Origin: Flavobacteriales bacterium
GTDB lineage: Bacteria > Bacteroidota > Bacteroidia > Flavobacteriales_G > Salibacteraceae
Direction of reading: 5' to 3'
Length of the DNA: 64,000 nt
Assembly: GCA_018660685.1 (NCBI GenBank)
Contig: JABJJW010000012.1
Location: forward strand, 248,001-312,000
The notes beneath the pieces were generated by a model, which searched no databases, was not told the DNA's origin, and worked only from the letters and a program-made list of their open reading frames with translations. Every line of letters starts with the position of its first letter. Position 1 is the first letter of the stretch. A program made the position numbers and the translations under genes. This document shows, in pieces, positions 1-64,000 of this stretch.

Positions 1-458
1 TAGACTTGAGAACGAGAGAGGAGCGCGGGGATCACTTCAAACGACGGGTTTTCGGTGGTTGCACCAATCAGGGTCACGGTTCCTTTTTCAACCGCTCCTA
101 AGAGGCTATCCTGTTGGCTCTTGCTGAACCGATGAATCTCATCGATGAAGAGAATCGGCTTATCCTGAGAAAGAAGGTCTTTGCGGCTTGCTTGTTCGAT
201 TACACTCCGCACCTCCTTTACTCCACTGTTAATTGCACTTAGCGAATACATTGGTCTCTCCAATTCGTCTGCTAGAATTTGGGCGAGGGTTGTTTTCCCC
301 ACCCCTGGAGGACCCCAAAGAATCATGGATGGAAGCGAGCCGGCTTTGATGGCCAATCTGATGGGGCCTTCAGTACCAACGATCTCGTCCTGCCCAATGT
401 AGTCATCAAGTTTTTTAGGGCGAAGCCGTTCTGCGAGTGGGATGTTTAAGTCTGCCAT
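1..458 (-). CDS. rarA: Replication-associated recombination protein A (RarA/MgsA), N-terminal part, cut by window edge
   Basis: AAA+ ATPase of the RarA/MgsA/Mgs1 family that acts at stalled replication forks with the clamp-loader and SSB machinery. Only the first ~152 codons lie in the window; the gene runs off the left edge. The translated minus strand begins [20 protein letters not shown], the family's typical opening, followed by a Walker [10 protein letters not shown] at about residues 49-57, a Walker B-like [11 protein letters not shown], and the sensor-1 region [11 protein letters not shown] near the cut. The ATG at 456-458 is the natural start because it precedes the conserved N-terminus directly. 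It shares orientation with the hydrolase gene upstream (508-1416). Identification is firm from motif order; the C-terminal half cannot be judged. Confidence 0.93.
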
Positions 459-507
459 CAGCCACAAACTTACCCCTCTACTAATGCATTACAAAGCAAT
501 AAGATCA

Positions 508-1416
508 TTAAGGATTGATCGCCAAAACATCCTGAGTTGGTGCTTCGAAATCCAACCAATTTTTAACGTTGTCAACGAGCCATTCTGGTTGATCAATGGG
601 AATTCCATGTCCCGAAACATCGTTCCAAACAATGTCCCCACCAAAATGATCACGAACCTTTACGATACACCCCGGCTGAACGAGTCTATCTGAAAAGGAA
701 CCTACGACTAAGGTTGGGATTTCTGGGAAGTGCGTCGGTGGTGCATATCTCAGTCCGGCAATAGTTTGTCTAATCAGATTAGCGGTACTCATAGGTCGCA
801 GTACTTGAATCTCCTTCCACTCTTTCAAGTTATCACCGAAACCAGTGGTGTCATTGCTATTAATCCTCAGTAGACGTTCTTCCTTTTTTACCATTTTCAA
901 AGTGAATGGGACACTCAGTAATTCCATCCTGATTTTTGGATTAACTCTCTCAGAAAAACTACAGATTCCTTTAAATGAAGCGCGGATCATGATTAATGCT
1001 TGAAAATCTTCAGGGTACTTGGATATCCACTCCGTGGCGACCATTCCTCCTAATGAAGTAGCCATTATAATGTTCTGACCTCGTGTTGCTTCAATTTCTT
1101 CTTGAGAATGCACCTTCATAAACTCCATGAGCTTTGAAACTGTCAGTCCCGCCTTTTCCTGAAAATGAACCCCAGCACCTGGAAGATCTAAGGTGGTAAT
1201 CTTAGCATTTAGAAACTCTTCCTTCACATATTGGAAAAATTGCTGCCCCCAATGTCCAGATTCACGAGTCAATCCTCTTAGAAGAAATATGTTAATTGAA
1301 TCGTCACTTGAAAAAGGAATGCTTTGCGAAAAATTAGCTTGTTGCGAAAGACCACTATCAGGATTTAGAAGAAGTATGGTCATTGCAATAATCAGTAGGT
1401 TTCGTGCTCGTTTCAT
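508..1416 (-). CDS. Secreted alpha/beta-hydrolase fold protein
   Basis: A 302-residue protein with an N-terminal signal peptide (about residues 1-25, ending LSQQ) followed by an alpha/beta-hydrolase domain. Visible catalytic elements are the nucleophile elbow ATSLGG with Ser121 (the usual first Gly of GxSxG is replaced by Ala), an acid candidate Asp243 in GSFSDRL and His270 in SGHGIP, in the expected order. Substrate cannot be read from the sequence; esterase or lipase-like activity is inference. It lies 49 bp upstream of rarA in the same orientation and is separated from the upstream lipoprotein gene by a ~200 bp gap that holds a nested inverted repeat. Confidence 0.8.
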   Translation of the reverse strand: MKRARNLLIIAMTILLLNPDSGLSQQANFSQSIPFSSDDSINIFLLRGLTRESGHWGQQFFQYVKEEFLNAKITTLDLPGAGVHFQEKAGLTVSKLMEFMKVHSQEEIEATRGQNIIMATSLGGMVATEWISKYPEDFQALIMIRASFKGICSFSERVNPKIRMELLSVPFTLKMVKKEERLLRINSNDTTGFGDNLKEWKEIQVLRPMSTANLIRQTIAGLRYAPPTHFPEIPTLVVGSFSDRLVQPGCIVKVRDHFGGDIVWNDVSGHGIPIDQPEWLVDNVKNWLDFEAPTQDVLAINP

Positions 1417-1486
1417 AAGTCAAACCTACCCGAGGTATAAGGCGAAATGAAACGGCAAACCGCAGCGATAACAGCTGTTCTAGGAG

Positions 1487-1578
1487 TTTTTGCAAAAATG
1501 AATGGGAAGGATTGCCGGAAATTTGCAAAAAATGCAAATTCTCTTCCACGGCATTCATTTTAAAGAAGAATGCGCAAA
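1487..1578. repeat. Nested imperfect inverted repeat (about 92 bp) between two minus-strand genes
   Basis: The intergenic stretch contains paired arms arranged symmetrically around a centre near 1530: TTTTTGC (1487-1493) with GCAAAAA (1572-1578), AAAATGAATG (1495-1504) with CATTCATTTT (1552-1561, perfect), GGAAG with CTTCC, and the inner pair AATTTGCA / TGCAAATT around a short A-run. It lies downstream of the lipoprotein gene (stop at 1615) and upstream of the hydrolase start (1416), both on the minus strand, so it would be transcribed if they share a transcript. It could be a structured leader, a transcription attenuator or a remnant of a small palindromic element. No coding potential was found. 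Confidence 0.6.
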
Positions 1579-1614
1579 AAGTTTTTCTTAAAAGAGACTA
1601 ATAAATTGGGGGGG

Positions 1615-2337
1615 TCAGGGTTCTGGAACAGTTAAACTCGTGATTCGGAGATATTGAAAGACCAAGAGGGATTGCTCATCAGCCCCTTCACTGATTAAAT
1701 CGACGCCAAAGAACGGATCCATTCCAGAACTGGATGTGGATTCACTATTGCCAGTTAACCCAAAATCGGGATTCACCTTAATTCCATTTACCCAATATTT
1801 CATTCCATCACTATCCTGAAATATTTTGAGCACTCCGTTTTCAATATTGCTATCGACATCCAGAATGAGAGGAGCAAAATCAATGTTCATTTCGAATTCC
1901 TTATAGCGCAGCCTCATCCACAGCTCCGAGTCAGAATTTAATAAGAGCTCGGAAAAAGTAAACTCAAAGTCGAGGTCGGCCCAATCAAGATTCGAAATTT
2001 CATCATCCCCTATTTCTGTTTCCAAAGACACCTGCAAGTTGCAAGAGGAGGAATCTGGAATCAGATGCATCGTAGCAAATCCGCGACTTGTATCAATGTT
2101 GTAGTAAGCGTAGTTGATCGTCGAAAGGCTACCCTTGCAGTTCTCCTCTTTACTCATTTCCGTCCAATTCTCTCCTGATCTCAGACTGCGCTGCCAATGG
2201 ATGATCAATTCTGGATCGGTGAGTACCGGATCTTCAGGATACTCATAAGGAGGTTCTTCTTTTTGACATCCACTGAATGTAAAAAATGAAAAAAGTGTCA
2301 ATATAATTACAACTCGCTGCGTAAAAAGACCGTACAT
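1615..2337 (-). CDS. Hypothetical lipoprotein, 240 aa
   Basis: Not a family I recognise. The N-terminus is a clear type II (lipoprotein) signal: a positively charged start, a hydrophobic stretch and the lipobox FSGC with the acylated Cys at about residue 24, followed by an acidic KEEPPYEYPEDP linker. The rest is polar, rich in Ser, Asp and Glu, with alternating beta-type hydrophobicity, suggesting an outer-membrane-attached beta-rich domain. Paired acidic LDWADLDFEF and MNIDFAPLIL segments look like beta strands. It stands alone: a 112 bp gap separates it from the divergent phosphopantetheinyl transferase gene, and the inverted-repeat region follows its stop codon. Confidence 0.7.
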   Translation of the reverse strand: MYGLFTQRVVIILTLFSFFTFSGCQKEEPPYEYPEDPVLTDPELIIHWQRSLRSGENWTEMSKEENCKGSLSTINYAYYNIDTSRGFATMHLIPDSSSCNLQVSLETEIGDDEISNLDWADLDFEFTFSELLLNSDSELWMRLRYKEFEMNIDFAPLILDVDSNIENGVLKIFQDSDGMKYWVNGIKVNPDFGLTGNSESTSSSGMDPFFGVDLISEGADEQSLLVFQYLRITSLTVPEP

Positions 2338-2449
2338 ATTGTTGCAAATCTATCTCAGATTTGCGCATGTCATGAAGTCTCCATTTCAAATTGAGAATAC
2401 GGTATTAAAAACTAGATTAAAACATTGAGCGTTTTCATTAATAATAGAT

Positions 2450-3148
2450 TTGTCGACTACCGTGAGTAAGCACGAAAACAACATAAAAGTTTACACAACT
2501 CTCATTCATGAAGAATGGTCAGAATCTGACTATAAATCAATGTTGGAAATCTTACCAGCCTCCATTCAAGACAAGGTGGAAGCGGAAGAAAGGTGGGAAG
2601 AAAAGTATGGTGTCCTTGCTCGAAAGCTTATTCTATTGTACGGGATGATCGATCATGGAATCGATGTCAACGAAATTTTTGATCACATTCAGAGAATGCC
2701 TTCCGGCAAACCATACATCGTTGACACACCGAATTTTAGCATTGCCAATGATGGCGCAGCCGTTGTTTGCGCGATGAGTTACAATAGCATCTTGGGAATT
2801 GACATTGAGCGAACCAAACCAGTGAACTTGAATGATTTCAGGGATGATATGACGTACATGGAATGGAGGGAAATTTATTCCGACATGATTCCGTTGAGAC
2901 GGTTTTACGAATTCTGGACGATTAAGGAGAGCGTCATGAAAGCTGAAGGAGACATTAGCTTACGGGATCCAAAAGATATATTCATTAGACCTGATGTAGC
3001 TTTTTGTAATGAAAAGTACTGGTACATACATCCGCTCGAAATCGACTACTATGGCTACGTATCCTTCCTTGTGATCTCGAATCCGTACCCTGAAATTCAA
3101 ACGATTGAGGTCGATTTACTTAAAGAATTCTCCACTCAGACCCACTGA
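2450..3148 (+). CDS. 4'-phosphopantetheinyl transferase superfamily protein (Sfp type)
   Basis: Transfers the phosphopantetheine arm of CoA to a carrier-protein serine. The diagnostic motifs are GIDIE (Asp118, Glu120, Mg2+ ligands) and W-x-x-KESVMKA (Trp156, Lys159, Glu160) at the family's spacing, in a 232-residue Sfp-length protein. One oddity: the conserved ISHSG segment, whose His contacts CoA in Sfp, reads IANDG here. The start is uncertain: a TTG at 2450 or a GTG four codons later at 2462; no Shine-Dalgarno decides between them. Its 3' end overlaps the convergent menA by 13 bp. The carrier-protein partner is not in this window, so the target (fatty-acid ACP or a secondary pathway) is unknown. 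Confidence 0.85.
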   Translation: MSTTVSKHENNIKVYTTLIHEEWSESDYKSMLEILPASIQDKVEAEERWEEKYGVLARKLILLYGMIDHGIDVNEIFDHIQRMPSGKPYIVDTPNFSIANDGAAVVCAMSYNSILGIDIERTKPVNLNDFRDDMTYMEWREIYSDMIPLRRFYEFWTIKESVMKAEGDISLRDPKDIFIRPDVAFCNEKYWYIHPLEIDYYGYVSFLVISNPYPEIQTIEVDLLKEFSTQTH

Positions 3149-4056
3149 CCAATTCCCAAAAGAAGGCTTATTAAAAAGGTCGATATCGCCAGTTGTTTGA
3201 GCATCGGATCTAACTTCTTGGCTTCCGATTTATATACAGTCAATCCATTAATAATGAGTAACGGAAATGTGAGCACAAAAAGCCACTCCTTCCAGCTGTC
3301 AAATTGAATCAAAGCATATACGACGAAGTTTGCGGCGCCAAATGTTAGCAGAATAAGATGATACCTTCTTGCCAGCTTGGGACCAAGCTTAACCGCCAGA
3401 GTGATTTTATCCGCGTTGGTATCGCTTTCAATATCTCGAGTATTGTTCACATTTAACACTGCCGTACTTAATGCACCAATTCCAATCGCAGGGAGGAGAA
3501 TGGTTAGATAAAACTCTCCAGTCTGACATACGAAAGCGCCTATCACTCCAAGGAATCCGAAAAAAGCCATGACCGCTACATCGCCAAGTCCTTTGTAGCC
3601 GTATGGATTAGTGCCCGCCGTATATCGGATTGAGGCATAGATAGCTGCAGATCCTAATAAGAGAAATACTGCCTTCGCAATCAAATCCAACGGCACGATC
3701 CAGATCAGAATGATTCCCGATATAAATGACAAACTGCTCGTCAATCTGATGCCGTTCTTCATCTCTCGGCTTGATATTGCCCCTGACTGAAGTGCGCGCT
3801 CTGGTCCTATTCTCTCGTCATTGTCCGTTCCATGCTCAAAATCTCCAAAATCATTTGCCAGATTGCTGTTAATCTGAAGGAGAATTGTTGTGAGGGCAGT
3901 TAAAACCAAAACCAAAACATCAAGCTCTAAATATTGCTGTGCTAAGAAGGCCCCTGTGAATGTTGTACTGAGCGCTAAAGGAAGCGTTCTCAACCTCATT
4001 GCACCAAGCCAAGCCCGCGTATTACCACTTCTAGAATTGCGTGTTCCTACATCCAT
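3136..4056 (-). CDS. menA: 1,4-dihydroxy-2-naphthoate polyprenyltransferase (menaquinone biosynthesis)
   Basis: Integral membrane UbiA-superfamily enzyme that prenylates 1,4-dihydroxy-2-naphthoate to demethylmenaquinone. Evidence: the opening TRAWLGAMRLRTLPLAL aligns with the MenA N-terminus, the first Asp-rich motif NDFGDFEHGTDND is at residues 68-80, the second, NVNNTRDIESD, about 130 residues later, and there are eight or so hydrophobic helices in 306 residues. The ATG at 4056 is supported because the conserved AWL...RxxTLPLA block begins at residue 15. Only 23 bp separate it from the divergent truA start, so at least one promoter must lie inside the other gene. Menaquinone fits the respiratory cytochrome maturation cluster at 33-37 kb. 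Confidence 0.93.
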   Translation of the reverse strand: MDVGTRNSRSGNTRAWLGAMRLRTLPLALSTTFTGAFLAQQYLELDVLVLVLTALTTILLQINSNLANDFGDFEHGTDNDERIGPERALQSGAISSREMKNGIRLTSSLSFISGIILIWIVPLDLIAKAVFLLLGSAAIYASIRYTAGTNPYGYKGLGDVAVMAFFGFLGVIGAFVCQTGEFYLTILLPAIGIGALSTAVLNVNNTRDIESDTNADKITLAVKLGPKLARRYHLILLTFGAANFVVYALIQFDSWKEWLFVLTFPLLIINGLTVYKSEAKKLDPMLKQLAISTFLISLLLGIGQWV

Positions 4057-4079
4057 TTCACCTACTACATTTGCGCCTT

Positions 4080-4835
4080 ATGGCCAACAGGTATTTTATT
4101 GAACTTGCTTACGATGGTACCGAGTATCACGGATGGCAAATTCAACCGAATGCCAAATCTATTCAGGAAACACTGAATAAGGCGCTTTCTACCGTACTAA
4201 GAAGCGATGTTTATACTGTGGGATGTGGAAGAACAGATACAGGTGTTCACGCAACACAGTTTTTCGCTCATTTTGAACTGGAAGAGCAACCCGGCAAATT
4301 GGAGGATCTTTGTTATCGCTCCAACCAGGTTCTCCCTAAGGATATTGCTTTGAAGCGAATATTTTCAGTTGAGGGAGAGGCCCATGCTAGATTTTCTGCC
4401 AGTTCCAGAACATACCATTACCTCATTGACAGTAGCAAGAATGCATTTCAGTGGAATCGAGCATGGGAAATGAGAGATTCGATTTCTTTGGAAGCGATGA
4501 ATCAAGCGGCAAAAAAACTCCTTGAGTTTCAGGACTTCACTTCGTTTTCGAAGTCAAATACTCAAACGGAAACAAACCTCTGCGACGTGTCTCATGCCGA
4601 GTGGACTCCCACAGGAACAGGTTATAAATTTGAAATCAAGGCCAATCGTTTCCTGCGAAATATGGTCCGGGCGATCGTCGGCACACTGATAGATGTGGGC
4701 AGAGGAAAGCTTGATCAAGGACAATTTGAGGACATTATCAAATCAAAAAATCGAAGCGAAGCTGGATTGAGCGTTCCCGCTCATGGGCTGTATCTAATGG
4801 ATGTTGAATATCCAAAAGGAATATTGAATGAGTAA
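4080..4835 (+). CDS. truA: tRNA pseudouridine(38-40) synthase
   Basis: Converts uridines 38-40 of the tRNA anticodon stem to pseudouridine. The conserved catalytic block GCGRTDTGVHA places the nucleophilic aspartate at residue 53, and ANRFLRNMVRAIVGT is the typical C-terminal core. The ATG at 4080 is chosen because MANRYFIELAYDGTEYHGWQ is the canonical TruA opening; an in-frame upstream ATG at 4041 would add 13 atypical residues and overlap menA. At 251 residues the length is normal. The last codons overlap the start of the downstream ABC exporter by 8 bp (ATG at 4828, truA stop at 4833-4835), which suggests translational coupling. Confidence 0.95.
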   Translation: MANRYFIELAYDGTEYHGWQIQPNAKSIQETLNKALSTVLRSDVYTVGCGRTDTGVHATQFFAHFELEEQPGKLEDLCYRSNQVLPKDIALKRIFSVEGEAHARFSASSRTYHYLIDSSKNAFQWNRAWEMRDSISLEAMNQAAKKLLEFQDFTSFSKSNTQTETNLCDVSHAEWTPTGTGYKFEIKANRFLRNMVRAIVGTLIDVGRGKLDQGQFEDIIKSKNRSEAGLSVPAHGLYLMDVEYPKGILNE

Positions 4836-6588
4836 CAGCAAAGACACATCGGTTAGCGGCAAAGCATTTGACCTGACACTCTTCTTGAGGGTCATGGCTT
4901 ATGCAAATCCATACCGAGCGCTGTTTTCATTCACCGGACTCCTGGTGCTAATGGCGGCGGCACTTGCCCCTTTGAGGCCGATGCTGATACAACACACCTT
5001 GGACAACTCCATCATCGTTCCGGATCTAGGTCTTCTCAAAACGATGACACTACTGATCGTGGCATTTTTGATTCTCGAAGCGTGTGTTCAGTTTGTTCAG
5101 ACTTATCTAGCCAATTGGCTTGGCCAATCAGTAATACGAGACCTTAGAATTGATGTCTTTCGGAAAATCAGCAACTTCCGGCTCAAGTATTTCGATCAGA
5201 CTCCTATTGGCACGTTGGTGACTCGGGCAGTCTCCGATATTGAGACCATTGCAAATGTTTTTTCGGAAGGAGTATTAATCATTCTCGGAGAGATTCTTAA
5301 GCTCACGGTAGTGCTTGCATTTATGCTCTTCATTGATTGGCGACTCACTTTGATCTGCGTTATTCCAATTCCCATTCTCCTATTCGCCACCAACGTTTTC
5401 AAAAACTACATCAAGCTAGCGTTCCAAGATGTCCGAACTGAAGTCTCCCGACTGAATGCCTTCGTCCAAGAACATATCACTGGAATGGCCATCGTTCAAA
5501 TCTTCAATCGAGAAGATCAAGAGATGAAGAAGTTTGAAGAGATCAATGCCAGACATCGAGATGCCCATCTTCGGACGGTATTAGCAAACTCCATCTTCTT
5601 CCCTGTAGTCGAAATACTAAGTGCATTGTCCTTGGCCCTTCTCATTTGGTGGGGAAGTCGAGAAGTTCTCGCAACCACTGTAACTTATGGTGACTTGGTT
5701 GCCTTTCTTCTTTACATCTACATGTTGTTCAGACCAATCCGTCAATTGGCCGACCGATTCAACACACTTCAAATGGGTATGGTCGCCAGCGAACGCGTAT
5801 TTAAGGTCCTAGATACTGAAGCTCAAATTGCCGGATCCGGAGTTGACGTAACCCCAAATATCAAAGGCGAAATTGAATTTAAGAACGTGTGGTTTGCTTA
5901 CAATGAGGAAGACTGGGTTCTTCGCGATGTTTCTTTTAAGGTGAAGGCAGGCCAGCGAATCGCCATCGTTGGAGCGACCGGAGCTGGAAAAACGAGCATC
6001 ATCAACATCCTCAGTCGCTTTTATGAATACAACAAGGGAAACATTCTCGTGGATGGTACTGAATTGAGAGATTTCGACGCCCGTTATTTAAGTCGCCAAG
6101 TAGGTGTGGTTCTTCAAGATGTGTTTTTGTTTTCAGATTCGATCTACAACAACATCACGCTGAACAATTCTGAGATCAAATTGGAGGATGTGAAGGCAGC
6201 TGCGGAACAAGTGGGGGCAAACAGATTCATTGATCAACTTCCGGACACCTATAATTTTGATGTTAAAGAGCGTGGCGGAATGCTGTCTGTTGGTCAGCGT
6301 CAACTATTAGCCTTCATCCGGGCTTATATCTATAATCCAGCGATTCTCATCCTAGATGAAGCCACCTCTTCGGTGGACACTGAAACTGAGATGATGATTC
6401 AGGAAGCGATTGAGCAAATTACCAAGGACCGTACATCCATTATCATTGCGCACAGGCTAGCAACAGTTCAATATGCAGACTTAATAATGGTCATGGAAAA
6501 AGGTGAGATCGTTGAAATAGGATCCCATCAGGACTTGCTAAAGATTGATGGATATTACAAGAATTTGTACGACCTCCAGTTTGTCTAG
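4828..6588 (+). CDS. ABC exporter, fused permease-ATPase (MsbA-like)
   Basis: A 586-residue half-transporter with an N-terminal six-helix ABC transmembrane type-1 domain (about residues 20-310) and a C-terminal nucleotide-binding domain. Walker A GATGAGKTS is at 382-390, the Q-loop at VVLQDVFLF, the signature LSVGQRQ, Walker B ILILDEATSS and the switch His in IIAHRLATV. This is the layout of MsbA/BmrA-type lipid or drug exporters that work as homodimers. The substrate cannot be told from sequence; lipid A-core flipping is possible but multidrug export is equally so. It is coupled to truA by an 8 bp overlap and meets uvrA tail-to-tail over a shared CTAG, leaving no room for a terminator. Confidence 0.9.
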   Translation: MSNSKDTSVSGKAFDLTLFLRVMAYANPYRALFSFTGLLVLMAAALAPLRPMLIQHTLDNSIIVPDLGLLKTMTLLIVAFLILEACVQFVQTYLANWLGQSVIRDLRIDVFRKISNFRLKYFDQTPIGTLVTRAVSDIETIANVFSEGVLIILGEILKLTVVLAFMLFIDWRLTLICVIPIPILLFATNVFKNYIKLAFQDVRTEVSRLNAFVQEHITGMAIVQIFNREDQEMKKFEEINARHRDAHLRTVLANSIFFPVVEILSALSLALLIWWGSREVLATTVTYGDLVAFLLYIYMLFRPIRQLADRFNTLQMGMVASERVFKVLDTEAQIAGSGVDVTPNIKGEIEFKNVWFAYNEEDWVLRDVSFKVKAGQRIAIVGATGAGKTSIINILSRFYEYNKGNILVDGTELRDFDARYLSRQVGVVLQDVFLFSDSIYNNITLNNSEIKLEDVKAAAEQVGANRFIDQLPDTYNFDVKERGGMLSVGQRQLLAFIRAYIYNPAILILDEATSSVDTETEMMIQEAIEQITKDRTSIIIAHRLATVQYADLIMVMEKGEIVEIGSHQDLLKIDGYYKNLYDLQFV

Positions 6589-9398
6589 CTTAGCTTCTCT
6601 GCGAGGTACTTTGCCGTGAAGCTTTCCTTTTCCTTGATCAAATCTTCAGGCGTTCCAAAAAATATGATGTGGCCGCCTTCATCGCCTCCCCCAGGACCTA
6701 GATCAATAACCCAGTCGGCTTGCTTCACCACTTCCAAATTGTGCTCAATCACCAGAATCGAATGACCCATTTCAATGAGCTTGTTGAAGCTTTTAATTAG
6801 CTTTTGAATGTCATGAATATGGAGTCCAGTCGTTGGCTCATCAAATAGGAACAACGTACCCTGATCAGTTTGCTGTTGTCCTTTTCCAATGAAGGAAGCC
6901 AATTTAATTCGCTGCGCTTCTCCCCCACTCAGTGTACTCGAACTTTGTCCTAATGCCACATATCCAAGTCCAACTTCTTGCAACGGAAGGAGCTTTTGAA
7001 TGATCTTCTTTTCTCCTGCTTTTTTAGCATGCAGCTCAAAGAATGCAATCGCCTCATCAACTGAGAGCTGTAACAAATCCGAGATACTCAACTCGTGATA
7101 CCTAACCTCTAAAACTTCTTCTTTAAAACGCTTACCGCCACATGACTCGCACATTAGATGGATGTCAGGCATAAACTGCATCTCTACGGTGATTTCTCCT
7201 TCACCTTTGCAGCTCTCACATCTACCACCCTCAACGTTGAATGAAAAATGTGCCGGCTTGAAGCCACGCATTTTTGCCAATGGCAACGATGCGTACAGCG
7301 AGCGGATATCATCAAATGCCTTGGTGAATGTCACAGGATTACTTCTCGAAGACCTTCCGATTGGGTTTTGATCCACAAACTCGACTCCATCAACCCTGTT
7401 GAGTTGGCCCTGCAATTCCTTGAATTGGCCGGTTTGTTCTGTACTATGCCCACCTAATTTCTTGACCAAAGCAGGATGCAACACCTTCTTGACGAGAGAA
7501 GACTTCCCACTTCCGCTTACACCTGTTACTACACACAATACACCCAGCGGGAATTGGACGTCAACATTTTTCAGGTTGTTTTCTCTTACTCCTAAAAGTT
7601 CAACATAGTACTTCCATGTTCTACGATTATCTGGAACTTTAATCTCTTCCTTACCCGTAATGTATCGAGCAGTGAGGCTCTGTTCTTCCGTCTGCAAATC
7701 TCCTTGCGATCCTTGGAATATCAACTTTCCTCCATTGACTCCAGCCTCTGGCCCAAGATCGATCAGCTCATCGGAAGCCTTGATAATGTCTTCATCATGT
7801 TCCACAACTATCAAGGTGTTTCCTGTGGTTTGAAGGTTTTTTAAGACTTCAATTAAACGCTCAGTGTCTCTGGAGTGCAACCCAATGCTCGGCTCATCCA
7901 GAATATACATTGATCCTACCAAAGCACTTCCCAAGGAGGTTGCAAGCTGAATCCGTTGAGATTCACCTCCCGAAAGGGTGTTCGAAAGCCTATTCAAAGT
8001 CAGGTAGGACAGCCCAACATTGGTCAAATAGCTGAGGCGGTTTTGGATCTCAATTAATAGACGGTTTGCAACAGCCTTTTGATATTCATCGAGTTCCAAT
8101 TGCTGAAAGTGCGTGTGAAGTAGTCCAATTGGCATCAACAGCAATTCCGATATGGACTTCCCACTAATCTGGACATAATTGGCATCTTTTCGAAGCCGAG
8201 TTCCCTCACAATCTGGACAAACAGTCTTTCCTCGGTATCTGCTGAGCATTACCCTAAACTGAATTTTGTATGACTTCTCCTCTAAATAAGTGAAGAATGC
8301 ATTGATGCCTTTGAATTGTTTTGTGCCTTCCCATAACATCTTCTTCTGCTTGGTCGACAGATCTTCATAAGGTCTATGAATTGGAAAATCAGTATCGGCA
8401 GCGTGTTCCACAATTTTCTCCTTCCACTTCGCCATTTTCTCGCCTTTCCAACATACTACCGCATCTTGAAAAATACTGATTGAATGATCCGGAATAACGA
8501 GATCAGGATCAATTCCAATGATGCTACCAAAACCTTCACAAGTTCTACACGCACCTCTTGGGTTATTAAAGCTTAGAAAATGAACATCAGGCTCTTCAAA
8601 TTGGATTCCATCCATCTCAAAGAGGTTTGAAAATGAGATCAACGAATCTGGATCATCGAATTTTCTCAACTCAATGTATCCATGCCCCTCGTAAAAAGCG
8701 AGTTCTATTGATTCCGCAAGTCGGTTTCGGAACCCTTCCTCTTCTTTTTGGATCACGAATCGATCAATGACGAGATGTGCCTCTGTAATGGAATCTAGTT
8801 CAAGCGCCTGATCTATTCGAACGACATTCTTATCAGACAAAATACGGGTGAACCCATTTCCCTCAAGCAACTTGAGTCTTTTCTTGAGGTCTTCTGGAGA
8901 CTCATAATTGATCGGGACTGTGAGCAGAAGACGTTCTCCTTCCGTACGTCCAAATACTTCATTCAAAACATCCTGAACGCCCTGTTTCTTAACTTCTTCT
9001 CCGCTAATTGGAGAATAGGTCTTTCCAATTCTCGCGTAAAGCAATTTGACGTAGTCGTAAATTTCGGTTGTGGTACCAACTGTAGATCGTGGATTCCGAG
9101 TATTAACCTTCTGTTCAATAGCGATCGCAGGCGAAATACCTCGTATGTAATCAACCTTGGGTTTTTCTATTTTCCCAAGGAATTGCCTAGCATATGCAGA
9201 TAAGCTCTCAATGTAGCGTCGTTGACCCTCGGCATAAAGTGTATCAAAAGCCAATGAACTTTTTCCTGAACCTGAGAGACCAGAAATAACCGTGAAACTG
9301 TTGCGCTTAATGGCAACATCAACGTTTCTCAGATTATGCATGCGAGCACCTTTAATGACTATAAAGTCCTTAGCATCAAGCTCGTCTACATCCCTCAT
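6585..9398 (-). CDS. uvrA: Excinuclease ABC subunit A
   Basis: Damage-recognition ATPase of nucleotide excision repair. It has the double ABC arrangement: first Walker A GLSGSGKSS near residue 40, followed by FDTLYAEGQRRYIES; zinc-finger pairs CRTC...CPDC and CESC...CESC; two LSGGE signatures (TLSGGESQRIQLA, TLSGGEAQRIKLA) and Walker B motifs YILDEPSIGLH and LFDEPTTGLH. The ATG at 9398 (MRDVDELDAKDFIVIKGARM) is preferred to an in-frame TTG at 9470 that would add 24 atypical residues; homologues begin a few residues before the G-A-R-x-H-N-L motif. About 937 residues is normal for UvrA. A 215 bp gap separates it from the divergent sigma-factor gene; I saw no convincing SOS box there. Confidence 0.96.
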   Translation of the reverse strand: MRDVDELDAKDFIVIKGARMHNLRNVDVAIKRNSFTVISGLSGSGKSSLAFDTLYAEGQRRYIESLSAYARQFLGKIEKPKVDYIRGISPAIAIEQKVNTRNPRSTVGTTTEIYDYVKLLYARIGKTYSPISGEEVKKQGVQDVLNEVFGRTEGERLLLTVPINYESPEDLKKRLKLLEGNGFTRILSDKNVVRIDQALELDSITEAHLVIDRFVIQKEEEGFRNRLAESIELAFYEGHGYIELRKFDDPDSLISFSNLFEMDGIQFEEPDVHFLSFNNPRGACRTCEGFGSIIGIDPDLVIPDHSISIFQDAVVCWKGEKMAKWKEKIVEHAADTDFPIHRPYEDLSTKQKKMLWEGTKQFKGINAFFTYLEEKSYKIQFRVMLSRYRGKTVCPDCEGTRLRKDANYVQISGKSISELLLMPIGLLHTHFQQLELDEYQKAVANRLLIEIQNRLSYLTNVGLSYLTLNRLSNTLSGGESQRIQLATSLGSALVGSMYILDEPSIGLHSRDTERLIEVLKNLQTTGNTLIVVEHDEDIIKASDELIDLGPEAGVNGGKLIFQGSQGDLQTEEQSLTARYITGKEEIKVPDNRRTWKYYVELLGVRENNLKNVDVQFPLGVLCVVTGVSGSGKSSLVKKVLHPALVKKLGGHSTEQTGQFKELQGQLNRVDGVEFVDQNPIGRSSRSNPVTFTKAFDDIRSLYASLPLAKMRGFKPAHFSFNVEGGRCESCKGEGEITVEMQFMPDIHLMCESCGGKRFKEEVLEVRYHELSISDLLQLSVDEAIAFFELHAKKAGEKKIIQKLLPLQEVGLGYVALGQSSSTLSGGEAQRIKLASFIGKGQQQTDQGTLFLFDEPTTGLHIHDIQKLIKSFNKLIEMGHSILVIEHNLEVVKQADWVIDLGPGGGDEGGHIIFFGTPEDLIKEKESFTAKYLAEKLS

Positions 9399-9613
9399 AT
9401 CTGGTTGATTTTCACGTTTTTTTGGAAAACAGCCTGCGAAGGTAGTTCTGATCCCTGTACTTTTAATCAAGCAAAATGTTTTGACCGATATAATAATGGT
9501 ACAAACCTTGCGTTAGTAAGTTCCGTCTAAATAGAAAACCACAAGATTACCAGCCTATAGCATAATACTCTACCTGAATAAATTCTCCGCGAAACTGTTA
9601 AAGGTTGATTATT

Positions 9614-10198
9614 ATGTTGCAAAAGATGGAAGACTACCAACTGGTGAGTCGATATATAGCTGGTGAAGAATCCGCGTTTGAAGTATTAGTTAGAAGACAC
9701 CAAGATCGAGTGTATGGTTATATCCGCACGATGATCAAGGATGGTCAATTGGCAGAAGACATTTTTCAAGATGTTTTCGTGAAAGCTGTATTAACTATCA
9801 AACGGGGAAGCTACAATGAAGAAGGGAAGTTTTTGCCGTGGGTTATGAGAATCGCTCATAATATGGTCATCGACACCTTCAGACGAAACAAACGATTTCC
9901 AACCGTGGATGGTGGACCAGACTTTGACATTTTCAATGTCATTAAAGATGACAAGAAGAATGTCGATGAGCTTTTGGTCACCGAGCAAATCACCAGTGAC
10001 ATCAAAGGGTTAATTGAGTTGCTCCCAGAAGAACAACGACGCGTGCTGAAACTGCGTCATTATTCCGACATGAGTTTCAAAGAAATTGCTGAGGATACAG
10101 GTGTGAGTATAAACACTGCTCTTGGGCGAATGCGCTATGCTTTGATAAATCTTCGAAAGCTAATTGAAGAACACAATTTGGTCCTTACGGAGGAATAA
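9614..10198 (+). CDS. ECF-type RNA polymerase sigma factor (sigma-70 family)
   Basis: A 194-residue sigma factor with region 2 (DRVYGYIRTMIKDGQLAEDIFQDVFVKA, then the -10 recognition helix WVMRIAHNMVIDTFRR) and region 4 (LPEEQRRVLKLRHYSDMSFKEIAEDTGVSINTALGRMRYAL helix-turn-helix); there is no region 1 or 3, as in ECF sigmas. The start is chosen at the ATG at 9614; a TTG three codons upstream (9605) and an ATG at 9626 are alternatives. No transmembrane anti-sigma gene follows. Instead a 64-residue ORF starts 70 bp downstream and the unit ends in a strong hairpin terminator at 10485-10516. Regulon unknown. Confidence 0.9.
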   Translation: MLQKMEDYQLVSRYIAGEESAFEVLVRRHQDRVYGYIRTMIKDGQLAEDIFQDVFVKAVLTIKRGSYNEEGKFLPWVMRIAHNMVIDTFRRNKRFPTVDGGPDFDIFNVIKDDKKNVDELLVTEQITSDIKGLIELLPEEQRRVLKLRHYSDMSFKEIAEDTGVSINTALGRMRYALINLRKLIEEHNLVLTEE

Positions 10199-10268
10199 TA
10201 CCAAGGTGGCACAATAAACGTTAATGAGGGTCGTTCTAAATGCATGTTTAACGCGAATAAAATAGTGC

Positions 10269-10463
10269 ATGAAGAACTCCTACTCTTTAGATTCCTTAGC
10301 CAACCTAGTAAATTCAGAGCAAGAACAACTTGAAGATCTCGGATTAAAACCGACTTCAGTGAGGCCAAGTGAATTAACGATTCAAACTATTCTTGGATTT
10401 TCGAAACAATTAAGTATTCGAAAGTCAACTACTCTAGGGACTTACGAGCAGAACTGCAACTAA
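10269..10463 (+). CDS. Small conserved-looking protein downstream of the ECF sigma factor, 64 aa
   Basis: A soluble 64-residue polypeptide with no signal peptide or membrane segment. It holds a segment of the form RPSELTIQTILGFSKQLSI, resembling the short 'PS-x-x-T-I-x-x-I-L-x-x-S-K' motif I recall in small ORFs placed after sigma-factor genes in flavobacteria (memory, not a search). The ATG at 10269 follows a 70 bp gap after the sigma gene, and the terminator begins 22 bp after its stop. Co-transcription with the sigma factor is likely. A role as modulator of that sigma factor is speculation from position only. Its stop codon region overlaps the end of nth by 4 bp. Confidence 0.62.
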   Translation: MKNSYSLDSLANLVNSEQEQLEDLGLKPTSVRPSELTIQTILGFSKQLSIRKSTTLGTYEQNCN

Positions 10464-11101
10464 GTCGTAGGTAGACGAGATTTCAGCCCAATCGCCCGAT
10501 CGATTGGGCTTTTTTGTATTCGAAATCCCCGTGCCGGACTATACTGCCGTCCGTAAAAGATGATCTGCAGATGAAGTCGATTCCAAAGTTCCTTTGGAAA
10601 TATCTTCTTCGCGTCGATCTCGGTCTGTTTGACAGATTTCCCGTTGGTAAGTCCCCATCTGTACATCAACCGATGAATGTGGGTATCGACGGGAAAAGCG
10701 GGAACACCGAATCCCTGACTCATCACGACTGATGCTGTTTTGTGCCCGACACCGGGTAGCGATTCTAAATCTTCAAAGGTCCCAGGCACTTCTCCTCCAT
10801 ACTTTGAAGTAAGAATTTCACTCAAGTTCCAAATGGCCTTCGACTTAGCGGGTGAAAGCCCACATGGTCTAATTATCGCCTTGATCTCCTCAACCTGGAG
10901 ATTGGTCATATCATACGGGTTAGATGCACGCTCGAAAAGCAACGGGGTAATCAGATTTACTCGCTCATCGGTGCACTGAGCACTCAAAAGAACGGCAATG
11001 AGCAACGTATAATTATCTCGATGCTTAAGCGGAATGGGCACTTCAGGATAGAGCTCCTCGAGCTTTTCAACTACATAATTTGCCTTTTCTGCCCTTGTCA
11101 T
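10460..11101 (-). CDS. nth: Endonuclease III (DNA glycosylase/AP lyase), lacking the Fe-S cluster
   Basis: Removes oxidised pyrimidines and cleaves at AP sites. The helix-hairpin-helix LESLPGVGHKTASVVM, with the catalytic Lys in GHKTA, and the catalytic Asp in FPVDTHIHRL are intact. The C-terminus ends ...FYGRQYSPARGFRIQKSPIDRAIGLKS and has none of the four cysteines (C-x6-C-x2-C-x5-C) that bind the [4Fe-4S] cluster in E. coli Nth. From memory this cluster-free tail is common in Bacteroidota homologues, so it is probably functional rather than decayed. Length is 213 residues. It is convergent with the sigma operon, whose terminator falls within its last codons. Confidence 0.92.
   Translation of the reverse strand: MTRAEKANYVVEKLEELYPEVPIPLKHRDNYTLLIAVLLSAQCTDERVNLITPLLFERASNPYDMTNLQVEEIKAIIRPCGLSPAKSKAIWNLSEILTSKYGGEVPGTFEDLESLPGVGHKTASVVMSQGFGVPAFPVDTHIHRLMYRWGLTNGKSVKQTEIDAKKIFPKELWNRLHLQIIFYGRQYSPARGFRIQKSPIDRAIGLKSRLPTT
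10485..10516 (+). terminator. Intrinsic terminator of the sigma-factor operon, inside the 3' end of nth
   Basis: A 10-bp perfect stem AGCCCAATCG (10485-10494) / CGATTGGGCT (10501-10510) with a 6-nt loop is followed by a T-run on the plus strand (10511 onward). It ends the sigma factor plus small ORF unit. It lies wholly inside the coding end of the convergent nth gene, where it encodes the IGLKS-type C-terminus. Confidence 0.85.
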
Positions 11102-11106
11102 ATGGT

Positions 11107-11825
11107 CTAGGTTGAGGTATTCTTAACCTTCCCTATCGAGTAGATTTCATATCCCCTTTTCTCCGGCATAAACGAATATAACAGCAACCCAGTACAGCAT
11201 ACAGGAGCAGTACAACAAACCAAGGCTGTGAATCCAATGTTAATCTTGAACCGTGTGTTGATGGTGTACATTGTTTGGTCCATGGAGCTCCAATAGGTGT
11301 TTCCAAACTGAATTTTCTCCTCACTCTTCAACTTTCCAGAGGCAATTCTTGGAAGCGAAAGATCATAATCCCCACGCTTCAGATCAACAGTTGCGGTAAC
11401 GAAGTTCTGTTCGAATTTCTTGAGTTTGATTTTCTCTCCTTTAACATCATCTTTATTCCGCTCATTACATAATCTGTGGGTAATGTACATTACAGCATCT
11501 TCTTTCTTGCCAGGTAACACTTGCATGGTTACATAGTTCCATACACTTGAGTTCCCTGAAGAGTATTTTGCATATTTCCGAACCGCGTTTCCCCAATTTA
11601 CTTTTCCATTCTCGAGAGATATCTCGAAATAAAACAGATTTCCACGCTCAGAATGATACTTGGTGGACCGATTTCCGTTTTGAATTCTCGTTTAAAGAAT
11701 GCCTGCATTTCATCTATAGGCTCACCTTCAGCATCAAGATATTCGATCCTGGATTGTGAGTACGAGTCCAACGAGCATAAAAATGCGAAGGCAATTAAAA
11801 CTATGTAGCGAGCATGTGTAAGCAC
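11107..11825 (-). pseudogene. Secreted hypothetical protein gene interrupted by a single-base frameshift
   Basis: Two minus-strand reading frames join into one protein if a base is restored near 11670-11680. The 5' part (GTG start at 11825, or TTG at 11879) encodes a signal peptide ending DSYSQ and then RIEYLDAEGEPIDEMQAFF; it stops at 11598. In the next frame, open from about 11691 with no start codon of its own, the sequence continues ...RSTKYHSERGNLFYFEISL, then ENGKVNWGNAVRKYAKYSSG, on through MQVLPGKKEDAV (first ATG at 11526) to 11107. The restored join FKTE-N-RSTKYH reads naturally at a GGAAAT run. The C-terminus has a membrane-like stretch with CC pairs followed by a short charged tail. 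Function unknown. Either a pseudogene or a sequencing error; the downstream frame may be annotated alone as 11107-11526. Confidence 0.65.
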
Positions 11826-11888
11826 GATGGGTTCGATGGGTGCAAAGAAACGAAAAGGAAATACAGCTTTACTCGCCAATAAACCAAG

Positions 11889-12161
11889 CTAGCTCTTGAC
11901 TATAAAGCCATTCATACCGACCAATGTTCCTTCTTCAAACGTCACGTTCTCCACTTTGGATTGGGATGGTCCTTCTTGACACCAATTGACGAGATCCTCG
12001 AGTGCATTTGCATTGCCTTCTGCCTCAATATACACGCTTCCATCATTCAGGTTCATCACAAATCCGTGCAACCCCAACGAAGTGGCACGGGAAACGGTGT
12101 TCTTTCTAAAAAAGACTCCCTGAACCAATCCCGAAACATGGATATTGAAGTGCTTTTTCAT
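11889..12161 (-). CDS. acyP: Acylphosphatase
   Basis: A 90-residue cytosolic enzyme hydrolysing acyl phosphates. It carries the family signature VSGLVQGVFFRKNT with the catalytic Arg19, and the catalytic Asn37 in GFVMNLNDGSVYIEAEG. The length equals that of the family. The ATG at 12161 gives a start at MKKHFNIHVSG directly before the first beta strand. It stands alone on the minus strand, divergent from bcp-recA across 110 bp. The match to the motif is nearly complete, so the call is firm; the physiological substrate in bacteria is unsettled. Confidence 0.95.
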   Translation of the reverse strand: MKKHFNIHVSGLVQGVFFRKNTVSRATSLGLHGFVMNLNDGSVYIEAEGNANALEDLVNWCQEGPSQSKVENVTFEEGTLVGMNGFIVKS

Positions 12162-12236
12162 AATTCTTGTGTGAATGTAAATACATTACGTTCAGCCCCC
12201 CTTTTCTTTGTCAAATGTTAAACAAAACAAGCGCAA

Positions 12237-12268
12237 TTTGCTTTTAAATTTGAACACATCTATTTTGC
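12237..12268 (+). promoter_or_regulatory. Candidate Bacteroidota-type promoter for bcp-recA
   Basis: TTTG (12237-12240), a 20-nt spacer and TATTTTGC (12261-12268) resemble the Bacteroidetes sigma-A consensus TTTG-N19-21-TANNTTTG. The -7 element departs from consensus at its end and lies so close to the ATG (12272) that the transcript would have almost no leader. Weak support. Confidence 0.3.
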
Positions 12269-12271
12269 GAA

Positions 12272-12739
12272 ATGAAGAAAATTGAAGAGGGAGAGCAGGC
12301 GCCTGAAGTATCGGGAAAAGATCAAAACGGAAATGAAATATCGTTGAGTAAATACAGGGGTAAAAAAGTGATTTTGTACTTCTATCCCAAAGACGATACG
12401 CCTGGTTGCACAACGCAAGCGTGTAATCTTCGGGACCATCACGACGACTTAATTGCCAAAGGATTGACCGTGATTGGAGTGAGCGCTGATACAGAGAAAA
12501 AGCATCAAAATTTTATTGAAAAGTATGAACTACCTTTCCCGCTGATTGCCGATACTGACAAGGAAATCATCAATGCCTTTGGTGTCTGGGGAGAGAAGAA
12601 ATTCATGGGTCGTGTTTATGATGGAATTCATCGCGTGACCTACATTATTGATGAGAAAGGAACCGTCTTGAAGAGGTTCGACAAGGTGAAGACAAAGGCC
12701 CATGTGGAGGAAATCCTCGAGGCATTGAATATGAATTAA
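12272..12739 (+). CDS. bcp: Thioredoxin-dependent thiol peroxidase (peroxiredoxin Q/Bcp)
   Basis: Reduces hydrogen peroxide and organic hydroperoxides using thioredoxin. The peroxidatic Cys46 is in [19 protein letters not shown] and the resolving Cys51 five residues later, the exact Bcp arrangement. Other family marks are the N-terminal [14 protein letters not shown] and the C-terminal [14 protein letters not shown]. Length (155 residues) is normal for the family. It sits 17 bp upstream of recA in the same orientation, so the two are probably co-transcribed, ending at the terminator at 13798-13826. This links peroxide defence to recombination repair by position, though co-regulation is inference. 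Confidence 0.96.
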
Positions 12740-12756
12740 TTAGATTACTGAAGAAG

Positions 12757-13779
12757 ATGGCTGCAGAATTGTCAAAGGAAAAAGTCAAGGCGTTAGAGCT
12801 CACACTTGACAGGTTGGAAAAGACCTATGGAAAAGGCTCAATAATGAAAATGGGAGATCAGGCGATTGAGCAAATGGATGTTATTTCCAGTGGATCACTT
12901 TCTCTGGATCTTGCCTTGGGAGTTGGAGGATATGCACGCGGAAGAGTCGTCGAAATTTACGGACCTGAAGCCTCTGGTAAAACGACACTCGCAATTCATG
13001 CAATTGCTGAAGTACAAAAGTCTGGAGGCATTGCTGCGTTTATTGATGCTGAGCATGCTTTTGATCGCTTCTATGCTGAAAATCTAGGGGTTGACACAGA
13101 GAACCTGCTAATCTCTCAGCCGGATAACGGTGAGCAAGCTCTTGAAATAACCGACAACCTGATTCGTTCTGGCGCAATCGATTTGATCGTCATCGATTCT
13201 GTTGCAGCCCTAACTCCAAAAGCAGAAATTGAGGGTGAAATGGGTGATAGTAAAGTAGGGCTTCAGGCCCGCCTAATGTCACAAGCATTAAGGAAACTAA
13301 CTGGATCAATCAGCAAGACAAACTGTACTTGCATATTCATTAATCAATTGCGTGAGAAAATCGGCGTCATGTTCGGAAGCCCGGAAACCACCACTGGAGG
13401 AAATGCGCTCAAGTTTTATGCAACTCAACGCTTAGACATTCGCCGAATTGGCCAGATTAAATCGGGAGACGATAACGTAGGAAACCATGTTCGAGTTAAA
13501 GTAGTTAAGAACAAAGTCGCTCCTCCTTTCAAAAAGGCGGAGTTTGACATCATGTTTGGAGCCGGTATTTCTAAGTCTGGAGAACTTGTAGACCTTGGCG
13601 TAGAACAAGGATTAGTCAAAAAGAGTGGATCATGGTTCTCCTACGGCGACACTAAACTTGGTCAGGGTCGCGATGCGGTAAAGCAATTGCTCGATGATAA
13701 TCCAGAATTGAGCGCTGAACTTGAAGAGCGAATCTTTGAATCATTTAAACCCAAAGAAGCGGCTCCAGTAGAGTCGTAA
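12757..13779 (+). CDS. recA: Recombinase A
   Basis: DNA strand-exchange ATPase and co-protease. Walker [10 protein letters not shown] is at residues 69-77; Walker [11 protein letters not shown], loop L1 [20 protein letters not shown], loop L2 [29 protein letters not shown] and the C-terminal domain ending in an acidic tail are all present. At 340 residues it is complete. Start at ATG 12757 ([30 protein letters not shown]). It follows bcp by 17 bp and is terminated by a clear hairpin 18 bp after its stop. No LexA-type operator was recognised upstream, which fits its placement as the second gene of the unit. Confidence 0.98.
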
Positions 13780-13797
13780 CCGAATTCTAATTGTTCG

Positions 13798-13826
13798 AGG
13801 CCACTTCTTTTGGAGTGGCCTTTTTC
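13798..13826 (+). terminator. Intrinsic terminator after recA
   Basis: Perfect 8-bp stem AGGCCACT (13798-13805) / AGTGGCCT (13814-13821) with an 8-nt loop and a T-run following. It separates bcp-recA from the TPR lipoprotein gene that starts at 13842. Confidence 0.88.
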
Positions 13827-13841
13827 ATTTACGTTTGACCT

Positions 13842-14843
13842 ATGAAGTACTTGATCTTTTTCGTTCTGGCCATACTTTTCGCTTGCTCATCAGGTGATGA
13901 TGGTCGCCTCGTTAAGAATCAAAGTGATGTCAGCCTGAATCCATTCGACAGTGTGAATACATTGATCAAAGCTGAACCATCAGATGCTAATTTGTATTTC
14001 CAGAGAGCCAAATTGCACTATGCTCAACGCGACTTGCCTGCGAGCCTTGCAGATGTGGGAAGAGCGCTCAAACTTGACAGCTCCAATGCAGATTACTACC
14101 TCTTATTCGCTGATCTAAAACTGATCAGCAAAGAGAGTCGAGAGAGTCGAGATGCACTTATAACGGCGCTTCGATTTAATCCAAACAACATTGACGTGCT
14201 CATAAAATTGGGCGAATTATACATGATCGTTCAGGACTCAGACCACTCATTTGAATATTTGAATCGCGCCTTGAAACTGGATGTATACAATGGTCGGGCA
14301 TACCAGATAAAGGGATTCAACTACATGTATCTAGGCGACACTGCCAATGCAGTTTCGAGCTTTCAAACTGCGATTGAGCAAGACCCACAAGACTATGAAT
14401 CGTACATGCAACTCGGGTTTTTCTATGCCAACATCCAAGATGATCTAGCCTTAGACTACTTCAATAACGCCTTAAAAGTGAACCCAACAAGTCTAGAGGC
14501 GCTTTATGCCAAAGGACTCTTTCTTCAAACCATCGAAAAGTCCCGTGAGGCGATTGGTGCCTACAGAGCCATGCTCGATATTAGAGAGTCCCAGACCGAC
14601 GCCTGGTACAATCAAGGCTATGTTTATCTAGAGCAACTGGCTGTGTATGACAGCGCCGCATATTGCTTTACGCGAGCCCTGGATTTCGGGCCGGCAGTCT
14701 ATCCAAATGCTGTCTACAATCGAGGCTTAGCTCATGAGCGAGCACAAGATTTCCCGAAAGCAGAAGCCGATTATCGCGCTGCTCTCGAAATGAATCCGCA
14801 GTACGACCTTGCGGCGATTGGGTTGGAGCGGATTTTGGAATGA
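13842..14843 (+). CDS. Tetratricopeptide-repeat lipoprotein
   Basis: A 333-residue protein with a lipoprotein signal (MKYLIFFVLAILFACSS, acylated Cys at about residue 15) followed by seven or more TPR units from about residue 45 to the end, for example the helix pairs ANLYFQRAKLHYAQRDLPAS, VYNRGLAHERAQDFPKAEAD and similar segments spaced by 34 residues. TPR arrays are protein-interaction scaffolds; with a lipid anchor the likely place is the inner face of the outer membrane. The partner is unknown. It starts 16 bp after the recA terminator, so its promoter must lie within or just before that hairpin. The nearest neighbour downstream is an unrelated ORF6N gene. Confidence 0.85.
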   Translation: MKYLIFFVLAILFACSSGDDGRLVKNQSDVSLNPFDSVNTLIKAEPSDANLYFQRAKLHYAQRDLPASLADVGRALKLDSSNADYYLLFADLKLISKESRESRDALITALRFNPNNIDVLIKLGELYMIVQDSDHSFEYLNRALKLDVYNGRAYQIKGFNYMYLGDTANAVSSFQTAIEQDPQDYESYMQLGFFYANIQDDLALDYFNNALKVNPTSLEALYAKGLFLQTIEKSREAIGAYRAMLDIRESQTDAWYNQGYVYLEQLAVYDSAAYCFTRALDFGPAVYPNAVYNRGLAHERAQDFPKAEADYRAALEMNPQYDLAAIGLERILE

Positions 14844-14872
14844 TACTCGGAGGATTTATTGGTATTAATACC

Positions 14873-14896
14873 CCATTTAATCGAGCGGTTAAATGG
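14873..14896. promoter_or_regulatory. Dyad CCATTTAA-N8-TTAAATGG upstream of the ORF6N gene
   Basis: A perfect 8-bp inverted repeat (14873-14880 and 14889-14896) lies about 64 bp before the ORF6N start, next to a second short palindrome GGTATTAATACC at 14861-14872. Neither is followed by a T-run, so a protein-binding operator is more likely than a terminator. Self-regulation by the ORF6N protein is speculation. Confidence 0.45.
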
Positions 14897-14959
14897 ATTC
14901 ACAATTTCTAACTTTTCTCCGGTTCAATATGGTTCTAGCTTTGAGCTAACCCATCAGCT

Positions 14960-15475
14960 ATGAATGAAATTGCCGTACCAGAAGAACTCATCCTCATTAG
15001 AATTCATGAGATCAGAAACAAAAAAGTCATGTTGGATCGGGATCTTGCCCATCTTTTCGGAGTTGAAACGAGGGTTCTAAAACAGGCGGTTCGAAGAAAT
15101 GTCAATCGATTTCCAAGGGATTTCATGTTTGTAATGAGTCCAGATGAACTGGAAGAATGGAGATCACAAACTGTGATGTCCAAAGCTGACCGCATTGGTC
15201 TTCGACATAGCCCATTCTGTTTCACAGAACAGGGCATTGCAATGTTAGCTAGCGTACTGAATAGTGAAGTCGCGATTCAAGTAAACATTCAAATCATTCG
15301 GGTATTTACCAAGATGAGAGAAATGATGATAACGCATAAAGACATCTTATTGAAAGTGGAAGAAATAGAAAGGCAAGTAACTGCACAAGATGAGAAGATT
15401 GTTGCCGTTTTCAACTACCTGAAGGAGTTTGTCGCGGACCAGGAGAAACCAAGAACCAAAATCGGATATAAATAA
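14960..15475 (+). CDS. ORF6N-domain DNA-binding protein
   Basis: A 171-residue protein with an N-terminal ORF6N domain (about residues 8-95: IHEIRNKKVMLDRDLAHLFG, then TRVLKQAVRRNVNRFPRDFM and FCFTEQGIAMLASVLNS), the KilA-N-like DNA-binding module found in phage antirepressors and in many Bacteroidota chromosomal loci. The C-terminal third (about 110-160) is a predicted coiled coil (THKDILLKVEEIERQVTAQDEK). Chromosomal versions are often mobile or sporadic accessory genes, but no other phage gene is nearby here. A dyad lies upstream. It is convergent with the OmpL47-like gene, with a hairpin between them. The function in the cell is unknown. Confidence 0.88.
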   Translation: MNEIAVPEELILIRIHEIRNKKVMLDRDLAHLFGVETRVLKQAVRRNVNRFPRDFMFVMSPDELEEWRSQTVMSKADRIGLRHSPFCFTEQGIAMLASVLNSEVAIQVNIQIIRVFTKMREMMITHKDILLKVEEIERQVTAQDEKIVAVFNYLKEFVADQEKPRTKIGYK

Positions 15476-15516
15476 AAAGCCCGTCCACTTCGATAATCTC
15501 AGTGACAGGCTTTACA
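15476..15516 (-). terminator. Terminator hairpin between the ORF6N gene and the OmpL47-like gene
   Basis: Arms AAAGCC-C-GTC-C-ACT and AGT-GAC-A-GGCTTT pair with two single-base bulges around an 11-nt loop. Read on the minus strand the hairpin runs into TTTTTATTT, which fits termination of the 15549-17300 gene; on the plus strand the T-run is short, so it may work weakly in both directions. Confidence 0.65.
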
Positions 15517-15548
15517 ATTTCTCAGAGCTCAAGGCTCGCTGTTCGAAG

Positions 15549-17300
15549 TTATTTAGCGTCCTTCCCTACGTAGAACTCAACTTCCTTTTCGCTTTCGTTG
15601 CCCAGCATGTCCTTGGCAACAACTTTCACTTTGTACTTCTTGTTCTTGCGGAATCGGCTTAGCTCAGAAGCATCTAATGTTTGTGGAGAAGAGTAGAGCG
15701 TCAGAGCTCCTCCATCCATCGAGTACCTGATCTCTTTGGTACCTACTTTCTTGTCCGTTGCAGCAACATACATTCTTGTGTAGTTCGGATAAACTGGAAG
15801 ACCACCCTTAGTGCCAATCTTTTCAATGCTGAACTTGACGAAAATCTCAGGCGCTGTATTATCAACGTAGGCGCTGCTATGCTTATCGCCTTCTGCGTTA
15901 TTTACGTTGTCGGTTGATTTAAAATCAATCGTGTGATAACCTTCACTTGGTAGATTGAAAGCGCCGTATGTCTTGAATCCACCTCCATCAATTTGGTACT
16001 GTGTGGTTTTCACGCCTGATGCATCATCGCGGAAGCGAAGTGAGATTCCACTTTTGCTCGTAATGAATAGCGTATCCCGGTCAACAAACTGAGGGTTCGC
16101 ATATATAATTCCTGTTTCCGGTGCATCCACATCCATGAAGACATTGATCCAGTGATTACCACTAAGGTTATCGACTTGGTCATTAGCATCGTACTTCACA
16201 TTGTGAGTTCCTCGATTGGCCGGCATCTTGAAATCACTCGAGAATATGCCTCGTTCTCCTCCGTCAATTCGGTAATAGATGTTCTTCACACCGGCTTTGT
16301 TGTCTGTCGCGGCCAACGAAATGGTGGTTCGAGATGAGATGTATAGATAATTGCCTTGATGCTGATCTCCTTTAACTTGATGTGTTGGGACCGGTGGAAT
16401 CTTGTCGAGGTAGAATTTGAACGTAGAAGCACCTGCTCCTCCTTCTCCACCTTCCATATTCTTGACATTATCTACCGCGTAATACTTGAGTGTGTGTTCG
16501 CCGTCTGATAAGCCAGCCGTGGAAACTGGTCCATAATAACCTCTGGCATTCTTACCATCGAACGTGTAATAGGTCGTTCGAACTCCACTCAGGTTATCGG
16601 TACTCGTTAGCTTAAGCTTGGCTGTCGGAGAGAGTATTGTTCCACCCTTGTTTATTCCAACAATCTCATAAGATGTTTTAGGAGCAGTGAGGTCAACTGT
16701 GAAATCGGATGACTTCGTGTCCTCTGCATTTCCTACGAAGTCAACTGAATAGTAATACAATGACTGGGCTCCTTCTTTTCCCGCACTTACGGAAGATGAA
16801 TAATCAGAGAATCCACCACCCAGGGCATGCTGAGTTTGCTTCACTCCTGACACTCCATCTCTTGGTGTCAGCGTATATGTCAATCCCTTTCCGTAGAACA
16901 CTGTTCCTCCGCTTGAGTAGCGAGGTGCATTTTCAAATTTCAGGGAAGTTCTTGGTGCAAGACCATCAGCGAATACTTCATAGAGCACTTCTTGTTGCGG
17001 TTGTACCGTGCGACCTGTCTTAGGGTCAACAGCCCACTTACTTCTTACGTAATTTGGACCCTCCGTATCTAAATACATTGGCTCAGAGTATGCAGGATTC
17101 TTTCCTTTCAAGTCATAGTTCGTGCCATTAGGCTCCGTCGAAAACTTGAGATACATTGGAAGTGACTTCTGAACGAAAATGTCACCATCTCCATTGATGT
17201 AAACCATCTTTTCATAAGTTGGTTTATTAGGTGCTTGTGCAAAGACTTGAGAAGCAGTTGCAATCAAAACACTCAGAATAGTAAGAGTACGCAAGCTCAT
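15549..17300 (-). CDS. Secreted repeat protein with OmpL47-type beta domains, 583 aa
   Basis: Signal peptide at residues 1-21 (ending QVFAQ), followed by about five copies of a ~90-residue beta repeat. Each copy carries variants of LTSTDNLSGVRTTYYTFDGK ... Y-x-x-P ... G-x-H-x-x-x-Y-x-x-x-D-x-x-x-N-x-E, the pattern called OmpL47-type beta-barrel or Ig-like 'D-N-x-S-G-V' repeat. These are typical of exported surface or periplasmic proteins. No T9SS sorting domain, lipobox or catalytic motif is visible, so it is likely a periplasmic or outer-membrane-associated structural or adhesion protein. The C-terminal copy (FSIEKIGTKGGLPVYPNYTR onward) is the most divergent. It ends at a hairpin terminator and is preceded by the rplT terminator. 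Confidence 0.75.
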   Translation of the reverse strand: MSLRTLTILSVLIATASQVFAQAPNKPTYEKMVYINGDGDIFVQKSLPMYLKFSTEPNGTNYDLKGKNPAYSEPMYLDTEGPNYVRSKWAVDPKTGRTVQPQQEVLYEVFADGLAPRTSLKFENAPRYSSGGTVFYGKGLTYTLTPRDGVSGVKQTQHALGGGFSDYSSSVSAGKEGAQSLYYYSVDFVGNAEDTKSSDFTVDLTAPKTSYEIVGINKGGTILSPTAKLKLTSTDNLSGVRTTYYTFDGKNARGYYGPVSTAGLSDGEHTLKYYAVDNVKNMEGGEGGAGASTFKFYLDKIPPVPTHQVKGDQHQGNYLYISSRTTISLAATDNKAGVKNIYYRIDGGERGIFSSDFKMPANRGTHNVKYDANDQVDNLSGNHWINVFMDVDAPETGIIYANPQFVDRDTLFITSKSGISLRFRDDASGVKTTQYQIDGGGFKTYGAFNLPSEGYHTIDFKSTDNVNNAEGDKHSSAYVDNTAPEIFVKFSIEKIGTKGGLPVYPNYTRMYVAATDKKVGTKEIRYSMDGGALTLYSSPQTLDASELSRFRKNKKYKVKVVAKDMLGNESEKEVEFYVGKDAK

Positions 17301-17329
17301 AGCTATAGTTTAGGGAACAATATTAACAA

Positions 17330-17356
17330 AAAGGGAGGCGCTATGGCCTCCCTTTC
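17330..17356 (-). terminator. Intrinsic terminator of the thrS-infC-rpmI-rplT operon
   Basis: Nine-bp perfect stem AAAGGGAGG / CCTCCCTTT (17330-17338 with 17347-17355) around an 8-nt loop, 20 bp after the rplT stop on the minus strand and running into a short T-rich stretch. Confidence 0.82.
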
Positions 17357-17376
17357 TTATTATTGATGTGGTGTAT

Positions 17377-17721
17377 TTACTTAATCTTATCTACCACCGC
17401 TTTGAATGCTTCAGGATGATTCATAGCAAGGTCGGCAAGAACTTTTCGATTCAACTCGATATCTGTCTTGCTCAATTTACCCATGAACTCACTGTATGAC
17501 ATTCCGTGCTCTCTGGTTGCGGCATTGATTCTTTGAATCCATAAGGAGCGGAAATTTCTCTTCTTATGCTTACGTCCAACGTAAGAATACACCATTGCTT
17601 TTTCAACCGCATTTTTTGCTACGGTATGAACATTCTTTCTTCGGCCGAAGTAACCCTTGGCTTGTTTAAGAATCTTTTTTCGTCTCGCCTTTGCGGCTAC
17701 ACTATTTACTGATCTTGGCAT
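17377..17721 (-). CDS. rplT: 50S ribosomal protein L20
   Basis: 114 residues, the usual length. It opens [20 protein letters not shown] and carries the conserved [21 protein letters not shown] and [19 protein letters not shown] blocks. L20 binds 23S rRNA early in assembly and in other bacteria represses its own operon. It is the last gene of thrS-infC-rpmI-rplT, 81 bp after rpmI, and is followed by a strong hairpin terminator at 17330-17356. Confidence 0.98.
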
Positions 17722-17802
17722 TTCTATTTTTTGGTTTTGGTTGTAAGCGCTTTCGTTTCATGGAAAGACTTCAAGCTCACATCCGGGTTAAACACTAAAC
17801 CA

Positions 17803-18000
17803 TTATTTAAGGGCCATCAACTTCAAAATGTTGCTGCGGTCCGATGGATGAACAAGCGTAGATTTCGTCAATCTTCTCTTTCTGTCTTTCGACTTCTTGG
17901 TCAGAATGTGACTCTTATACGCATGCTTCCTTTTGATCTTTCCAGTTCCAGTTAAGCGAAATCGCTTCTTAGCACTGGAATTGGTCTTCATTTTTGGCAT
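17803..18000 (-). CDS. rpmI: 50S ribosomal protein L35
   Basis: 65 residues beginning [20 protein letters not shown], with the basic [18 protein letters not shown] core typical of L35. The ATG at 18000 is the real start: an in-frame upstream extension to 18045 would overlap the end of infC and add 15 unrelated residues. The gap to infC is 22 bp, as in the classic infC-rpmI-rplT order. Confidence 0.97.
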
Positions 18001-18022
18001 CGCTGAATTATTTAAACTTAAA

Positions 18023-18571
18023 TTATTTCTTCTTTTTCGGCGCAAGCATCATAATCATACGCTTCCCTTCCAACTTCGGCATCTGCTCTACTACTCCTAA
18101 TTCTTCCAACTCAGTGGCCAACTTTAGAAGGAGAATCTCACCCTTGTCCTTGAACAAGATTGATCTTCCCTTGAAGAATACATATGCCTTCAGTTTTGAA
18201 CCTTCCTCTAGGAACTTGATTGCGTGCTTCTTTTTAAACTCGTAATCATGCTCGTCAGTGTTAGGACCAAACCTGATCTCTTTTACCACGACCTTCTGAG
18301 CCTTGCTCTTGATCTCCTTTTGTCTTTTCTTCTGGTCGTACAAGAACTTCTTGTAGTCCAAAATTTTGACAACTGGCGGATCCGCTTTTTCGGAAATCAT
18401 CACCAAATCCAAACCGGCATCTTTAGCCATTTCAATAGCTTGGTTTGTTGAGACAACCTGTGGCTCTCCTCCGTCACCTACGATCCTCACATTCGGAACG
18501 CGAATCCTGTCATTGATTTGATGCTCAGGTTCTGTTCTTCTTGGAGGTCTATTATTCCTTCTAGGTCTGAT
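18023..18571 (-). CDS. infC: Translation initiation factor IF-3, probably started at a non-canonical ATC codon
   Basis: IF-3 prevents premature 50S joining and rejects wrong start codons. The C-domain is complete ([34 protein letters not shown]). The first standard start codon, GTG at 18490, falls inside the N-domain at [10 protein letters not shown] and would remove conserved residues. In the same frame the sequence runs upstream through INDRIRVPN and the basic [17 protein letters not shown], matching IF-3 N-termini, to a TAG stop at 18578-18580. The only initiator-like codon at the right place is ATC at 18569-18571, 10 bp after the thrS stop. Start discrimination against ATC by IF-3 itself would give self-regulation, as with the AUU start of E. 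coli infC. Confidence 0.9.
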
Positions 18572-18581
18572 AAAAAACTAA

Positions 18582-20525
18582 TTAATTAAACTTTAATGTC
18601 TCGAACACCTCATTTTGGATCATTTTACCCAATTCTTCGATGGTCATTTTCCCTTGATCTCCTTCTCCTTGCTTTCGGACGGAAACGACTCCATCCTCTA
18701 GCTCTTTCTCACCTATAATCAGCATCAGAGGAACTTTCCCAAGCTCCGCATCCCTGATTTTTCGGCCTACTTTTTCACCCCTCTCGTCAACGGAGGCGCG
18801 AATATCGTAATTTTCAAGGGATTGAAGTATGTTTTTGCAACCCTCGTTGAATTTTTCACTGATAGGCAAAATTCGCACCTGCTCAGGTGCTAACCAAAGA
18901 GGAAATTTACCGGCATAATGCTCGATTAAAAACCCGATGAATCGCTCATGCGTTCCAAGCGGCGCTCTGTGAATCACAATTGGATGTTCACGCTCATTAT
19001 TCGTATTGGTATAAGTGAGATCGAAACTTAGTGGCTGAGCAAAATCAACCTGATTAGTTGCGAGGGTGAACTCTCGTCCAATGACGCTGTAAATCTGGAC
19101 GTCAATCTTAGGGCCGTAGAATGCCGCTTCGTCCGCCACTTCTTTGAACGGAATACCCGATTCGATGAGCACTTCACGAACCATGTCCTCTGTCTCTTTC
19201 CACAATGCTGGATTATCAACGTATTTCTTTCCCAATTTGGCGGGATCATGCGTAGAGAATTGCATGATGTACTTATCGATGCCAAACACTTTAAAATAGT
19301 GCAAGTACATCTCATTCACCGCTTTGAACTCCTCTGCAAACTGTGCCTTAGTGCAATAGATATGAGCATCATTCATTTGAAGGGATCGAACTCGCATCAA
19401 TCCAAATAATTCGCCTGATTTCTCATATCGATAGCAAGTGCCATACTCAGCCAATCTCAACGGTAAATCCTTATAACTTCTAGGAAGCGCATCAAATATT
19501 TTATGGTGGTGCGGACAATTCATCGACTTCAGATAGTAAGTCGTTCCATCCAATTCCATCGGGGGAAACATACTGTCCTTATAGTAAGGTAAATGCCCAC
19601 TCGTGTAATAGAGATTCTCTTTCGCAATGTGCGGTGTTCGAACACGCTGGTATCCTGCCCTCTTTTCAGTTGACTTCGCTAAATCCTCCAATTGCTCAAT
19701 GAGAAATGCTCCTTTTGGCAACCACATTGGAAGTCCAGGTCCAACGTCATCATCAAAGGTGAACAGCTCTAATTCCTTTCCAAGTTTTCTATGATCCCTT
19801 TTTTTGGCTTCCTCGAGAAGTTCTAAATAAGCTTCTAACTCTCCTTGTTTTGGGAATGTGATTCCGTAAATCCTTGTGAGCATGGGATTGTTCTCATCAC
19901 CTCTCCAATATGCACCTGCTACAGAAAGCAACTTGATCGCCTTTATGTAACCCGTATGCGGAATGTGCGGCCCACGGCACAAATCCGTGAATTCGCCTTG
20001 AGTATAAAATGTAATATCTCCATCTTCCAAGCCATCGATTAATTCAAGCTTGTATTGATCCTGCTTTTCATTGAAGTATGATGTGGCATCAGCTTTCGAA
20101 ATCTCCTTTCGGACAAAGGCATTTTTTTCCTTCGCCAACTCCTTCATCTTTTTCTCCACCCTAGGAAGGTCTTCCTCGGTGAAGTTGTGCTCCATAAAGT
20201 CAATGTCATAGTAGAAGCCATTTTCAATCGGTGGTCCGATTGCAAGTTTGATTCCCGGAAAACAAAACTCAAGAGCCTCCGCCATCAAGTGCGCAGAACT
20301 GTGCCACATCGTGGACTTACCTTCATTATCCTTCCACGTAAGCAATTGAAGCGTTGCATCCGCTTCTATAGATCTACCTGCGTCCCATACTTCGCCATTG
20401 ACCTTAGCTGAAAGGACGTTTCTAGCTAGGCCCTCACTAATGGACATGGCAATATCCATAGAGGAACTGCCCTTTTCATACTCTTTAATACTACCGTCGG
20501 GTAGTGTAATGTTAATGTTGCTCAT
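18582..20525 (-). CDS. thrS: Threonyl-tRNA synthetase
   Basis: Class II aminoacyl-tRNA synthetase of 647 residues. Domains in order: N-terminal TGS (ITLPDGSIKEYEKGSSSMDI), editing domain with the HxxxH motif (HSSAHLMAEAL) and its CRGPHI cysteine motif, catalytic core with the zinc ligand Cys of MNCPHHHKIF, motif 2 RYEKSGELFGLMRVR and motif 3 HRAPLGTHERFIGFLIEHYAG, and the C-terminal anticodon-binding domain. The ATG at 20525 (MSNINITLPDG) is preferred over an in-frame TTG at 20555. It is the first gene of the translation operon, 10 bp ahead of infC. A 190 bp gap precedes it; I did not recognise a T-box or other leader there. Confidence 0.97.
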   Translation of the reverse strand: MSNINITLPDGSIKEYEKGSSSMDIAMSISEGLARNVLSAKVNGEVWDAGRSIEADATLQLLTWKDNEGKSTMWHSSAHLMAEALEFCFPGIKLAIGPPIENGFYYDIDFMEHNFTEEDLPRVEKKMKELAKEKNAFVRKEISKADATSYFNEKQDQYKLELIDGLEDGDITFYTQGEFTDLCRGPHIPHTGYIKAIKLLSVAGAYWRGDENNPMLTRIYGITFPKQGELEAYLELLEEAKKRDHRKLGKELELFTFDDDVGPGLPMWLPKGAFLIEQLEDLAKSTEKRAGYQRVRTPHIAKENLYYTSGHLPYYKDSMFPPMELDGTTYYLKSMNCPHHHKIFDALPRSYKDLPLRLAEYGTCYRYEKSGELFGLMRVRSLQMNDAHIYCTKAQFAEEFKAVNEMYLHYFKVFGIDKYIMQFSTHDPAKLGKKYVDNPALWKETEDMVREVLIESGIPFKEVADEAAFYGPKIDVQIYSVIGREFTLATNQVDFAQPLSFDLTYTNTNNEREHPIVIHRAPLGTHERFIGFLIEHYAGKFPLWLAPEQVRILPISEKFNEGCKNILQSLENYDIRASVDERGEKVGRKIRDAELGKVPLMLIIGEKELEDGVVSVRKQGEGDQGKMTIEELGKMIQNEVFETLKFN

Positions 20526-20715
20526 TTCCGCTAATACCTTTAGAAAGGGCGGCAAAAATACATAGTTAGTTCCAAGTTAAACAGGGATTGATCTTTGAAC
20601 CAGACCATCACAAAGTCAGCTCCATTGACAAATGTCCAAATCCCCTGAAATGAAGCTCTTTACACCATATTCTTAGGTTTGTGAAGCCTTTAAACCCTAC
20701 TAAACAGAACTCACA

Positions 20716-21916
20716 ATGAAAACTCTACTCAAATCTGGGCTCAGCCTACTCATCCTCTTCGCAGTTGTTGCGCCTTCACTTAAAGCACAAAAAGCAAAAG
20801 CGGAACAAGTTTCATACACCTATTTCCGAAAAGCACTTGTTGCCACCGAGGAAGCGAAAAGAACCTATTCCGTTGAGGTAAATATTCCCTTCGCTGCCAC
20901 CTACAATGCAGACATGGCTAAATACAATGAAGACGAAGGCAGAGCAAGAAGAATACGAAACTGATCGCAGAGCCGCAGAAGACGAATATGCCGCCGCTCT
21001 CGAGGGTTATAATAGTCAAAGCGCAGGAGCCAAAGTTCTGACCGGAGTGATGCTAGGAGATGACGGCAAACCTCAAAAACGGCATGTGACTAAGAGATTT
21101 GTAAAGAAGCCAATGGTTCGTAATGATATTCCATCAGAATCTGAGATTGCTGCTGGTCTGGTCTGGGATGGATTTATGAAAACAGACAATTCCAACTACA
21201 AGGTGATGATGACTATGCCAAATTACAGCGTTACTTTTAAGGATCAAGCGGTCAGCGAAAAGCAATATCGGAGTGCCACCATTTCAGTACCGATTGACAT
21301 GAAAGTTACGGATCCGAGTGGCAAGGTGGTATTTCAAATGTCTTTTGCAGCTCCCCAATACCAACGAACCTATAAGAGTGATAAGATGGCCTCACCGCAA
21401 TTCTCTGAGTTCATCAATGGTTCAGGTTATAATTCTTGGCTGGATCAAAGAAAAATGGACGCCAGGCAAGCGGTTTACACTGCGATGTCTTCAGAACTCA
21501 ACAGCCAGATGGGCTACGGTTGGGTAGATCGTACTGATCCAGTTTACACAGGAAAGGACAAAAAGCAAGATTATTCTGCACAAGAATCAGCACAGTTAAA
21601 GGCGACCCAGGGATTAAAGGACTTGTCAATTTCAGAAGAGTCTGCTAAAGTGAAACTTGGAGAAGCAATGGAAGTGTGGATTTCAGAATTGAAAGATGAA
21701 AATCTAGGTGATAAAAAAGCGCGGATAAACAATAAAGTTGCCGCAGGTCTTTACATCAATGCTGCCTTGGTAAACATTCTTCTTGGAGATCACGCCAAAG
21801 CTGACGAGCTCCTAAATATAGTACAGGGCAATGACGCCTTCAAAGGAGGAGATCAAAAAGAATCTGAAGCCGTTCGAGTCTTCCTTGACGACGAACGTAG
21901 AAGAAAAGATTCTTAA
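20716..21916 (+). pseudogene. Secreted hypothetical protein gene with a +1 frameshift
   Basis: The first frame (20716-20964) encodes a signal peptide (ending PSLKAQ) and mature residues up to ...ATYNADMAKYNED, then runs out of sense (EGRARRIRN, stop). The second frame (20906-21916) lacks a signal peptide and takes up the same protein as KAEQEEYETDRRAAEDEYAA and on for 320 residues. Removing one base in 20929-20938 joins them as YNED-KAEQEEYETD, an even charged helix. The body contains a Glu/Ala-rich helix and a C-terminal region ending DDERRRKDS. It matches no family I recognise. It could be an inactivated gene, a sequencing error or recoding; the sequence alone cannot decide. Only the second frame may be annotated elsewhere. 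Confidence 0.65.
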
Positions 21917-21941
21917 GAAACAGGCTGAAGAGTGGGGGAAG

Positions 21942-23597
21942 TTATCTCAATACTTTTCTCACAAAAGCTACCGAAAAGTAGCCCATAAGAAATACACCGA
22001 CGTATCCTTCAACACTCGCAAACAAGCGCATTATCCCGACCGGATAATACTCGCCATATCCTATCGTGAGAAAGGTAATAGCGCTGTAATAAAATGCCTT
22101 GGCCACTGGATTTAAGGTTGAAAGAATATCTCCGCCACCAGTATCAATGTACGTATCGGCTACCATAGGGAGAAACAAGTACAGCAAGCTAAAGAGTGTA
22201 TAGATTATTGATACCGAGAACAACACCCTAAGAGGTTCGGTGGCGTACAATCCAATCTTGTCAAAAAGAAGCCATTTAAAGAAGGCAGTGGGGTAAGCCC
22301 ACAATGCGCTGGTAGGATTCTTTTCAATTGAATATTCTAAGTCCGACCGAAGCTCAAAGCGCTTGTACCAGATATACGCCCTATCCTCATCAGCATATCT
22401 TCCAGTTGAATTGTAAGTTTCCTTGAGAATTAAGAATTGCTCCGACTTCTGTCGAATTGTTGTTTCCTCCTGCTTTAGAATCAGGTTCAACACGTCATTC
22501 GCATCCCAATCGATGTACAGGTTTCCCAAGTTCCGCATCCCGCTGAAGTTCATTTGATCCAGAGATACGGGACAATGCTCTGTAGGCATCATATCAACGA
22601 TATCCCGAACGATGGTATAAGACAGATCAATTTTTTGTGCCGACTCCACACGCAGATCTACATAGTTGTTGAACTGACATGACTCGAAGGACAGCTTCCG
22701 TACTTGAGCTTGAAAGAACGACAAACTTCCAGTTCCAAATTCTGCATTATCAAATATAAAATCGGATTCTGAAATGCTTTCCTGAAAATTAATCTTTCCA
22801 TCTCCGAAAACCGCAGACCGAAACACAACCTTCCCACTCTTGAAATCGGCTTCAGAAAAATCGATGTCTCCATGTCCAAAATGTGCTCGTTTGAAATCAA
22901 GTTTACCGTGGCCGAAGTCGACTCGTTTGAACGAGACCTCTCCCCCACCGAAGTGCGCTTTGTCGAACGTCAAATTTCCGTCTCCGAACTTGGTGTAATG
23001 GAAGTCAACCTTGCCATCCCCGAAATTCACTTCACGAAAACTTATACGAGATTCTCCAAACACTGAACTAATGAACTGAACATCGCCAGAACCAAATTGA
23101 ACCTTATCGAAGGTGACGGTTGGTGAGTGAAATTCAGCGTATTGAAAATTAGCCGTGCCGGCTCCAAATTGACTGTTTTCAAATGAGGTAGAATCAGTCG
23201 AAAACTTTGCATTATAGAATGACAACGGACCATCCCCAAAAATGCAATCTGAGAAATCAGTTTTTTCACTCGTGAAGTCAGCCAAACTGAAATCAGTCTC
23301 TAATTCACTATCGAAGAAAGCATGATTGGCACTCATGTCCTTCATTTCTACTCTAGCATCAGCCTCCAATCCGCGAGACTCTCTGTACGCGGTCAAAGAG
23401 AAATTTTTAATGTATCGATGATTGAGTTGAATGCTCGTTCCGTCGTCAATTAACTTGTATACCGCTTCCGCTTCAAGCACTCCTAAAGTGTAGTTCTCCT
23501 TTTGCTTTCCGTGTGGATCAGTCAAAGAAACGATCAATGATGAAGGACATCCCTCAAAGGGCTCATCGAGGAAGTTAAGCTGAATTTCTGCAGGCAC
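21942..23597 (-). CDS. 12-residue-repeat solenoid fused to a two-helix K+-channel pore
   Basis: 551 residues in three parts. Residues 1-119 are a soluble N-domain. Residues 120-298 hold thirteen consecutive units of exactly 12 residues (120-275) of the form F-G-x-G-x-[VIL]-x-F-x-x-[AV]-x, for example FGDGNLTFDKAH and FGGGEVSFKRVD, then one 11-residue unit and a final unit. Residues 453-545 form an Ion_trans_2-type pore: outer helix about 453-479, pore helix AKAFYYSAITFL, selectivity filter TIGYGEYYP at 511-519 and inner helix about 527-545. The filter predicts K+ selectivity. The repeats resemble Pentapeptide_3-like sequences, but the 12-residue period does not match a five-residue quadrilateral helix. 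The soluble part between (residues 300-440) is Glu/Arg rich. Its ligand or gating role is unknown. Confidence 0.8.
   Translation of the reverse strand: MPAEIQLNFLDEPFEGCPSSLIVSLTDPHGKQKENYTLGVLEAEAVYKLIDDGTSIQLNHRYIKNFSLTAYRESRGLEADARVEMKDMSANHAFFDSELETDFSLADFTSEKTDFSDCIFGDGPLSFYNAKFSTDSTSFENSQFGAGTANFQYAEFHSPTVTFDKVQFGSGDVQFISSVFGESRISFREVNFGDGKVDFHYTKFGDGNLTFDKAHFGGGEVSFKRVDFGHGKLDFKRAHFGHGDIDFSEADFKSGKVVFRSAVFGDGKINFQESISESDFIFDNAEFGTGSLSFFQAQVRKLSFESCQFNNYVDLRVESAQKIDLSYTIVRDIVDMMPTEHCPVSLDQMNFSGMRNLGNLYIDWDANDVLNLILKQEETTIRQKSEQFLILKETYNSTGRYADEDRAYIWYKRFELRSDLEYSIEKNPTSALWAYPTAFFKWLLFDKIGLYATEPLRVLFSVSIIYTLFSLLYLFLPMVADTYIDTGGGDILSTLNPVAKAFYYSAITFLTIGYGEYYPVGIMRLFASVEGYVGVFLMGYFSVAFVRKVLR
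22704..23240 (-). repeat. 36-bp coding repeat array in the channel gene
   Basis: The DNA coding for residues 120-298 of the channel protein has a 36-bp periodicity. Units are diverged at the DNA level (no two identical), so this is an old array kept by protein selection rather than a recent expansion or a CRISPR-like repeat. Confidence 0.75.
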
Positions 23598-23715
23598 GAT
23601 CTAGGTTTTAAGGCTCGACTAAAGTGTGAAAAGAAATGAAATATGGCAAGTGCTGTTAAATCAAACACGCATTGCAAGCCGCTTAAGAGATGAATTTTCA
23701 ACGCATTCGGCTGAT

Positions 23716-24450
23716 TTATTTCTCTGATGAACGATCCTTCTTCTTGCGCATACGCAGATTAAGAACCTCTACCGCCAGAGAAAAGAAGACGGCGAAGTAG
23801 ATATAGCCCTTCGGCACATGCACTTCTTGGAAAGGCAAGCCTTCGACAATGAGCATAAAGCCAATAAGGATCAAAAAGGACAGAGCCAACATTTGAAGCG
23901 TCGGATGATTGTTGATGAATTTGCTGATTCGTTCAGCGAAAATCATCATCACGATGATGGCGATGATAACGGCAGCAATCATTACTGGCAAATCATCGGA
24001 CATTCCCACAGCCGTCAAAATACTGTCAAAGCTGAATACAATATCCAGCAGGACAATCTGAGCGATGATGGAGGCAAAAGCATTTTTCTTGCTCTTTACT
24101 TCTTGTTCGTGTTCAACCCCAGCAACCTTCGCATGAATCTCAGTCGTGCTTTTTGCAAGCAGAAACAGTCCACCGAGCATGAGTATTATGTTCCTACCAG
24201 CAAAACCATAGCCCATGATTGTGAACCATGGGGTGGTTAATCCTATCAACCAAGAAATTCCTGCAAGCATCACAACCCTCACGATGAGTGCGAGAGCCAA
24301 ACCAATAAAACGGGCTTTAGGTTGCTGTTCTTCAGGCAGCCTGTTGGAGACAATTGAAATGAAAATTATGTTGTCAATCCCGAGGACAATCTCTAGGAAT
24401 GTCAACGTTAAAAGTGCTATCCAAGCTTCCGGTTGAAGAAAGATTTCCAC
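23716..24450 (-). CDS. TerC-family integral membrane protein
   Basis: A 244-residue polytopic membrane protein with about seven helices. The TerC hallmarks are ALLTLTFLEIVLGIDNIIFISI (acidic residues E19 and D26 within a helix), VLLDIVFSFDSILTAVGM later on, and the terminal AVEVLNLRMRKKK. Family members (TerC, Alx/YgaW-type, YkoY) are linked to metal homeostasis, especially manganese, and to tellurite resistance; the ion here cannot be read. The start codon is GTG at 24450. It precedes a small lipoprotein gene on the same strand with a 16 bp gap, which may be co-transcribed. Confidence 0.92.
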   Translation of the reverse strand: MEIFLQPEAWIALLTLTFLEIVLGIDNIIFISIVSNRLPEEQQPKARFIGLALALIVRVVMLAGISWLIGLTTPWFTIMGYGFAGRNIILMLGGLFLLAKSTTEIHAKVAGVEHEQEVKSKKNAFASIIAQIVLLDIVFSFDSILTAVGMSDDLPVMIAAVIIAIIVMMIFAERISKFINNHPTLQMLALSFLILIGFMLIVEGLPFQEVHVPKGYIYFAVFFSLAVEVLNLRMRKKKDRSSEK

Positions 24451-24466
24451 TTCCGCCTAGGTTAGG

Positions 24467-24697
24467 TTATTGGCACTGACACTTATATAGCTGCTCATAA
24501 GCCTTGACATCATCTCGCCATTCTTTTCTGGATAAGTAATATTCTTTCGCATCTCGATAGCACATGGAAGAGTCTTCCATGACAGAATCGCCGTTGATTA
24601 CTTTGATCTCACAATCGGTGCATTCAACGCAATTATAACAAGATGAAAAGCCTAAAGAGAGGGCGACTGTGGAAAGAGCGAGAATATAGTTGCGCAT
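24467..24697 (-). CDS. Small Cys-rich lipoprotein, 76 aa
   Basis: Starting at the ATG at 24697 (MRNYILALSTVALSLGFSSC) the protein has a lipoprotein signal with lipobox GFSSC, then a Cys cluster C-Y-N-C-V-E-C-T-D-C and two more Cys at the C-terminus (YKCQCQ), eight Cys in the mature part. The spacing C-x2-C-x2-C-x2-C looks like a metal-binding or disulfide-bonded module; no family is recognised. It lies directly upstream of terC on the same strand, so a metal-handling role is a reasonable inference but unproven. Confidence 0.68.
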   Translation of the reverse strand: MRNYILALSTVALSLGFSSCYNCVECTDCEIKVINGDSVMEDSSMCYRDAKEYYLSRKEWRDDVKAYEQLYKCQCQ

Positions 24698-24779
24698 GTA
24701 ATTGAATATCAAGGCCGAAATTACCGGAATCTCATTAACGGAGGTTGAGAAGATGTATTATTTGTTTCAAAGTCTTGGT

Positions 24780-24810
24780 TGGAAGATGGGTCTAGCTTCG
24801 TTCGAACCAC
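24780..24810 (-). repeat. Degenerate copy of the tRNA-His 3' end
   Basis: The 14-bp TGGAAGATGGGTCT at 24780-24793 is identical to 24861-24874, the acceptor and T-arm 3' half of the tRNA-His gene on the other strand. Beside it, read on the minus strand, GGTGGTTCGA then an unrelated 8-nt spacer leads into AGACCCATCTTCCA, which looks like a T-arm broken by an insertion. It lies 51 bp beyond the tRNA 3' end. Confidence 0.6.
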
Positions 24811-24819
24811 CAATGTTTC

Positions 24820-24854
24820 AAAAAAAAAGCCTGAACATTTCTGCTCAAGCTTTA
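24820..24854 (-). terminator. Intrinsic terminator after tRNA-His
   Basis: Read on the minus strand, AAAGCTTGA pairs with TCAGGCTTT (one bulge or wobble) around a 10-nt loop and runs into about nine T residues. It closes the tRNA-His transcript 5 bp after the mature 3' end. Confidence 0.8.
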
Positions 24855-24858
24855 TCCG

Positions 24859-24933
24859 GGTGGAAGATGGGTCTCGAACCCACGACCTCCTGAACCACAA
24901 TCAGGCGCTCTAACCAACTGAGCTACAACCACC
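24859..24933 (-). tRNA. tRNA-His (anticodon GTG)
   Basis: The minus strand gives a complete 75-nt cloverleaf: D-arm TAGCTCAGTTGGTTAGAGC, anticodon stem CCTGA/TCAGG with loop TTGTGGT (anticodon GTG, histidine), variable AGGTC and T-arm GTGGG-TTCGAGA-CCCAT. The extra 5' G (position -1, complement of 24933) is opposed by C73, the tRNA-His identity pair. CCA is not encoded. An oddity is the acceptor stem: GGTGGTTG against CTTCCACC leaves two consecutive U-U mismatches (5-68 and 6-67). A promoter-like element lies 29 bp upstream and a strong terminator follows. Confidence 0.9.
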
Positions 24934-24961
24934 ATTTCAAGCCCTTTTCGAAAAAGGGATG

Positions 24962-24990
24962 CGAAAATAAAAGTTCCAACTCAACTACAA
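24962..24990 (-). promoter_or_regulatory. Candidate promoter of tRNA-His
   Basis: On the minus strand TTG (24988-24990), an 18-nt spacer and TATTTTCG (24962-24969) resemble the Bacteroidetes TTG-N17-20-TANNTTTG promoter, one mismatch in the -7 element. It lies 29 bp before the tRNA 5' end. Between the two is a hairpin CCCTTTT/AAAAGGG (24942-24958) in the tRNA leader. Confidence 0.45.
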
Positions 24991-25030
24991 CGAGATGGAT
25001 GAATATTTGGGATGTATTTTTGTGAGATAG

Positions 25031-27145
25031 ATGCAGAAAGAGCACGTTTTACTTGATGTCAAAGGAATGACATGCACCCATTGTTCTGCTACGGTTTCAG
25101 GAATCATAGAGCAAGAGGGCGGTACAGACATTCATGTTGACTTCCTGATGGGTGAAGCAGAGTTCGATCTTGAATCGGCTGAGAAACTCGACAGAATCAA
25201 GGGAAGAATCCAAAGTGCTGGCTATCAAGCATCATTGGAGAGGATTGATTCAGGCAAGATCGAAACGCCACTCGTTCAAAAGAAACTCATTTGGACACTT
25301 CCATTCAGCCTCATATTATTTTCTCACATGTTTTTGCCGCAGGACAATTGGCTAAACATTGCTTGGGTGCAATTCGCACTGTCCCTTCCTGTTGTGCTCA
25401 TTGGTCTCAGTCACTTTGGCAAAAACGTCATCGAAAGTTTAAAAGTTGGTCAGACAACGATGGACGTTTTAATTCTTCTCGGCTCAATGAGTGCCTTTTT
25501 CTACAGTCTCTATGGAACATTGATGGTCAAAGGAGCTGCCCAGCATGACTTCCTCTTTTATGAAACCACTACTACCATCATCACCCTTGTCTTACTTGGT
25601 TATGTTATTGAACATCGGGCAGTGCTCAAAACAACGTCTGAACTCCGAAATCTCTTTCGCATGAAACCAGAGAAGGCGAAAAAGCTCGTCGGAGATGCCT
25701 TGAACCAGGTGGTTGAAGTAATAAAAGTGGAAGATCTTCAGGTTGAGGATCTGGTTTTGGTCAATAGCGGAGATAAAATTCCTTCCGATGGAAAAGTCAT
25801 GCACGGAGAAATTGAAGTGGATGAATCGATGCTCACCGGTGAATCCATCGCAATTTTAAAATCAAAGGATCATGTCGTGTTAGGCGGCAGCATTGTTCAG
25901 GAAGGAAATGCCAGTGTCCAAATCACCAAAACGTCCAGAGAAGGCGCGCTAAGTCAAATAATTCAACTCGTAAAACAAAGTCGTGCTGATAAACCAGAAA
26001 TACAGCGTTTAGCAGATAAAATGAGCGCTTGGTTTGTTCCCACTATTCTCGTGTTAGCAGCAATGACATTCTTAGGAAACAATTTCATATTAGAAGTTGG
26101 CACAACTGATTCCATGCTAAGGGCCATCGCAGTATTGGTGATTTCCTGTCCATGCGCCATGGGTTTAGCCACCCCCACTGCAGTCAGCGTTGGGCTCGGC
26201 TTAGCAGCCAAAGCAGGAATTGTCATAAAACGTGCAACGACACTCGAAGCCCTCAATCACGTCAAAACCATTGCCTTTGATAAGACTGGCACCTTGACCG
26301 AAGGAAGTTCCGGCCTCCGTTCAGAATGGCATACCAGCCAATATGATCAAAACCAAATGTTGGCCATCGTCTCCACGCTGGAACAGTATTCTAACCATCC
26401 TCTAGCTAAGCTGCTGACTAATAATGAGACCAGCGACGCCCAACTCACTGAAATAAAAGAAGTAAAGGGAAAGGGTCTTCAAGCCGATTGGAAAGGAAAA
26501 GCCATCAAATTAGGGTCAGCACTCTTCACCGGATCAAATAAAGATGCAGGATCAATCTTCTTGACCATCGACGATGAACTCGTAGTTCACTTTGAAGTTC
26601 AAGAAACAATAAAAGCCAGTGCAAAAGAGGTTGTTGAGCAATTGACTCATGATGAATTCAATGTTCTACTGCTCAGTGGTGATCTCGACCGGAAAACCTC
26701 GATGGTCTCCCAATCCCTTGGAATTGATCAATTTCAAGCAGAAATGCTCCCAGAAATGAAATTGGAAAGACTGCGAAAGGAAAAATCACAAAGCAGCATC
26801 GCCATGATCGGAGATGGCATCAATGACGCTCCTGCTTTGGCTGAGGCCAACGTTGGAATCAGCATTGGAAATTCCAATGCACTCGCTGCAGAAGCAGCAG
26901 AAGTGGTCTTACTCAATTCTTCGCTGCTCACGATTCCTCGGTTATTCCAGATCAGCAAACACGTTGTACGTACCATTAAGCAAAACCTATTCTGGGCCAT
27001 TGCATATAATGTTGTCGCCATTCCCCTAGCTGCATTTGGGTATCTGGATCCGATGCTTGCAGCCTTATCGATGGCATTTAGTGATGTGGTGGTTATAGGA
27101 AACTCCGTAAGATTGCGTTACACTCTTCCCCAAAAGATAAATTGA
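25031..27145 (+). CDS. copA: Copper-translocating P-type ATPase (P1B)
   Basis: 704 residues. One N-terminal HMA metal-binding domain carries DVKGMTCTHCSATV with Cys15 and Cys18. The membrane core has the translocation motif ISCPCAMG (Cys373-Pro-Cys375), the phosphorylated Asp417 in AFDKTGTLTEG, the P1B-specific HP motif in YSNHPLAKLL and the hinge MIGDGINDAPALAEANVG. CPC plus HMA indicates Cu(I) export from the cytoplasm. It begins 97 bp after tRNA-His on the opposite strand. Its last base overlaps the next gene (a TTG start within the TTGA stop), an arrangement shared with the glycosyltransferase that follows. No copper-binding regulator is nearby. Confidence 0.93.
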   Translation: MQKEHVLLDVKGMTCTHCSATVSGIIEQEGGTDIHVDFLMGEAEFDLESAEKLDRIKGRIQSAGYQASLERIDSGKIETPLVQKKLIWTLPFSLILFSHMFLPQDNWLNIAWVQFALSLPVVLIGLSHFGKNVIESLKVGQTTMDVLILLGSMSAFFYSLYGTLMVKGAAQHDFLFYETTTTIITLVLLGYVIEHRAVLKTTSELRNLFRMKPEKAKKLVGDALNQVVEVIKVEDLQVEDLVLVNSGDKIPSDGKVMHGEIEVDESMLTGESIAILKSKDHVVLGGSIVQEGNASVQITKTSREGALSQIIQLVKQSRADKPEIQRLADKMSAWFVPTILVLAAMTFLGNNFILEVGTTDSMLRAIAVLVISCPCAMGLATPTAVSVGLGLAAKAGIVIKRATTLEALNHVKTIAFDKTGTLTEGSSGLRSEWHTSQYDQNQMLAIVSTLEQYSNHPLAKLLTNNETSDAQLTEIKEVKGKGLQADWKGKAIKLGSALFTGSNKDAGSIFLTIDDELVVHFEVQETIKASAKEVVEQLTHDEFNVLLLSGDLDRKTSMVSQSLGIDQFQAEMLPEMKLERLRKEKSQSSIAMIGDGINDAPALAEANVGISIGNSNALAAEAAEVVLLNSSLLTIPRLFQISKHVVRTIKQNLFWAIAYNVVAIPLAAFGYLDPMLAALSMAFSDVVVIGNSVRLRYTLPQKIN

Positions 27146-28158
27146 GATCCGCAGTATTTATATCCTCCGGAATTGGCAATGCCATCCTAATGGTTCCCCT
27201 TATTAAGGCGTTGAAAGAACGCGGCAAGGTGGATGCCATCAGCACTTCGTCTTTTAAATCGCATGAGATTTTTGAAGGCTATGAGGACTCGCTGTTTGAC
27301 AATATCTTGGATATGGAAGGCGGAGTGAGTTGGTTGAAGTACTCAGCCCGTTTCAAAAAGACATATGATGTAGTCTACCTCGATTATTTCGCTGCAACCC
27401 GTAAAAACCTCACGCTCGCTCGAATGCTGGGAAAGCAGGTCAGAACAAATCACATTCCCGATGGTTACCCCAATCTACTGAAGCGTCGCGTCATCCACTC
27501 TCCGCCGATCGAAGATGTGCACGAAGGCATCCAATACCTTTCATTACTTGATGAGAAACCCACGAAATTGAAGCTCACCAGCGAGCATTTCGCACTCAAA
27601 CCAATCTTAAGCACTAGGTCGTTCGAAGGAGATTACATTACGATTCAACCGGGCAGCGGCAATAACATTGCCCCATGGAAATGCTGGCCGTTTGAAAACT
27701 GGCAAAAAATAATCGAATGGATTTCGCTGGAATATCCTTCGCTGCACATGGTCGTCCTAGGTGATGGATCTGAAACGGAAATGGTAAGTGCTATTGAACA
27801 CATTGAAAATGTTGAAATTCTAATTGGGCAAACCGAAATTCAAGAACTACCTGGCATTATTAGTGGCGCCAAGCTGCACATTGGCCAAGACAGTTCTATG
27901 CTACATATTGCAGGAACTACAAGTACACGTTCCGTTACAATTTGGGGAGGTTCCGATCCTGATTTTTACGGCTGGACGAAAATTGATCCGAAGAATCACT
28001 TTACAATTCAACAAAAGCTGGACTGTCATCCTTGCAGCAGATGGTTAAATCCTAATACATCAAAGGTTGATTTCCCAAGAATGTGCCCTGATTTCATGTG
28101 TTTACACGAGATCAAAGTGAGTGATGTTCAACAAGCAATTATGGAGGTGATCCATTGA
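27142..28158 (+). CDS. Glycosyltransferase family 9 protein (heptosyltransferase-like)
   Basis: A 338-residue GT-B protein. The N-terminal half opens RSAVFISSGIGNAILMVPL, the GT9 signature (G-x-G-D/N-x-x-x-x-P), and the C-terminal half contains ITIQPGSGN, VVLGDGSETE, LIGQTEIQELPGIISGAKLH and IGQDSSMLHIAG, the substrate-binding region of heptosyltransferases. The Cys-rich end (CHPCSRWLNP ... MCPDFMCL) is unusual for the family. It acts at the cytoplasmic face in building lipopolysaccharide core or another surface glycan. The start is TTG at 27142, overlapping the copA stop by 4 bp, and it overlaps the flippase gene downstream. Confidence 0.85.
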   Translation: MRSAVFISSGIGNAILMVPLIKALKERGKVDAISTSSFKSHEIFEGYEDSLFDNILDMEGGVSWLKYSARFKKTYDVVYLDYFAATRKNLTLARMLGKQVRTNHIPDGYPNLLKRRVIHSPPIEDVHEGIQYLSLLDEKPTKLKLTSEHFALKPILSTRSFEGDYITIQPGSGNNIAPWKCWPFENWQKIIEWISLEYPSLHMVVLGDGSETEMVSAIEHIENVEILIGQTEIQELPGIISGAKLHIGQDSSMLHIAGTTSTRSVTIWGGSDPDFYGWTKIDPKNHFTIQQKLDCHPCSRWLNPNTSKVDFPRMCPDFMCLHEIKVSDVQQAIMEVIH

Positions 28159-29441
28159 TGTTTAAATCCATTGCACATACATTGGGGACCAGGCTTGTAA
28201 TTGCTGTTTTCAACCTGATTCTTTTGTTCATCACTACCAAATTGATGGGTGCAGAAAACAAAGGGGAGATTAGTCTTTTGGTCCTCAATCTGAGTGTTGC
28301 CACGATCATTAGTGGATTATTTGGTGGGCCATCATTGGTGTATTTAGTGCCTCGATTCCCAATGAAGAACATCCTTGGGATCAACTACGTATGGACTATT
28401 CTATCTTCATTGGCAGTAACTGCATTCTTGTCTTTTGAATTCCTTCCTTCCAGCATTTCATTGGACAAATTTTTCTTTCTGAGTTTAATGGAATGCACAG
28501 TTGCGACCCACATGATGGTGTTGCTCGGCAAGGAAAAAGTGGCTCAACACAACTACCTCCAAATAATCAAGATTGCCGTCGTTATCGCCCTACTCTCTTA
28601 TTATAAATTCTATGGTGAAGCCTTAAACTATTCAAGTTTTGAGTTGGCCTATGCTTTTGGGTTGGGAAGCGCCTTCCTCATTTCCATTCTTGCTATCATC
28701 CCTTCTCAGGCAACATCGCAAAAGGCTGTATCGTTGATTGAAACAATTCGCGCTTGTCTCAAATACGGAGCAACAGTGCAGATTGGAAACATCGCCCAAT
28801 TACTCAATTACCGCCTTAGCTTCTATCTTCTCGAAATAATGATCTTACCTCCTCAACTCGCATTGATTCGAATTGGAGTCTACAGTGCTACACTTCAAGT
28901 CTCAGAAGCCTTATGGCAATTCGCTAGAAGTGTAAGTATTGTGCAATACAGCGCTGTCTCCAATATGGAGGACAAATTGAACGGGTTGAAAATATCAATG
29001 CAACTGGCAAGACTTAACGGTTCCGTCACCATGACTGGCATAATTATTCTCTCGGTCATTCCTGAAAGCTTGTATGTTCTCGTTTTCGGACAGGAGTTTC
29101 AAGAGATTAAATCTCACTTTTTGATTCTTGCACCTGGTATATTGGCATTAAGCTACTCCAATGCCTTTAGCCATTTTTTTGCCGGTATCGGACTCCATCG
29201 AATTAATACAGAATCGTCCGTTTTCGGATTGATTCTGACCGTTCTCGTTGGAATTCCGTCCATTTCCTATTTCGGAACCATGGGCGCTGCGTCCACTGCG
29301 TCTTTAGTGTACTTTGCTCAAACGATCTACCAATTTGTGCGGCTCCGACAAAAATTTGAGACGGGCCTATCAGAACTAATTCCTGATCGTGATGACTTGG
29401 TCCAGTTGTTATCCCTCATAAGGAAATCAACTAAAGCCTAG
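28158..29441 (+). CDS. Polysaccharide flippase (Wzx/oligosaccharyl-flippase superfamily)
   Basis: A 427-residue integral membrane protein with about twelve hydrophobic helices and the MOP/PST family N-terminus MFKSIAHTLGTRLVIAVFNL, then a charged LMGAENKGEISLL loop. These proteins move lipid-linked sugar repeat units across the inner membrane. The ATG at 28158 is preferred; the TTG just upstream would merely add one residue. It overlaps the glycosyltransferase stop by one base, so the two are probably translated together and share a surface-glycan pathway. Pairing with the O-antigen-ligase-like gene at 56.2 kb is possible but they are 27 kb apart. Confidence 0.85.
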   Translation: MFKSIAHTLGTRLVIAVFNLILLFITTKLMGAENKGEISLLVLNLSVATIISGLFGGPSLVYLVPRFPMKNILGINYVWTILSSLAVTAFLSFEFLPSSISLDKFFFLSLMECTVATHMMVLLGKEKVAQHNYLQIIKIAVVIALLSYYKFYGEALNYSSFELAYAFGLGSAFLISILAIIPSQATSQKAVSLIETIRACLKYGATVQIGNIAQLLNYRLSFYLLEIMILPPQLALIRIGVYSATLQVSEALWQFARSVSIVQYSAVSNMEDKLNGLKISMQLARLNGSVTMTGIIILSVIPESLYVLVFGQEFQEIKSHFLILAPGILALSYSNAFSHFFAGIGLHRINTESSVFGLILTVLVGIPSISYFGTMGAASTASLVYFAQTIYQFVRLRQKFETGLSELIPDRDDLVQLLSLIRKSTKA

Positions 29442-29532
29442 TGACGGTGGGATTTCTGAAATCAATTTGAACGATCAATTTTATAAATTTGTTGATTCTA
29501 AATTCACATTTGTCTAAACTAAACAGTAATTC

Positions 29533-32436
29533 ATGAAAAGGTTTCTACTATCTGCCTCTGCGGCACTTATTTCGTTTTCTGGCTTCTCGCAAGCTCAGAA
29601 CCAAGCGCAAGTGAGCCCGGAAATAGCGAATAAGAAAATCTCTATTCCGGTGCAAATGGTTGCTAACCCGAATCCTCAACCTCCCAAGGAGATCAAATCG
29701 TATCCTACATCAGGTCAACGAAATCTCTTAGAAGTTGAAATCGGTACATCAACTTACGACTTGCAATCTAACTCTGCTATTCAGTGGAGATTAATCAACC
29801 ATGAGAATGGTACTCTATCAGCTTCCTGGACGTACAGTAATCAAAATAGCTGGGCCACTCGTGGAACTGGTTATAATTTCTTTAACGGTACATCTTGGGG
29901 CAGCGCTCCAACTTCTGAAATCGAAACAGAAAGAACGGGTTGGCCAAGCATGATGGCAACATCAAGCGGCCGCGAAGTGATCGTTTCTCACAGTACAGCG
30001 AGTAGCATACTCAGAAAGGTAGAAAGAAACACAATCGGTTCTGGAACATGGGCGCAGGCTAATCAGGACACCTTGGCTTCGCAAGTATGGAACAGAGGTC
30101 AGGCCTCTGGAAATACACTTCATGTTGTTTGTATGACAACTCCCGCTGCAAATGGCGGAACAGTCTACAACGGCATGGATGGAGCATTCCTTTACAACCG
30201 ATCTACTGACGGTGGAATAAGTTGGGATATCATTGATTACCAAATTCCTGGAACTGATTCATCTTATTTCGATGGATTCGACGGTGATAGTTACTCAATC
30301 GACGCAAAAGGAAATACAGTTGCTGTTGTAGTTGGAGGCCTTGGAAGAGGTGTGCAGCTTTTCAAATCAACAAACAATGGAGTTTCTTGGACCAAGACTG
30401 ATGTTCTATTATCAGATGTATGGTTCGTAGAAAGTGCTACTGTAATCGATACAACTCTTGAGGATAGACTATACACTTCCGATGGAAACGTAAATGTTAT
30501 AATTGATAATGATGGAATGTGTCATATTACTTATGGTACAATGTACATTGCTAACGCTGATGTCACTGACGGATTGATCACATACTATCCAGGCACCAAC
30601 GGTATTGACTATTGGAACGAAGATTACCCTGGTCCTTATGGACTTACTATAACGGGTGCTCTCGACCTTGATAATTCAGGTGCTCTCGAGATCACTGATT
30701 GGGGTCAATATCGATTTGCTGGTCTGGCATCTCAACCTAAAGCAGGTATCGCTAGTGATGGGTGTATCTATCTTGCTTACAGCGCAGTTCAAGAATTGCT
30801 CTCGAATGGTTCACAAAACTATCGACACACATACGTTATGCGTTCTTGTGACGGTGGATGTTCTTGGTCTGAACCAATCGACGTTACTGGAGATCCTGCA
30901 AATGCATTCTCAGAATGTGTTTACGCTTCTATGGCGAGAAGAGTTGATGATGATGTCCACATGGTTTACATGAGTGATAACGAGCCAGGTATTGCCGTTT
31001 CAGGTGATGAGGATCCTGTTGTGACTAATAAAATCTTCTACTTGAAAGAGGATGTTGATCGTTTTGACACTACTGAGTTCTGTCCAGTTGCCATCGTTGG
31101 TGACAGCGAACTGTGTGTTGGATCAGGTGCTTCTGTAGCACTTTACGCGATTGGTTGTGCTGCAAGTTATACTTGGAGTGGACCAAGCGGATTCAGCAGC
31201 TCTAATCAAGTTGTAAATGTTGGAAATCTTGGAACTTACACTTGTGTATTCTCTACCGATTGCGGAAGCCAAACATTGACATTCAATGTTGTTGCTTACT
31301 CAGGAACTGGAGGGCCAAGCGTAACTATGAACGGTACAAACCTTAATATGTGTCCCGGTGATACATCAACCTTGACGGCAAATACGTCGGTTGGAGGTCT
31401 ATCCTATTTCTGGAGTACTGGTTCAAGTGATTCAGCAATCGTTGTTACAACTACTGGAACATTTACTGTAACAGTTTCTGACTGTAATGGTGGAACAACT
31501 GTAGCATCGATTACGATTACTCAACCTACTACTGCTCCTACAGCTGTTGTCGCTGGTGATCCAACGATTTGCCCAGGTGGTACTTCTGTGATTAATGTGT
31601 TCCCAGTATCTGCTGGTTCTTACAGCTGGAGTACAGGCGGGTCTGGAACATCTATTACCGTGAGTGCCGCTGGAACATACACTGTCACCGTTTCTAACTG
31701 TGGTGGATCTGCTACAGCAACTTATACTGTAACTGCTGAACCTCTACCTGTGGCTGTTGTTACTGCCCCAGCTACTGAAGGATGTGATGGTGATGTTCTC
31801 ACTGCTACCGCTTCTGGAGGTGACACATACGAATGGAGTGATGGATCTACAAGTGCGAGCATTTCGGTTAGCGTTGTATCAACTGGAACTTACACCGTAA
31901 CTGTTACAAATGCATGTGGTGATGAGGATACCACTTCTATCAACCTTACTATTCACGAATTGCCAGCTGCTCCTGTGATCAGCTCGACAAGTTCAGGGGT
32001 TACATCTTCACAAACTGGAGGTGGATCACACATGTGGTACGTTGGTGGAATTCTTCAGTCTGAATCAGGAAGCGTTCTCGGAAACGATGAAAGCTATGCT
32101 GGTCAGAACATCTACTGCATCTACACAGATGAGAATGGATGTGAGAGTGCTTCTTCTAATACTGTAGTTTCAGTTGAAGAATTGGGAGCAATCGCAACCA
32201 TCGGTGTTTATCCTAATCCAACAGATGGAAGATTCGAAATAAACTTCGGAGCATTCACTGGTGAGATGAACGTTGAGATTTCTAACAGCCTAGGACAAGT
32301 TGTTTACTCAACTCAACTACAGGTTAACGCAAATCAAATTGAAGCAATCGATCTAAGCGGACTCGTAAAAGGAGTTTATCAAGTTTCACTTCAGGGTGAG
32401 TCTGGTAAGCGAATTGAGAGCTTAATCATCGAATAA
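29533..32436 (+). CDS. T9SS-exported protein with Asp-box (BNR) repeats and Ig/PKD-like domains, 967 aa
   Basis: Signal peptide 1-20 (ending GFSQA), then a beta-propeller-like region with Asp-boxes STDGGISW (about residue 224), STNNGVSW (about 280) and SCDGGCSW (about 438), as in sialidase-type propellers; three to four beta-sandwich repeats (GASVALYAIGCAASYTWSGP, LTANTSVGGLSYFWSTGSSD, INVFPVSAGSYSWSTGGSGT) from about 520 to 830; and a C-terminal type A sorting domain (IGVYPNPTDGRFEINFGAFT ... IDLSGLVKGVYQVSLQ). It should cross the outer membrane through the type IX system and be anchored or released. Sialidase catalytic residues were not identified, so the enzymatic activity is unknown. Synonymous-codon use is unusually T-rich (ACT, GGT, GTT), which suggests high expression. 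Confidence 0.82.
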   Translation: MKRFLLSASAALISFSGFSQAQNQAQVSPEIANKKISIPVQMVANPNPQPPKEIKSYPTSGQRNLLEVEIGTSTYDLQSNSAIQWRLINHENGTLSASWTYSNQNSWATRGTGYNFFNGTSWGSAPTSEIETERTGWPSMMATSSGREVIVSHSTASSILRKVERNTIGSGTWAQANQDTLASQVWNRGQASGNTLHVVCMTTPAANGGTVYNGMDGAFLYNRSTDGGISWDIIDYQIPGTDSSYFDGFDGDSYSIDAKGNTVAVVVGGLGRGVQLFKSTNNGVSWTKTDVLLSDVWFVESATVIDTTLEDRLYTSDGNVNVIIDNDGMCHITYGTMYIANADVTDGLITYYPGTNGIDYWNEDYPGPYGLTITGALDLDNSGALEITDWGQYRFAGLASQPKAGIASDGCIYLAYSAVQELLSNGSQNYRHTYVMRSCDGGCSWSEPIDVTGDPANAFSECVYASMARRVDDDVHMVYMSDNEPGIAVSGDEDPVVTNKIFYLKEDVDRFDTTEFCPVAIVGDSELCVGSGASVALYAIGCAASYTWSGPSGFSSSNQVVNVGNLGTYTCVFSTDCGSQTLTFNVVAYSGTGGPSVTMNGTNLNMCPGDTSTLTANTSVGGLSYFWSTGSSDSAIVVTTTGTFTVTVSDCNGGTTVASITITQPTTAPTAVVAGDPTICPGGTSVINVFPVSAGSYSWSTGGSGTSITVSAAGTYTVTVSNCGGSATATYTVTAEPLPVAVVTAPATEGCDGDVLTATASGGDTYEWSDGSTSASISVSVVSTGTYTVTVTNACGDEDTTSINLTIHELPAAPVISSTSSGVTSSQTGGGSHMWYVGGILQSESGSVLGNDESYAGQNIYCIYTDENGCESASSNTVVSVEELGAIATIGVYPNPTDGRFEINFGAFTGEMNVEISNSLGQVVYSTQLQVNANQIEAIDLSGLVKGVYQVSLQGESGKRIESLIIE

Positions 32437-32456
32437 TTCGAAGACAATTGTGAATG

Positions 32457-32488
32457 AAAGCCTTCCGTCTCTGACGGAGGGCTTTTTT
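32457..32488. terminator. Terminator between the T9SS protein gene and bshB1
   Basis: Thirteen-bp stem AAAGCCTTCCGTC (32457-32469) with GACGGAGGGCTTT (one G-T pair) around a 3-nt loop, followed by a T-run on the plus strand. It lies between two convergent genes and probably stops transcription from the plus side; the minus-strand gene ends at its right edge. Confidence 0.85.
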
Positions 32489-33206
32489 ATTGGAGTAAAG
32501 TCAAGTCCGCAATACCTACAGGGCGTTCGCTTACAAAGCCTTCTCCATACTCGGCATGGATGAGTCGGCCCATGTCTCTACCCCGGCCCAGTATATTCTT
32601 CAAAAAACCTTCACCCGAAATCATGGATTCAGGTTCTGAACTCTTGGGGTCGTAGAATTGAGATGAAAATGCTTTGATCGCTTCCATCTTTTTGTCCCAG
32701 CTCGACGTCACATCCACAACAATTGTAGGTTTCATAAATCGGTCTTGAATGGTGTGAAGAACCAAATTTGGTCTCCAACATTCTTGCTGTTCTCCGTTGT
32801 ATTCTGTTTCTAATTTTCTGAGGCCCGATAGAAAGCAAGCCGTCTTCTGCAACTCTGCTCCTTTTCCGTGATCCGGATGTCGATCCACAAGTGCATTGAG
32901 TAGAACAATGTCGGGCTGGCAAGCCCTGATGACTTCAATTATTTTGATCTGATTCTCACGATTCACCTGAAAGAAACCATCTTCCATTCCTAGATTAATT
33001 CTAAATGCGGCTCCAATTATTCCTTGTGCAATTCGAGCTTCCTGAAGCCTTATTTCAGCGCTTCCTCGAGTTCCTAGCTCACCTTGAGTGAGATCGCAAA
33101 TTCCGACCGTCTTACCGGCTTCAATGCTCTTAATCAATGTTCCAGAACAGCTGAGTTCAACATCGTCTGGGTGAGCCGCAATTGTTAGAATATCTACCTT
33201 TTCCAT
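32487..33206 (-). CDS. bshB1: Bacillithiol biosynthesis deacetylase BshB1
   Basis: Zn-dependent N-deacetylase of the LmbE/PIG-L family that turns N-acetylglucosaminyl-malate into glucosaminyl-malate, the second step of bacillithiol synthesis. Zinc-binding AHPDDVELSCSGT is near the N-terminus, followed by LTQGELGTRGS and LVDRHPDHGKG with the third ligand. BshB1-specific are the C-terminal SGEGFLKNILGRGRDMGRLI and GEGFVSERP segments. The ATG at 33206 (MEKVDILTIA) is preferred to the upstream ATG at 33266, which would overlap ccmB. Bacillithiol is the low-molecular-weight thiol of Bacteroidota; bshA and bshC are not in the window. It diverges from ccmB across about 41 bp. Confidence 0.92.
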   Translation of the reverse strand: MEKVDILTIAAHPDDVELSCSGTLIKSIEAGKTVGICDLTQGELGTRGSAEIRLQEARIAQGIIGAAFRINLGMEDGFFQVNRENQIKIIEVIRACQPDIVLLNALVDRHPDHGKGAELQKTACFLSGLRKLETEYNGEQQECWRPNLVLHTIQDRFMKPTIVVDVTSSWDKKMEAIKAFSSQFYDPKSSEPESMISGEGFLKNILGRGRDMGRLIHAEYGEGFVSERPVGIADLTLLQ

Positions 33207-33247
33207 CGCCTTCAAGTAATCTACGATGCGTTTCTTTGCATCCCAAG

Positions 33248-33901
33248 TTGAGTAATCTAAGCGCAATATTAGCCAAAGAGTTCAAGTCTGATTTTCGGAA
33301 CCCATACAGCCTGGCCGGAGCTCTCCTCTTTCTTCTTTCCAGTTTATTCGTTTGTTACATCACCATGAAACGACTACCTGGAGCTTCGATTTGGGTAGCT
33401 CTCTTTTGGATCATCACTCTATTTGCAAGTTTCAACGCCATTGCCAAAAGCTTCACGTCGGAGTCAAGGGGAAGAATGCTCTATCTCTATTCACTGGTCA
33501 GTCCGGAAGTTTTTATCGGTGCGAAGGCCATTTACCAAAGTGTCATCCTGTTAGTGCTGTCCATCGTTGCCATGTTGGTTTATCAAGTTTTATTTGAAAT
33601 GGTCATCCAAGACTATTTCGTCTTTGTCATAAGCTTGGTATTTGGGAGCACTGGAATCGCGATCATCCTAAGCTTACTTTCAACCATCGCTTCAAAAGCG
33701 GGAAAAAACTTCACCCTGTTGGCGATTCTCGGGCTACCGGTTCTTCTCCCCTTGCTCATGGTAACCACTACATTGATGAAAAATGCAATTGACGGAATTG
33801 AACTGAGCGTGCAGCTGAAGTACATCTTCGTTTTACTAGGCTTAAATGGAGTTTCATTAGCATTAGCGCTTGTGCTCTTTCCATACCTTTGGCGCGAATA
33901 A
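33248..33901 (+). CDS. ccmB: Haem exporter subunit CcmB
   Basis: Six-helix integral membrane subunit of the CcmABCD haem-handling ABC complex in System I cytochrome c maturation. Typical segments are ILAKEFKSDFRNPYSLAGALL at the start and the polytopic hydrophobic pattern throughout, ending LFPYLWRE. The start is uncertain: a TTG at 33248 puts the natural N-terminus (LSNLSAILAKEF) at residue 1; an in-frame ATG at 33182 adds 22 residues that overlap bshB1 and look unlike CcmB. CcmA, the ATPase partner, is not adjacent here. It begins the ccmBCDEF run, with 6 bp to ccmC. Confidence 0.87.
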   Translation: MSNLSAILAKEFKSDFRNPYSLAGALLFLLSSLFVCYITMKRLPGASIWVALFWIITLFASFNAIAKSFTSESRGRMLYLYSLVSPEVFIGAKAIYQSVILLVLSIVAMLVYQVLFEMVIQDYFVFVISLVFGSTGIAIILSLLSTIASKAGKNFTLLAILGLPVLLPLLMVTTTLMKNAIDGIELSVQLKYIFVLLGLNGVSLALALVLFPYLWRE

Positions 33902-33907
33902 AACAGG

Positions 33908-34579
33908 ATGCAGCGATTCGGTATAGGTCTTCAAGTTCTCACCATTATTTTGGTGATGTACACCTTGGTTGGTGGCCTGCTCATTTCCGTACCGGCTCTC
34001 GACATTCTCAATGAGACCATTCGGAATCTATTCTATCATGTGACCTCTTGGTTTGCTATGATATTCTTGTTCATCCTGTCATTTTCCTATAGCATTGCCT
34101 ACCTAAGATCAGGTAAGTCAAGTCATGATTTGCTTGCCAGAATATTTGTCGAAGTAGGAATCATCTTCGGGATCGCTGGGTTGACAACCGGGATGCTTTG
34201 GGCAAAGTATACTTGGGGCGCTTATTGGGTTCCCGATCCGAAACTCAATGGTGCCGCGATTTCAATGCTGGCCTACTTCGCATACATCGTTTTGCGAAAT
34301 AGCTTTTCCGATCAAATCCAACGGGGTAAGGTCAGCGCAGTCTACAACATATTCGCCTTCGTGATGATGATTCTCTTCATCTTCATTCTGCCGAGAATGA
34401 CGGATTCGCTTCATCCAGGCAATGGTGGAAATCCTGCTTTCAGCGGATACGACCTCGATAATTCAATGAGGATGATATTTTATCCTGCTATTATTGGATG
34501 GATCATGCTGGGTCTCTGGATTAGTAACATTAAGGTGAGGCTAGAAAATGTCAAAACGAAACTGAATCAAGAAAAATGA
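33908..34579 (+). CDS. ccmC: Cytochrome c biogenesis protein CcmC (haem-handling, WWD family)
   Basis: A 223-residue six-helix protein of the HemeHandling family that delivers haem to CcmE. The tryptophan-rich periplasmic loop appears as TGMLWAKYTWGAYWVPDPKL, a variant of the WGxxWxWDxRL motif, flanked by the conserved histidines in FYHVTSWF and DSLHPGNGG. In E. coli CcmC both flanking His ligate haem; the residues here are at comparable places. The gene overlaps the start of ccmD by 4 bp (ATG at 34576, stop at 34577-34579). Confidence 0.92.
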   Translation: MQRFGIGLQVLTIILVMYTLVGGLLISVPALDILNETIRNLFYHVTSWFAMIFLFILSFSYSIAYLRSGKSSHDLLARIFVEVGIIFGIAGLTTGMLWAKYTWGAYWVPDPKLNGAAISMLAYFAYIVLRNSFSDQIQRGKVSAVYNIFAFVMMILFIFILPRMTDSLHPGNGGNPAFSGYDLDNSMRMIFYPAIIGWIMLGLWISNIKVRLENVKTKLNQEK

Positions 34580-34785
34580 AGCGATTATTACTATTTCTAA
34601 TGGTCCTTATTTCAGCGACTCCGCTCTTTGCACAAGATTATGCTGAAATGGCAGATGTAATGCGGGATAATGGGAAAATCTATGTCGTTGTTGGCGTCAT
34701 CGTTCTAATCTTTGCGGTCTTGTTCGGCTACCTTGTGTTTTTGGGTAGAAAGCTGAACAAGCTGGAAGAAAGCACTCAGAAATGA
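34576..34785 (+). CDS. ccmD: CcmD-family membrane protein
   Basis: A 69-residue protein with an N-terminal hydrophobic segment (MKRLLLFLMVLISATPLFAQ, which looks like a cleavable signal) and one membrane helix (VVVGVIVLIFAVLFGYLVFLG) before a charged tail. It fits CcmD, which helps release holo-CcmE. It overlaps ccmC by 4 bp and ccmE by 4 bp, so it is fixed in the operon. Identity rests on position, size and hydrophobicity more than on residues. Confidence 0.78.
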   Translation: MKRLLLFLMVLISATPLFAQDYAEMADVMRDNGKIYVVVGVIVLIFAVLFGYLVFLGRKLNKLEESTQK

Positions 34786-35177
34786 AACGAACTCACATTA
34801 TCCTCATTGTATTAATTGCTGTGCTCATTGGAGCCATGATCGGAGCAATTAATGATTCAAGTTCTTATGCTGATTTTGCTGAAGCATTCGAAAACCCCGG
34901 TCAGGAGTTTCATGTTGTTGGCCAACTGAGCAAGGAAAAAGAAATGAGCTACGATCCGATGGAAAATGCTGACTTGTTCGCCTTTTGGATGGTTGATAAC
35001 AGCGGTGTCGAAAGACAAGTGCATCTTCATAAAAGCAAGCCTCAGGATTTTGAACGCTCCGAGCAGATCGTACTTATCGGATCTGTGGAAGGAGATGCCT
35101 TTCACGCGAATGACATCCTCCTTAAATGCCCTTCGAAGTACACCGATGGTGAAGTGCAAGTAAAGGAGCAAGCATAA
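34782..35177 (+). CDS. ccmE: Cytochrome c maturation haem chaperone CcmE, Cys-type
   Basis: A 131-residue membrane-anchored OB-fold haem chaperone. One N-terminal helix (residues 5-23) is followed by the CcmE beta domain, and the haem-binding site reads LLKCPSKYTDG: Cys116-x-x-x-Tyr120 in place of the usual His-x-x-x-Tyr. Cys-type CcmE is known from archaea and some Deltaproteobacteria. From memory Bacteroidota may share it. Spacing to the anchor and the downstream Glu-rich tail are normal. It overlaps ccmD by 4 bp and is 7 bp from ccmF. Confidence 0.88.
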   Translation: MKRTHIILIVLIAVLIGAMIGAINDSSSYADFAEAFENPGQEFHVVGQLSKEKEMSYDPMENADLFAFWMVDNSGVERQVHLHKSKPQDFERSEQIVLIGSVEGDAFHANDILLKCPSKYTDGEVQVKEQA

Positions 35178-35184
35178 TTTCTAA

Positions 35185-37575
35185 ATGGAATACGTAGGAG
35201 AACATTTATGGGCTGGAACGCTGGGCGAGGCATTCGTGTACTTAGCATTTAGTGCCGGAGTTCTTTCGGCGGTGTCTTACTTTTTGGCTGAACGCCATGA
35301 TTCTACAGAATGGAAAAAGCTAGGTCGCTTTTCGTTTATAGCCCACACGATTGGAGTTCTTGGAATGGTTTCAATGCTGTTCTTCATGATATTCAATCAA
35401 TATTTTGAATATCACTACATATGGCAACACAGTAGCTCAGATCTCCCACTCCGTTTCATTTTCTCATGTTTCTGGGAAGGCATTGAAGGAAGCTTCATGC
35501 TTTGGATGTTATGGCACGTCATCCTTGCTGGCATTTTATTGAAAACAGTCAAATCTTGGGAAAGTCCTGTTATGGCTGTCTATATGCTGGTTCAAGTTTT
35601 CCTAGGCTCTATGATTCTTGGGGTAAGCATCCTCGGATACAAGCTGGGAAGCAATCCATTCTCCGTTTTGATGCGTGAACATCCGGACTTTGCCTCCCTT
35701 CCCATATTTCAAATTCCAGAATACACTTCGGTATTAGATGGAAGAGGATTAAATCCGTTGCTCCAGAATTATTGGATGACCATCCATCCTCCTATTGTTT
35801 TCTTAGGCTTCGCCTCCACCCTCATCCCTTTCACCTATGCTATCGCAGGGCTTTGGAGAAGGGCTTATGTTGAATGGGTGAAACCTGCACTGCCTTGGAC
35901 GTTTTTTGGTGTTGGAATACTTGGAACAGGAATTCTGATGGGAGGAGCTTGGGCATACGAAGCTTTGAGTTTTGGTGGATTCTGGGCTTGGGATCCAGTA
36001 GAAAATGCTTCACTCGTACCTTGGCTGACCTTGGTCGGCGCCGGGCACTTAATGCTGATTCAGCGCAGCAAAGGCGTCTCCGTGCTATCGCTTTTCATCT
36101 TCACTTGTGTTTCGCTCATACTTGTTCAGTATTCATCGTTCTTAACCAAAAGTGGAATTCTGGGAGAAACTTCGGTTCACTCCTTTACTGATCTCGGCAT
36201 GACCGGACATTTAGCATTGTGCCTGATCGCGTTGGTTGTGTTGTCAGTTGGACTCATCATCTCACGCTATAAAGAATTCCCCAATGCGGAGAAAGAAGAG
36301 AGCATCTGGTCGCGAGAGTTCTGGATGTTTATCGGCGCACTCATTTTACTCATCTCCGCATTCCAAATCGGGTACAGCACCTCCTTTCCAGTCATCAACA
36401 AGATCTTTGGAACTGAATTAGCGACGCCATCCAATGTACATGAATACTATAACCGCTGGCAATTGCCGCTGGCCATTATTGTCGCACTTTTTGTGTCTGT
36501 TGGTCAGTTTCTCAAGTACAAATCGACCGACCCCAAAACACTTATTAAGAAGCTTTCTGTCTCGTTGAGTCTAAGCATTGTATTAACCCTCGTCTTTGCT
36601 TTGAGTCTTGAGATTTCCAATGCCTTTATTCTAGGATTAACCTTCACAAGCTCATTCGCTGTGCTTGCCAACCTTGACTACTTACTGCGCATCTTAAACG
36701 GCAATCTTAAGAAAGGAGGATCTAGCATTGCCCATGTCGGATTCGGATTGGTGCTGCTCGGAGCGGTCATATCTACAAGTCAGCAAGAAGTGATTTCTGA
36801 GAACACGAGTCTTTTTGATGTGACCAAGTTGGACGACGGGTTTACAAACACAGAGAACATCCTCCTTATGAAGGATGACACGCTCCTAATGGGAACTTAC
36901 TTCGTGAGTTATCGAGGCAAGAAAAAGGAAGGACACTTCATCCACTATCAAGTTGACTATCTCGCTCAGAATTCTGAAGGAGAGCTCGACTCCGTTTTCT
37001 CACTTTTCCCCTTTATTCAGCTCAATCCAAGAATGGGAAATGTCGCCGAACCTTACACCAAACACTACCTAGATCGAGATGTTTATACATACATAGCCTA
37101 TGCTGAAATTGAGGATAGAAAATCTGAAGAAAAAGGAAGCAGCCATGAGATTGAGGTCGGCGATACTATTTTCAGTCGCAGTAGTTTCATTGTGCTCGAC
37201 TCCTTAAATCGATTCCCAAATCGAGAAGGCAGCAATCTGAGGGAAAAAGACATGGCGTTGGGCGCGAGTTTCAGCGTTTATGACGTCAATACCGAAAAGC
37301 ACTTGATGGAGCCGCTATTTGTTATCCGAGATCGACGACTGACTTTCTCGGTTCCTGACAGCGTCCGTTCTGCAGGTATTAAGGTGTTTTTTGATGGAAT
37401 CGACCCAGAAAAACAAAAGTTTAAATTTCGTCTGCTCGAGCAGGATGATGCGAAAAAAGAATTCATTGTGATGAAGGCCATCGTTTTCCCTTACATCAAC
37501 ATCCTTTGGCTCGGTTGCATCTTGATGGCTCTCGGAAGCTTTCTAGCTGTCTTTAACCGTATCCGCAAAAAATGA
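35185..37575 (+). CDS. ccmF: Cytochrome c haem lyase subunit CcmF (CcsA-like)
   Basis: A 796-residue polytopic protein that attaches haem to apocytochrome c. It has the WWD-domain motif WAYEALSFGGFWAWDPVENASLVPWL (shown here in part, near residue 255-280), conserved haem-ligating histidines in neighbouring loops, and a long periplasmic C-terminal domain (about residues 530-760). It closes the ccmBCDEF run and overlaps the DUF2520 gene start by 4 bp. Partner CcmG/CcmH thioredoxin-like proteins are not seen in the window; either they are elsewhere or are replaced by other thiol reductants. Confidence 0.92.
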   Translation: MEYVGEHLWAGTLGEAFVYLAFSAGVLSAVSYFLAERHDSTEWKKLGRFSFIAHTIGVLGMVSMLFFMIFNQYFEYHYIWQHSSSDLPLRFIFSCFWEGIEGSFMLWMLWHVILAGILLKTVKSWESPVMAVYMLVQVFLGSMILGVSILGYKLGSNPFSVLMREHPDFASLPIFQIPEYTSVLDGRGLNPLLQNYWMTIHPPIVFLGFASTLIPFTYAIAGLWRRAYVEWVKPALPWTFFGVGILGTGILMGGAWAYEALSFGGFWAWDPVENASLVPWLTLVGAGHLMLIQRSKGVSVLSLFIFTCVSLILVQYSSFLTKSGILGETSVHSFTDLGMTGHLALCLIALVVLSVGLIISRYKEFPNAEKEESIWSREFWMFIGALILLISAFQIGYSTSFPVINKIFGTELATPSNVHEYYNRWQLPLAIIVALFVSVGQFLKYKSTDPKTLIKKLSVSLSLSIVLTLVFALSLEISNAFILGLTFTSSFAVLANLDYLLRILNGNLKKGGSSIAHVGFGLVLLGAVISTSQQEVISENTSLFDVTKLDDGFTNTENILLMKDDTLLMGTYFVSYRGKKKEGHFIHYQVDYLAQNSEGELDSVFSLFPFIQLNPRMGNVAEPYTKHYLDRDVYTYIAYAEIEDRKSEEKGSSHEIEVGDTIFSRSSFIVLDSLNRFPNREGSNLREKDMALGASFSVYDVNTEKHLMEPLFVIRDRRLTFSVPDSVRSAGIKVFFDGIDPEKQKFKFRLLEQDDAKKEFIVMKAIVFPYINILWLGCILMALGSFLAVFNRIRKK

Positions 37576-38330
37576 CGGGCTCTCTGAATATTGGCATTAT
37601 CGGCTACGGGAATGTCGGATCTCATTTAGCCTCAAGGTTGGCCGTAGTTGGATATACCCCCAGGGTGATTCTCACGAGTAATCCGTCCAAAATAGATTCC
37701 AAATTATCCTCTCAAATAGTGAGTGAAATTAGCTCCATTGAGCAGCCACTTGACATTGTTTTTACCACCGTCACCGACGACCAAATCGCGACCGTATTTA
37801 AGGCTCTCGAAGGTAAAGCTTCGATTCTCGTTCATTGTTCAGGCAGCACACCGTTGATCGAAGTAAATGTTCCCTCTGGTGTCATGTATCCACTGCAGAC
37901 GTTCACAGCCGGATTTAAGGTGAACTGGGATCACATTCCCTTTTTCATTGAGGCAACGGATAATTCCACTCTGAAGCAACTAAGTTCCATTGCCGAAAAA
38001 TTGGGAGGCAGCGTTATCGAGTCCACAACCGATCAGAGAAAGCGAATTCATCTGGCCGGAGTAATCGGTAACAATTTCACCAACCACCTTTTACAGCTCG
38101 CTGGATCAATTCTAGAAGAAGCTGGACAAGGCTTGGACGTGATTAAGCCGCTGATCGAAGAAACGCTGAAAAAAGCATACAACATCGGCCCTACAGAGGC
38201 GCAGACCGGACCAGCAAAACGAGGAGATATCCAGCTAATGGAGTGTCAATTGCAAATGATCGATGCCAATCCCGAGCTGAAAAAGCTTTACTTAGATTTC
38301 GTTTCAAGCATTCAAGCAAGTCAGAAATGA
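37572..38330 (+). CDS. Rossmann-fold DUF2520-domain protein
   Basis: A 252-residue protein. The N-terminal Rossmann fold begins IGIIGYGNVGSHLASRL (GxGxxG at about residues 11-16) and the C-terminal half is the DUF2520 domain (IHLAGVIGNNFTNHLLQLAG, the conserved N-N-F-x-x-H segment). It resembles 6-phosphogluconate-dehydrogenase-like and NADP-dependent oxidoreductase proteins of unknown substrate. It lies between ccmF (4 bp overlap) and a KdsC-like HAD gene, and its stop overlaps that gene's ATG through ATGA, so translational coupling is likely in this operon. Confidence 0.88.
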   Translation: MTGSLNIGIIGYGNVGSHLASRLAVVGYTPRVILTSNPSKIDSKLSSQIVSEISSIEQPLDIVFTTVTDDQIATVFKALEGKASILVHCSGSTPLIEVNVPSGVMYPLQTFTAGFKVNWDHIPFFIEATDNSTLKQLSSIAEKLGGSVIESTTDQRKRIHLAGVIGNNFTNHLLQLAGSILEEAGQGLDVIKPLIEETLKKAYNIGPTEAQTGPAKRGDIQLMECQLQMIDANPELKKLYLDFVSSIQASQK

Positions 38331-38866
38331 GTTACCTGGACCTATTCAGACCAATCAAAGCCTTTGTCTTTGATGTTGACGGCGTTCTAACCGATGGTAA
38401 GGTTGTGTTGCTTCCGGATGGACAACAAATGCGCACCGTCAATTCTAAAGATGGATATGCTCTACAACTCGCGGTTCGAAAAGAATATCACGTCGCCATA
38501 ATCACGGGTGGAAACAACCTTCCCATGAAGGAGCGGATGAACGGACTAGGCATCACCGACACCTACTTGAGTTCTAGTCATAAGAACGAGGCGATGGACG
38601 ACTTTTTACACAGCTATCATCTCAAATCGCACGAAGTCATGTACATGGGAGATGATATCCCAGATCTTCCTGCCCTAGAAATGGTTGGACTTCCTTCGGC
38701 CCCGCTTGATGCATCCGAAGAAGTGAAATCTATGGCCAAGTTCATTTCAAAACGAAACGGTGGAAACGGATGTGTGAGGGAGATCATCGAATTGGTCATG
38801 CGAGCACATGGAAAATGGTACGACGCTAGCCGTGACAATGATAACTTCGCCGAGTTCACATGGTAG
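38327..38866 (+). CDS. HAD-family phosphatase, KdsC-like
   Basis: A 179-residue C0-type HAD phosphatase. Motif I is KAFVFDVDGVLTDGK (Asp16, Asp18), motif II IITGGNN, motif III with the Lys in SSHKNEA, and motif IV GDDIPDLPALE. This is the layout of KDO-8-phosphate phosphatase, which acts in lipopolysaccharide KDO synthesis, though the same subfamily also holds other sugar-acid phosphatases. The start is the ATG at 38327, which overlaps the DUF2520 stop; an in-frame upstream ATG would add 28 residues taken from the DUF2520 coding region. It overlaps the prenyltransferase gene downstream. Confidence 0.88.
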   Translation: MSYLDLFRPIKAFVFDVDGVLTDGKVVLLPDGQQMRTVNSKDGYALQLAVRKEYHVAIITGGNNLPMKERMNGLGITDTYLSSSHKNEAMDDFLHSYHLKSHEVMYMGDDIPDLPALEMVGLPSAPLDASEEVKSMAKFISKRNGGNGCVREIIELVMRAHGKWYDASRDNDNFAEFTW

Positions 38867-39825
38867 CCATCATCGCATATCTAAGGCTTATTCGTCTTCC
38901 CATTTTATTGCTGATTGCAGCAATTCAGCTCATGGTGAGGTACTTCATCATCGAGCCCATGTTGATTATCAATAACTATTCTTTGATGATGAGTGATCTG
39001 GACATGTTCCTTCTTATCATATCCACAGTACTCATTGCAGCTGGAGGCTATGCCATCAATGATTATTTCGATGTCAAAATTGACCGAATTAACAAACCAA
39101 AAACCGTCATTATTGACCGCTTAATTAAAAGGCGTGTTGCCATGCTTTCTCATGTGGTACTGACCACCCTTGGTGTTTTGGTCGCTGGTTATTTGACATG
39201 GCATTTAGGGATGTGGAAGGTGGTTTCACTTTTTGTATTTGTCTCGGCAGCACTCTGGTATTATTCAACAAATCTGAAAAATCAACCCTTCTTTGGGAAC
39301 TTTGTCATCGCCGTGTTGGCTGGCTTTGTTGCCCTGATCGTGGGGATTCTTGAAATCAGCCTACAAAACAATGCTCATCCTGAAATTATAGAGGAACTCG
39401 GATATTCTATTTTCAACATTCCCGCCTATTGGACGATTGGATTGGCATCCGCCCTATTCTTGCTAACCCTTGTAAGAGAAGTAACCAAAGATGTCATTGA
39501 TATTCGGGGAGACCGAACCGTCGGTGCGAACACGATTCCAATCGCGCTTGGAGTGAAGAATACAAAGTCAATTCTCATCACCATCTATGTTGTTTTCGGA
39601 ACGCTCTATTCGTGGGTATACTTCGAGTACTTAAACGTTCACATTGGAATGACAACCGTCTTTTTCGCTATAAACTTGCTATTGGTTCTTCAAATAATCT
39701 TGATTGTGCGGGCAAGAACGAAGAAGCATTTTCTCCATTCGGCGAATCTCAACAACCTGGTGACCCTCATGGTTTTGGGTTGCACATTCCTTCTCAAAAT
39801 ATCCATCGAAACGCACTTCTTATGA
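38860..39825 (+). CDS. UbiA-superfamily prenyltransferase
   Basis: A 321-residue integral membrane prenyltransferase. The first Asp-rich motif NDYFDVKIDRINKP begins at residue 67 and the second, TKDVIDIRGDRTVGANTIP, lies about 140 residues later. Around seven to eight helices are evident. It groups by motif with the geranylgeranylglycerol-phosphate-type (UbiA/GGGP synthase-like) proteins found in Bacteroidota rather than with MenA, which is present separately at 3.1 kb. The prenyl acceptor is not known. It overlaps the HAD gene at its start and maf at its end by 4 bp. Confidence 0.83.
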   Translation: MVAIIAYLRLIRLPILLLIAAIQLMVRYFIIEPMLIINNYSLMMSDLDMFLLIISTVLIAAGGYAINDYFDVKIDRINKPKTVIIDRLIKRRVAMLSHVVLTTLGVLVAGYLTWHLGMWKVVSLFVFVSAALWYYSTNLKNQPFFGNFVIAVLAGFVALIVGILEISLQNNAHPEIIEELGYSIFNIPAYWTIGLASALFLLTLVREVTKDVIDIRGDRTVGANTIPIALGVKNTKSILITIYVVFGTLYSWVYFEYLNVHIGMTTVFFAINLLLVLQIILIVRARTKKHFLHSANLNNLVTLMVLGCTFLLKISIETHFL

Positions 39826-40409
39826 GTTCGTCCTTTGAGCAGGCGAGTGAATACCGTTTCATACTTGCCTCTAAATCGCCAAGGCGTAAAATGCTGTTCG
39901 AAAGTCTTGGTTTTCCATTTGAAATCAGGACTACAGACACGGATGAGTCTTTTGATCCATCTCTCAAAGGAGAGGAAATAGCCCTCTACCTATCGAGAAA
40001 AAAGGCCGCTTCTTTTGAAGGCCATCTCGAGAGTGACGAGTTGGTCATTACGGCTGACACCATCGTTTGGATAAATGATCACGTTCTCAACAAACCCGAA
40101 AACAAGGAAGAAGCAAAGCAAATGCTCTCAGAAATCAGCGACAACGTTCATTCAGTTTTTACCGGGGTTTGCCTCAAAACAGCAGAAAAAGAGATTGTAT
40201 TTTGTGAAGAAACCAAGGTCTATTTCAACGCCATATCCGAGCAAGAAATTGACTTCTACCTAGACACCTATAAGCCATATGACAAAGCCGGTGCGTATGG
40301 CATTCAAGAGTTTATCGGTTGCATTGGAATTAGTCGAGTCGAAGGCGATTTTTACAACGTCGTTGGCTTTCCGGTTCAGCGATTTTGGCAGGAATTGAAA
40401 AATCTCTGA
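39822..40409 (+). CDS. maf: Maf-family nucleoside triphosphate pyrophosphatase
   Basis: A 195-residue enzyme that hydrolyses non-canonical or dTTP/UTP-type nucleotides to the monophosphate. Family marks are ILASKSPRRKMLFESLGFPF at the N-terminus, the catalytic VITADTIVWIND and EFIGCIGISRVEGDFYNVVGFPV near the C-terminus. The ATG at 39822 overlaps the prenyltransferase stop by 4 bp; an upstream in-frame ATG would add 70 residues overlapping the prenyltransferase gene and is rejected. It is the last gene of the run that began with ccmB. The next gene (histidine kinase) starts 69 bp later with its own regulatory repeats. Confidence 0.93.
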   Translation: MSSSFEQASEYRFILASKSPRRKMLFESLGFPFEIRTTDTDESFDPSLKGEEIALYLSRKKAASFEGHLESDELVITADTIVWINDHVLNKPENKEEAKQMLSEISDNVHSVFTGVCLKTAEKEIVFCEETKVYFNAISEQEIDFYLDTYKPYDKAGAYGIQEFIGCIGISRVEGDFYNVVGFPVQRFWQELKNL

Positions 40410-40419
40410 ATCACAATTC

Positions 40420-40442
40420 GTTAACACGCCGTTAAGCATTAA
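40420..40442 (+). promoter_or_regulatory. GTTAA direct repeats upstream of the two-component genes
   Basis: GTTAA (40420-40424), GTTAA (40431-40435) and ATTAA (40438-40442) lie 37-59 bp before the histidine kinase start. The 11-bp step between the first two is one helical turn, the spacing typical of OmpR-family response-regulator half-sites, and the adjacent operon encodes such a regulator. Autoregulation is inferred. Confidence 0.5.
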
Positions 40443-40478
40443 CACATCGGAAATAGAACTCTCTAGCTTTGGTCATTC

Positions 40479-41768
40479 ATGACGCGAAATGCGATTCGTA
40501 TAATAATCTCCCTTGCCACCATCATTTTTATTGGGCTGGTTAGTACTCAAATCTTTTGGGTTCGCAACGCATACAACATTACCAACCAACAGATCAAACA
40601 TGAGATTGAGCTTGCACTGATCGATGTCGTGCATGAGATTCAAACGCATAGTGGAGACTCAACTTTTCTAGTTGATCCTGTAGAGATGATTTCCGAGAAT
40701 TTCTACCGTGTTCAGATCAACGAAGAACTTCAACCGTTCTACTTAGAATCATTACTCAAGACCGAGCTTTTAAATCGTGAGTTGAATTATAAGTTTCAAT
40801 TCAGCATATACAATTGCTTCAATGACTCTGTTGTCTTTGCGAAGACGATCGACAATGAGGCAGATTTACAAGCAGAAGAAATTGCCGAAGCCCCACCACC
40901 CGTAGACTGGGACGACGATGGTCACTATTTTTCGGTCTTCTTTCCAACGATTGACAATGAGGTGTTCAGCCGAATGAATTTCTGGCTGATTTCTTCCTCC
41001 GTTTTGCTCATTGTACTGGTATTCTTTGCCTACGTCATCAATGTCATTCTACGTCAGAAGCGTCTTTCTGAAATCAAGAATGACTTCATCAATAACATGA
41101 CGCACGAGCTCAAGACACCTATTTCCACCATTGCTCTGTCCAGCGATGTGTTGCTTTCGAAAGACATAGTACAGAATCCTGAGCGTCTAGAAAACTATGC
41201 TCGGATCATCAAAAATGAAAATCAACGGCTGCAGAATCAGGTTGAACGTGTGCTTCAAATAGCTCGCCTGGACAAGGACGAAATCGACTTAAAGCGAAAC
41301 GAGGTGGACATCCATGAGCTTTTGGAACTAGCCGCTCAGAGTATCGAAATGAACTTTCCTGAAAAAGAATTGAAAATCGGCCTGACCCTGAAAGCCGACC
41401 CATGTCTTATTATTGGAGATGATATGCATCTGCTCAACGTATTTAATAACCTTCTAGACAATGCTGCTAAGTATGGTGGAGATAAACCCCAGATTTCAGT
41501 TGCTTCAACTTTGGAAAAAGGCTATGTCCAGATTGCCGTGAAGGATAATGGACCCGGAATAGGCAAGGATCAACAGAAACAAATATTTGAGAAATTCTAC
41601 CGAATTCCTACAGGAAATGTGCACGATGTAAAGGGTTTTGGACTTGGACTTCACTACGTCAAAACCATTGTTGAAGCGCACCATGGAAATATCGCTCTTA
41701 ACAGCACGTTGAATCAAGGAAGTGAATTTATCATCCGCCTCCCTTATGGAATGGATATTGTAAACTAA
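40479..41768 (+). CDS. Sensor histidine kinase (HisKA type)
   Basis: A 429-residue membrane kinase. TM1 is at about residues 7-28 and TM2 at about 168-191, enclosing a periplasmic sensor of about 140 residues with no recognised domain. The cytoplasmic part has HisKA with His209 in FINNMTHELKTPIST and a HATPase_c domain: N-box NVFNNLLDNAAKYG, G1 DNGPGIG and F/G2 FYRI...GFGLGLHYVKTIVEAHHG. It pairs with the response regulator that starts 6 bp after its stop. The stimulus is unknown; the general arrangement resembles the RprX/RprY pair of Bacteroidota. Confidence 0.92.
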   Translation: MTRNAIRIIISLATIIFIGLVSTQIFWVRNAYNITNQQIKHEIELALIDVVHEIQTHSGDSTFLVDPVEMISENFYRVQINEELQPFYLESLLKTELLNRELNYKFQFSIYNCFNDSVVFAKTIDNEADLQAEEIAEAPPPVDWDDDGHYFSVFFPTIDNEVFSRMNFWLISSSVLLIVLVFFAYVINVILRQKRLSEIKNDFINNMTHELKTPISTIALSSDVLLSKDIVQNPERLENYARIIKNENQRLQNQVERVLQIARLDKDEIDLKRNEVDIHELLELAAQSIEMNFPEKELKIGLTLKADPCLIIGDDMHLLNVFNNLLDNAAKYGGDKPQISVASTLEKGYVQIAVKDNGPGIGKDQQKQIFEKFYRIPTGNVHDVKGFGLGLHYVKTIVEAHHGNIALNSTLNQGSEFIIRLPYGMDIVN

Positions 41769-41774
41769 TGCAGC

Positions 41775-42482
41775 ATGAGTAAAAGCACCCGAACAAAGAT
41801 TCTTTTGGTGGAAGACGACCTCAATCTAGGATTCGTTATTCAAGACCATTTGCGAAATGACGGATATCAGGTTGACCTAGAAAAGGATGGTTACGCTGGT
41901 TTTCAAAAGTTCTATAACAGCGCTTTCGATTTGTGCATCTTGGATGTGATGTTGCCTAAAAAGGATGGCTTCACATTGGCCGAGGATATTCGAAAGATTG
42001 ATCAGGACGTCCCCATATTATTCTTGACTGCTAAAAGCATGACAGAAGACAAAATCAAAGGCTTCCAGCTAGGTGCCGACGATTATCTGACCAAGCCATT
42101 CAGTTTTGATGAGTTGAATTTGAGGATTAAGGCCGTTTTAAAACGATCGAAGCCCGCATTGGAAGAAGAACCCGTGAAGCGTGACGTGTTTGAGCTTGGG
42201 GCTTTTACGTTTGACTATCCAAATCTCGAATTGAAGCATCCAGATGAGAATAGAACCCTGACCAAGAAAGAGGCGGAATTGCTGAGAATGCTTTGCCTTC
42301 ATATCGATCAAGTGTTGACACGAGAAATGGCCTTGACTGTGGTTTGGGGAAGCGACGACTACTTTTTAGGCCGATCGATGGATGTCTTTATCACCAAGCT
42401 TCGGAAATACCTCAAGCTCGACGAACGCATCAAGATCATGAACGTTCATGGCGTTGGTTTCAAACTCATCGTAGACGCTTAG
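41775..42482 (+). CDS. OmpR/PhoB-family response regulator
   Basis: A 235-residue two-domain regulator. The receiver domain has acidic pocket residues in LLVEDDLNLG, phosphoacceptor Asp57 in LCILDVMLPKKDG and Lys107 in LTKPFSFDEL. The C-terminal winged-helix domain ends SDDYFLGRSMDVFITKLRKYLKL, the trans_reg_C signature. It follows the histidine kinase by 6 bp and is the probable binder of the GTTAA repeats upstream of the kinase. The DUF493 gene starts 2 bp after its stop. Confidence 0.95.
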   Translation: MSKSTRTKILLVEDDLNLGFVIQDHLRNDGYQVDLEKDGYAGFQKFYNSAFDLCILDVMLPKKDGFTLAEDIRKIDQDVPILFLTAKSMTEDKIKGFQLGADDYLTKPFSFDELNLRIKAVLKRSKPALEEEPVKRDVFELGAFTFDYPNLELKHPDENRTLTKKEAELLRMLCLHIDQVLTREMALTVVWGSDDYFLGRSMDVFITKLRKYLKLDERIKIMNVHGVGFKLIVDA

Positions 42483-42483
42483 A

Positions 42484-42753
42484 ATGCAGAAGGAATATCA
42501 AGGTCTTCACGATAAACTGAACGAGGATGTCGAATGGCCTCGGCTTTATCTTTTCAAGTTCATTATTCCCAATGATAACAAGAAGCTCGCTCTAGTAGAA
42601 TCTCTCTTCGGAGCCGAAGCGCAGGTGACTATCAACACCAGCCGTACAGGAAAATATCTAAGCATTTCAGGTAAGGAAATCATGATGAGTGCCATCGAGA
42701 TTATTGCTCGATACGAAAAAGCCGCAGAGATTGATGGCTTGATTTCTCTTTAA
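42484..42753 (+). CDS. DUF493 family protein
   Basis: An 89-residue cytosolic protein. WPRLYLFKFIIPNDNKKLAL is the DUF493/YbeD pattern (W-P-x-x-Y-x-F-K-x-I-x-P), with SRTGKYLSISGKEIMMSAIE as the second half of the ferredoxin-like alpha/beta fold. Its role is unproven; in proteobacteria YbeD lies near lipoate genes. It follows the response regulator by only 2 bp, so it belongs to the same transcript. It ends in a TTAA shared with the convergent TPR histidine kinase, leaving no room for a terminator. Confidence 0.87.
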   Translation: MQKEYQGLHDKLNEDVEWPRLYLFKFIIPNDNKKLALVESLFGAEAQVTINTSRTGKYLSISGKEIMMSAIEIIARYEKAAEIDGLISL

Positions 42754-44786
42754 ACCAATTCTGGTTCCTTCGTCATTGCTTTTTTAATCTCAGGCCGCTC
42801 TTTCTCCAATCCCTTGAAATCGATTTGGAAGAAACTACCATCTCGATCGAGGCGTTGAATCTCCCCGTCTAACTGATCCGTTAGCGTCACAACCAACTCC
42901 ATCCCGAGCGAGTGAGCACTTTGGAAGTTAAAATCAGGCGGTAATCCCACACCGTCGTCACCTATCACCAATCGGAACATTCCAGAGCCCAATCGATCAA
43001 GCTCGACAACCAAAAGACCGCTTTCCTTTCCTTCAAACGCATGTTTGAGTGAATTGGAAATCATCTCGTTGAGCAGAAGCCCAAGCGGAATCAATGTATC
43101 TAAGCTCAGGTGCTCAATACCCACTTTTACATCCAGATCAATTCTCTGGTTGAGCCTGTAGCTACGGAGTAGATTCTGGGCAAGTTCTGAGAAATACTCT
43201 TCAATATTGATATTGCTTAGGTCATGCGCCTCATACATCTTTTCGTGGATCAAGGCCATCGAGATTATTCGATTTTGGCATTCATCGAAGAGATCGAGCG
43301 CTTCTTGATCGTCGGTATAAGAACATTGCAGTCGGATTAGACTGTTGATTACTTGGAGGTTATTCTTCACTCGGTGGTGAATCTCCTTGAGCAAAATTTC
43401 TTTTTCTTCTTTTTGCAGACGGATGTTGTCGTTCTGCTTTTGGAGAAGTTCGAGCGCCATTTGGCGTTCGCGATTGATTCGAGCATATATGACCACCGAT
43501 ATCAACGCGAGTACGAGACCGATGGTAAAGGAGATAATGAGGATTCTATTCCGTCCCAATTGAAGCTCTTGAATGTCATTCTCCCTCTTCAGAATTTCTA
43601 TTTCCTTACCCTTCTGCTCATTCTCAAATTTTGCCTCAAGATTTGACGCCATCTCTTCGGTTTGTTCACTGAAAAGTGTGTCTTTCATCCTCGCATATTG
43701 CGCTTTGTACTCGAGCGCTTTTTGAAAATCCCCAGTTCTCTGATACAGCTCGCTCAAGTCGTCATAAGCATCCCTGAGTTCTTTTTTCGCGCCAATATCC
43801 TCGGAAATTTGAATCACATCTTCCAGATACTTTAGCGCCTCTTCTGAATTGCCCGTTACCGAATGCACATTTCCGATACCTGTAAGTGAACTCAACATTC
43901 CCTTTTTATCTCCTAATTCCTCCTGAATGACAAGTGCTTTTTGCTGAAATTCTAGCGCCTTCGCAAACGCTTCTTCCGCAGCGTATACGTCACCAATGTT
44001 GGTGAATGATGTCGCCAACCCACGTTGATTTCCAATCTTCTCCCTGTTTTTCAATGATTTGAAATGGTAATCCAATGACTCATCGTACTCGCCTAACTCA
44101 TAGGAGATGATTCCCAAGTTATTCAGAATGTCTGCGCTGACCGCTTCATTGTTGAACTCGGCTAAAATTTTAAGGGCTCGTTGATAATAGCTCTTCGCTT
44201 GGCCATAATTTCCTTGATAGTAGTAGATCAGTCCGATGTTATTATACGACTTCCCCATTCCTTCCTTGTCATCAATTTCTTGGAGAATTCTCAAAGAGCT
44301 CAAATATTCTTTAATGGCCAAGGAATAATCCCCTGTCTGAGTGTAAACTGCTCCTTTGTTGTTGTGCGAACCGGCCATTCCTCTTTTATCCCCAATTTCT
44401 GTCATCAATTCCAACGACCGGTCGTGGTAACTCAATGCCACATTGTAAATGGCCTTGTAGTAATTGATGATTCCTAAGTTGTTATAGGAGAGCGCAATAC
44501 CTCTTTTGTAGCCTAGTTTCTCAGACAGGAACAACGCTCGGTTAGAATACTTCTCAGCCTTGTCAATGTCATTGTTGAAGAATTCGCGGGAGAGTTGATA
44601 CAGGAGCATGACCTTGGCCGTATCCTGTTTAGATGTACGCAGAATCTGAAATAGACTGTCAATTTTTGGTTGATCCTGAGCGGTCGATTGCAAATTGGCT
44701 CCCATCACTACAATGAGTAATAGAATGGCGAACCTGCCTTTTACAATTTGCATCGTATTCATTCTATAAAATTTGCTCAGCCTCAT
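42750..44786 (-). CDS. TPR-containing sensor histidine kinase (HisKA_2 / HWE-like)
   Basis: A 678-residue protein. A signal-anchor-like stretch (RFAILLLIVVMGANLQSTAQ) is followed by about eight TPR units (roughly residues 50-380), a membrane helix near residue 425-447 (ILIISFTIGLVLALISVVIY) and a kinase core. The phosphorylated His is in LLKEIHHRVKNNLQVIN (HisKA_2), and the ATPase part has LGLLLNEMISNSLKHAF and IGDDGVGLPPDF. Such TPR kinases are common in Bacteroidota; no partner regulator is next to it. The start may be the ATG at 44786 or internal ATGs at 44762 or 44753. Confidence 0.88.
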   Translation of the reverse strand: MRLSKFYRMNTMQIVKGRFAILLLIVVMGANLQSTAQDQPKIDSLFQILRTSKQDTAKVMLLYQLSREFFNNDIDKAEKYSNRALFLSEKLGYKRGIALSYNNLGIINYYKAIYNVALSYHDRSLELMTEIGDKRGMAGSHNNKGAVYTQTGDYSLAIKEYLSSLRILQEIDDKEGMGKSYNNIGLIYYYQGNYGQAKSYYQRALKILAEFNNEAVSADILNNLGIISYELGEYDESLDYHFKSLKNREKIGNQRGLATSFTNIGDVYAAEEAFAKALEFQQKALVIQEELGDKKGMLSSLTGIGNVHSVTGNSEEALKYLEDVIQISEDIGAKKELRDAYDDLSELYQRTGDFQKALEYKAQYARMKDTLFSEQTEEMASNLEAKFENEQKGKEIEILKRENDIQELQLGRNRILIISFTIGLVLALISVVIYARINRERQMALELLQKQNDNIRLQKEEKEILLKEIHHRVKNNLQVINSLIRLQCSYTDDQEALDLFDECQNRIISMALIHEKMYEAHDLSNINIEEYFSELAQNLLRSYRLNQRIDLDVKVGIEHLSLDTLIPLGLLLNEMISNSLKHAFEGKESGLLVVELDRLGSGMFRLVIGDDGVGLPPDFNFQSAHSLGMELVVTLTDQLDGEIQRLDRDGSFFQIDFKGLEKERPEIKKAMTKEPELV

Positions 44787-44825
44787 AACGATTCGTAGAT
44801 AAGCACGACATTCGTACTAGAAGTT

Positions 44826-46493
44826 ATGAAGTTACCTTTTTTGAAACACTTGACGGTGCTCGTTCTTGTATTCTGCGGAGGCTTTGCGCAAGCACAGACT
44901 TCGTTTGTACAATTCGCGAACAACTCTGCGGATGATGAACTTATCTCAGTCGACGTTTGGATGGATACCGTTCAGCTCATCGACAACTTAAGCTTCCGGA
45001 GTGCTAGTGATCCAATTGAGATTCCATCGTCTCAGCTCATGGACATCGTTATTCTCGATTCATCGAGTGTCGATACGCTGAGTTTTGATTCCATGTTCGT
45101 TGATTCATTCTCGAACGGAATGTCATATCTACTTATGTTAGAAGGCCTGGTTGATTCAACCAACTACTCGCCATTCGTTCCTCTGGCATTTAAAAGAATT
45201 GAGCTGCAACATGTGCCTATTGCGCCATCCTATTCTGCGCTTTTATTTCACAACGGCACCAGTGATGCCGACTTTCTGCATATTGAAGAGTCGAGACGCG
45301 GGCTTGGAATTTTGGCGGACAGCATATTCTTTGGCAGCTCGACCGAGCTCATTGCCGTTGAAGCTGATGACTATCGAATTAAGACCTATGCAGATTCCGA
45401 GCTCAAGTCAGAATTAGAATTGAAGTTGCTGTCCAAAGGACTCAGCGACAGCTCAGTGGTCATCGCTAGCAGTGGGTTTATCAATCCATCATCGAACAAT
45501 GACGGCCCCTCCAATAACTGGTATTATATTCCGGATAGTGCTGGGGCATTTGTCCGGTTGAAGAATAGTGTGGCGTATTTACAGGTCATCCATAATTCGG
45601 CAAACCCGGCTTTGGACCGCTTGGATATTTACGCTGAAAACGAGCTTTTTAGAAATAACTTAAACTTCCGATCAAAGTCGGCTTTCACACGAGTGAGTTC
45701 GGCCATCGATATTCTTCTTGGCTTCTCTTCCGACAGCTCGAGCGGACCTGGTGATTTCATCATAAAAGACACATTTAACCTCGAAGCAGGTCACCATTAT
45801 CGCGCGGTACTGAATGGAGTATCAGGATTCAATTTCACCCCGAATAAAGAACTTGAAGTGACTCTGATCGAAACGGGACCCACAGCTGAAAACGCCTCTC
45901 TCACTGACGTTCAATTTATTCAAGGCGCAACGGACGTGACCACGCTGAATGTTCGAGAAACTGATCTTTTAAATTCCTTGTGGATCGCTGATATGGAATA
46001 TGGTTCCATTTCTGAAGTGTTCGACTTACCAACCGCTGATTATAAAATCAGAGTACGTGATTTAGCCGATACGCTCGATCAAGAATATCAACTCCCTCTT
46101 TATTCGAATGAATTTCAAGGCGCTGCTATTTTGATATTGACATCTGGATTTTTAGACACATTAAACAACGGGAACGGTGCTCCCTTTGGTGTTTGGCTGG
46201 CCGACTCCAACGCTGGTCCCATGATGGAGCTGAGTAAGGCACTTGGGAATTTTGATCCCGCTACATTGAACACCAAGATTTTCCCAAATCCATTCAGCTC
46301 ATTCATCACCATTTCAGCTGCAGCTCAACCAGACAGAATTGAACTTTACAGCGTCGATGGCCGAATGATAAAATCTTTCTCTTCTATCAATCGGATTACA
46401 AGGTTGAACTTAAGCGATCTTGCCAAAGGAAATTATTTGATGAAGCTCGAGTATCAAAATCGCACCGCCGCCGAGCTCATAACCAAGCAGTAG
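44826..46493 (+). CDS. DUF4397-domain secreted protein with T9SS sorting domain
   Basis: A 555-residue exported protein. Signal peptide 1-23 (ending GFAQA) is followed by three to four DUF4397 units of about 100 residues (for example VQFANNSADDELISVDVWMD, LLFHNGTSDADFLHIEESR, LQVIHNSANPALDRLDIYAE, VQFIQGATDVTTLNVRET), a beta-rich domain of unknown role. The C-terminus from about residue 484 is a type A sorting domain (IFPNPFSSFITI ... LSDLAKGNYLMKLE). It should be sent out by the type IX secretion system. It stands alone; a perfect hairpin follows the stop. Confidence 0.87.
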   Translation: MKLPFLKHLTVLVLVFCGGFAQAQTSFVQFANNSADDELISVDVWMDTVQLIDNLSFRSASDPIEIPSSQLMDIVILDSSSVDTLSFDSMFVDSFSNGMSYLLMLEGLVDSTNYSPFVPLAFKRIELQHVPIAPSYSALLFHNGTSDADFLHIEESRRGLGILADSIFFGSSTELIAVEADDYRIKTYADSELKSELELKLLSKGLSDSSVVIASSGFINPSSNNDGPSNNWYYIPDSAGAFVRLKNSVAYLQVIHNSANPALDRLDIYAENELFRNNLNFRSKSAFTRVSSAIDILLGFSSDSSSGPGDFIIKDTFNLEAGHHYRAVLNGVSGFNFTPNKELEVTLIETGPTAENASLTDVQFIQGATDVTTLNVRETDLLNSLWIADMEYGSISEVFDLPTADYKIRVRDLADTLDQEYQLPLYSNEFQGAAILILTSGFLDTLNNGNGAPFGVWLADSNAGPMMELSKALGNFDPATLNTKIFPNPFSSFITISAAAQPDRIELYSVDGRMIKSFSSINRITRLNLSDLAKGNYLMKLEYQNRTAAELITKQ

Positions 46494-46494
46494 G

Positions 46495-46517
46495 TTTTCA
46501 ACCACTGGGGTTGAAAA
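46495..46517. other. Perfect 9-bp hairpin after the DUF4397 gene
   Basis: TTTTCAACC (46495-46503) and GGTTGAAAA (46509-46517) flank a 5-nt loop, 1 bp after the stop codon. On the plus strand no T-run follows, so it is only a weak terminator candidate and might serve as a 3' stabilising hairpin. Confidence 0.5.
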
Positions 46518-46569
46518 ATCTGTAGACACCGCTGATTCTAAGAAGCCAATAAAGGGCTAGTCTTGGTGT

Positions 46570-47097
46570 ATGTTAAACTGGCGAATATCCATTGCTCTTT
46601 GCCTGTCCATTCTCGTTTTGGGTTCCTGCTCAAAATCTAGAAAAGCTTCTGCCCGTAATTCTACCAAGTCAAAAACTGAGCGATCAATCGTAAATCGCTA
46701 TGCGCAGAAAATGGAAGTAGCACCTAGCGAATTGAAAAACCGCGAATTGTATTCTTTTATTTCAAGTTGGGAAGGTGCACCATACAAATACGGAGGAACT
46801 ACCTCAAGCGGAGTTGACTGCTCTGGATTTGTAATGCGTCTGTATCAAGATGTTTATAGCCAATCGCTGCCACGCACGACTGCAGATTTATCTAAGTCAA
46901 TCCATAAAAAATCGCCGAGTAAGCTGCACGAGGGGGATTTGGTCTTCTTCGATATCAATGGCAAGAAATGGTCTCATGTGGGAGTGTATTTACACAATGA
47001 CTTCTTTGTGCATGCCAGTACCAGCAAGGGCGTCATGATTTCAAGCCTCCAAAACCCGTACTATCAAAAAGCATTTAGTCGAGGTGGAAGTCCTTAA
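46570..47097 (+). CDS. NlpC/P60-family (C40) lipoprotein peptidase
   Basis: A 175-residue protein. The lipobox is VLGSC (Cys20), so it is anchored to an envelope membrane. Residues 65-170 form the NlpC/P60 domain: catalytic Cys84 in GVDCSGFVMRLYQ, His136 in WSHVGVYLH and a third polar residue (His148 in FVHAST). Such enzymes cut peptidoglycan stem peptides, usually the gamma-D-Glu-DAP bond. The linker between lipid anchor and domain is basic and Ser/Lys rich. No neighbour shares the theme except the TonB receptor gene that follows. Confidence 0.93.
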   Translation: MLNWRISIALCLSILVLGSCSKSRKASARNSTKSKTERSIVNRYAQKMEVAPSELKNRELYSFISSWEGAPYKYGGTTSSGVDCSGFVMRLYQDVYSQSLPRTTADLSKSIHKKSPSKLHEGDLVFFDINGKKWSHVGVYLHNDFFVHASTSKGVMISSLQNPYYQKAFSRGGSP

Positions 47098-47180
47098 CTC
47101 CGTTTATCCTCATTTTCTACCATCTACTCAGTCAACCTTGACCCTCACTTATATTAACAATTAAGCGTCTATTCTAATGC

Positions 47181-47188
47181 TATTTTTG
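47181..47188 (+). promoter_or_regulatory. -7-type box TATTTTTG before the TonB receptor gene
   Basis: TATTTTTG matches the Bacteroidetes -7 consensus TANNTTTG, 20 bp before the ATG at 47208. No clear TTTG -33 element is at the right spacing, so support is weak. Confidence 0.28.
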
Positions 47189-47207
47189 GCCGCTTCTAAG
47201 AAATGGA

Positions 47208-49514
47208 ATGTTGAGATCACTTTTATTCTTTGTTTTTCTAGCCTTTACTTCCTCAGTTTTGGGGCAGAATGCAACCGTGAGAGGTTTCGTCTATGACAAA
47301 CTCAGTGGAGAGCCTATCATCTTTACCAATGTCTATTTGAAAGGTACCCAGCACGGTACATCTACCGATGTAAACGGTTATTACTCGATATCCAAAATTC
47401 CTCCAGGAAGTTATACGCTCACGGTCAACAGCCTGGGATATGAGCAAATTGATGAAGACATCAGCCTGAGAAAGGCACAAATCCTGAGTAAGAAATTATT
47501 CATCTCTCCTCAAGCCAAGGTTCTTTCAACGTTCGATGTTTCTGCTGACAAAGCCGAAGCTCGCAACCAGGTAAAAATGTCCGTCCAAAAGATTACACCG
47601 AAGGAAATTGAGAAGATGCCTAGCATTGGAGGCGAACCTGATATTGCACAATACATGCAGGTTTTACCAGGGGTTGTGTTTACAGGAGATCAAGGCGGCC
47701 AGCTTTACATTAGAGGTGGATCGCCGGTTCAAAATAAGGTACTTCTCGATGGAATGATCGTGTACAACCCGTTTCACTCAATTGGACTTTTCTCCGTTTT
47801 TGATACTGACATTATCCGAAATGCGGATATCTACACAGGAGGATTTGGCGCTGAGTACGGTGGTCGAATTTCATCCATTATGGATGTGACCACGATTGAT
47901 GGTAACATCAATGAATTTCATGGGAATGCTTCCTTGAGCACTTTCGGAGCGAAATTGAACATTGAAGGTCCGCTGAAGAAGCCTACGAAAGTTGGAGGTT
48001 CAAGTATTAGCTATATCGCCTCAGCGAAGCACAGCTACCTGGACGAAAGCTCCAAGCTATTCTACAACTACATCGATTCGAACGGATTGCCATTTGGGTT
48101 CACCGACGTCTACGGTAAATTGACATTTTCTGGAGAAAACGGTAGCAAGGCCAACATATTTGGACTGAATTTCTCGGATCGCGTGAACTACGGTCCAGTT
48201 TCAAATTTGAATTGGAATAACGCAGGAGTTGGTGGGAACTTCCTTCTCATCCCTTCAGGAAGTCCAGTTCTGGTTGAAGGGAATATTGCCTACTCCAAGT
48301 ATGGAATCCGATTGGCTGAAGACAATTTGCAGGATCGCTCTAGCATCATTGAAGGATTCAATGGAGGACTTGGCTTCACGTATTTCTTAGGAGATGACGA
48401 AGTGAAGTACGGTATTGAAATTATTGGCTTTTCAACGAACTATAGCGTCGTTAATCAGGCTAATCAGCTGATAGAACAACAGGAGAGTACAACGGAATTA
48501 GCCGGCTATGTCCGCTACAAAAAAAAGCTTGGTAAGTTGATTCTTGACCCAAGTTTTAGATTCCATTATTACGCTTCTCTAAGCACCCCGTCATTCGAAC
48601 CACGAATCGGAATGAAGTACAATGTCAATGACGACCTGAGGCTCAAGGCAGCGGCTGGTGTCTATAGTCAAAACCTCATTGCTGCAAACAGCGATCGTGA
48701 CGTTGTGAACTTGTTCAGCGGATTCCTTAGTGGTCCAAGTAATCTTCAGGATGATTTCGTCAAGGAGAATGGTAGCGTCAAGGAGATTACTCACTCTCTC
48801 CAAAAAGCCAATCACTTTATTATTGGTGCTGAGATCGATGTGACTTCCAAAATCAATGTCAATGTTGAGGCTTACTACAAAATGTTTACGCAGGTCACTA
48901 ACCTGAACCGAAACAAAATATTCGATGAGGATGAGCCCGATCAGCCAGACATTCTGAAGAATGATTTCATCATTGAAACAGGTGAGGCGTACGGATGTGA
49001 CATTGTGGTAAATTATGAGCTCAGCGACATCAACCTGTATGGAGTTTATTCGATTGGACGTGTCATTCGATGGGATGGATTCCAAGAATATGCACCGGTA
49101 TTTGATCGCCGTCACAACGTCAATTTTGTTGGTTCATACAAATTCGGCCCTAGCAGACAGTGGGAGTTCGATGCACGATGGAACATGGGATCAGGTTTTC
49201 CATTCACCCAAACTCTTGGCTTTTACGAGCAGTATAATTTCAGCGATGGTGCCGATACGGATGTAATTAACGGCAATGGCGACATTGGAATTGTCTATGA
49301 TGATTTGAATGGAGGTCGGCTCCCTTATTACCATAGACTTGATGTCACGCTAAAGAGAAAGTTCGTATTCTCAGTGAATTCAACGCTCGAAGCAAACATT
49401 GGAATAACCAATGCCTACAACCGACAGAACATCTTTTATTTTGATCGGGTAAACTTCGAAAGGGTCGATCAACTTCCCTTCATGCCCTCGGCTGGAGTGA
49501 GTATCAGTTTTTAA
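47208..49514 (+). CDS. TonB-dependent receptor with carboxypeptidase-like regulatory N-domain
   Basis: A 768-residue outer-membrane receptor. Signal peptide 1-19 (ending VLGQ), carboxypeptidase-D-like regulatory domain about 20-110 (VRGFVYDKLSGEPIIFTNVY ... GYYSISKIPPGSYTLTV), plug domain about 120-230 (SIGGEPDIAQYMQVLPGVVF ... RGGSPVQNKVLLDGMIVYNP) and a beta barrel ending in the aromatic tail GVSISF. It imports a large substrate in exchange for TonB energy. No SusD partner gene follows, unlike classic glycan-utilisation pairs, so iron or vitamin uptake or another cargo is possible; the substrate is unknown. Confidence 0.9.
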   Translation: MLRSLLFFVFLAFTSSVLGQNATVRGFVYDKLSGEPIIFTNVYLKGTQHGTSTDVNGYYSISKIPPGSYTLTVNSLGYEQIDEDISLRKAQILSKKLFISPQAKVLSTFDVSADKAEARNQVKMSVQKITPKEIEKMPSIGGEPDIAQYMQVLPGVVFTGDQGGQLYIRGGSPVQNKVLLDGMIVYNPFHSIGLFSVFDTDIIRNADIYTGGFGAEYGGRISSIMDVTTIDGNINEFHGNASLSTFGAKLNIEGPLKKPTKVGGSSISYIASAKHSYLDESSKLFYNYIDSNGLPFGFTDVYGKLTFSGENGSKANIFGLNFSDRVNYGPVSNLNWNNAGVGGNFLLIPSGSPVLVEGNIAYSKYGIRLAEDNLQDRSSIIEGFNGGLGFTYFLGDDEVKYGIEIIGFSTNYSVVNQANQLIEQQESTTELAGYVRYKKKLGKLILDPSFRFHYYASLSTPSFEPRIGMKYNVNDDLRLKAAAGVYSQNLIAANSDRDVVNLFSGFLSGPSNLQDDFVKENGSVKEITHSLQKANHFIIGAEIDVTSKINVNVEAYYKMFTQVTNLNRNKIFDEDEPDQPDILKNDFIIETGEAYGCDIVVNYELSDINLYGVYSIGRVIRWDGFQEYAPVFDRRHNVNFVGSYKFGPSRQWEFDARWNMGSGFPFTQTLGFYEQYNFSDGADTDVINGNGDIGIVYDDLNGGRLPYYHRLDVTLKRKFVFSVNSTLEANIGITNAYNRQNIFYFDRVNFERVDQLPFMPSAGVSISF

Positions 49515-49571
49515 TTTCATTAGACTCGATAAAAATTAGGTATTTCTCCTGTCTCTTCGCTTCGGGTGTTG

Positions 49572-49579
49572 TAATTTTG
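49572..49579 (+). promoter_or_regulatory. -7-type box TAATTTTG before pyrG
   Basis: TAATTTTG matches TANNTTTG and lies 27 bp before the GTG start at 49606. The -33 element is not evident at the expected spacing. Confidence 0.28.
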
Positions 49580-49593
49580 ATTTCCGTATTTAA

Positions 49594-51228
<1,635 letters not shown>

Positions 51229-51234
51229 GAAGTA

Positions 51235-51804
51235 ATGCTTGAAACGCTCCTTCAGTTCGATTCTGCCATCTCGCTCAGCATTAACCATCTGAATTCAGAC
51301 ACCTTGGATCATCTTATGATTCAAGCAAGTTACAAGTGGACATGGGTCCCATTTTATGCGCTGTTACTCGGTTTACTTTTCAAACAAAATTCTTGGAAAC
51401 TTGTGTTGCTCATGATGGGATTCATAGCACTGAACGTGGTTTTGACAGATCAGCTCTCCGTGATGATGAAGGATTCATTTATGAGGTTGAGGCCTTGTCA
51501 CAATGCAGAACTCTCGACAATGCTTCACCTGCCCAATGGCTGTGGGGGTCAATACGGATTCGTCTCATCCCATTCCGCAAACACCATGGGACTAGCAATC
51601 CTACTAGCCCAGTTTCTAAGAGGAAAGTGGGTCCTGCCAACAATGTTGATTTTTGCATTACTGAATGGATATTCAAGAATTTATCTCGGCAAACACTATT
51701 TTCTCGATGTGATCGGAGGTTTTACTTTGGCAATTGTTATCGGCGTGATTCTGCTGTTCATTTTTGATCGATTGCGCCTCCGCCTAAACTTGGCAAATGA
51801 ATAA
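51235..51804 (+). CDS. PAP2-family membrane phosphatase
   Basis: A 189-residue membrane protein with five or so helices. The three PAP2 motifs are present: K-x6-RP (MKDSFMRLRP, Lys79 to Pro87), SxxxH (VSSHSANT, His113) and SR-x5-H-x3-D (SRIYLGKHYFLDV, His154 and Asp158). The enzyme probably dephosphorylates undecaprenyl pyrophosphate, phosphatidic acid or a related lipid phosphate at the membrane. It follows pyrG by 6 bp and overlaps crcB by 8 bp. Confidence 0.92.
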   Translation: MLETLLQFDSAISLSINHLNSDTLDHLMIQASYKWTWVPFYALLLGLLFKQNSWKLVLLMMGFIALNVVLTDQLSVMMKDSFMRLRPCHNAELSTMLHLPNGCGGQYGFVSSHSANTMGLAILLAQFLRGKWVLPTMLIFALLNGYSRIYLGKHYFLDVIGGFTLAIVIGVILLFIFDRLRLRLNLANE

Positions 51805-52159
51805 TTTCTTGCTTGTATTTCTTGGTGGTGGTCTCGGAAGCGTAAGCCGATACTTGATAAGCTTGGTATTCATCCGACTCGAGTTCTTGAGTCTGCCATG
51901 GGCCACTCTCTCTTCGAATCTATTGAGCGCAGCTATCTTAGGAACGTTCATTTGGAAGGTTAACCCAGAAGAAGGTTCAATCCTGTATCCTCTCATTGCC
52001 ATTGGCTTTTGTGGTGGTTTCAGTACATTTTCTACGTTCAGTATGGAAACTCTCGAGTTGCTTAAACAAGGTGAGACGACCTGGGCAGTTCTTAACGTGA
52101 TGTTCAGCGTAGTCTTATGTCTTTTTGTTCTATATGCCCTTTATAAATTGATGCGATGA
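51797..52159 (+). CDS. crcB: Fluoride ion channel CrcB/Fluc
   Basis: A 120-residue four-helix channel protein. It has the GGGLGSVSRY motif near the start and the GFCGGFSTFSTFSMETLEL motif that forms the ion pathway with its Phe and Thr/Ser residues. The channel works as a dual-topology dimer that exports fluoride. It overlaps the PAP2 gene by 8 bp and the phosphatase gene by 4 bp. No fluoride riboswitch was recognised upstream, as expected for an internal operon position. Confidence 0.95.
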   Translation: MNNFLLVFLGGGLGSVSRYLISLVFIRLEFLSLPWATLSSNLLSAAILGTFIWKVNPEEGSILYPLIAIGFCGGFSTFSTFSMETLELLKQGETTWAVLNVMFSVVLCLFVLYALYKLMR

Positions 52160-53772
52160 GAAAGTCATTCCTCCTATTAGCAATTGCCCTTTATTCAATC
52201 TCCATTTCTGCGCAAGAGAAGCCGACGCTTGTGGTTGGCATCGTCGTAGATCAAATGCGGATGGATTACATCTACAGATACTGGGAAAAGTTTTCTGAGA
52301 ATGGCTTTAAACGAATGATACGTGATGGTTTTTTATGCAAGAACGCTCATATCAACTATGCTGGAACCTATACAGCACCTGGACATGCTTCAATTTATTC
52401 GGGATCAACTCCAATGACGCATGGAATTATTGGAAATGATTGGTTTGACAAGAAAGAAAACCAAATGGTTTATTGCGTTTATGACTCTACGCAAACCTCC
52501 GTCGGAACCAAGGCAGATGCCGGCAAAATGTCCCCACATAGAATGCTGGTTCCGACAATAGGAGATGTGATTCGGACTAATTCTGTCTTTAAGGGAAAAT
52601 CAATAGGAATATCATTAAAGGACCGGGGAGCAATTCTACCCGCTGGATTTTCAGCCAATGGTGCATATTGGATGGACTATACGAGCGGTGACATGGTTAC
52701 AAGTAGTTACTACATGGAGAAACTACCTGTTTGGGTAAGCAACTTCAACAAGCAGAAATGGCCCGATAAGCTCGCAAAAAATGGTTGGTCAACTCTATTG
52801 GCAATCGAGAAGTACGTAGAGAGTTCAGAGGACAACTCCCCGTATGAAAGATTGATGGACACAAAGGAAACTCCCACCTTCCCATATGATCTTCCTGCCA
52901 TAATCAAAGCTTCGAGTTATTACAGCTTCGGGATTTCACCATTTGGAAACACTTTGTTGGGCAAGTTTGCAGAGCAAGCAATTATCAACGAAGATTTGGG
53001 TGGTGACGAGAACATGGATTTGCTTGCTATTTCTTTCTCCTCAACGGACATGGCCGGACATATGTTCGGACCACAATCCATTGAAATCCAAGACACATAT
53101 TTGAGATTAGATTTAGAGCTTTCAAGCCTACTAAAAATGTTGGACGATCGAGTAGGATCAGGCAATTACACGTTGTTCTTGACAGCAGATCATGCCGCTC
53201 CATCTGTACCACAATTGCTAATTGACCAAGGCATTCCTTCCGGAACAGTAGACAGGAAAGATCTCAGAGCATACATGGAGAAAGCCTTGGATACTTCGTT
53301 TGGTGATGCCGATTGGATCCGTAGCTACTACAACCAAGAATTGTTCTTTAATTATAAAACGTTCGATGCGCAAGGAAAAAGCATTGAAGATGGATATTCT
53401 GTAATAAGAAAGGCTCTAGACGACTATGATGGAATAGTCTCTGTTTACAGCAAGGAAGATTTACAACACCCACTGCCCCACAATAAGTTCACACAGTTAA
53501 CGCGGAATGGATGGAATCAAATGAGATCTGGTGATATGGCAGTCCAATACTCTCCTGGGCTGATTGAGTATTATAATAAAGGAACTGATCACGAGTCATC
53601 TTACAACTATGACACGCATATTCCTCTAATTCTCATGGGAAAAGGGATCAAAAATGGAGTCTCGAGCGATCCAGTGGATGTATCTCAGATTGTCCCAACA
53701 GTGTGTATGGCCATCAGTGTTGCCTTGCCCGATGCTTCAGAGCATCGTGTAATCAAGAAGGCACTTCACTAG
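52156..53772 (+). CDS. Alkaline phosphatase family protein, PafA-like
   Basis: A 538-residue secreted metallo-phosphatase. The signal peptide is 1-20 (ending ISISAQ). The nucleophile region NYAGTYTAPGHASIYSG at about residues 67-83 is the PafA-type Thr motif, and VVGIVVDQMRMDYIY and LTADHAAPS supply metal-ligand Asp and His residues. PafA of Bacteroidota is a broad phosphomonoesterase of the periplasm. It overlaps crcB by 4 bp and meets the DUF4197 gene tail-to-tail over CTAG, leaving no terminator. Confidence 0.9.
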   Translation: MRKSFLLLAIALYSISISAQEKPTLVVGIVVDQMRMDYIYRYWEKFSENGFKRMIRDGFLCKNAHINYAGTYTAPGHASIYSGSTPMTHGIIGNDWFDKKENQMVYCVYDSTQTSVGTKADAGKMSPHRMLVPTIGDVIRTNSVFKGKSIGISLKDRGAILPAGFSANGAYWMDYTSGDMVTSSYYMEKLPVWVSNFNKQKWPDKLAKNGWSTLLAIEKYVESSEDNSPYERLMDTKETPTFPYDLPAIIKASSYYSFGISPFGNTLLGKFAEQAIINEDLGGDENMDLLAISFSSTDMAGHMFGPQSIEIQDTYLRLDLELSSLLKMLDDRVGSGNYTLFLTADHAAPSVPQLLIDQGIPSGTVDRKDLRAYMEKALDTSFGDADWIRSYYNQELFFNYKTFDAQGKSIEDGYSVIRKALDDYDGIVSVYSKEDLQHPLPHNKFTQLTRNGWNQMRSGDMAVQYSPGLIEYYNKGTDHESSYNYDTHIPLILMGKGIKNGVSSDPVDVSQIVPTVCMAISVALPDASEHRVIKKALH

Positions 53773-54500
53773 TCTTGCTCAGCGAAAACTTTCTCTAGAA
53801 TGTCGGTCACTCGATGAGCCGGATCATCTCGAATTAGCTTTTCTTCTTTCGCCACTTTCACAAAAACGCCTTTCAAGGCTTTGTTCGTTGTGTGCTCGCT
53901 CAATGTATTCGTCTCGATTTTATCCCAAAGAATTCCATTGATGCTAGCCGTATTGTATACATTCAGCATCGAGGAATACGAGTCTTCTGCTGACACTCCT
54001 AGCACTAAATCTTTGTTCAAGGAATTACTAATTTTTGGTTCGAACGCATCGAATAAATTCTGGAAAGTCTTCTGCTTTAAATAGGAGGTCGCTGCTGTAT
54101 CGTTTCCGTGAAGAATGCTCAACCCATCTTGAATTGTCATTTCGGTTATGGCATCAACAAATATTGGGGCTGCCTCAGTCGCAGCGTCTTCTGCAGCACG
54201 GTTAATCGTCAAGATAGTTTCATCAACTAGGCCATTCAGAATGGGAACTGACTGCAGAACATCATAAACCGGTTGCGCCTCTTCAGGCAAAAGAATTTTG
54301 ACAAGTGCATCTCCGAAAAACCCATCAACTGCGGTCAATGTCACCACTGCGGAATCTGTTCCGTGAGTCAACGCGTCTTTAAGCCCTTGGATAATTTCCC
54401 CTTCCGTTAATCCCGCTTCATCTAATGAATCGAATAACTCTTCACAGGATGTGAGTGCGATAGCCAAAACTGGAATCAAGAACAATGATTTCATTTTCAT
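53769..54500 (-). CDS. DUF4197-domain lipoprotein
   Basis: A 243-residue protein with a lipoprotein signal (lipobox ALTSC at about Cys19) followed by the DUF4197 domain: LTEGEIIQGLKDALTHGTDSA, GDALVKILLPEEAQPV, and a C-terminal ILWDKIETNTLSEHTTNKAL followed by LKGVFVKVAKEEKLIRDDPA. The domain's function is unknown. It is mostly alpha-helical and probably periplasmic. It is convergent with the PafA-like gene and overlaps it by 4 bp in a CTAG stop pair. Confidence 0.9.
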   Translation of the reverse strand: MKMKSLFLIPVLAIALTSCEELFDSLDEAGLTEGEIIQGLKDALTHGTDSAVVTLTAVDGFFGDALVKILLPEEAQPVYDVLQSVPILNGLVDETILTINRAAEDAATEAAPIFVDAITEMTIQDGLSILHGNDTAATSYLKQKTFQNLFDAFEPKISNSLNKDLVLGVSAEDSYSSMLNVYNTASINGILWDKIETNTLSEHTTNKALKGVFVKVAKEEKLIRDDPAHRVTDILEKVFAEQD

Positions 54501-54544
54501 AACAATTCAATTTTAATCAAAAAGCTTGCAACAAGTGATCCAAA

Positions 54545-55558
54545 CTAGATACTTCTAAAGACGTTCAAAGTTTCATCAATTTGATTTGAAGAAATGTCAA
54601 GGTGGGTTACAAATCTCACCTTGCCCTTTCCAAAATTCACAGCCAATATGTTCTTTCTACTCAGAACTTCTAAGAAATCGTTCTGATGCTTGCCCTCTTT
54701 CAACTCAGCAACGACAATGTTCGTTTCTGGTTCTAACACGCGTTCAATCCACGAGCAATCTACCAGCCCGTCAGCCAGCATTTTTGCTTTAGAGTGATCT
54801 TCAGCGAGTCTTTCAATATGAATCTCCAAGGCGAAAATTCCAGCTGCAGCAACGTAACCAGCCTGACGCATTCCTCCTCCGAAAACTTTTCTCACTCTCC
54901 TGGCCTGCTTCATCATTGTCTTATCCCCAAGTAAAAGAGATCCAATTGGACATCCTAAGCCCTTACTCAGGCAAATCGATATGGTATCGAAATTCAACCC
55001 ATAATCTTTGGGAGAATGACCTGTTGCGACCAATGCATTGAAAAGACGAGCTCCATCCAAGTGCATTTTCAGTCCGGCATCTCGGGCAGTGGCTGAAATA
55101 CTTGCAATTTCAGAAAGGTCCCAAGTAACTCCACCTCCTTTGTTGCATGTGTTTTCGATGGATACCAGAGAAGAAATTGGAAAATGTGGGTCATCTGGGT
55201 TTATAGCTTCTTCAACCATTTCAGAAGTAAACCTTCCTTGGTCTCCCCGGAGAAGACGAACGGAACATCCCGAATTAAAAGCAATTCCACCCCCTTCATA
55301 ATTGTAAATGTGAGAGAGCTCGTGACAAATTACCTCTTGACCAGGTTGGGTATGAACTTTAATCGCAATTTGATTGGTCATAGTTCCAGATGGGCAAAAG
55401 AGCGCAGCCTCCATTCCAAACAATTTTGCCGCTTTTTCTTCCAACGCATTGACGGTCGGATCATCTTCAAAAACGTCGTCTCCCACTGCCGCACTCGTCA
55501 TAGCTTGAAGCATTTCGGGGGTCGCCTTCGTTACCGTATCACTTCTAAAATCAATCAT
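54545..55558 (-). CDS. ltaE: Low-specificity L-threonine aldolase
   Basis: A 337-residue PLP enzyme that cleaves threonine and allo-threonine to glycine and acetaldehyde. It opens [20 protein letters not shown] and has [21 protein letters not shown]-type Asp contact ([15 protein letters not shown]) and the PLP-binding Lys199 in [15 protein letters not shown]. Start at ATG 55558, directly after the stop of the O-methyltransferase gene (55559). It is the last gene of the M16-Wzy-OMT-ltaE operon on the minus strand. Confidence 0.95.
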
Positions 55559-56203
55559 CTAAGCAATTTTTCGAGCTATCATCAATCCGTCACGAACCGG
55601 CAAAAGCACATTGTCCAAATTAGGATTATCTGTCACCAATTCATTGTACTCATGCAGCGCTGCCGTTTCCTCGTCCATGTTTCGAGGATCAGATGTCACC
55701 TTTCCGCTCCACAGGACATTATCTGCAATGATGTATCCACCTACGTTCACTTTTGGCAATACCTGTTTTAAATAGTTTGGATAATTCCGTTTATCCGCAT
55801 CGAGAAAGACTAGGTCAAATGGCGCTTGCAATGAATCAATTACGTCTCCTGCATCTCCAATATGAAGATGCAGATTCTCGCGATACTCGGACTTTGCAAA
55901 GAAAGCCTCAACGACTGACTGAAGTTCGTCATTCACCTCAATCGTGTCGACGCGTCCACCGTCCGCCAATCCTTCAGCCCAACAAAGTGCAGAATAGCCT
56001 GTGTAAGTTCCAACTTCCACTACGTGCTTTGGGCTAATCATTTTACTCAACATGGCTAGTACACGGCCTTGTAGGTGGCCTGCCAACATTCTTGGCATCA
56101 AAACCTTCGCGTTTGTGAAACGATTGATCTCAGCAAGCAAATCAGATTCTACTGCGCTAAATTGCTCGCTATAACCCTCTATTTCTTCTGGTAAAAAGTC
56201 CAT
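55559..56203 (-). CDS. SAM-dependent O-methyltransferase (CCoAOMT-like)
   Basis: A 214-residue class I methyltransferase of the caffeoyl-CoA/catechol O-methyltransferase family. SAM motif I is VVEVGTYTGYSALCWAEGL, the acidic residue of motif II is DTIEVNDEL, and the metal-binding region is LVFLDADKRNYPNYL with DNVLWSGKV further on. A divalent cation and a catechol-like acceptor are typical of the family. The acceptor here is unknown. The ATG at 56203 overlaps the last base of the O-antigen-ligase gene upstream, and its stop adjoins ltaE. Confidence 0.93.
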   Translation of the reverse strand: MDFLPEEIEGYSEQFSAVESDLLAEINRFTNAKVLMPRMLAGHLQGRVLAMLSKMISPKHVVEVGTYTGYSALCWAEGLADGGRVDTIEVNDELQSVVEAFFAKSEYRENLHLHIGDAGDVIDSLQAPFDLVFLDADKRNYPNYLKQVLPKVNVGGYIIADNVLWSGKVTSDPRNMDEETAALHEYNELVTDNPNLDNVLLPVRDGLMIARKIA

Positions 56204-58236
56204 TAATTCTGGGTTTTAGTCATCTCTTCAAGGTCAGTAAGTCCGGCAGGAAGATACTTCTCAATCAGTGAGTTTGCAAGATCGCAATCATCATATTCTT
56301 CGCAAGTGTTCAGCATATAATAGGATGCATCGATGAGCACCTGATCCGAAAATGGTATGTGATTGATGGAACTCTTCTTCATCAAGTCCAGTGCCCAGTG
56401 AGGTGTGTTCCTGATCGCCTCAACCGTCAAATACATCTTTCGTTCGGGAAACGATGGCAAAATGTGATTCAGACTATCAATCGCGAGATTGACTCCTAGT
56501 TGTTCAAATGCTTCATTTGAATTTGATGGGTCCGCGTTGAGATATGCCTTGAATGCACTTCTCCAATCTCCCTGTTGATACCTAATCTGAGCAACATTAA
56601 ACCACCCTTGTAAGTATCTAGGAGTTCGGTTCACTGACTCGTAAAAGAAGGTCATGCCGTCGTTCAATTTTCGTTCATTCACACTGCAAATCCCAAGACT
56701 ATTTAGGACATCTGGATGATATGGATTTATGACGTACGCTTTTTGAAAACTGTTGCAAGACGTTCCATTTCCCTGCAAATAGAATCCACTAAACCATTCC
56801 AAAGGCATGGAGTAAGAATCCTTGACCATTCCTAGGCTTATCGCTTTGTCCACAGAAGATTTGGCTTGGCTCCACTCGTCTTTTGTCTGATGACTGCGTG
56901 CGTCGAAATAGTGCCATTCAGCCATTCCTCTCCACACAAAAGTTAGCACAACCATAATGGAGATCAGAACAATTGTGGCTTGAGATAATTTCCCAAATCG
57001 AGAAACACGAGGACTTCGAAAAGTCAAAACGCACAACAGCGAAATGATCAATAAAAACTCTGGTCTTTCTACTGGAAAATTGGTGAATGATGCAATGAAT
57101 ATTCCGATCCAAGAAAGATGAAGAGCGTACGCAGAAAAGCCTTCAGGTCTGATTCTTCGAAACGACAGAACTATTCCCCATACATGAACCCCTAAATACA
57201 ATAGAGCAGGCAGAATGCCAGCCTCCGAGAACAGCCAGAGATAATCGTTGTGTGGCCTTTGATAAAAAAGTGTTCCGGATTCTGTTAGCATTCCATCTTG
57301 TGGATATTGCATGATCAAAACCTTCCATGAATCGAATCCTGCGCCGAAAAACAGTGAAGAAAATGCAAGCTCCAATGTTCTTGCCTGAAGGAGCAATCGA
57401 TCACGGGTAGTACCTTTTTCTAAATCGAAGCTCATTTCGAATTGATGCCAAAAAGTGTAGGGATCATCAATCACCAGCAATCCGAAAATCAGAATGATGA
57501 CAACCGAAGTAATTCCAAACTGCATGACTTTTCTCCAAACAAGACGTGGAAAAAGATTGAATTTCATTTGCACAAAAGCCGTAACCAATGAGAATATAAC
57601 AAGCGTAATCCAAGCCATCCTGTTGAGAAGTAGAATGCCAAGGAGGAGTGCAAACCCAATTGAACAAGCCTTGACCACTTTCCAGATTACATGAGGAGGT
57701 TCATAGATGGCGACGAATGGCAATAGCACCAGCATGTACTGAACAAGCAGATTCCGATGCGCCATGTTTGCGGTCACCTTGTAAGTTGCTTGGTGAGTGA
57801 GCGTGGTTCCATCAAGCGCCACCACCCACTCAAACATCGCCCATCCTGAGATGACAAAAAGCAGAAATGTCATCATCTTGGCTGAATTTTGGATTCGGTT
57901 TTCATCGTTTCCGAGAATGGCACTTAGAGCCACACAACAAACCAAGATGAAGCCATATTTCGAGAAGAAGGAGAGACCTTCCAATGTACTATCGGCTTGG
58001 ATTAGTGCAGGAATGAGGGTAACCAAGAAGAGAATCCCAAATCCCCTCAAGAGCCAATATTCTTCGTCGTTCGTTTTGTCTCTCTTCCAAAATAAAAGCA
58101 GGATTGTCAGAACAACGGTTGATTCGAGTATCAACTTCGACCATTGAGAACTATCCGTGTGGAAAGAAAAGAATCCAAGAACAGAGAAGAGGAATAACAG
58201 ATATAGAAAAACTGATTTTATAGAAAGAGCCTTCAT
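56203..58236 (-). CDS. O-antigen ligase-like (Wzy_C) membrane protein with C-terminal TPR
   Basis: A 677-residue protein. The first ~440 residues hold about eleven membrane helices and the Wzy_C region, with the conserved YQRPHNDYLWLFSEAGILPA (His near residue 325) in a periplasmic loop and MAWITLVIFSLVTAFVQMKF before it. Residues 450-620 have TPR-type helix repeats (HPDVLNSLGICSVNERKLND, PRYLQGWFNVAQIRYQQGDW, RSAFKAYLNA). Such proteins ligate or polymerise surface glycan or glycosylate pilin-like proteins. The coupling to TPR is recurrent but its partner is unknown. It sits 8 bp after the M16 peptidase gene on the same strand. Confidence 0.83.
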   Translation of the reverse strand: MKALSIKSVFLYLLFLFSVLGFFSFHTDSSQWSKLILESTVVLTILLLFWKRDKTNDEEYWLLRGFGILFLVTLIPALIQADSTLEGLSFFSKYGFILVCCVALSAILGNDENRIQNSAKMMTFLLFVISGWAMFEWVVALDGTTLTHQATYKVTANMAHRNLLVQYMLVLLPFVAIYEPPHVIWKVVKACSIGFALLLGILLLNRMAWITLVIFSLVTAFVQMKFNLFPRLVWRKVMQFGITSVVIILIFGLLVIDDPYTFWHQFEMSFDLEKGTTRDRLLLQARTLELAFSSLFFGAGFDSWKVLIMQYPQDGMLTESGTLFYQRPHNDYLWLFSEAGILPALLYLGVHVWGIVLSFRRIRPEGFSAYALHLSWIGIFIASFTNFPVERPEFLLIISLLCVLTFRSPRVSRFGKLSQATIVLISIMVVLTFVWRGMAEWHYFDARSHQTKDEWSQAKSSVDKAISLGMVKDSYSMPLEWFSGFYLQGNGTSCNSFQKAYVINPYHPDVLNSLGICSVNERKLNDGMTFFYESVNRTPRYLQGWFNVAQIRYQQGDWRSAFKAYLNADPSNSNEAFEQLGVNLAIDSLNHILPSFPERKMYLTVEAIRNTPHWALDLMKKSSINHIPFSDQVLIDASYYMLNTCEEYDDCDLANSLIEKYLPAGLTDLEEMTKTQN

Positions 58237-58244
58237 TCTTCCGA

Positions 58245-59474
58245 TTATTCAGGCACGTAGCTCAACTGGCTCATCGTTCCACTCTCAAACAACTCTGTGG
58301 CAAGATCTTGAATTTCGCGAGCCGTGATTGACTCAATCTCCTTCTTCATTTCAGCGAAAGAGTCCACGCGATCAAAATGAAGAAGGCTTTTACCAAGAGT
58401 GAGCATGAGGTTGCTGCGGTTTTCTTGTGAAACTGCAATTTGACCGATTAATTGGTTGTGGGCGGCGGTCAGCATTCTATCTGTGAGTCGACGATCTTTC
58501 AAGATGTCTAGCTCCTTTTTTATCAGCCGATTAACCTTGTTGAAATGACGTTTATCAGTTCCAAAATATATCTCAAAGATTCCGCAATCAGTATAGGCGT
58601 TATAATGTGATTCAATGTAATAACAATAGCCCATCTTCTCTCTAATCTTGAGGTTTAGCCGACTGTTCAAAGCTGGACCACCGAGAATATTATTGAGCAT
58701 AACCATCGTGCGCACGCGATCATCATCTAATCCGAAAGTTGATTTTCCGATCAACGAATGAACCTGATGAACATTCGCTTTCTTTTCAATTTTAAACTCG
58801 GCCGACTTCGGCTTAACGCGAGTGACATTGACTGATTCTTGGAGTTGAATGGGTTCAAGAATTCTCTTGCAGAATGACCTAAGTTTTCGTTTACTCAAAT
58901 TACCAACGCAAGCGAAAACGATCTGATCTGTTTTATAAAGTCTGTCCACAAAGCGTTTGATATCAGTACGTGTCAAACTTGAAATGTTTTCCTCACTTCC
59001 TAGTATCGGTCTTCCGAGAGAATGCTCTGGATACATCAGTTCTTCAAACTCGTCCACGAGCATTTCATCCGGATTGTCTTTGTAAGAATTTATTTCATCC
59101 TTAATCACAGATATTTCCTTCTTGATTTCTTTTTCTGGGAATTTAGATGAAAAGGTCACGTCGACTAGTAATTCGGCTGCGCGTTCAAAGTGTTCTTTCA
59201 GAGCGGTTGCATAGACACAAGTTTCTTCCTTGGTCGTATATGCATTGATTTCACCGCCAACAGAATCTATCCTTGTTAGTATATGAAAAGCCTTGCGGCG
59301 CTGTGTACCCTTAAATAAGCCATGCTCGATGAGGTGGGCAATTCCACTTTCATCATGAGTTTCATCACGAGAACCAGCGTTAATAATGAATCCGCAATGA
59401 ACCGTCATTATATTTGCGTCCTCCACGTGAAGCACGCGAAGACCATTGGGGAGTCTGAGGATGTCGAATTCCAT
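58245..59474 (-). CDS. M16-family zinc metalloprotease
   Basis: A 409-residue insulinase-like protease. The inverted zinc motif HxxEH is intact as SGIAHLIEHGLFKGTQRRKA (His47, Glu50, His51), followed by GGEINAYTTKEETCVYATAL. The second half has the R/Y-type domain (GGPALNSRLNLKIREKMGYC). Homologues work as processing peptidase or peptide-degrading pairs; a single gene suggests a dimer of identical subunits. It is the first gene of the minus-strand operon and lies 90 bp from the divergent PorE-like gene. Confidence 0.93.
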   Translation of the reverse strand: MEFDILRLPNGLRVLHVEDANIMTVHCGFIINAGSRDETHDESGIAHLIEHGLFKGTQRRKAFHILTRIDSVGGEINAYTTKEETCVYATALKEHFERAAELLVDVTFSSKFPEKEIKKEISVIKDEINSYKDNPDEMLVDEFEELMYPEHSLGRPILGSEENISSLTRTDIKRFVDRLYKTDQIVFACVGNLSKRKLRSFCKRILEPIQLQESVNVTRVKPKSAEFKIEKKANVHQVHSLIGKSTFGLDDDRVRTMVMLNNILGGPALNSRLNLKIREKMGYCYYIESHYNAYTDCGIFEIYFGTDKRHFNKVNRLIKKELDILKDRRLTDRMLTAAHNQLIGQIAVSQENRSNLMLTLGKSLLHFDRVDSFAEMKKEIESITAREIQDLATELFESGTMSQLSYVPE

Positions 59475-59564
59475 TAAGAATCCAAAGTTAGTAAACCCTC
59501 AAGTGGGCTTATCCAGTGCGTGGAGATATTGATATTTTTAAAACCGATCAATCTACTTTGCTTG

Positions 59565-61547
59565 ATGCAAAAGAAATTTTTGAACCTAATCGCAGCTACT
59601 CTTTTATCGCTCCTCGCGATTAGTTCATTTGCCCAAGAAGGAGAAGGCTCTGATGCCTCCGGTTCATTTAAGCGTAGCCTGTATGAGGCAGATTTGCTTT
59701 TCAATGACGGCAGCTACTTACGTGCTCTTGAGGTTTACGATAGCCTTTGGGACATCAGACCAAATCAAATCTATCTTCAATACATGACAGGTGTCTGTCA
59801 CATCTATAAATCTGATGGACGAGAAAAGGCCTTCGATATTTTAAAGGAGCTCAAAGGCGAACCAGGTTTCGATGAGGTTACTTTTTACATGGCCCGAGCG
59901 AAGCACCTCAATTACAATTTTCAAGAAGCCATCGATCTATACAATGAGTTTCTCGAAGTTGATAAACCTTCCGGTTCCAGAAGGATAAACACCTTACAAT
60001 TCATAGAAAATTGCAAGAATGGAATCGAGATCATGAGTCGAAGAATTGGCTTGAGTCTTGAAATGCTCGTTCCTCCAAGTAATGATCGCAACTCTCAATA
60101 CAGTCCTGTTCTCAGCCCTGATGGCATGAAGCTGTATTATACGAATCGTGGAGAGGATAGTAAGGGAGACATGATGGATGAAAAGTCCAAAAAAACAACC
60201 CTCGGCAAACACTACGAAGACATTTTTGTTGCTGAAAATATCGGCTCAGATGATGAAATTGTATTCAGTGAAGGAACGAGCCTAAGTGACAATATCAATC
60301 TGCCAGGAATTCATGAAGCTCCCTTAAGCCTTTCGTACAACAATCAAATGCTATTTGTATATGTCAGTGGAGCCAAGGCCAATGAAGATATCTACGTTAG
60401 CTACAATCAGAACGACACTGGCTGGACGGTACCAATAATCGTGAAGGGAATAAACACTCCACATTGGGAAGGTCACGCAATGCTGGGACCAGATAACAAA
60501 ACGCTTTTCTTCTCCTCAGATCGCCCTGGAGGATATGGTAAACGTGACTTGTACATGTCAACCATGAAACCTGACAGCACATATGAGAGAGCGGTTAATT
60601 TAGGACCAAAAATCAACACTCCATTTAACGAGGATGCTCCGTTCATATATACGGATGGAAAGTCATTGTACTTCGCATCAGAAGCACATGGTTCTATGGG
60701 TGGTTATGACATTTTCTATACGACCTACGACAGCGCATCCCAGACTTGGGACGACCAACAAAACCTAGGTTATCCAATCAACACTACTGATGATGATCGA
60801 TTCTACTACATCTCTGTGGATGGTGAATGGGGCTACTTCTCATCTGCTCGAGGTAGCGGTGAAAACCTCCATGATATATATCGCATAAAGCCAGGAACAT
60901 TTGAAAGGCTCAACTCTCTTGTCCTCCTTATAGGAACTATTTACATTGATGATGTTCCGAGTTCAGCCATAGCTAAAATAATGGCCGAACCAACCGGTGA
61001 TGTTCTTGCAACATTGGTTTCTGACAGCATCACAGGTGAATTCATCTACTCTTTATTACCGGGGCGAGAGTATAAAATCTCATTGCTCGCCGATGGATTT
61101 CCTCCAAAAATTGAATACGTAGAAGTTCCACCTATTAATCAAGGCGTGATGCGCATTGAACACAGATTTGACTTCTACACAAAAGGTTATCTAGCAGCGA
61201 ACGACACAAATGGAAATCTTCAAGATGAACTCAACAAGCTTGAGGTTGACTCCAGTGATCAAATGGGTGTGTGCCCTGTTGAACCAGAGCGCGAAGAACT
61301 TACTCCAGAAGAAATTGCTAGCGGTTGTGCTTTCAGAGTACAGGTGGGTGCCTACAGGAATCCAGGCAAATTCCGCTATGAATTCCTCAGGGAATTAGGA
61401 GAGGTTGAGATCAAAGGATATCCCGACGGAATTACTCGATATCTAATGGGTCAGAAGTTCACGAAGCGATCGGAGGCGGAAGTACTCAGACAGAAATGTG
61501 TGCTTGCAGGACAGTGGGACGCATGGATTACCGTTCGAAGAGAGTAA
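59565..61547 (+). CDS. PorE-like envelope protein: TPR, beta-propeller, carboxypeptidase-regulatory-like domain and SPOR-like C-terminus
   Basis: A 660-residue exported protein from the ATG at 59565 (MQKKFLNLIAATLLSLLAIS signal peptide, ending FAQ); an in-frame upstream ATG at 59520 adds 15 unlike residues. Domains: TPR helices about 30-155; WD40-like PD40 repeats about 170-420 with the blocks YSPVLSPDGMKLYYTNRGED, LFFSSDRPGGYGKRDLYMS, LYFASEAHGSMGGYDIFYTT and WGYFSSARGSGENLHDIY; a beta domain about 425-530 that resembles the carboxypeptidase regulatory module (GTIYIDDVPSSAIAKIMAEP); and a C-terminal 75 residues, CAFRVQVGAYRNPGKFRYEF ... DAWITVRRE, resembling a SPOR domain. This order is that of PorE, a type IX secretion anchor, where the last domain is OmpA-like. 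Confidence 0.82.
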   Translation: MQKKFLNLIAATLLSLLAISSFAQEGEGSDASGSFKRSLYEADLLFNDGSYLRALEVYDSLWDIRPNQIYLQYMTGVCHIYKSDGREKAFDILKELKGEPGFDEVTFYMARAKHLNYNFQEAIDLYNEFLEVDKPSGSRRINTLQFIENCKNGIEIMSRRIGLSLEMLVPPSNDRNSQYSPVLSPDGMKLYYTNRGEDSKGDMMDEKSKKTTLGKHYEDIFVAENIGSDDEIVFSEGTSLSDNINLPGIHEAPLSLSYNNQMLFVYVSGAKANEDIYVSYNQNDTGWTVPIIVKGINTPHWEGHAMLGPDNKTLFFSSDRPGGYGKRDLYMSTMKPDSTYERAVNLGPKINTPFNEDAPFIYTDGKSLYFASEAHGSMGGYDIFYTTYDSASQTWDDQQNLGYPINTTDDDRFYYISVDGEWGYFSSARGSGENLHDIYRIKPGTFERLNSLVLLIGTIYIDDVPSSAIAKIMAEPTGDVLATLVSDSITGEFIYSLLPGREYKISLLADGFPPKIEYVEVPPINQGVMRIEHRFDFYTKGYLAANDTNGNLQDELNKLEVDSSDQMGVCPVEPEREELTPEEIASGCAFRVQVGAYRNPGKFRYEFLRELGEVEIKGYPDGITRYLMGQKFTKRSEAEVLRQKCVLAGQWDAWITVRRE

Positions 61548-61550
61548 CTC

Positions 61551-61946
61551 TTAAACGTCCATTTCATCAAGGATTTCTTGCAGATTTGAAAGAAGTATCG
61601 GCTTAGACATGTAGGCCTTCACAAATGCGCTTTCTTCAGAACGCTCTTTATCTTCTCTCAAAGAAGAGGAAGTCACAATGACCACATCTATATGATCGGT
61701 TTTCGAAGATGGGAATTTCGCCAACTCATCTAAGAATTCGTGGCCATTCATTTCCGGCATGTTCAAATCCAGTAGAACAAGAAGCTTGTCGCCAGAGTAA
61801 TTTCCAGAATCAACAAACTCTAGAATTTCCTTACCGGTTTGGAATTCCTTCTTCGGAAGTTGAGGTAATAGCCGTGCCAGTATCCGATCGCATATAAAAC
61901 GGTCGAATTTATTATCATCCACTATGGCACAGTCCTTCCAACTCAT
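61551..61946 (-). CDS. Single-domain response regulator (CheY-like)
   Basis: A 131-residue receiver domain without output domain. Acidic pair at VDDNKFDRF (Asp10, Asp11), phosphoacceptor Asp60 in LVLLDLNMPEMNG, the Ser/Thr switch in VIVTSSS and Lys115 in YMSKPI. It may relay to another kinase or serve a hybrid phosphorelay; no kinase gene is adjacent. It is convergent with the PorE-like gene, with 3 bp between their stops. Confidence 0.93.
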   Translation of the reverse strand: MSWKDCAIVDDNKFDRFICDRILARLLPQLPKKEFQTGKEILEFVDSGNYSGDKLLVLLDLNMPEMNGHEFLDELAKFPSSKTDHIDVVIVTSSSLREDKERSEESAFVKAYMSKPILLSNLQEILDEMDV

Positions 61947-61985
61947 GACAGCCGCGAAATAAGGCGCATATCCCTTAGATATATA

Positions 61986-63761
61986 CTAGAGGGCAAATTT
62001 GTTTTCATCAATCAATCGTTGAGCAATTCGTCTTCTCATTTCCGTTGGATTAATGGTCTCTGTTTTTGTGAACCGTTTAATTCCCATCAACATCATTCTG
62101 AGTTCATCTCCCTCTCCAAACGCCAGCACCGCTTCCTTGGCGCATTTACCAATTCGGCCTGAAGCATCATGGATGAACAGTTTAGCCATCGCTCCATAGA
62201 CCTTTTGGTCATCTTCACCTAATGTGTTGATTCGCTTGTGTACCCTGAGAAGAAGCGATTCTGCAACATATGTATCAATTGCCATGTCGGCTATATTCAT
62301 CAGAATTTCCTGCTCTTTGGCAAGACCACCCATGAGTTTTTGGGTTGCTGCACCAGCAACCAGCAAAATGCTCTTCTTAAATTTTTCAACTTGAGCGTAT
62401 TCACGAGCAAACGGGGTGTCATCCAAATCGCCAAGATCCGGAATGCCCAACAGTTCATCCTGAACTGACTTTGCCGCGCCTAACAAGTCGAGCTCTCCCT
62501 TGAGCGCCTTCTTCAATATCATATCAACGGTTAGGATGCGATTGATCTCGTTGGTTCCTTCAAATATTCGATTGATGCGACTATCGCGATAGCCACGCTC
62601 GATGCGAGTCTCCGCTGAATACCCCATACCTCCGTGAATCTGCACTCCTTCATCCGCTACGTAATCAAGCACTTCAGAACCATAGACCTTCATCATCGCA
62701 CATTCAGCTGCATATTCTTCAATTCCTTTCAAGGTGGCTGCACCCTTATCCAAACCGCTTTCGTCAAGATCGTCGATACGATCCTGAATATTTTGACTGA
62801 TGCGATAAACAGCGCTCTCGAGAGCGTATGCTCGCAATCCCATTTCACCCAGCTTGTAACGAATCGCTCCATACTTCGAAATGGGACGGCCAAACTGATA
62901 TCTTTCGTTTGCGTACCGAACGCTGGCGTCAATATATTCTTTTGTGGATCCAAGCGTTGCAGCGGCGAGCTTTATTCGCCCCACATTCAAAATGTTCAGG
63001 GCAATTTTGAATCCATTTTCTCTTTGACTCAGTTGATTGTCCTTGGGAATTTTAACGTCATTAAAAAACACCTGTCGCGTTGATGATCCCTTGATTCCCA
63101 TTTTCTTTTCTTCAGGATTCAGAACAAGGCCGTCTGTACCTTTATCGACAATGAACGCGCTCAAAGTTTCGTCGTCATCAATCTTAGCAAACACCGTAAA
63201 AACATCAGCGAATCCTGCATTGGTAATCCACATTTTTTGACCGTTGAGCAACCAATTCTCGCCCTCAAGAACAGCTTTAGACTTTCCAGAATTTGCATCC
63301 GAACCCGCGCTAGGTTCTGTTAAGCAATAGCACCCTAACCATTCACCGGTAGCCAGCTTTGTTACGTATTTCATTTTTTGCTCTTCCGTTCCATAATAAA
63401 GAATTGGGAGCGTTCCGATTCCGGTATGAGCGCTGATCGCCACACTGAATGAATGGCCACCACCCATGGCTTCTGCAGCGAGAGTAGAAGCTTTGAAGTC
63501 CATTCCCATTCCGCCATATTCTTGAGGAACGGAGATTGCCAAAATGCCCAATTCTCCAGCCTTTTTCAAGAGTCGAGGCATCAATTCAGGATCTTCCATA
63601 TTATCGATTTCTTCAACTCTAGGGATGACTTCTTGTTCAAGAAAATCTCGACATGTCTGAACTATCATCCTTTCCTCTTCATTCCATTCTTCGGGAATAA
63701 ACACCTCTTCAGGTTTCGTTTGCCGAATAAGAAATTCTCCTCCTTTAATTGCTTTTGTCAT
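61986..63761 (-). CDS. Acyl-CoA dehydrogenase (very-long-chain type, 591 aa)
   Basis: FAD enzyme catalysing the first oxidation of fatty acid beta-oxidation. The N-terminal helical domain starts at FIPEEWNEEERMIVQTCRDF, the acyl-CoA/FAD region holds CYCLTEPSAGSDANSGKSKA and LNGQKMWITNAGFADVFTVF, and the catalytic Glu is in RINRIFEGTNEINRI near residue 414. The long C-terminal extension (about residues 440-591) resembles that of VLCAD/ACAD9-type enzymes. Its ATG at 63761 is 45 bp from the start of the divergent lipoprotein gene. Typical of Bacteroidota. Confidence 0.94.
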   Translation of the reverse strand: MTKAIKGGEFLIRQTKPEEVFIPEEWNEEERMIVQTCRDFLEQEVIPRVEEIDNMEDPELMPRLLKKAGELGILAISVPQEYGGMGMDFKASTLAAEAMGGGHSFSVAISAHTGIGTLPILYYGTEEQKMKYVTKLATGEWLGCYCLTEPSAGSDANSGKSKAVLEGENWLLNGQKMWITNAGFADVFTVFAKIDDDETLSAFIVDKGTDGLVLNPEEKKMGIKGSSTRQVFFNDVKIPKDNQLSQRENGFKIALNILNVGRIKLAAATLGSTKEYIDASVRYANERYQFGRPISKYGAIRYKLGEMGLRAYALESAVYRISQNIQDRIDDLDESGLDKGAATLKGIEEYAAECAMMKVYGSEVLDYVADEGVQIHGGMGYSAETRIERGYRDSRINRIFEGTNEINRILTVDMILKKALKGELDLLGAAKSVQDELLGIPDLGDLDDTPFAREYAQVEKFKKSILLVAGAATQKLMGGLAKEQEILMNIADMAIDTYVAESLLLRVHKRINTLGEDDQKVYGAMAKLFIHDASGRIGKCAKEAVLAFGEGDELRMMLMGIKRFTKTETINPTEMRRRIAQRLIDENKFAL

Positions 63762-63806
63762 CTTAATTCAGATTTGTGTTTTTTTGAACTCCCATAATTG
63801 GAAGAC

Positions 63807-64000
63807 ATGAAATATTCGATCTATCTATTTGCCGCCGTTCTCTTTCTTTCCTCATGTAAGGAAGAACCGGATCCAGTTGCTTGCATGACCAATGTGAATG
63901 CAGAGTACACCATATTTGATGAAGCCTCTTTTGAGAACTGCTCTCAAAATGCAGCAACCTATTTCTGGTCTGTTGAGGGTACCACAACCAGTCTGAGCCA
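63807..64000 (+). CDS. Lipoprotein with PKD-like beginning, cut by window edge
   Basis: Partial gene of 64 codons that runs off the right edge. The ATG at 63807 opens MKYSIYLFAAVLFLSSCKEE, a clear lipoprotein signal with lipobox FLSSC (Cys17). The start of the mature protein is polar and then reads FDEASFENCSQNAATYFWSV, the kind of segment seen in PKD/immunoglobulin-like domains. Only the signal and about 45 mature residues are visible, so the function cannot be stated. It diverges from the acyl-CoA dehydrogenase gene. Confidence 0.72.
   Translation, partial: MKYSIYLFAAVLFLSSCKEEPDPVACMTNVNAEYTIFDEASFENCSQNAATYFWSVEGTTTSLS

Follow-up and report, generated by a model that had tools for sequence, protein, structure and literature searches.

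The window analysed here, a stretch of 64,000 nucleotides from a Flavobacteriales bacterium, encodes on its minus strand (21942..23597, GTG start) a protein of 551 amino acids in which a K+-type pore is joined to a regular solenoid of 12-residue units. This architecture and the limits of the reading frame, first proposed from the letters alone, were confirmed by the sequence and by Pfam, and they raise the question of what coil such repeats build, whether channels of this design occur elsewhere and how a rod placed before a pore might act on it. The open-access literature yielded no paper describing K+ channels with a pentapeptide domain or other beta-solenoid, and in the 2021 review devoted to pentapeptide repeat proteins (PMC8145042) channels go unmentioned. 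If true, control of a K+ channel's gate by a rod of pentapeptide type would be a gating principle without description in the open-access literature.

Layout of the protein and its pore

Starting from the N-terminus, a cap domain of beta-strands and helices (residues 1-102, 23292..23597, delimited by DSSP of the models) is followed by the Pentapeptide_3-like beta-solenoid (residues 103-330, 22608..23291), a helical linker (residues 331-455, 22233..22607), defined from the 28-sequence family alignment on which all conservation and invariance counts are based, and the TM1, pore helix, filter and TM2 segment (residues 456-551, 21945..22232), all on the minus strand. The cap is the least conserved part, with 45% identity in the close group and 31% to distant relatives. 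The linker carries the motif EQF..LKE....G.Y.DED.AY..FKR and, before TM1, WL.FDK.G.YAT.P.R; its pre-TM1 part is common to other pentapeptide channels.

The assignment of the pore is based on Pfam (Ion_trans_2, E 4.5e-10, 39.7 bits against a cut-off of 22.5), on hydropathy, with maxima near residues 467 and 537 that correspond to TM1 and TM2, and on conservation; Ion_trans_2 is matched by all 28 family members. The selectivity filter TIGYGE (residues 511-516, 22050..22067, minus strand), continued by YYP, is present as first read, and its TxGxG core is invariant across the family: T511, G513 and G515 are kept in 28/28 sequences, while residue 514 is Tyr or Phe and residue 516 Asp or Glu. The chain stops about 36 residues past the filter with RKxLR, also invariant (28/28). 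Judged by the KcsA numbering of two-TM channels, this end probably sits at the inner mouth, which would leave the channel without a C-terminal regulatory domain; a cytoplasmic one of the KirBac/RCK type is absent. In the full-length model, built like the other structure predictions on an alignment of the window protein and two relatives, the pore part is poorly predicted, with a pLDDT of about 30-45.

Repeat period and predicted coil

Periodicity was measured as residue-identity autocorrelation over residues 101-310 at lags 1-39 and compared with 2000 composition shuffles. The values at lags 12, 24 and 36 (0.30, 0.32 and 0.28) exceed the shuffle maximum of 0.18, and a 12-residue period of this strength is far beyond what chance would give. 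The sequence-only reading had described thirteen strict units of the form F-G-x-G-x-[VIL]-x-F-x-x-[AV]-x (residues 120-275, 22773..23240, minus strand). The 12-residue Phe frame is indeed unbroken over this range, with Phe at both Phe positions in almost all thirteen units, but FGxG is strict in only about ten, the units at 132, 156, 180 and 252 departing from the motif at one Gly. Among the 28 relatives, which belong to nine families of the class, the period is kept, the array is nearly constant in length and Phe 127, 139, 151, 163, 175, 187, 199, 211, 235, 247, 259 and 271 are invariant. The unit at 271-281 has 11 residues in the window protein and is one residue longer in 17/17 relatives outside the immediate group; more 12-spaced units are present after it.

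The repeats do not lie outside known families, as Pfam already scores both Pentapeptide_3 (PF13576, 45.3 bits in the whole window protein against a gathering cut-off of 27) and Ion_trans_2 above cut-off. The objection foreseen at the outset, that this might be an ordinary Pentapeptide_3 domain annotated together with Ion_trans_2, is thereby half justified: the domains are recognised, but the predicted coil is unusual and Pentapeptide_3 reaches E 0.01 or better in only 13 of the 28 members. In the genome scan no single stretch matched Pentapeptide_3 at E 0.001, and the window protein has no NCBIfam match above cut-off. Members of the pentapeptide superfamily are defined as having eight or more uninterrupted 5-residue repeats, with four to a coil (PMC8145042), a definition outside which the present repeat falls with its 12 residues and a Phe spacing of 5/7.

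One reading of this 5+7 spacing is a pair of pentapeptide sides of which one is lengthened by the GxG turn, and 24 residues per coil are then predicted; with two extra residues on two of the four sides, one turn would thus take up two 12-residue units (sides 5+7+5+7). The AlphaFold2 model of the solenoid (pLDDT 91.4, pTM 0.85) agrees with this geometry and predicts the stiff regular rod that had been proposed. Its long strands recur at 160, 184, 209, 233, 256, 279 and 301, there are four strand segments per 24 residues, and the strand autocorrelation over residues 111-300 is 0.76 at 24, 0.58 at 12 and 0.42 at 36. By VIA-align, 227/237 residues of HetL (3du1) superpose at 2.9 A on residues 41-344 of the model (Z 18.2), and other right-handed beta-helices reach Z 20.8. 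In this superposition 236 HetL residues span 304 model residues, close to the ratio that would result from each larger predicted coil lying over one 20-residue coil. The solenoid is therefore predicted to be a four-sided beta-helix, probably right-handed to judge from the fit to HetL. Foldseek gave no match to the solenoid at E 1e-3 or better and none to viral structures at E 0.001 or better; pentapeptide proteins were among its best matches, but weakly (6fls best, E 1.4e-2).

A coil unlike the canonical 20-residue pentapeptide one had been anticipated, correctly as far as the difference goes, but with 12 residues per coil where the model gives 24, two units per turn. Were each unit a coil by itself, the solenoid would be narrow, two-sided or triangular, of the small antifreeze type, and would form a new coil class. 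The strict 12-residue period of the sequence agrees with such a coil, and so does the family profile, in which odd-numbered units differ little from even-numbered ones (0.68 at lag 1 and at lag 2; parity test rank 464 of 1716); the asymmetry is overall not significant and appears at position 5 only. At that position hydrophobic residues alternate with charged ones from unit to unit (p 0.002, uncorrected for 12 positions), which argues against the smaller coil together with the strand recurrence every 24 residues, the four segments per 24 and the extent of the HetL superposition. We consider the 12-residue coil very improbable and continue with the 24-residue one.

Distribution, surroundings and charged belt

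The genome holds one copy of the channel gene and three further Ion_trans_2 genes. Within the same family, 15/35 genomes, including that of the query, have a relative; full-length members (38-71% identity) were obtained from 26/395 genomes sampled across the class and represent nine families. An evenly drawn sample of the phylum added no full-length member; its hits were confined to the pore, apart from two repeat matches of the kind that chance would give. The protein family is conserved and apparently unstudied. In one genome the channel gene lies in two frames of 447 and 135 amino acids, split near residue 430-475, which points to a disrupted gene or to a faulty assembly. Four other channel proteins have N-terminal parts that are repeat-like and lack a Pfam match, three of them with a long insert between both TM segments; they are possibly further solenoid channels.

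The channel gene is adjoined by a TerC-type membrane transporter gene (23716-24450, minus strand). TerC-type and threonyl-tRNA synthetase genes stand beside the channel in most near relatives, and no neighbour is common to the more distant members. The order looks inherited, because it is limited to near relatives, and its reading as an operon or partner was rejected, being absent in distant members. In four genomes of one family, a Na+/H+-antiporter-like gene lies next to the channel in opposite orientation. On the plus strand of the window, 20716-21916 holds two overlapping ORFs in different frames, of 82 amino acids (with a signal-peptide-like start) and 336 amino acids; since one relative encodes the same protein in a single open frame, a frameshift or an assembly fault seems to affect the copy in the window. 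A role in anti-phage defence (no PADLOC match) and a phage origin (no match in phage records and viral contigs) were likewise discarded.

Conservation on the outer face of the rod is uneven. Outward positions of units 8-11 have a mean entropy of 1.01 bits against 1.68 in the other solenoid units (Mann-Whitney p 1e-4, an optimistic value because the units were picked after the per-unit data had been seen). Here lies an outward-facing charged belt (residues 211-260, 22818..22967, minus strand) in which K213, K224, K232, D234, K236, R237, K256 and R260 nearly always keep their charge, and which is a candidate binding surface. Possible occupants are an anionic ligand or an acidic partner. The belt may alternatively form a contact between subunits, and its conservation may reflect that contact or salt bridges between coils, not ligand binding.

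Proposed mechanism and comparison with known systems

The preferred reading, which we hold with moderate confidence, is that this is a K+ channel, that a ligand or partner attaches to its cytoplasmic solenoid, probably at the belt 211-260, and that the solenoid influences the gate by way of the pre-TM1 linker. The protein would be a two-transmembrane K+-type channel, expected to form a tetramer, with a large N-terminal beta-solenoid in the cytoplasm, a pentapeptide-type four-sided helix whose coil would have grown from 20 to 24 residues by a GxG turn on two sides. The rod would end in the helical linker and then in the conserved pre-TM1 segment adjoining the inner gate. Binding, most likely at the belt, would shift or dock the rod, and the pore would be opened, closed or localised as a result. 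With all cytoplasmic mass placed N-terminally, the linker and the pre-TM1 motif should be the route by which the pore is regulated. The narrower proposal that an anionic ligand or partner from the cytoplasm binds at the belt and that the rod is a lever on the inner gate through pre-TM1 seems doubtful to us.

The solenoid could alternatively be passive, a scaffold or a domain for assembly or anchoring: it would fix a permanently open K+ channel in position within the cell and take no part in gating. Pentapeptide domains of ubiquitin ligases serve as binding scaffolds (PMC8145042), the protein has no recognisable ligand-binding domain and its chain stops right after TM2, all of which would suit this role. 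The strongly conserved linker and pre-TM1 motif and the near gap-free length of the solenoid suggest mechanical coupling and not a loose tether, and we regard a passive solenoid as possible though unlikely. A pore that does not conduct, in a protein acting as a membrane-anchored solenoid sensor or adaptor, would agree with an open literature search that returned no paper on the function of the family; it is hardly to be expected where the filter, the TM2 glycine G534 and the inner-mouth residues are invariant in 28 members and the pore is the best conserved region inside the close group (83% identity). Under the preferred reading of a channel regulated by its rod, the family would offer a testable case of a K+ channel with its entire regulatory mass in an N-terminal rod.

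A described family with this architecture was not known at the outset, yet pentapeptide repeats joined to Ion_trans_2 are present in haloarchaea (WP_254270413.1 from Halorussus aquaticus, WP_081461395.1 and WP_276282428.1), in Aeromonas caviae and in other Bacteroidota. The annotated haloarchaeal and Aeromonas proteins bear only the name "pentapeptide repeat-containing protein". They share with the window protein N-terminal pentapeptide-type repeats, a linker, the pre-TM1 motif and a TM-P-TM pore stopping just after TM2, so that a homologous pre-TM1 and pore part is joined to an N-terminal pentapeptide-type solenoid; the Aeromonas protein aligns with the family profile over pre-TM1 and pore through the last residue (E 1e-16, 32% identity). 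They differ in their other N-terminal parts, in an identity of 25-32% and in their repeats, which have 11 residues of Pentapeptide_3 type in H. aquaticus (matching over 79% of the query) and are ordinary pentapeptides in the other haloarchaea and A. caviae. Bacteroidota channel proteins elsewhere have ordinary pentapeptides or unclassified N-terminal parts. Pentapeptide-repeat K+ channels are therefore a widespread kind, of which the present family is a form with a larger coil. These channels and the existing Pfam domains weaken the view that the protein is of an unknown kind: pentapeptide-type rods on channels also occur in other microbes, and what remains unusual is the predicted 24-residue coil in a conserved, apparently unstudied family. 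A regular coil of this size (5+7+5+7) would demonstrate that the pentapeptide square tolerates uniform enlargement.

The identical strict 12-residue unit (FSSGTVDFARAE-type) occurs in a long array in the Streptomyces plasmid protein WP_329583145.1 and its relatives. It matches the query with 36% identity over about 208 residues (E 4e-24), has no channel, and among Pfam families only Pentapeptide_3 scores above cut-off in it. The Knotted Solenoid from Brevundimonas (PMC13123833), also considered, has a different fold. HetL (3du1), PENT (6fls), MfpA (2bm7) and AlbG (2xt2) are likewise four-sided right-handed beta-helices with a stacked aromatic core (PMC8145042), the form predicted here. They differ in having 20 residues per coil and 5-residue repeats, and in being soluble and poreless. 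In pore and filter the window protein is like KirBac3.1, KcsA and other two-TM K+ channels. KirBac3.1 is regulated through its C-terminal cytoplasmic domain, whereas in the window protein the mass that is presumably cytoplasmic lies N-terminal to the pore.

Follow-up and report, generated by a model that had tools for sequence, protein, structure and literature searches.

A gene for an exported protein of marine Bacteroidota that joins a PorE-like scaffold to a SPOR-type tail has been found at 59565..61547 (+ strand) of the window, i.e., the whole stretch of 64,000 nucleotides analysed here (G000:C22:248001-312000), which lies within a 2.58-Mb genome closely related to metagenome-assembled genomes of Salibacteraceae / Flavobacteriales. 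The open reading frame is intact and encodes 660 residues, for which the sequence, Pfam and a full-length model point to a Sec signal followed by a TPR region, a PD40 β-propeller, a carboxypeptidase-regulatory-like domain (CRD) and a SPOR domain. The gene represents a separate orthologous group with its own conserved synteny, distinct from PorE. At a probability of roughly 0.6, we infer that the protein belongs to the PorE/CHU_0125 superfamily as a CpoB-TolB-like scaffold of the periplasm in which SPOR replaces the OmpA/Pal module, and which would aid outer-membrane constriction or the separation of daughter cells beside PorE, rather than being a part of the motor of the type IX secretion system (T9SS).

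How the outer membrane constricts when Bacteroidota divide without a recognised Tol-Pal system is a standing question. According to the accessible text of PMC12204202, no tol-pal loci have been found in Bacteroidota, and PorE is put forward as a fusion of CpoB, TolB and Pal that tethers the outer membrane; the concept of PorE as a compact Tol-Pal that may travel to the septum has been public since 2025. A sister protein that naturally carries a septal-wall domain as its anchor makes the idea of a septal scaffold testable, regarding both whether the scaffold reaches the septum and whether the state of the wall, with or without peptides, sets the position of each sister. The main text of the same article contains no word beginning with "SPOR" (PMC12204202), and in the open-licence literature, preprints being outside this scope, no description of a SPOR-ended PD40 protein has been found; such proteins may figure in databases under the label "SPOR domain-containing".

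Domain layout and the C-terminal tail

All parts of the gene are read from the + strand. The signal peptide predicted from the sequence (residues 1-23, ending in SFA before Q; 59565..59633) has no lipobox cysteine, and among 45 homologues with a complete leader, 38 are without Cys at positions 16-40 and a single one gives a lipobox-like match. Since the OmpA-ended PorE of the same genome is likewise without a clear lipobox, this absence is only weakly diagnostic in the lineage. The TPR region (residues 33-158, 59661..60038) has been recognised by helices in the AF2 model and by weak Pfam TPR matches, the β-propeller (residues 165-445, 60057..60899) by PF07676 (6.3e-17) and the model, and the CRD (residues 451-537, 60915..61175) by its CRD-like sandwich in the model, for which Pfam gives no match on the focal protein and sub-cut-off matches in relatives. 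A helical or disordered linker (residues 538-584, 61176..61316; modelled with pLDDT of about 45-53 in blocks 541-570) leads to the SPOR domain (residues 585-659, 61317..61541), which has been delimited by profiles and a model of the tail. In the full-length AF2 model (pLDDT 83.2, pTM 0.63), the order TPR / propeller / CRD is visible, with a compact C-terminal domain after the linker, and the PorE-like order claimed in the preliminary description is thus borne out by the model and the Pfam PD40 match alike. A fold search with the full-length model has returned mostly generic propellers, TolB (7mx5) being ranked fourth among many unrelated ones, and the TolB family TIGR02800 yields a weak, non-significant match on the focal protein (E 0.032, 13.1 bits; cut-off 343).

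The preliminary description had further read the C-terminal ∼75 residues as SPOR-like instead of OmpA-like and had proposed an HMM search of this end. Such a search with Pfam gives neither a SPOR nor an OmpA (PF00691) match at E ≤ 5, be it for the focal protein or for its last 90 residues, but homologous C-termini do match Pfam SPOR (PF05036), in 11/16 sequences (best 2.2e-5) and in 24/51 (best 1.1e-5). An independent profile, built from distant relatives only, excluding the focal sequence together with 12 relatives close to it, matches focal residues 585-657 at E 2e-25 and recognises 56/56 SPOR-ended rows, whereas 0/16 OmpA-ended or other rows and 0/72 shuffles have been matched. Against the PDB, profile A1 of the tail family finds the CwlC SPOR domain (1x60, E 0.0064) as the sole match up to E 10, and the larger profile A3 finds 1x60 at E 0.0079 together with two chance matches at E of about 0.5 within the same limit. 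In the organism's own genome, A3 overlaps four of the six Pfam-SPOR places (8.1e-12, 6.3e-11, 7.6e-11, 2.6e-8), the remaining two being missed.

Modelled by itself, the tail (mean pLDDT 78.7) shows the β-α-β-β-α-β order of elements that is found in SPOR domains. Its structural matches are CwlC 1x60 with Z 9.4 (rmsd 3.6, 75 aligned), the exported Burkholderia protein 6ozd with Z 8.5, and RlpA with denuded glycan (6i09) with Z 8.4 (rmsd 2.0, 69 aligned), the same score being obtained for RlpA without glycan. The scores for FtsN and DamX (Z 5.5) and DedD (Z 5.2) are in the range of unrelated α/β folds, and the structural weight is therefore placed on the top matches together with the sequence. 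As judged from these profiles and the modelled fold, the focal tail is a real SPOR domain, and because its relatives and its fold pass where the single sequence does not, the Pfam miss is regarded as a limit of sensitivity.

Occurrence, neighbours and descent

Among the matches listed, full-length ones that include the tail have been obtained from 12/12 genomes of the same genus and from two (G015, G025) of the family's 22 remaining genomes; other families have related forms. The 53 named loci all stem from Bacteroidota metagenome-assembled genomes; their proteins carry 1-3 SPOR copies each, with the SPOR end in every case reaching the C-terminus or stopping no more than about 70 residues short of it. 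In an evenly drawn class sample of 197 genomes, A3 matches below 1e-18 occur in 42, G035 being counted here for a 222-aa frame only, and at the loose cut of 1e-8 they occur in 128, a number which overstates the family because it includes other SPOR proteins, with frames of roughly 200 and roughly 2000 aa. One in-frame stop each, maybe an assembly error, has been noticed in the orthologues L017, L024, L019 and L027 (G002, G008, G011, G015); the one in G002 falls within the SPOR domain.

Upstream, on the opposite strand, the gene is flanked by a divergent M16-type peptidase with YfmF/YfmH-family matches (58245..59474, −), which recurs close by at 18/54 loci, by a SAM methyltransferase with weak methyltransferase matches (55559..56203, −; 34/54 loci, some with contig ends nearby), for which the subgroup name "O-methyltransferase-like" is our own label, and by a threonine-aldolase-type PLP enzyme (54545..55558, −; 27/54). 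A convergent single-domain response regulator (61551..61946, −) has been seen in 7/54 loci. The conserved neighbours are metabolic, with no divisome or wall genes among them. They have been considered as functional partners and set aside in this respect; being conserved yet metabolic, they are counted as evidence of orthology only.

In NCBIfam, the best match of the focal protein is CHU_0125_OmpA (NF053607) with 154.6 bits over residues 42-505 (cut-off 620), T9SS_PorE (NF052230) giving 129.7 bits (cut-off 600), and neither match extends to the focal C-terminus. An OmpA-ended PorE is encoded elsewhere in the same genome (G000:C4:132787-134676; T9SS_PorE 465 bits over nearly the whole model, below the cut-off of 600), and a second OmpA-ended protein at C22:232 kb (T9SS_PorE 279 bits) adjoins queE; a co-occurrence of porE with queEC is described in the available part of PMC12204202. 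The PorE on C4 is located in a block of glutamine synthetase III (GlnA-III), PorE, an AIRS-like gene and prfA, the order of which is kept in two distant genomes (PorE identity 46-47%). The SPOR gene is not in this block and adjoins the M16 peptidase and the methyltransferase instead. Of 32 chosen carriers of the SPOR gene (G015, G025, 13 genomes from the genus and 17 from the class), 30 also give a match to the PorE model at 1e-90 or better, the exceptions being G002 (82% complete) and G010 (86% complete). In the distant genomes G073 and G199, which belong to one family, the SPOR gene and PorE are found on the same strand, two genes apart, a third protein with an OmpA end being encoded between them; this proximity may be due to chance.

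In trees built on the TPR-propeller core, which are unrooted and thus do not distinguish gain from loss, the SPOR-ended rows come together in a single group with good support (96/98), which also takes in one OmpA-ended row, L087a, as sister to its SPOR-ended tandem neighbour L087b (92/82). The respective locus in a Flavobacteriales metagenome-assembled genome (L087:2850-8408) encodes an OmpA-ended scaffold, which has no ATG where it probably starts, followed by a SPOR-ended one in tandem. For SPOR repeats in L087a, Pfam has given 17.2 bits, below the cut-off, and the independent profile none. A single origin of the SPOR end in its simple form has been tried and rejected, with AU p values for a SPOR-only clade of 0.024 (partial L087a row) and 0.0065 (full row). 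Given the position of L087a inside the SPOR clade, the anchors have been swapped at least twice. The long-branched L134 (PD40 + SPOR) falls outside the SPOR clade in the first tree with an unsure placement; the second tree leaves out L134, L142, L144, L138b, L043, L034 and L100b, and long branches, including the genome's own PorE, are unsurely placed.

Several other SPOR, PD40 and wall proteins have been noted alongside. L134 itself (L134:1814-7552, G000:C9) is a 1913-aa frame in which TPR, a weak PD40 match and a long central stretch precede two SPOR domains close to the end, and many genomes of the class have SPOR-bearing frames of 1535-2601 aa. Another SPOR architecture has been seen in a 701-aa protein (L139:2104-4206, G000:C22:176 kb), which combines a DUF6089-type part (PF19573) with a near-C-terminal SPOR domain. 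At L138:9263-14339 (G000:C22:43-48 kb), tandem PD40 proteins are encoded, one OmpA-ended and the other with an end that resembles a worn OmpA, the latter seemingly split from its TPR part. An unusual 487-aa ORF (L184:568-2028, G000:C17) joins Peptidase_M56, Peptidase_M23 and Amidase_3, i.e., a BlaR1-like part and wall hydrolases, and the window itself encodes a 583-aa protein (15549-17300, −) with five matches to an OmpL47-type barrel domain (NF047446, 206.6 bits).

Predicted glycan binding, secretion and the likely role

Within the SPOR domain, Q593, Y597, I623 and R625 line up with known glycan-contact positions. In the RlpA-glycan structure, as reported in the accessible text of PMC6895207, the side chains of Q270, R302 and R309 touch the sugar, F274 bends the chain, and R311 completes a basic patch that is formed by R285 in FtsN and by K47 and K42 in CwlC. 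Q593 (RlpA Q270 / FtsN Q251) and Y597 (RlpA F274) are each kept in 51/51 sequences and R625 (RlpA R309 / FtsN R285 / CwlC K47) in 48/51, the pairing of R625 with K47 being taken from the HMMER alignment and that of the RlpA and FtsN positions from the motif. The conserved Gln and basic residue fit a predicted binding of denuded glycan. One could imagine that the domain has abandoned glycan and now serves as a protein-protein module, as Pfam fails to recognise SPOR in the focal sequence and, in the alignment, no basic residue stands at the equivalents of RlpA R302 and R311, only one of the three RlpA arginines being matched. We regard this as very improbable, for the contact Gln is invariant and R625 nearly so across a divergent family, and FtsN likewise contributes one arginine to the patch (PMC6895207, accessible text).

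The preliminary description had gone further and suggested an anchor that fixes the T9SS motor to septal or denuded peptidoglycan. The part concerning denuded peptidoglycan agrees with the residues above; the secretion part has found no support, and the likelihood of such an anchor is rated as low. It draws on the domain order and boundaries close to those of PorE, on the T9SS in the genome (GldL on C15, SprA on C16), on cargo in the window, and on the two genomes in which PorE lies two genes away on the strand of the SPOR gene. As for cargo, at least two proteins had been claimed, of which one has been confirmed (29533-32433; TIGR04183, 41 bits) among ten window proteins scanned. Against the anchor stand the better PorE in the same genome (465 vs. 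130 bits), so that the objection named beforehand, a canonical OmpA-ended PorE elsewhere in the genome, largely applies, and the presence of PorE in nearly all carriers; the focal protein as the PorE of this organism is not supported. The suggested synteny has not been found either, since SprA and GldL are on other contigs than the SPOR gene on C22 and no T9SS gene has been recognised near it in the survey of conserved neighbours at 54 loci. Co-occurrence as such is uninformative because GldL is present in 189/197 class genomes; of the eight GldL-negative ones, two (G097, G185), both fragmented, have an A3 match. Yet 63 of the 189 GldL genomes are without an A3 match even at 1e-8, which argues that the SPOR protein is not a required part of the T9SS, as does its restriction to 42/197 genomes below 1e-18. 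Somewhat less remote, though still unlikely, is an adaptor of general use in the periplasm, which would bind naked glycan wherever it occurs (wall turnover, poles) or stimulate wall enzymes in the manner of DedD and DamX towards PBP1A/1B, without any part in tethering the outer membrane. The soluble signal peptide without a lipobox and the TPR and propeller as protein-binding folds agree with it, as does the stimulation of PBPs by SPOR proteins in E. coli (PMC7642682, in its accessible part); the kinship with the outer-membrane-tether proteins PorE and CHU_0125 argues against it, and no link to synthases has been seen in this analysis.

The OmpA domain of PorE holds the stem peptide L-Ala-D-Glu-mDAP-D-Ala (PMC7192894), and SPOR binds only stem-free glycan, as stem peptides would clash and block binding (PMC6895207; both as far as the available texts go). 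Consequently, the exchange of the tail changes the wall state that is recognised, and the two anchors read opposite states. Judging from known SPOR behaviour, amidases would strip the stem peptides at the septum and the SPOR domain would dock on the naked septal glycan, where the TPR/propeller end may hold an outer-membrane or wall-remodelling partner, the protein acting next to PorE and not replacing it. The tether half of this mechanism is predicted from the domains, the protein having no lipid anchor. Against the reading count the metabolic neighbours, the single matched arginine and the weak resemblance of the propeller to TolB. A role in outer-membrane constriction or tethering is the best guess because of the published proposal that PorE fuses CpoB, TolB and Pal, and because loss of the OmpA-ended CHU_0125 increases vesicles (PMC5891637, accessible text). 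The genome encodes two Amidase_3 proteins; the C-terminus of one Amidase_3 enzyme (L183:1051-2304, G000:C12) matches the A3 SPOR profile (6.1e-6), with no Pfam SPOR match. Tentatively, one may postulate that Bacteroidota share out the work of Pal, the PorE/CHU_0125 types holding the mature, peptide-bearing wall and the SPOR-ended types awaiting the amidase-stripped septal wall. The SPOR form would then be an amidase-gated factor of outer-membrane constriction with an exchangeable tail, as might be suggested by the OmpA-ended copy that falls within the SPOR clade and has a SPOR-ended copy as its tandem neighbour.

Comparison with known systems

RlpA, FtsN, DamX, DedD and CwlC attach SPOR to a lytic enzyme, an amidase or a membrane helix. 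The focal protein has the C-terminal SPOR fold and the Gln/Arg contacts in common with them, but its SPOR domain is joined to a TPR-PD40-CRD scaffold. With Tol-Pal it shares a CpoB-like TPR and a TolB-like propeller, which are combined on one chain as proposed for PorE (PMC12204202, available text), whereas a Pal/OmpA module is missing and the sequence match to TolB falls short of significance. TPR and PD40 are also found in CHU_0125, which in contrast has an OmpA end, while the focal protein gives no OmpA match and scores far under the cut-off of that family. The closest correspondence is with PorE, for which the accessible text of PMC7192894 places the TPR of P. gingivalis PG1058 at 25-149, the propeller at 167-435, the CRD at 441-527 and the last domain at 534-668, the first three following one another as they do in the focal protein. 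Unlike PorE, which is a lipoprotein, the focal protein is without a lipobox, it ends in SPOR instead of OmpA, and it coexists with a PorE.
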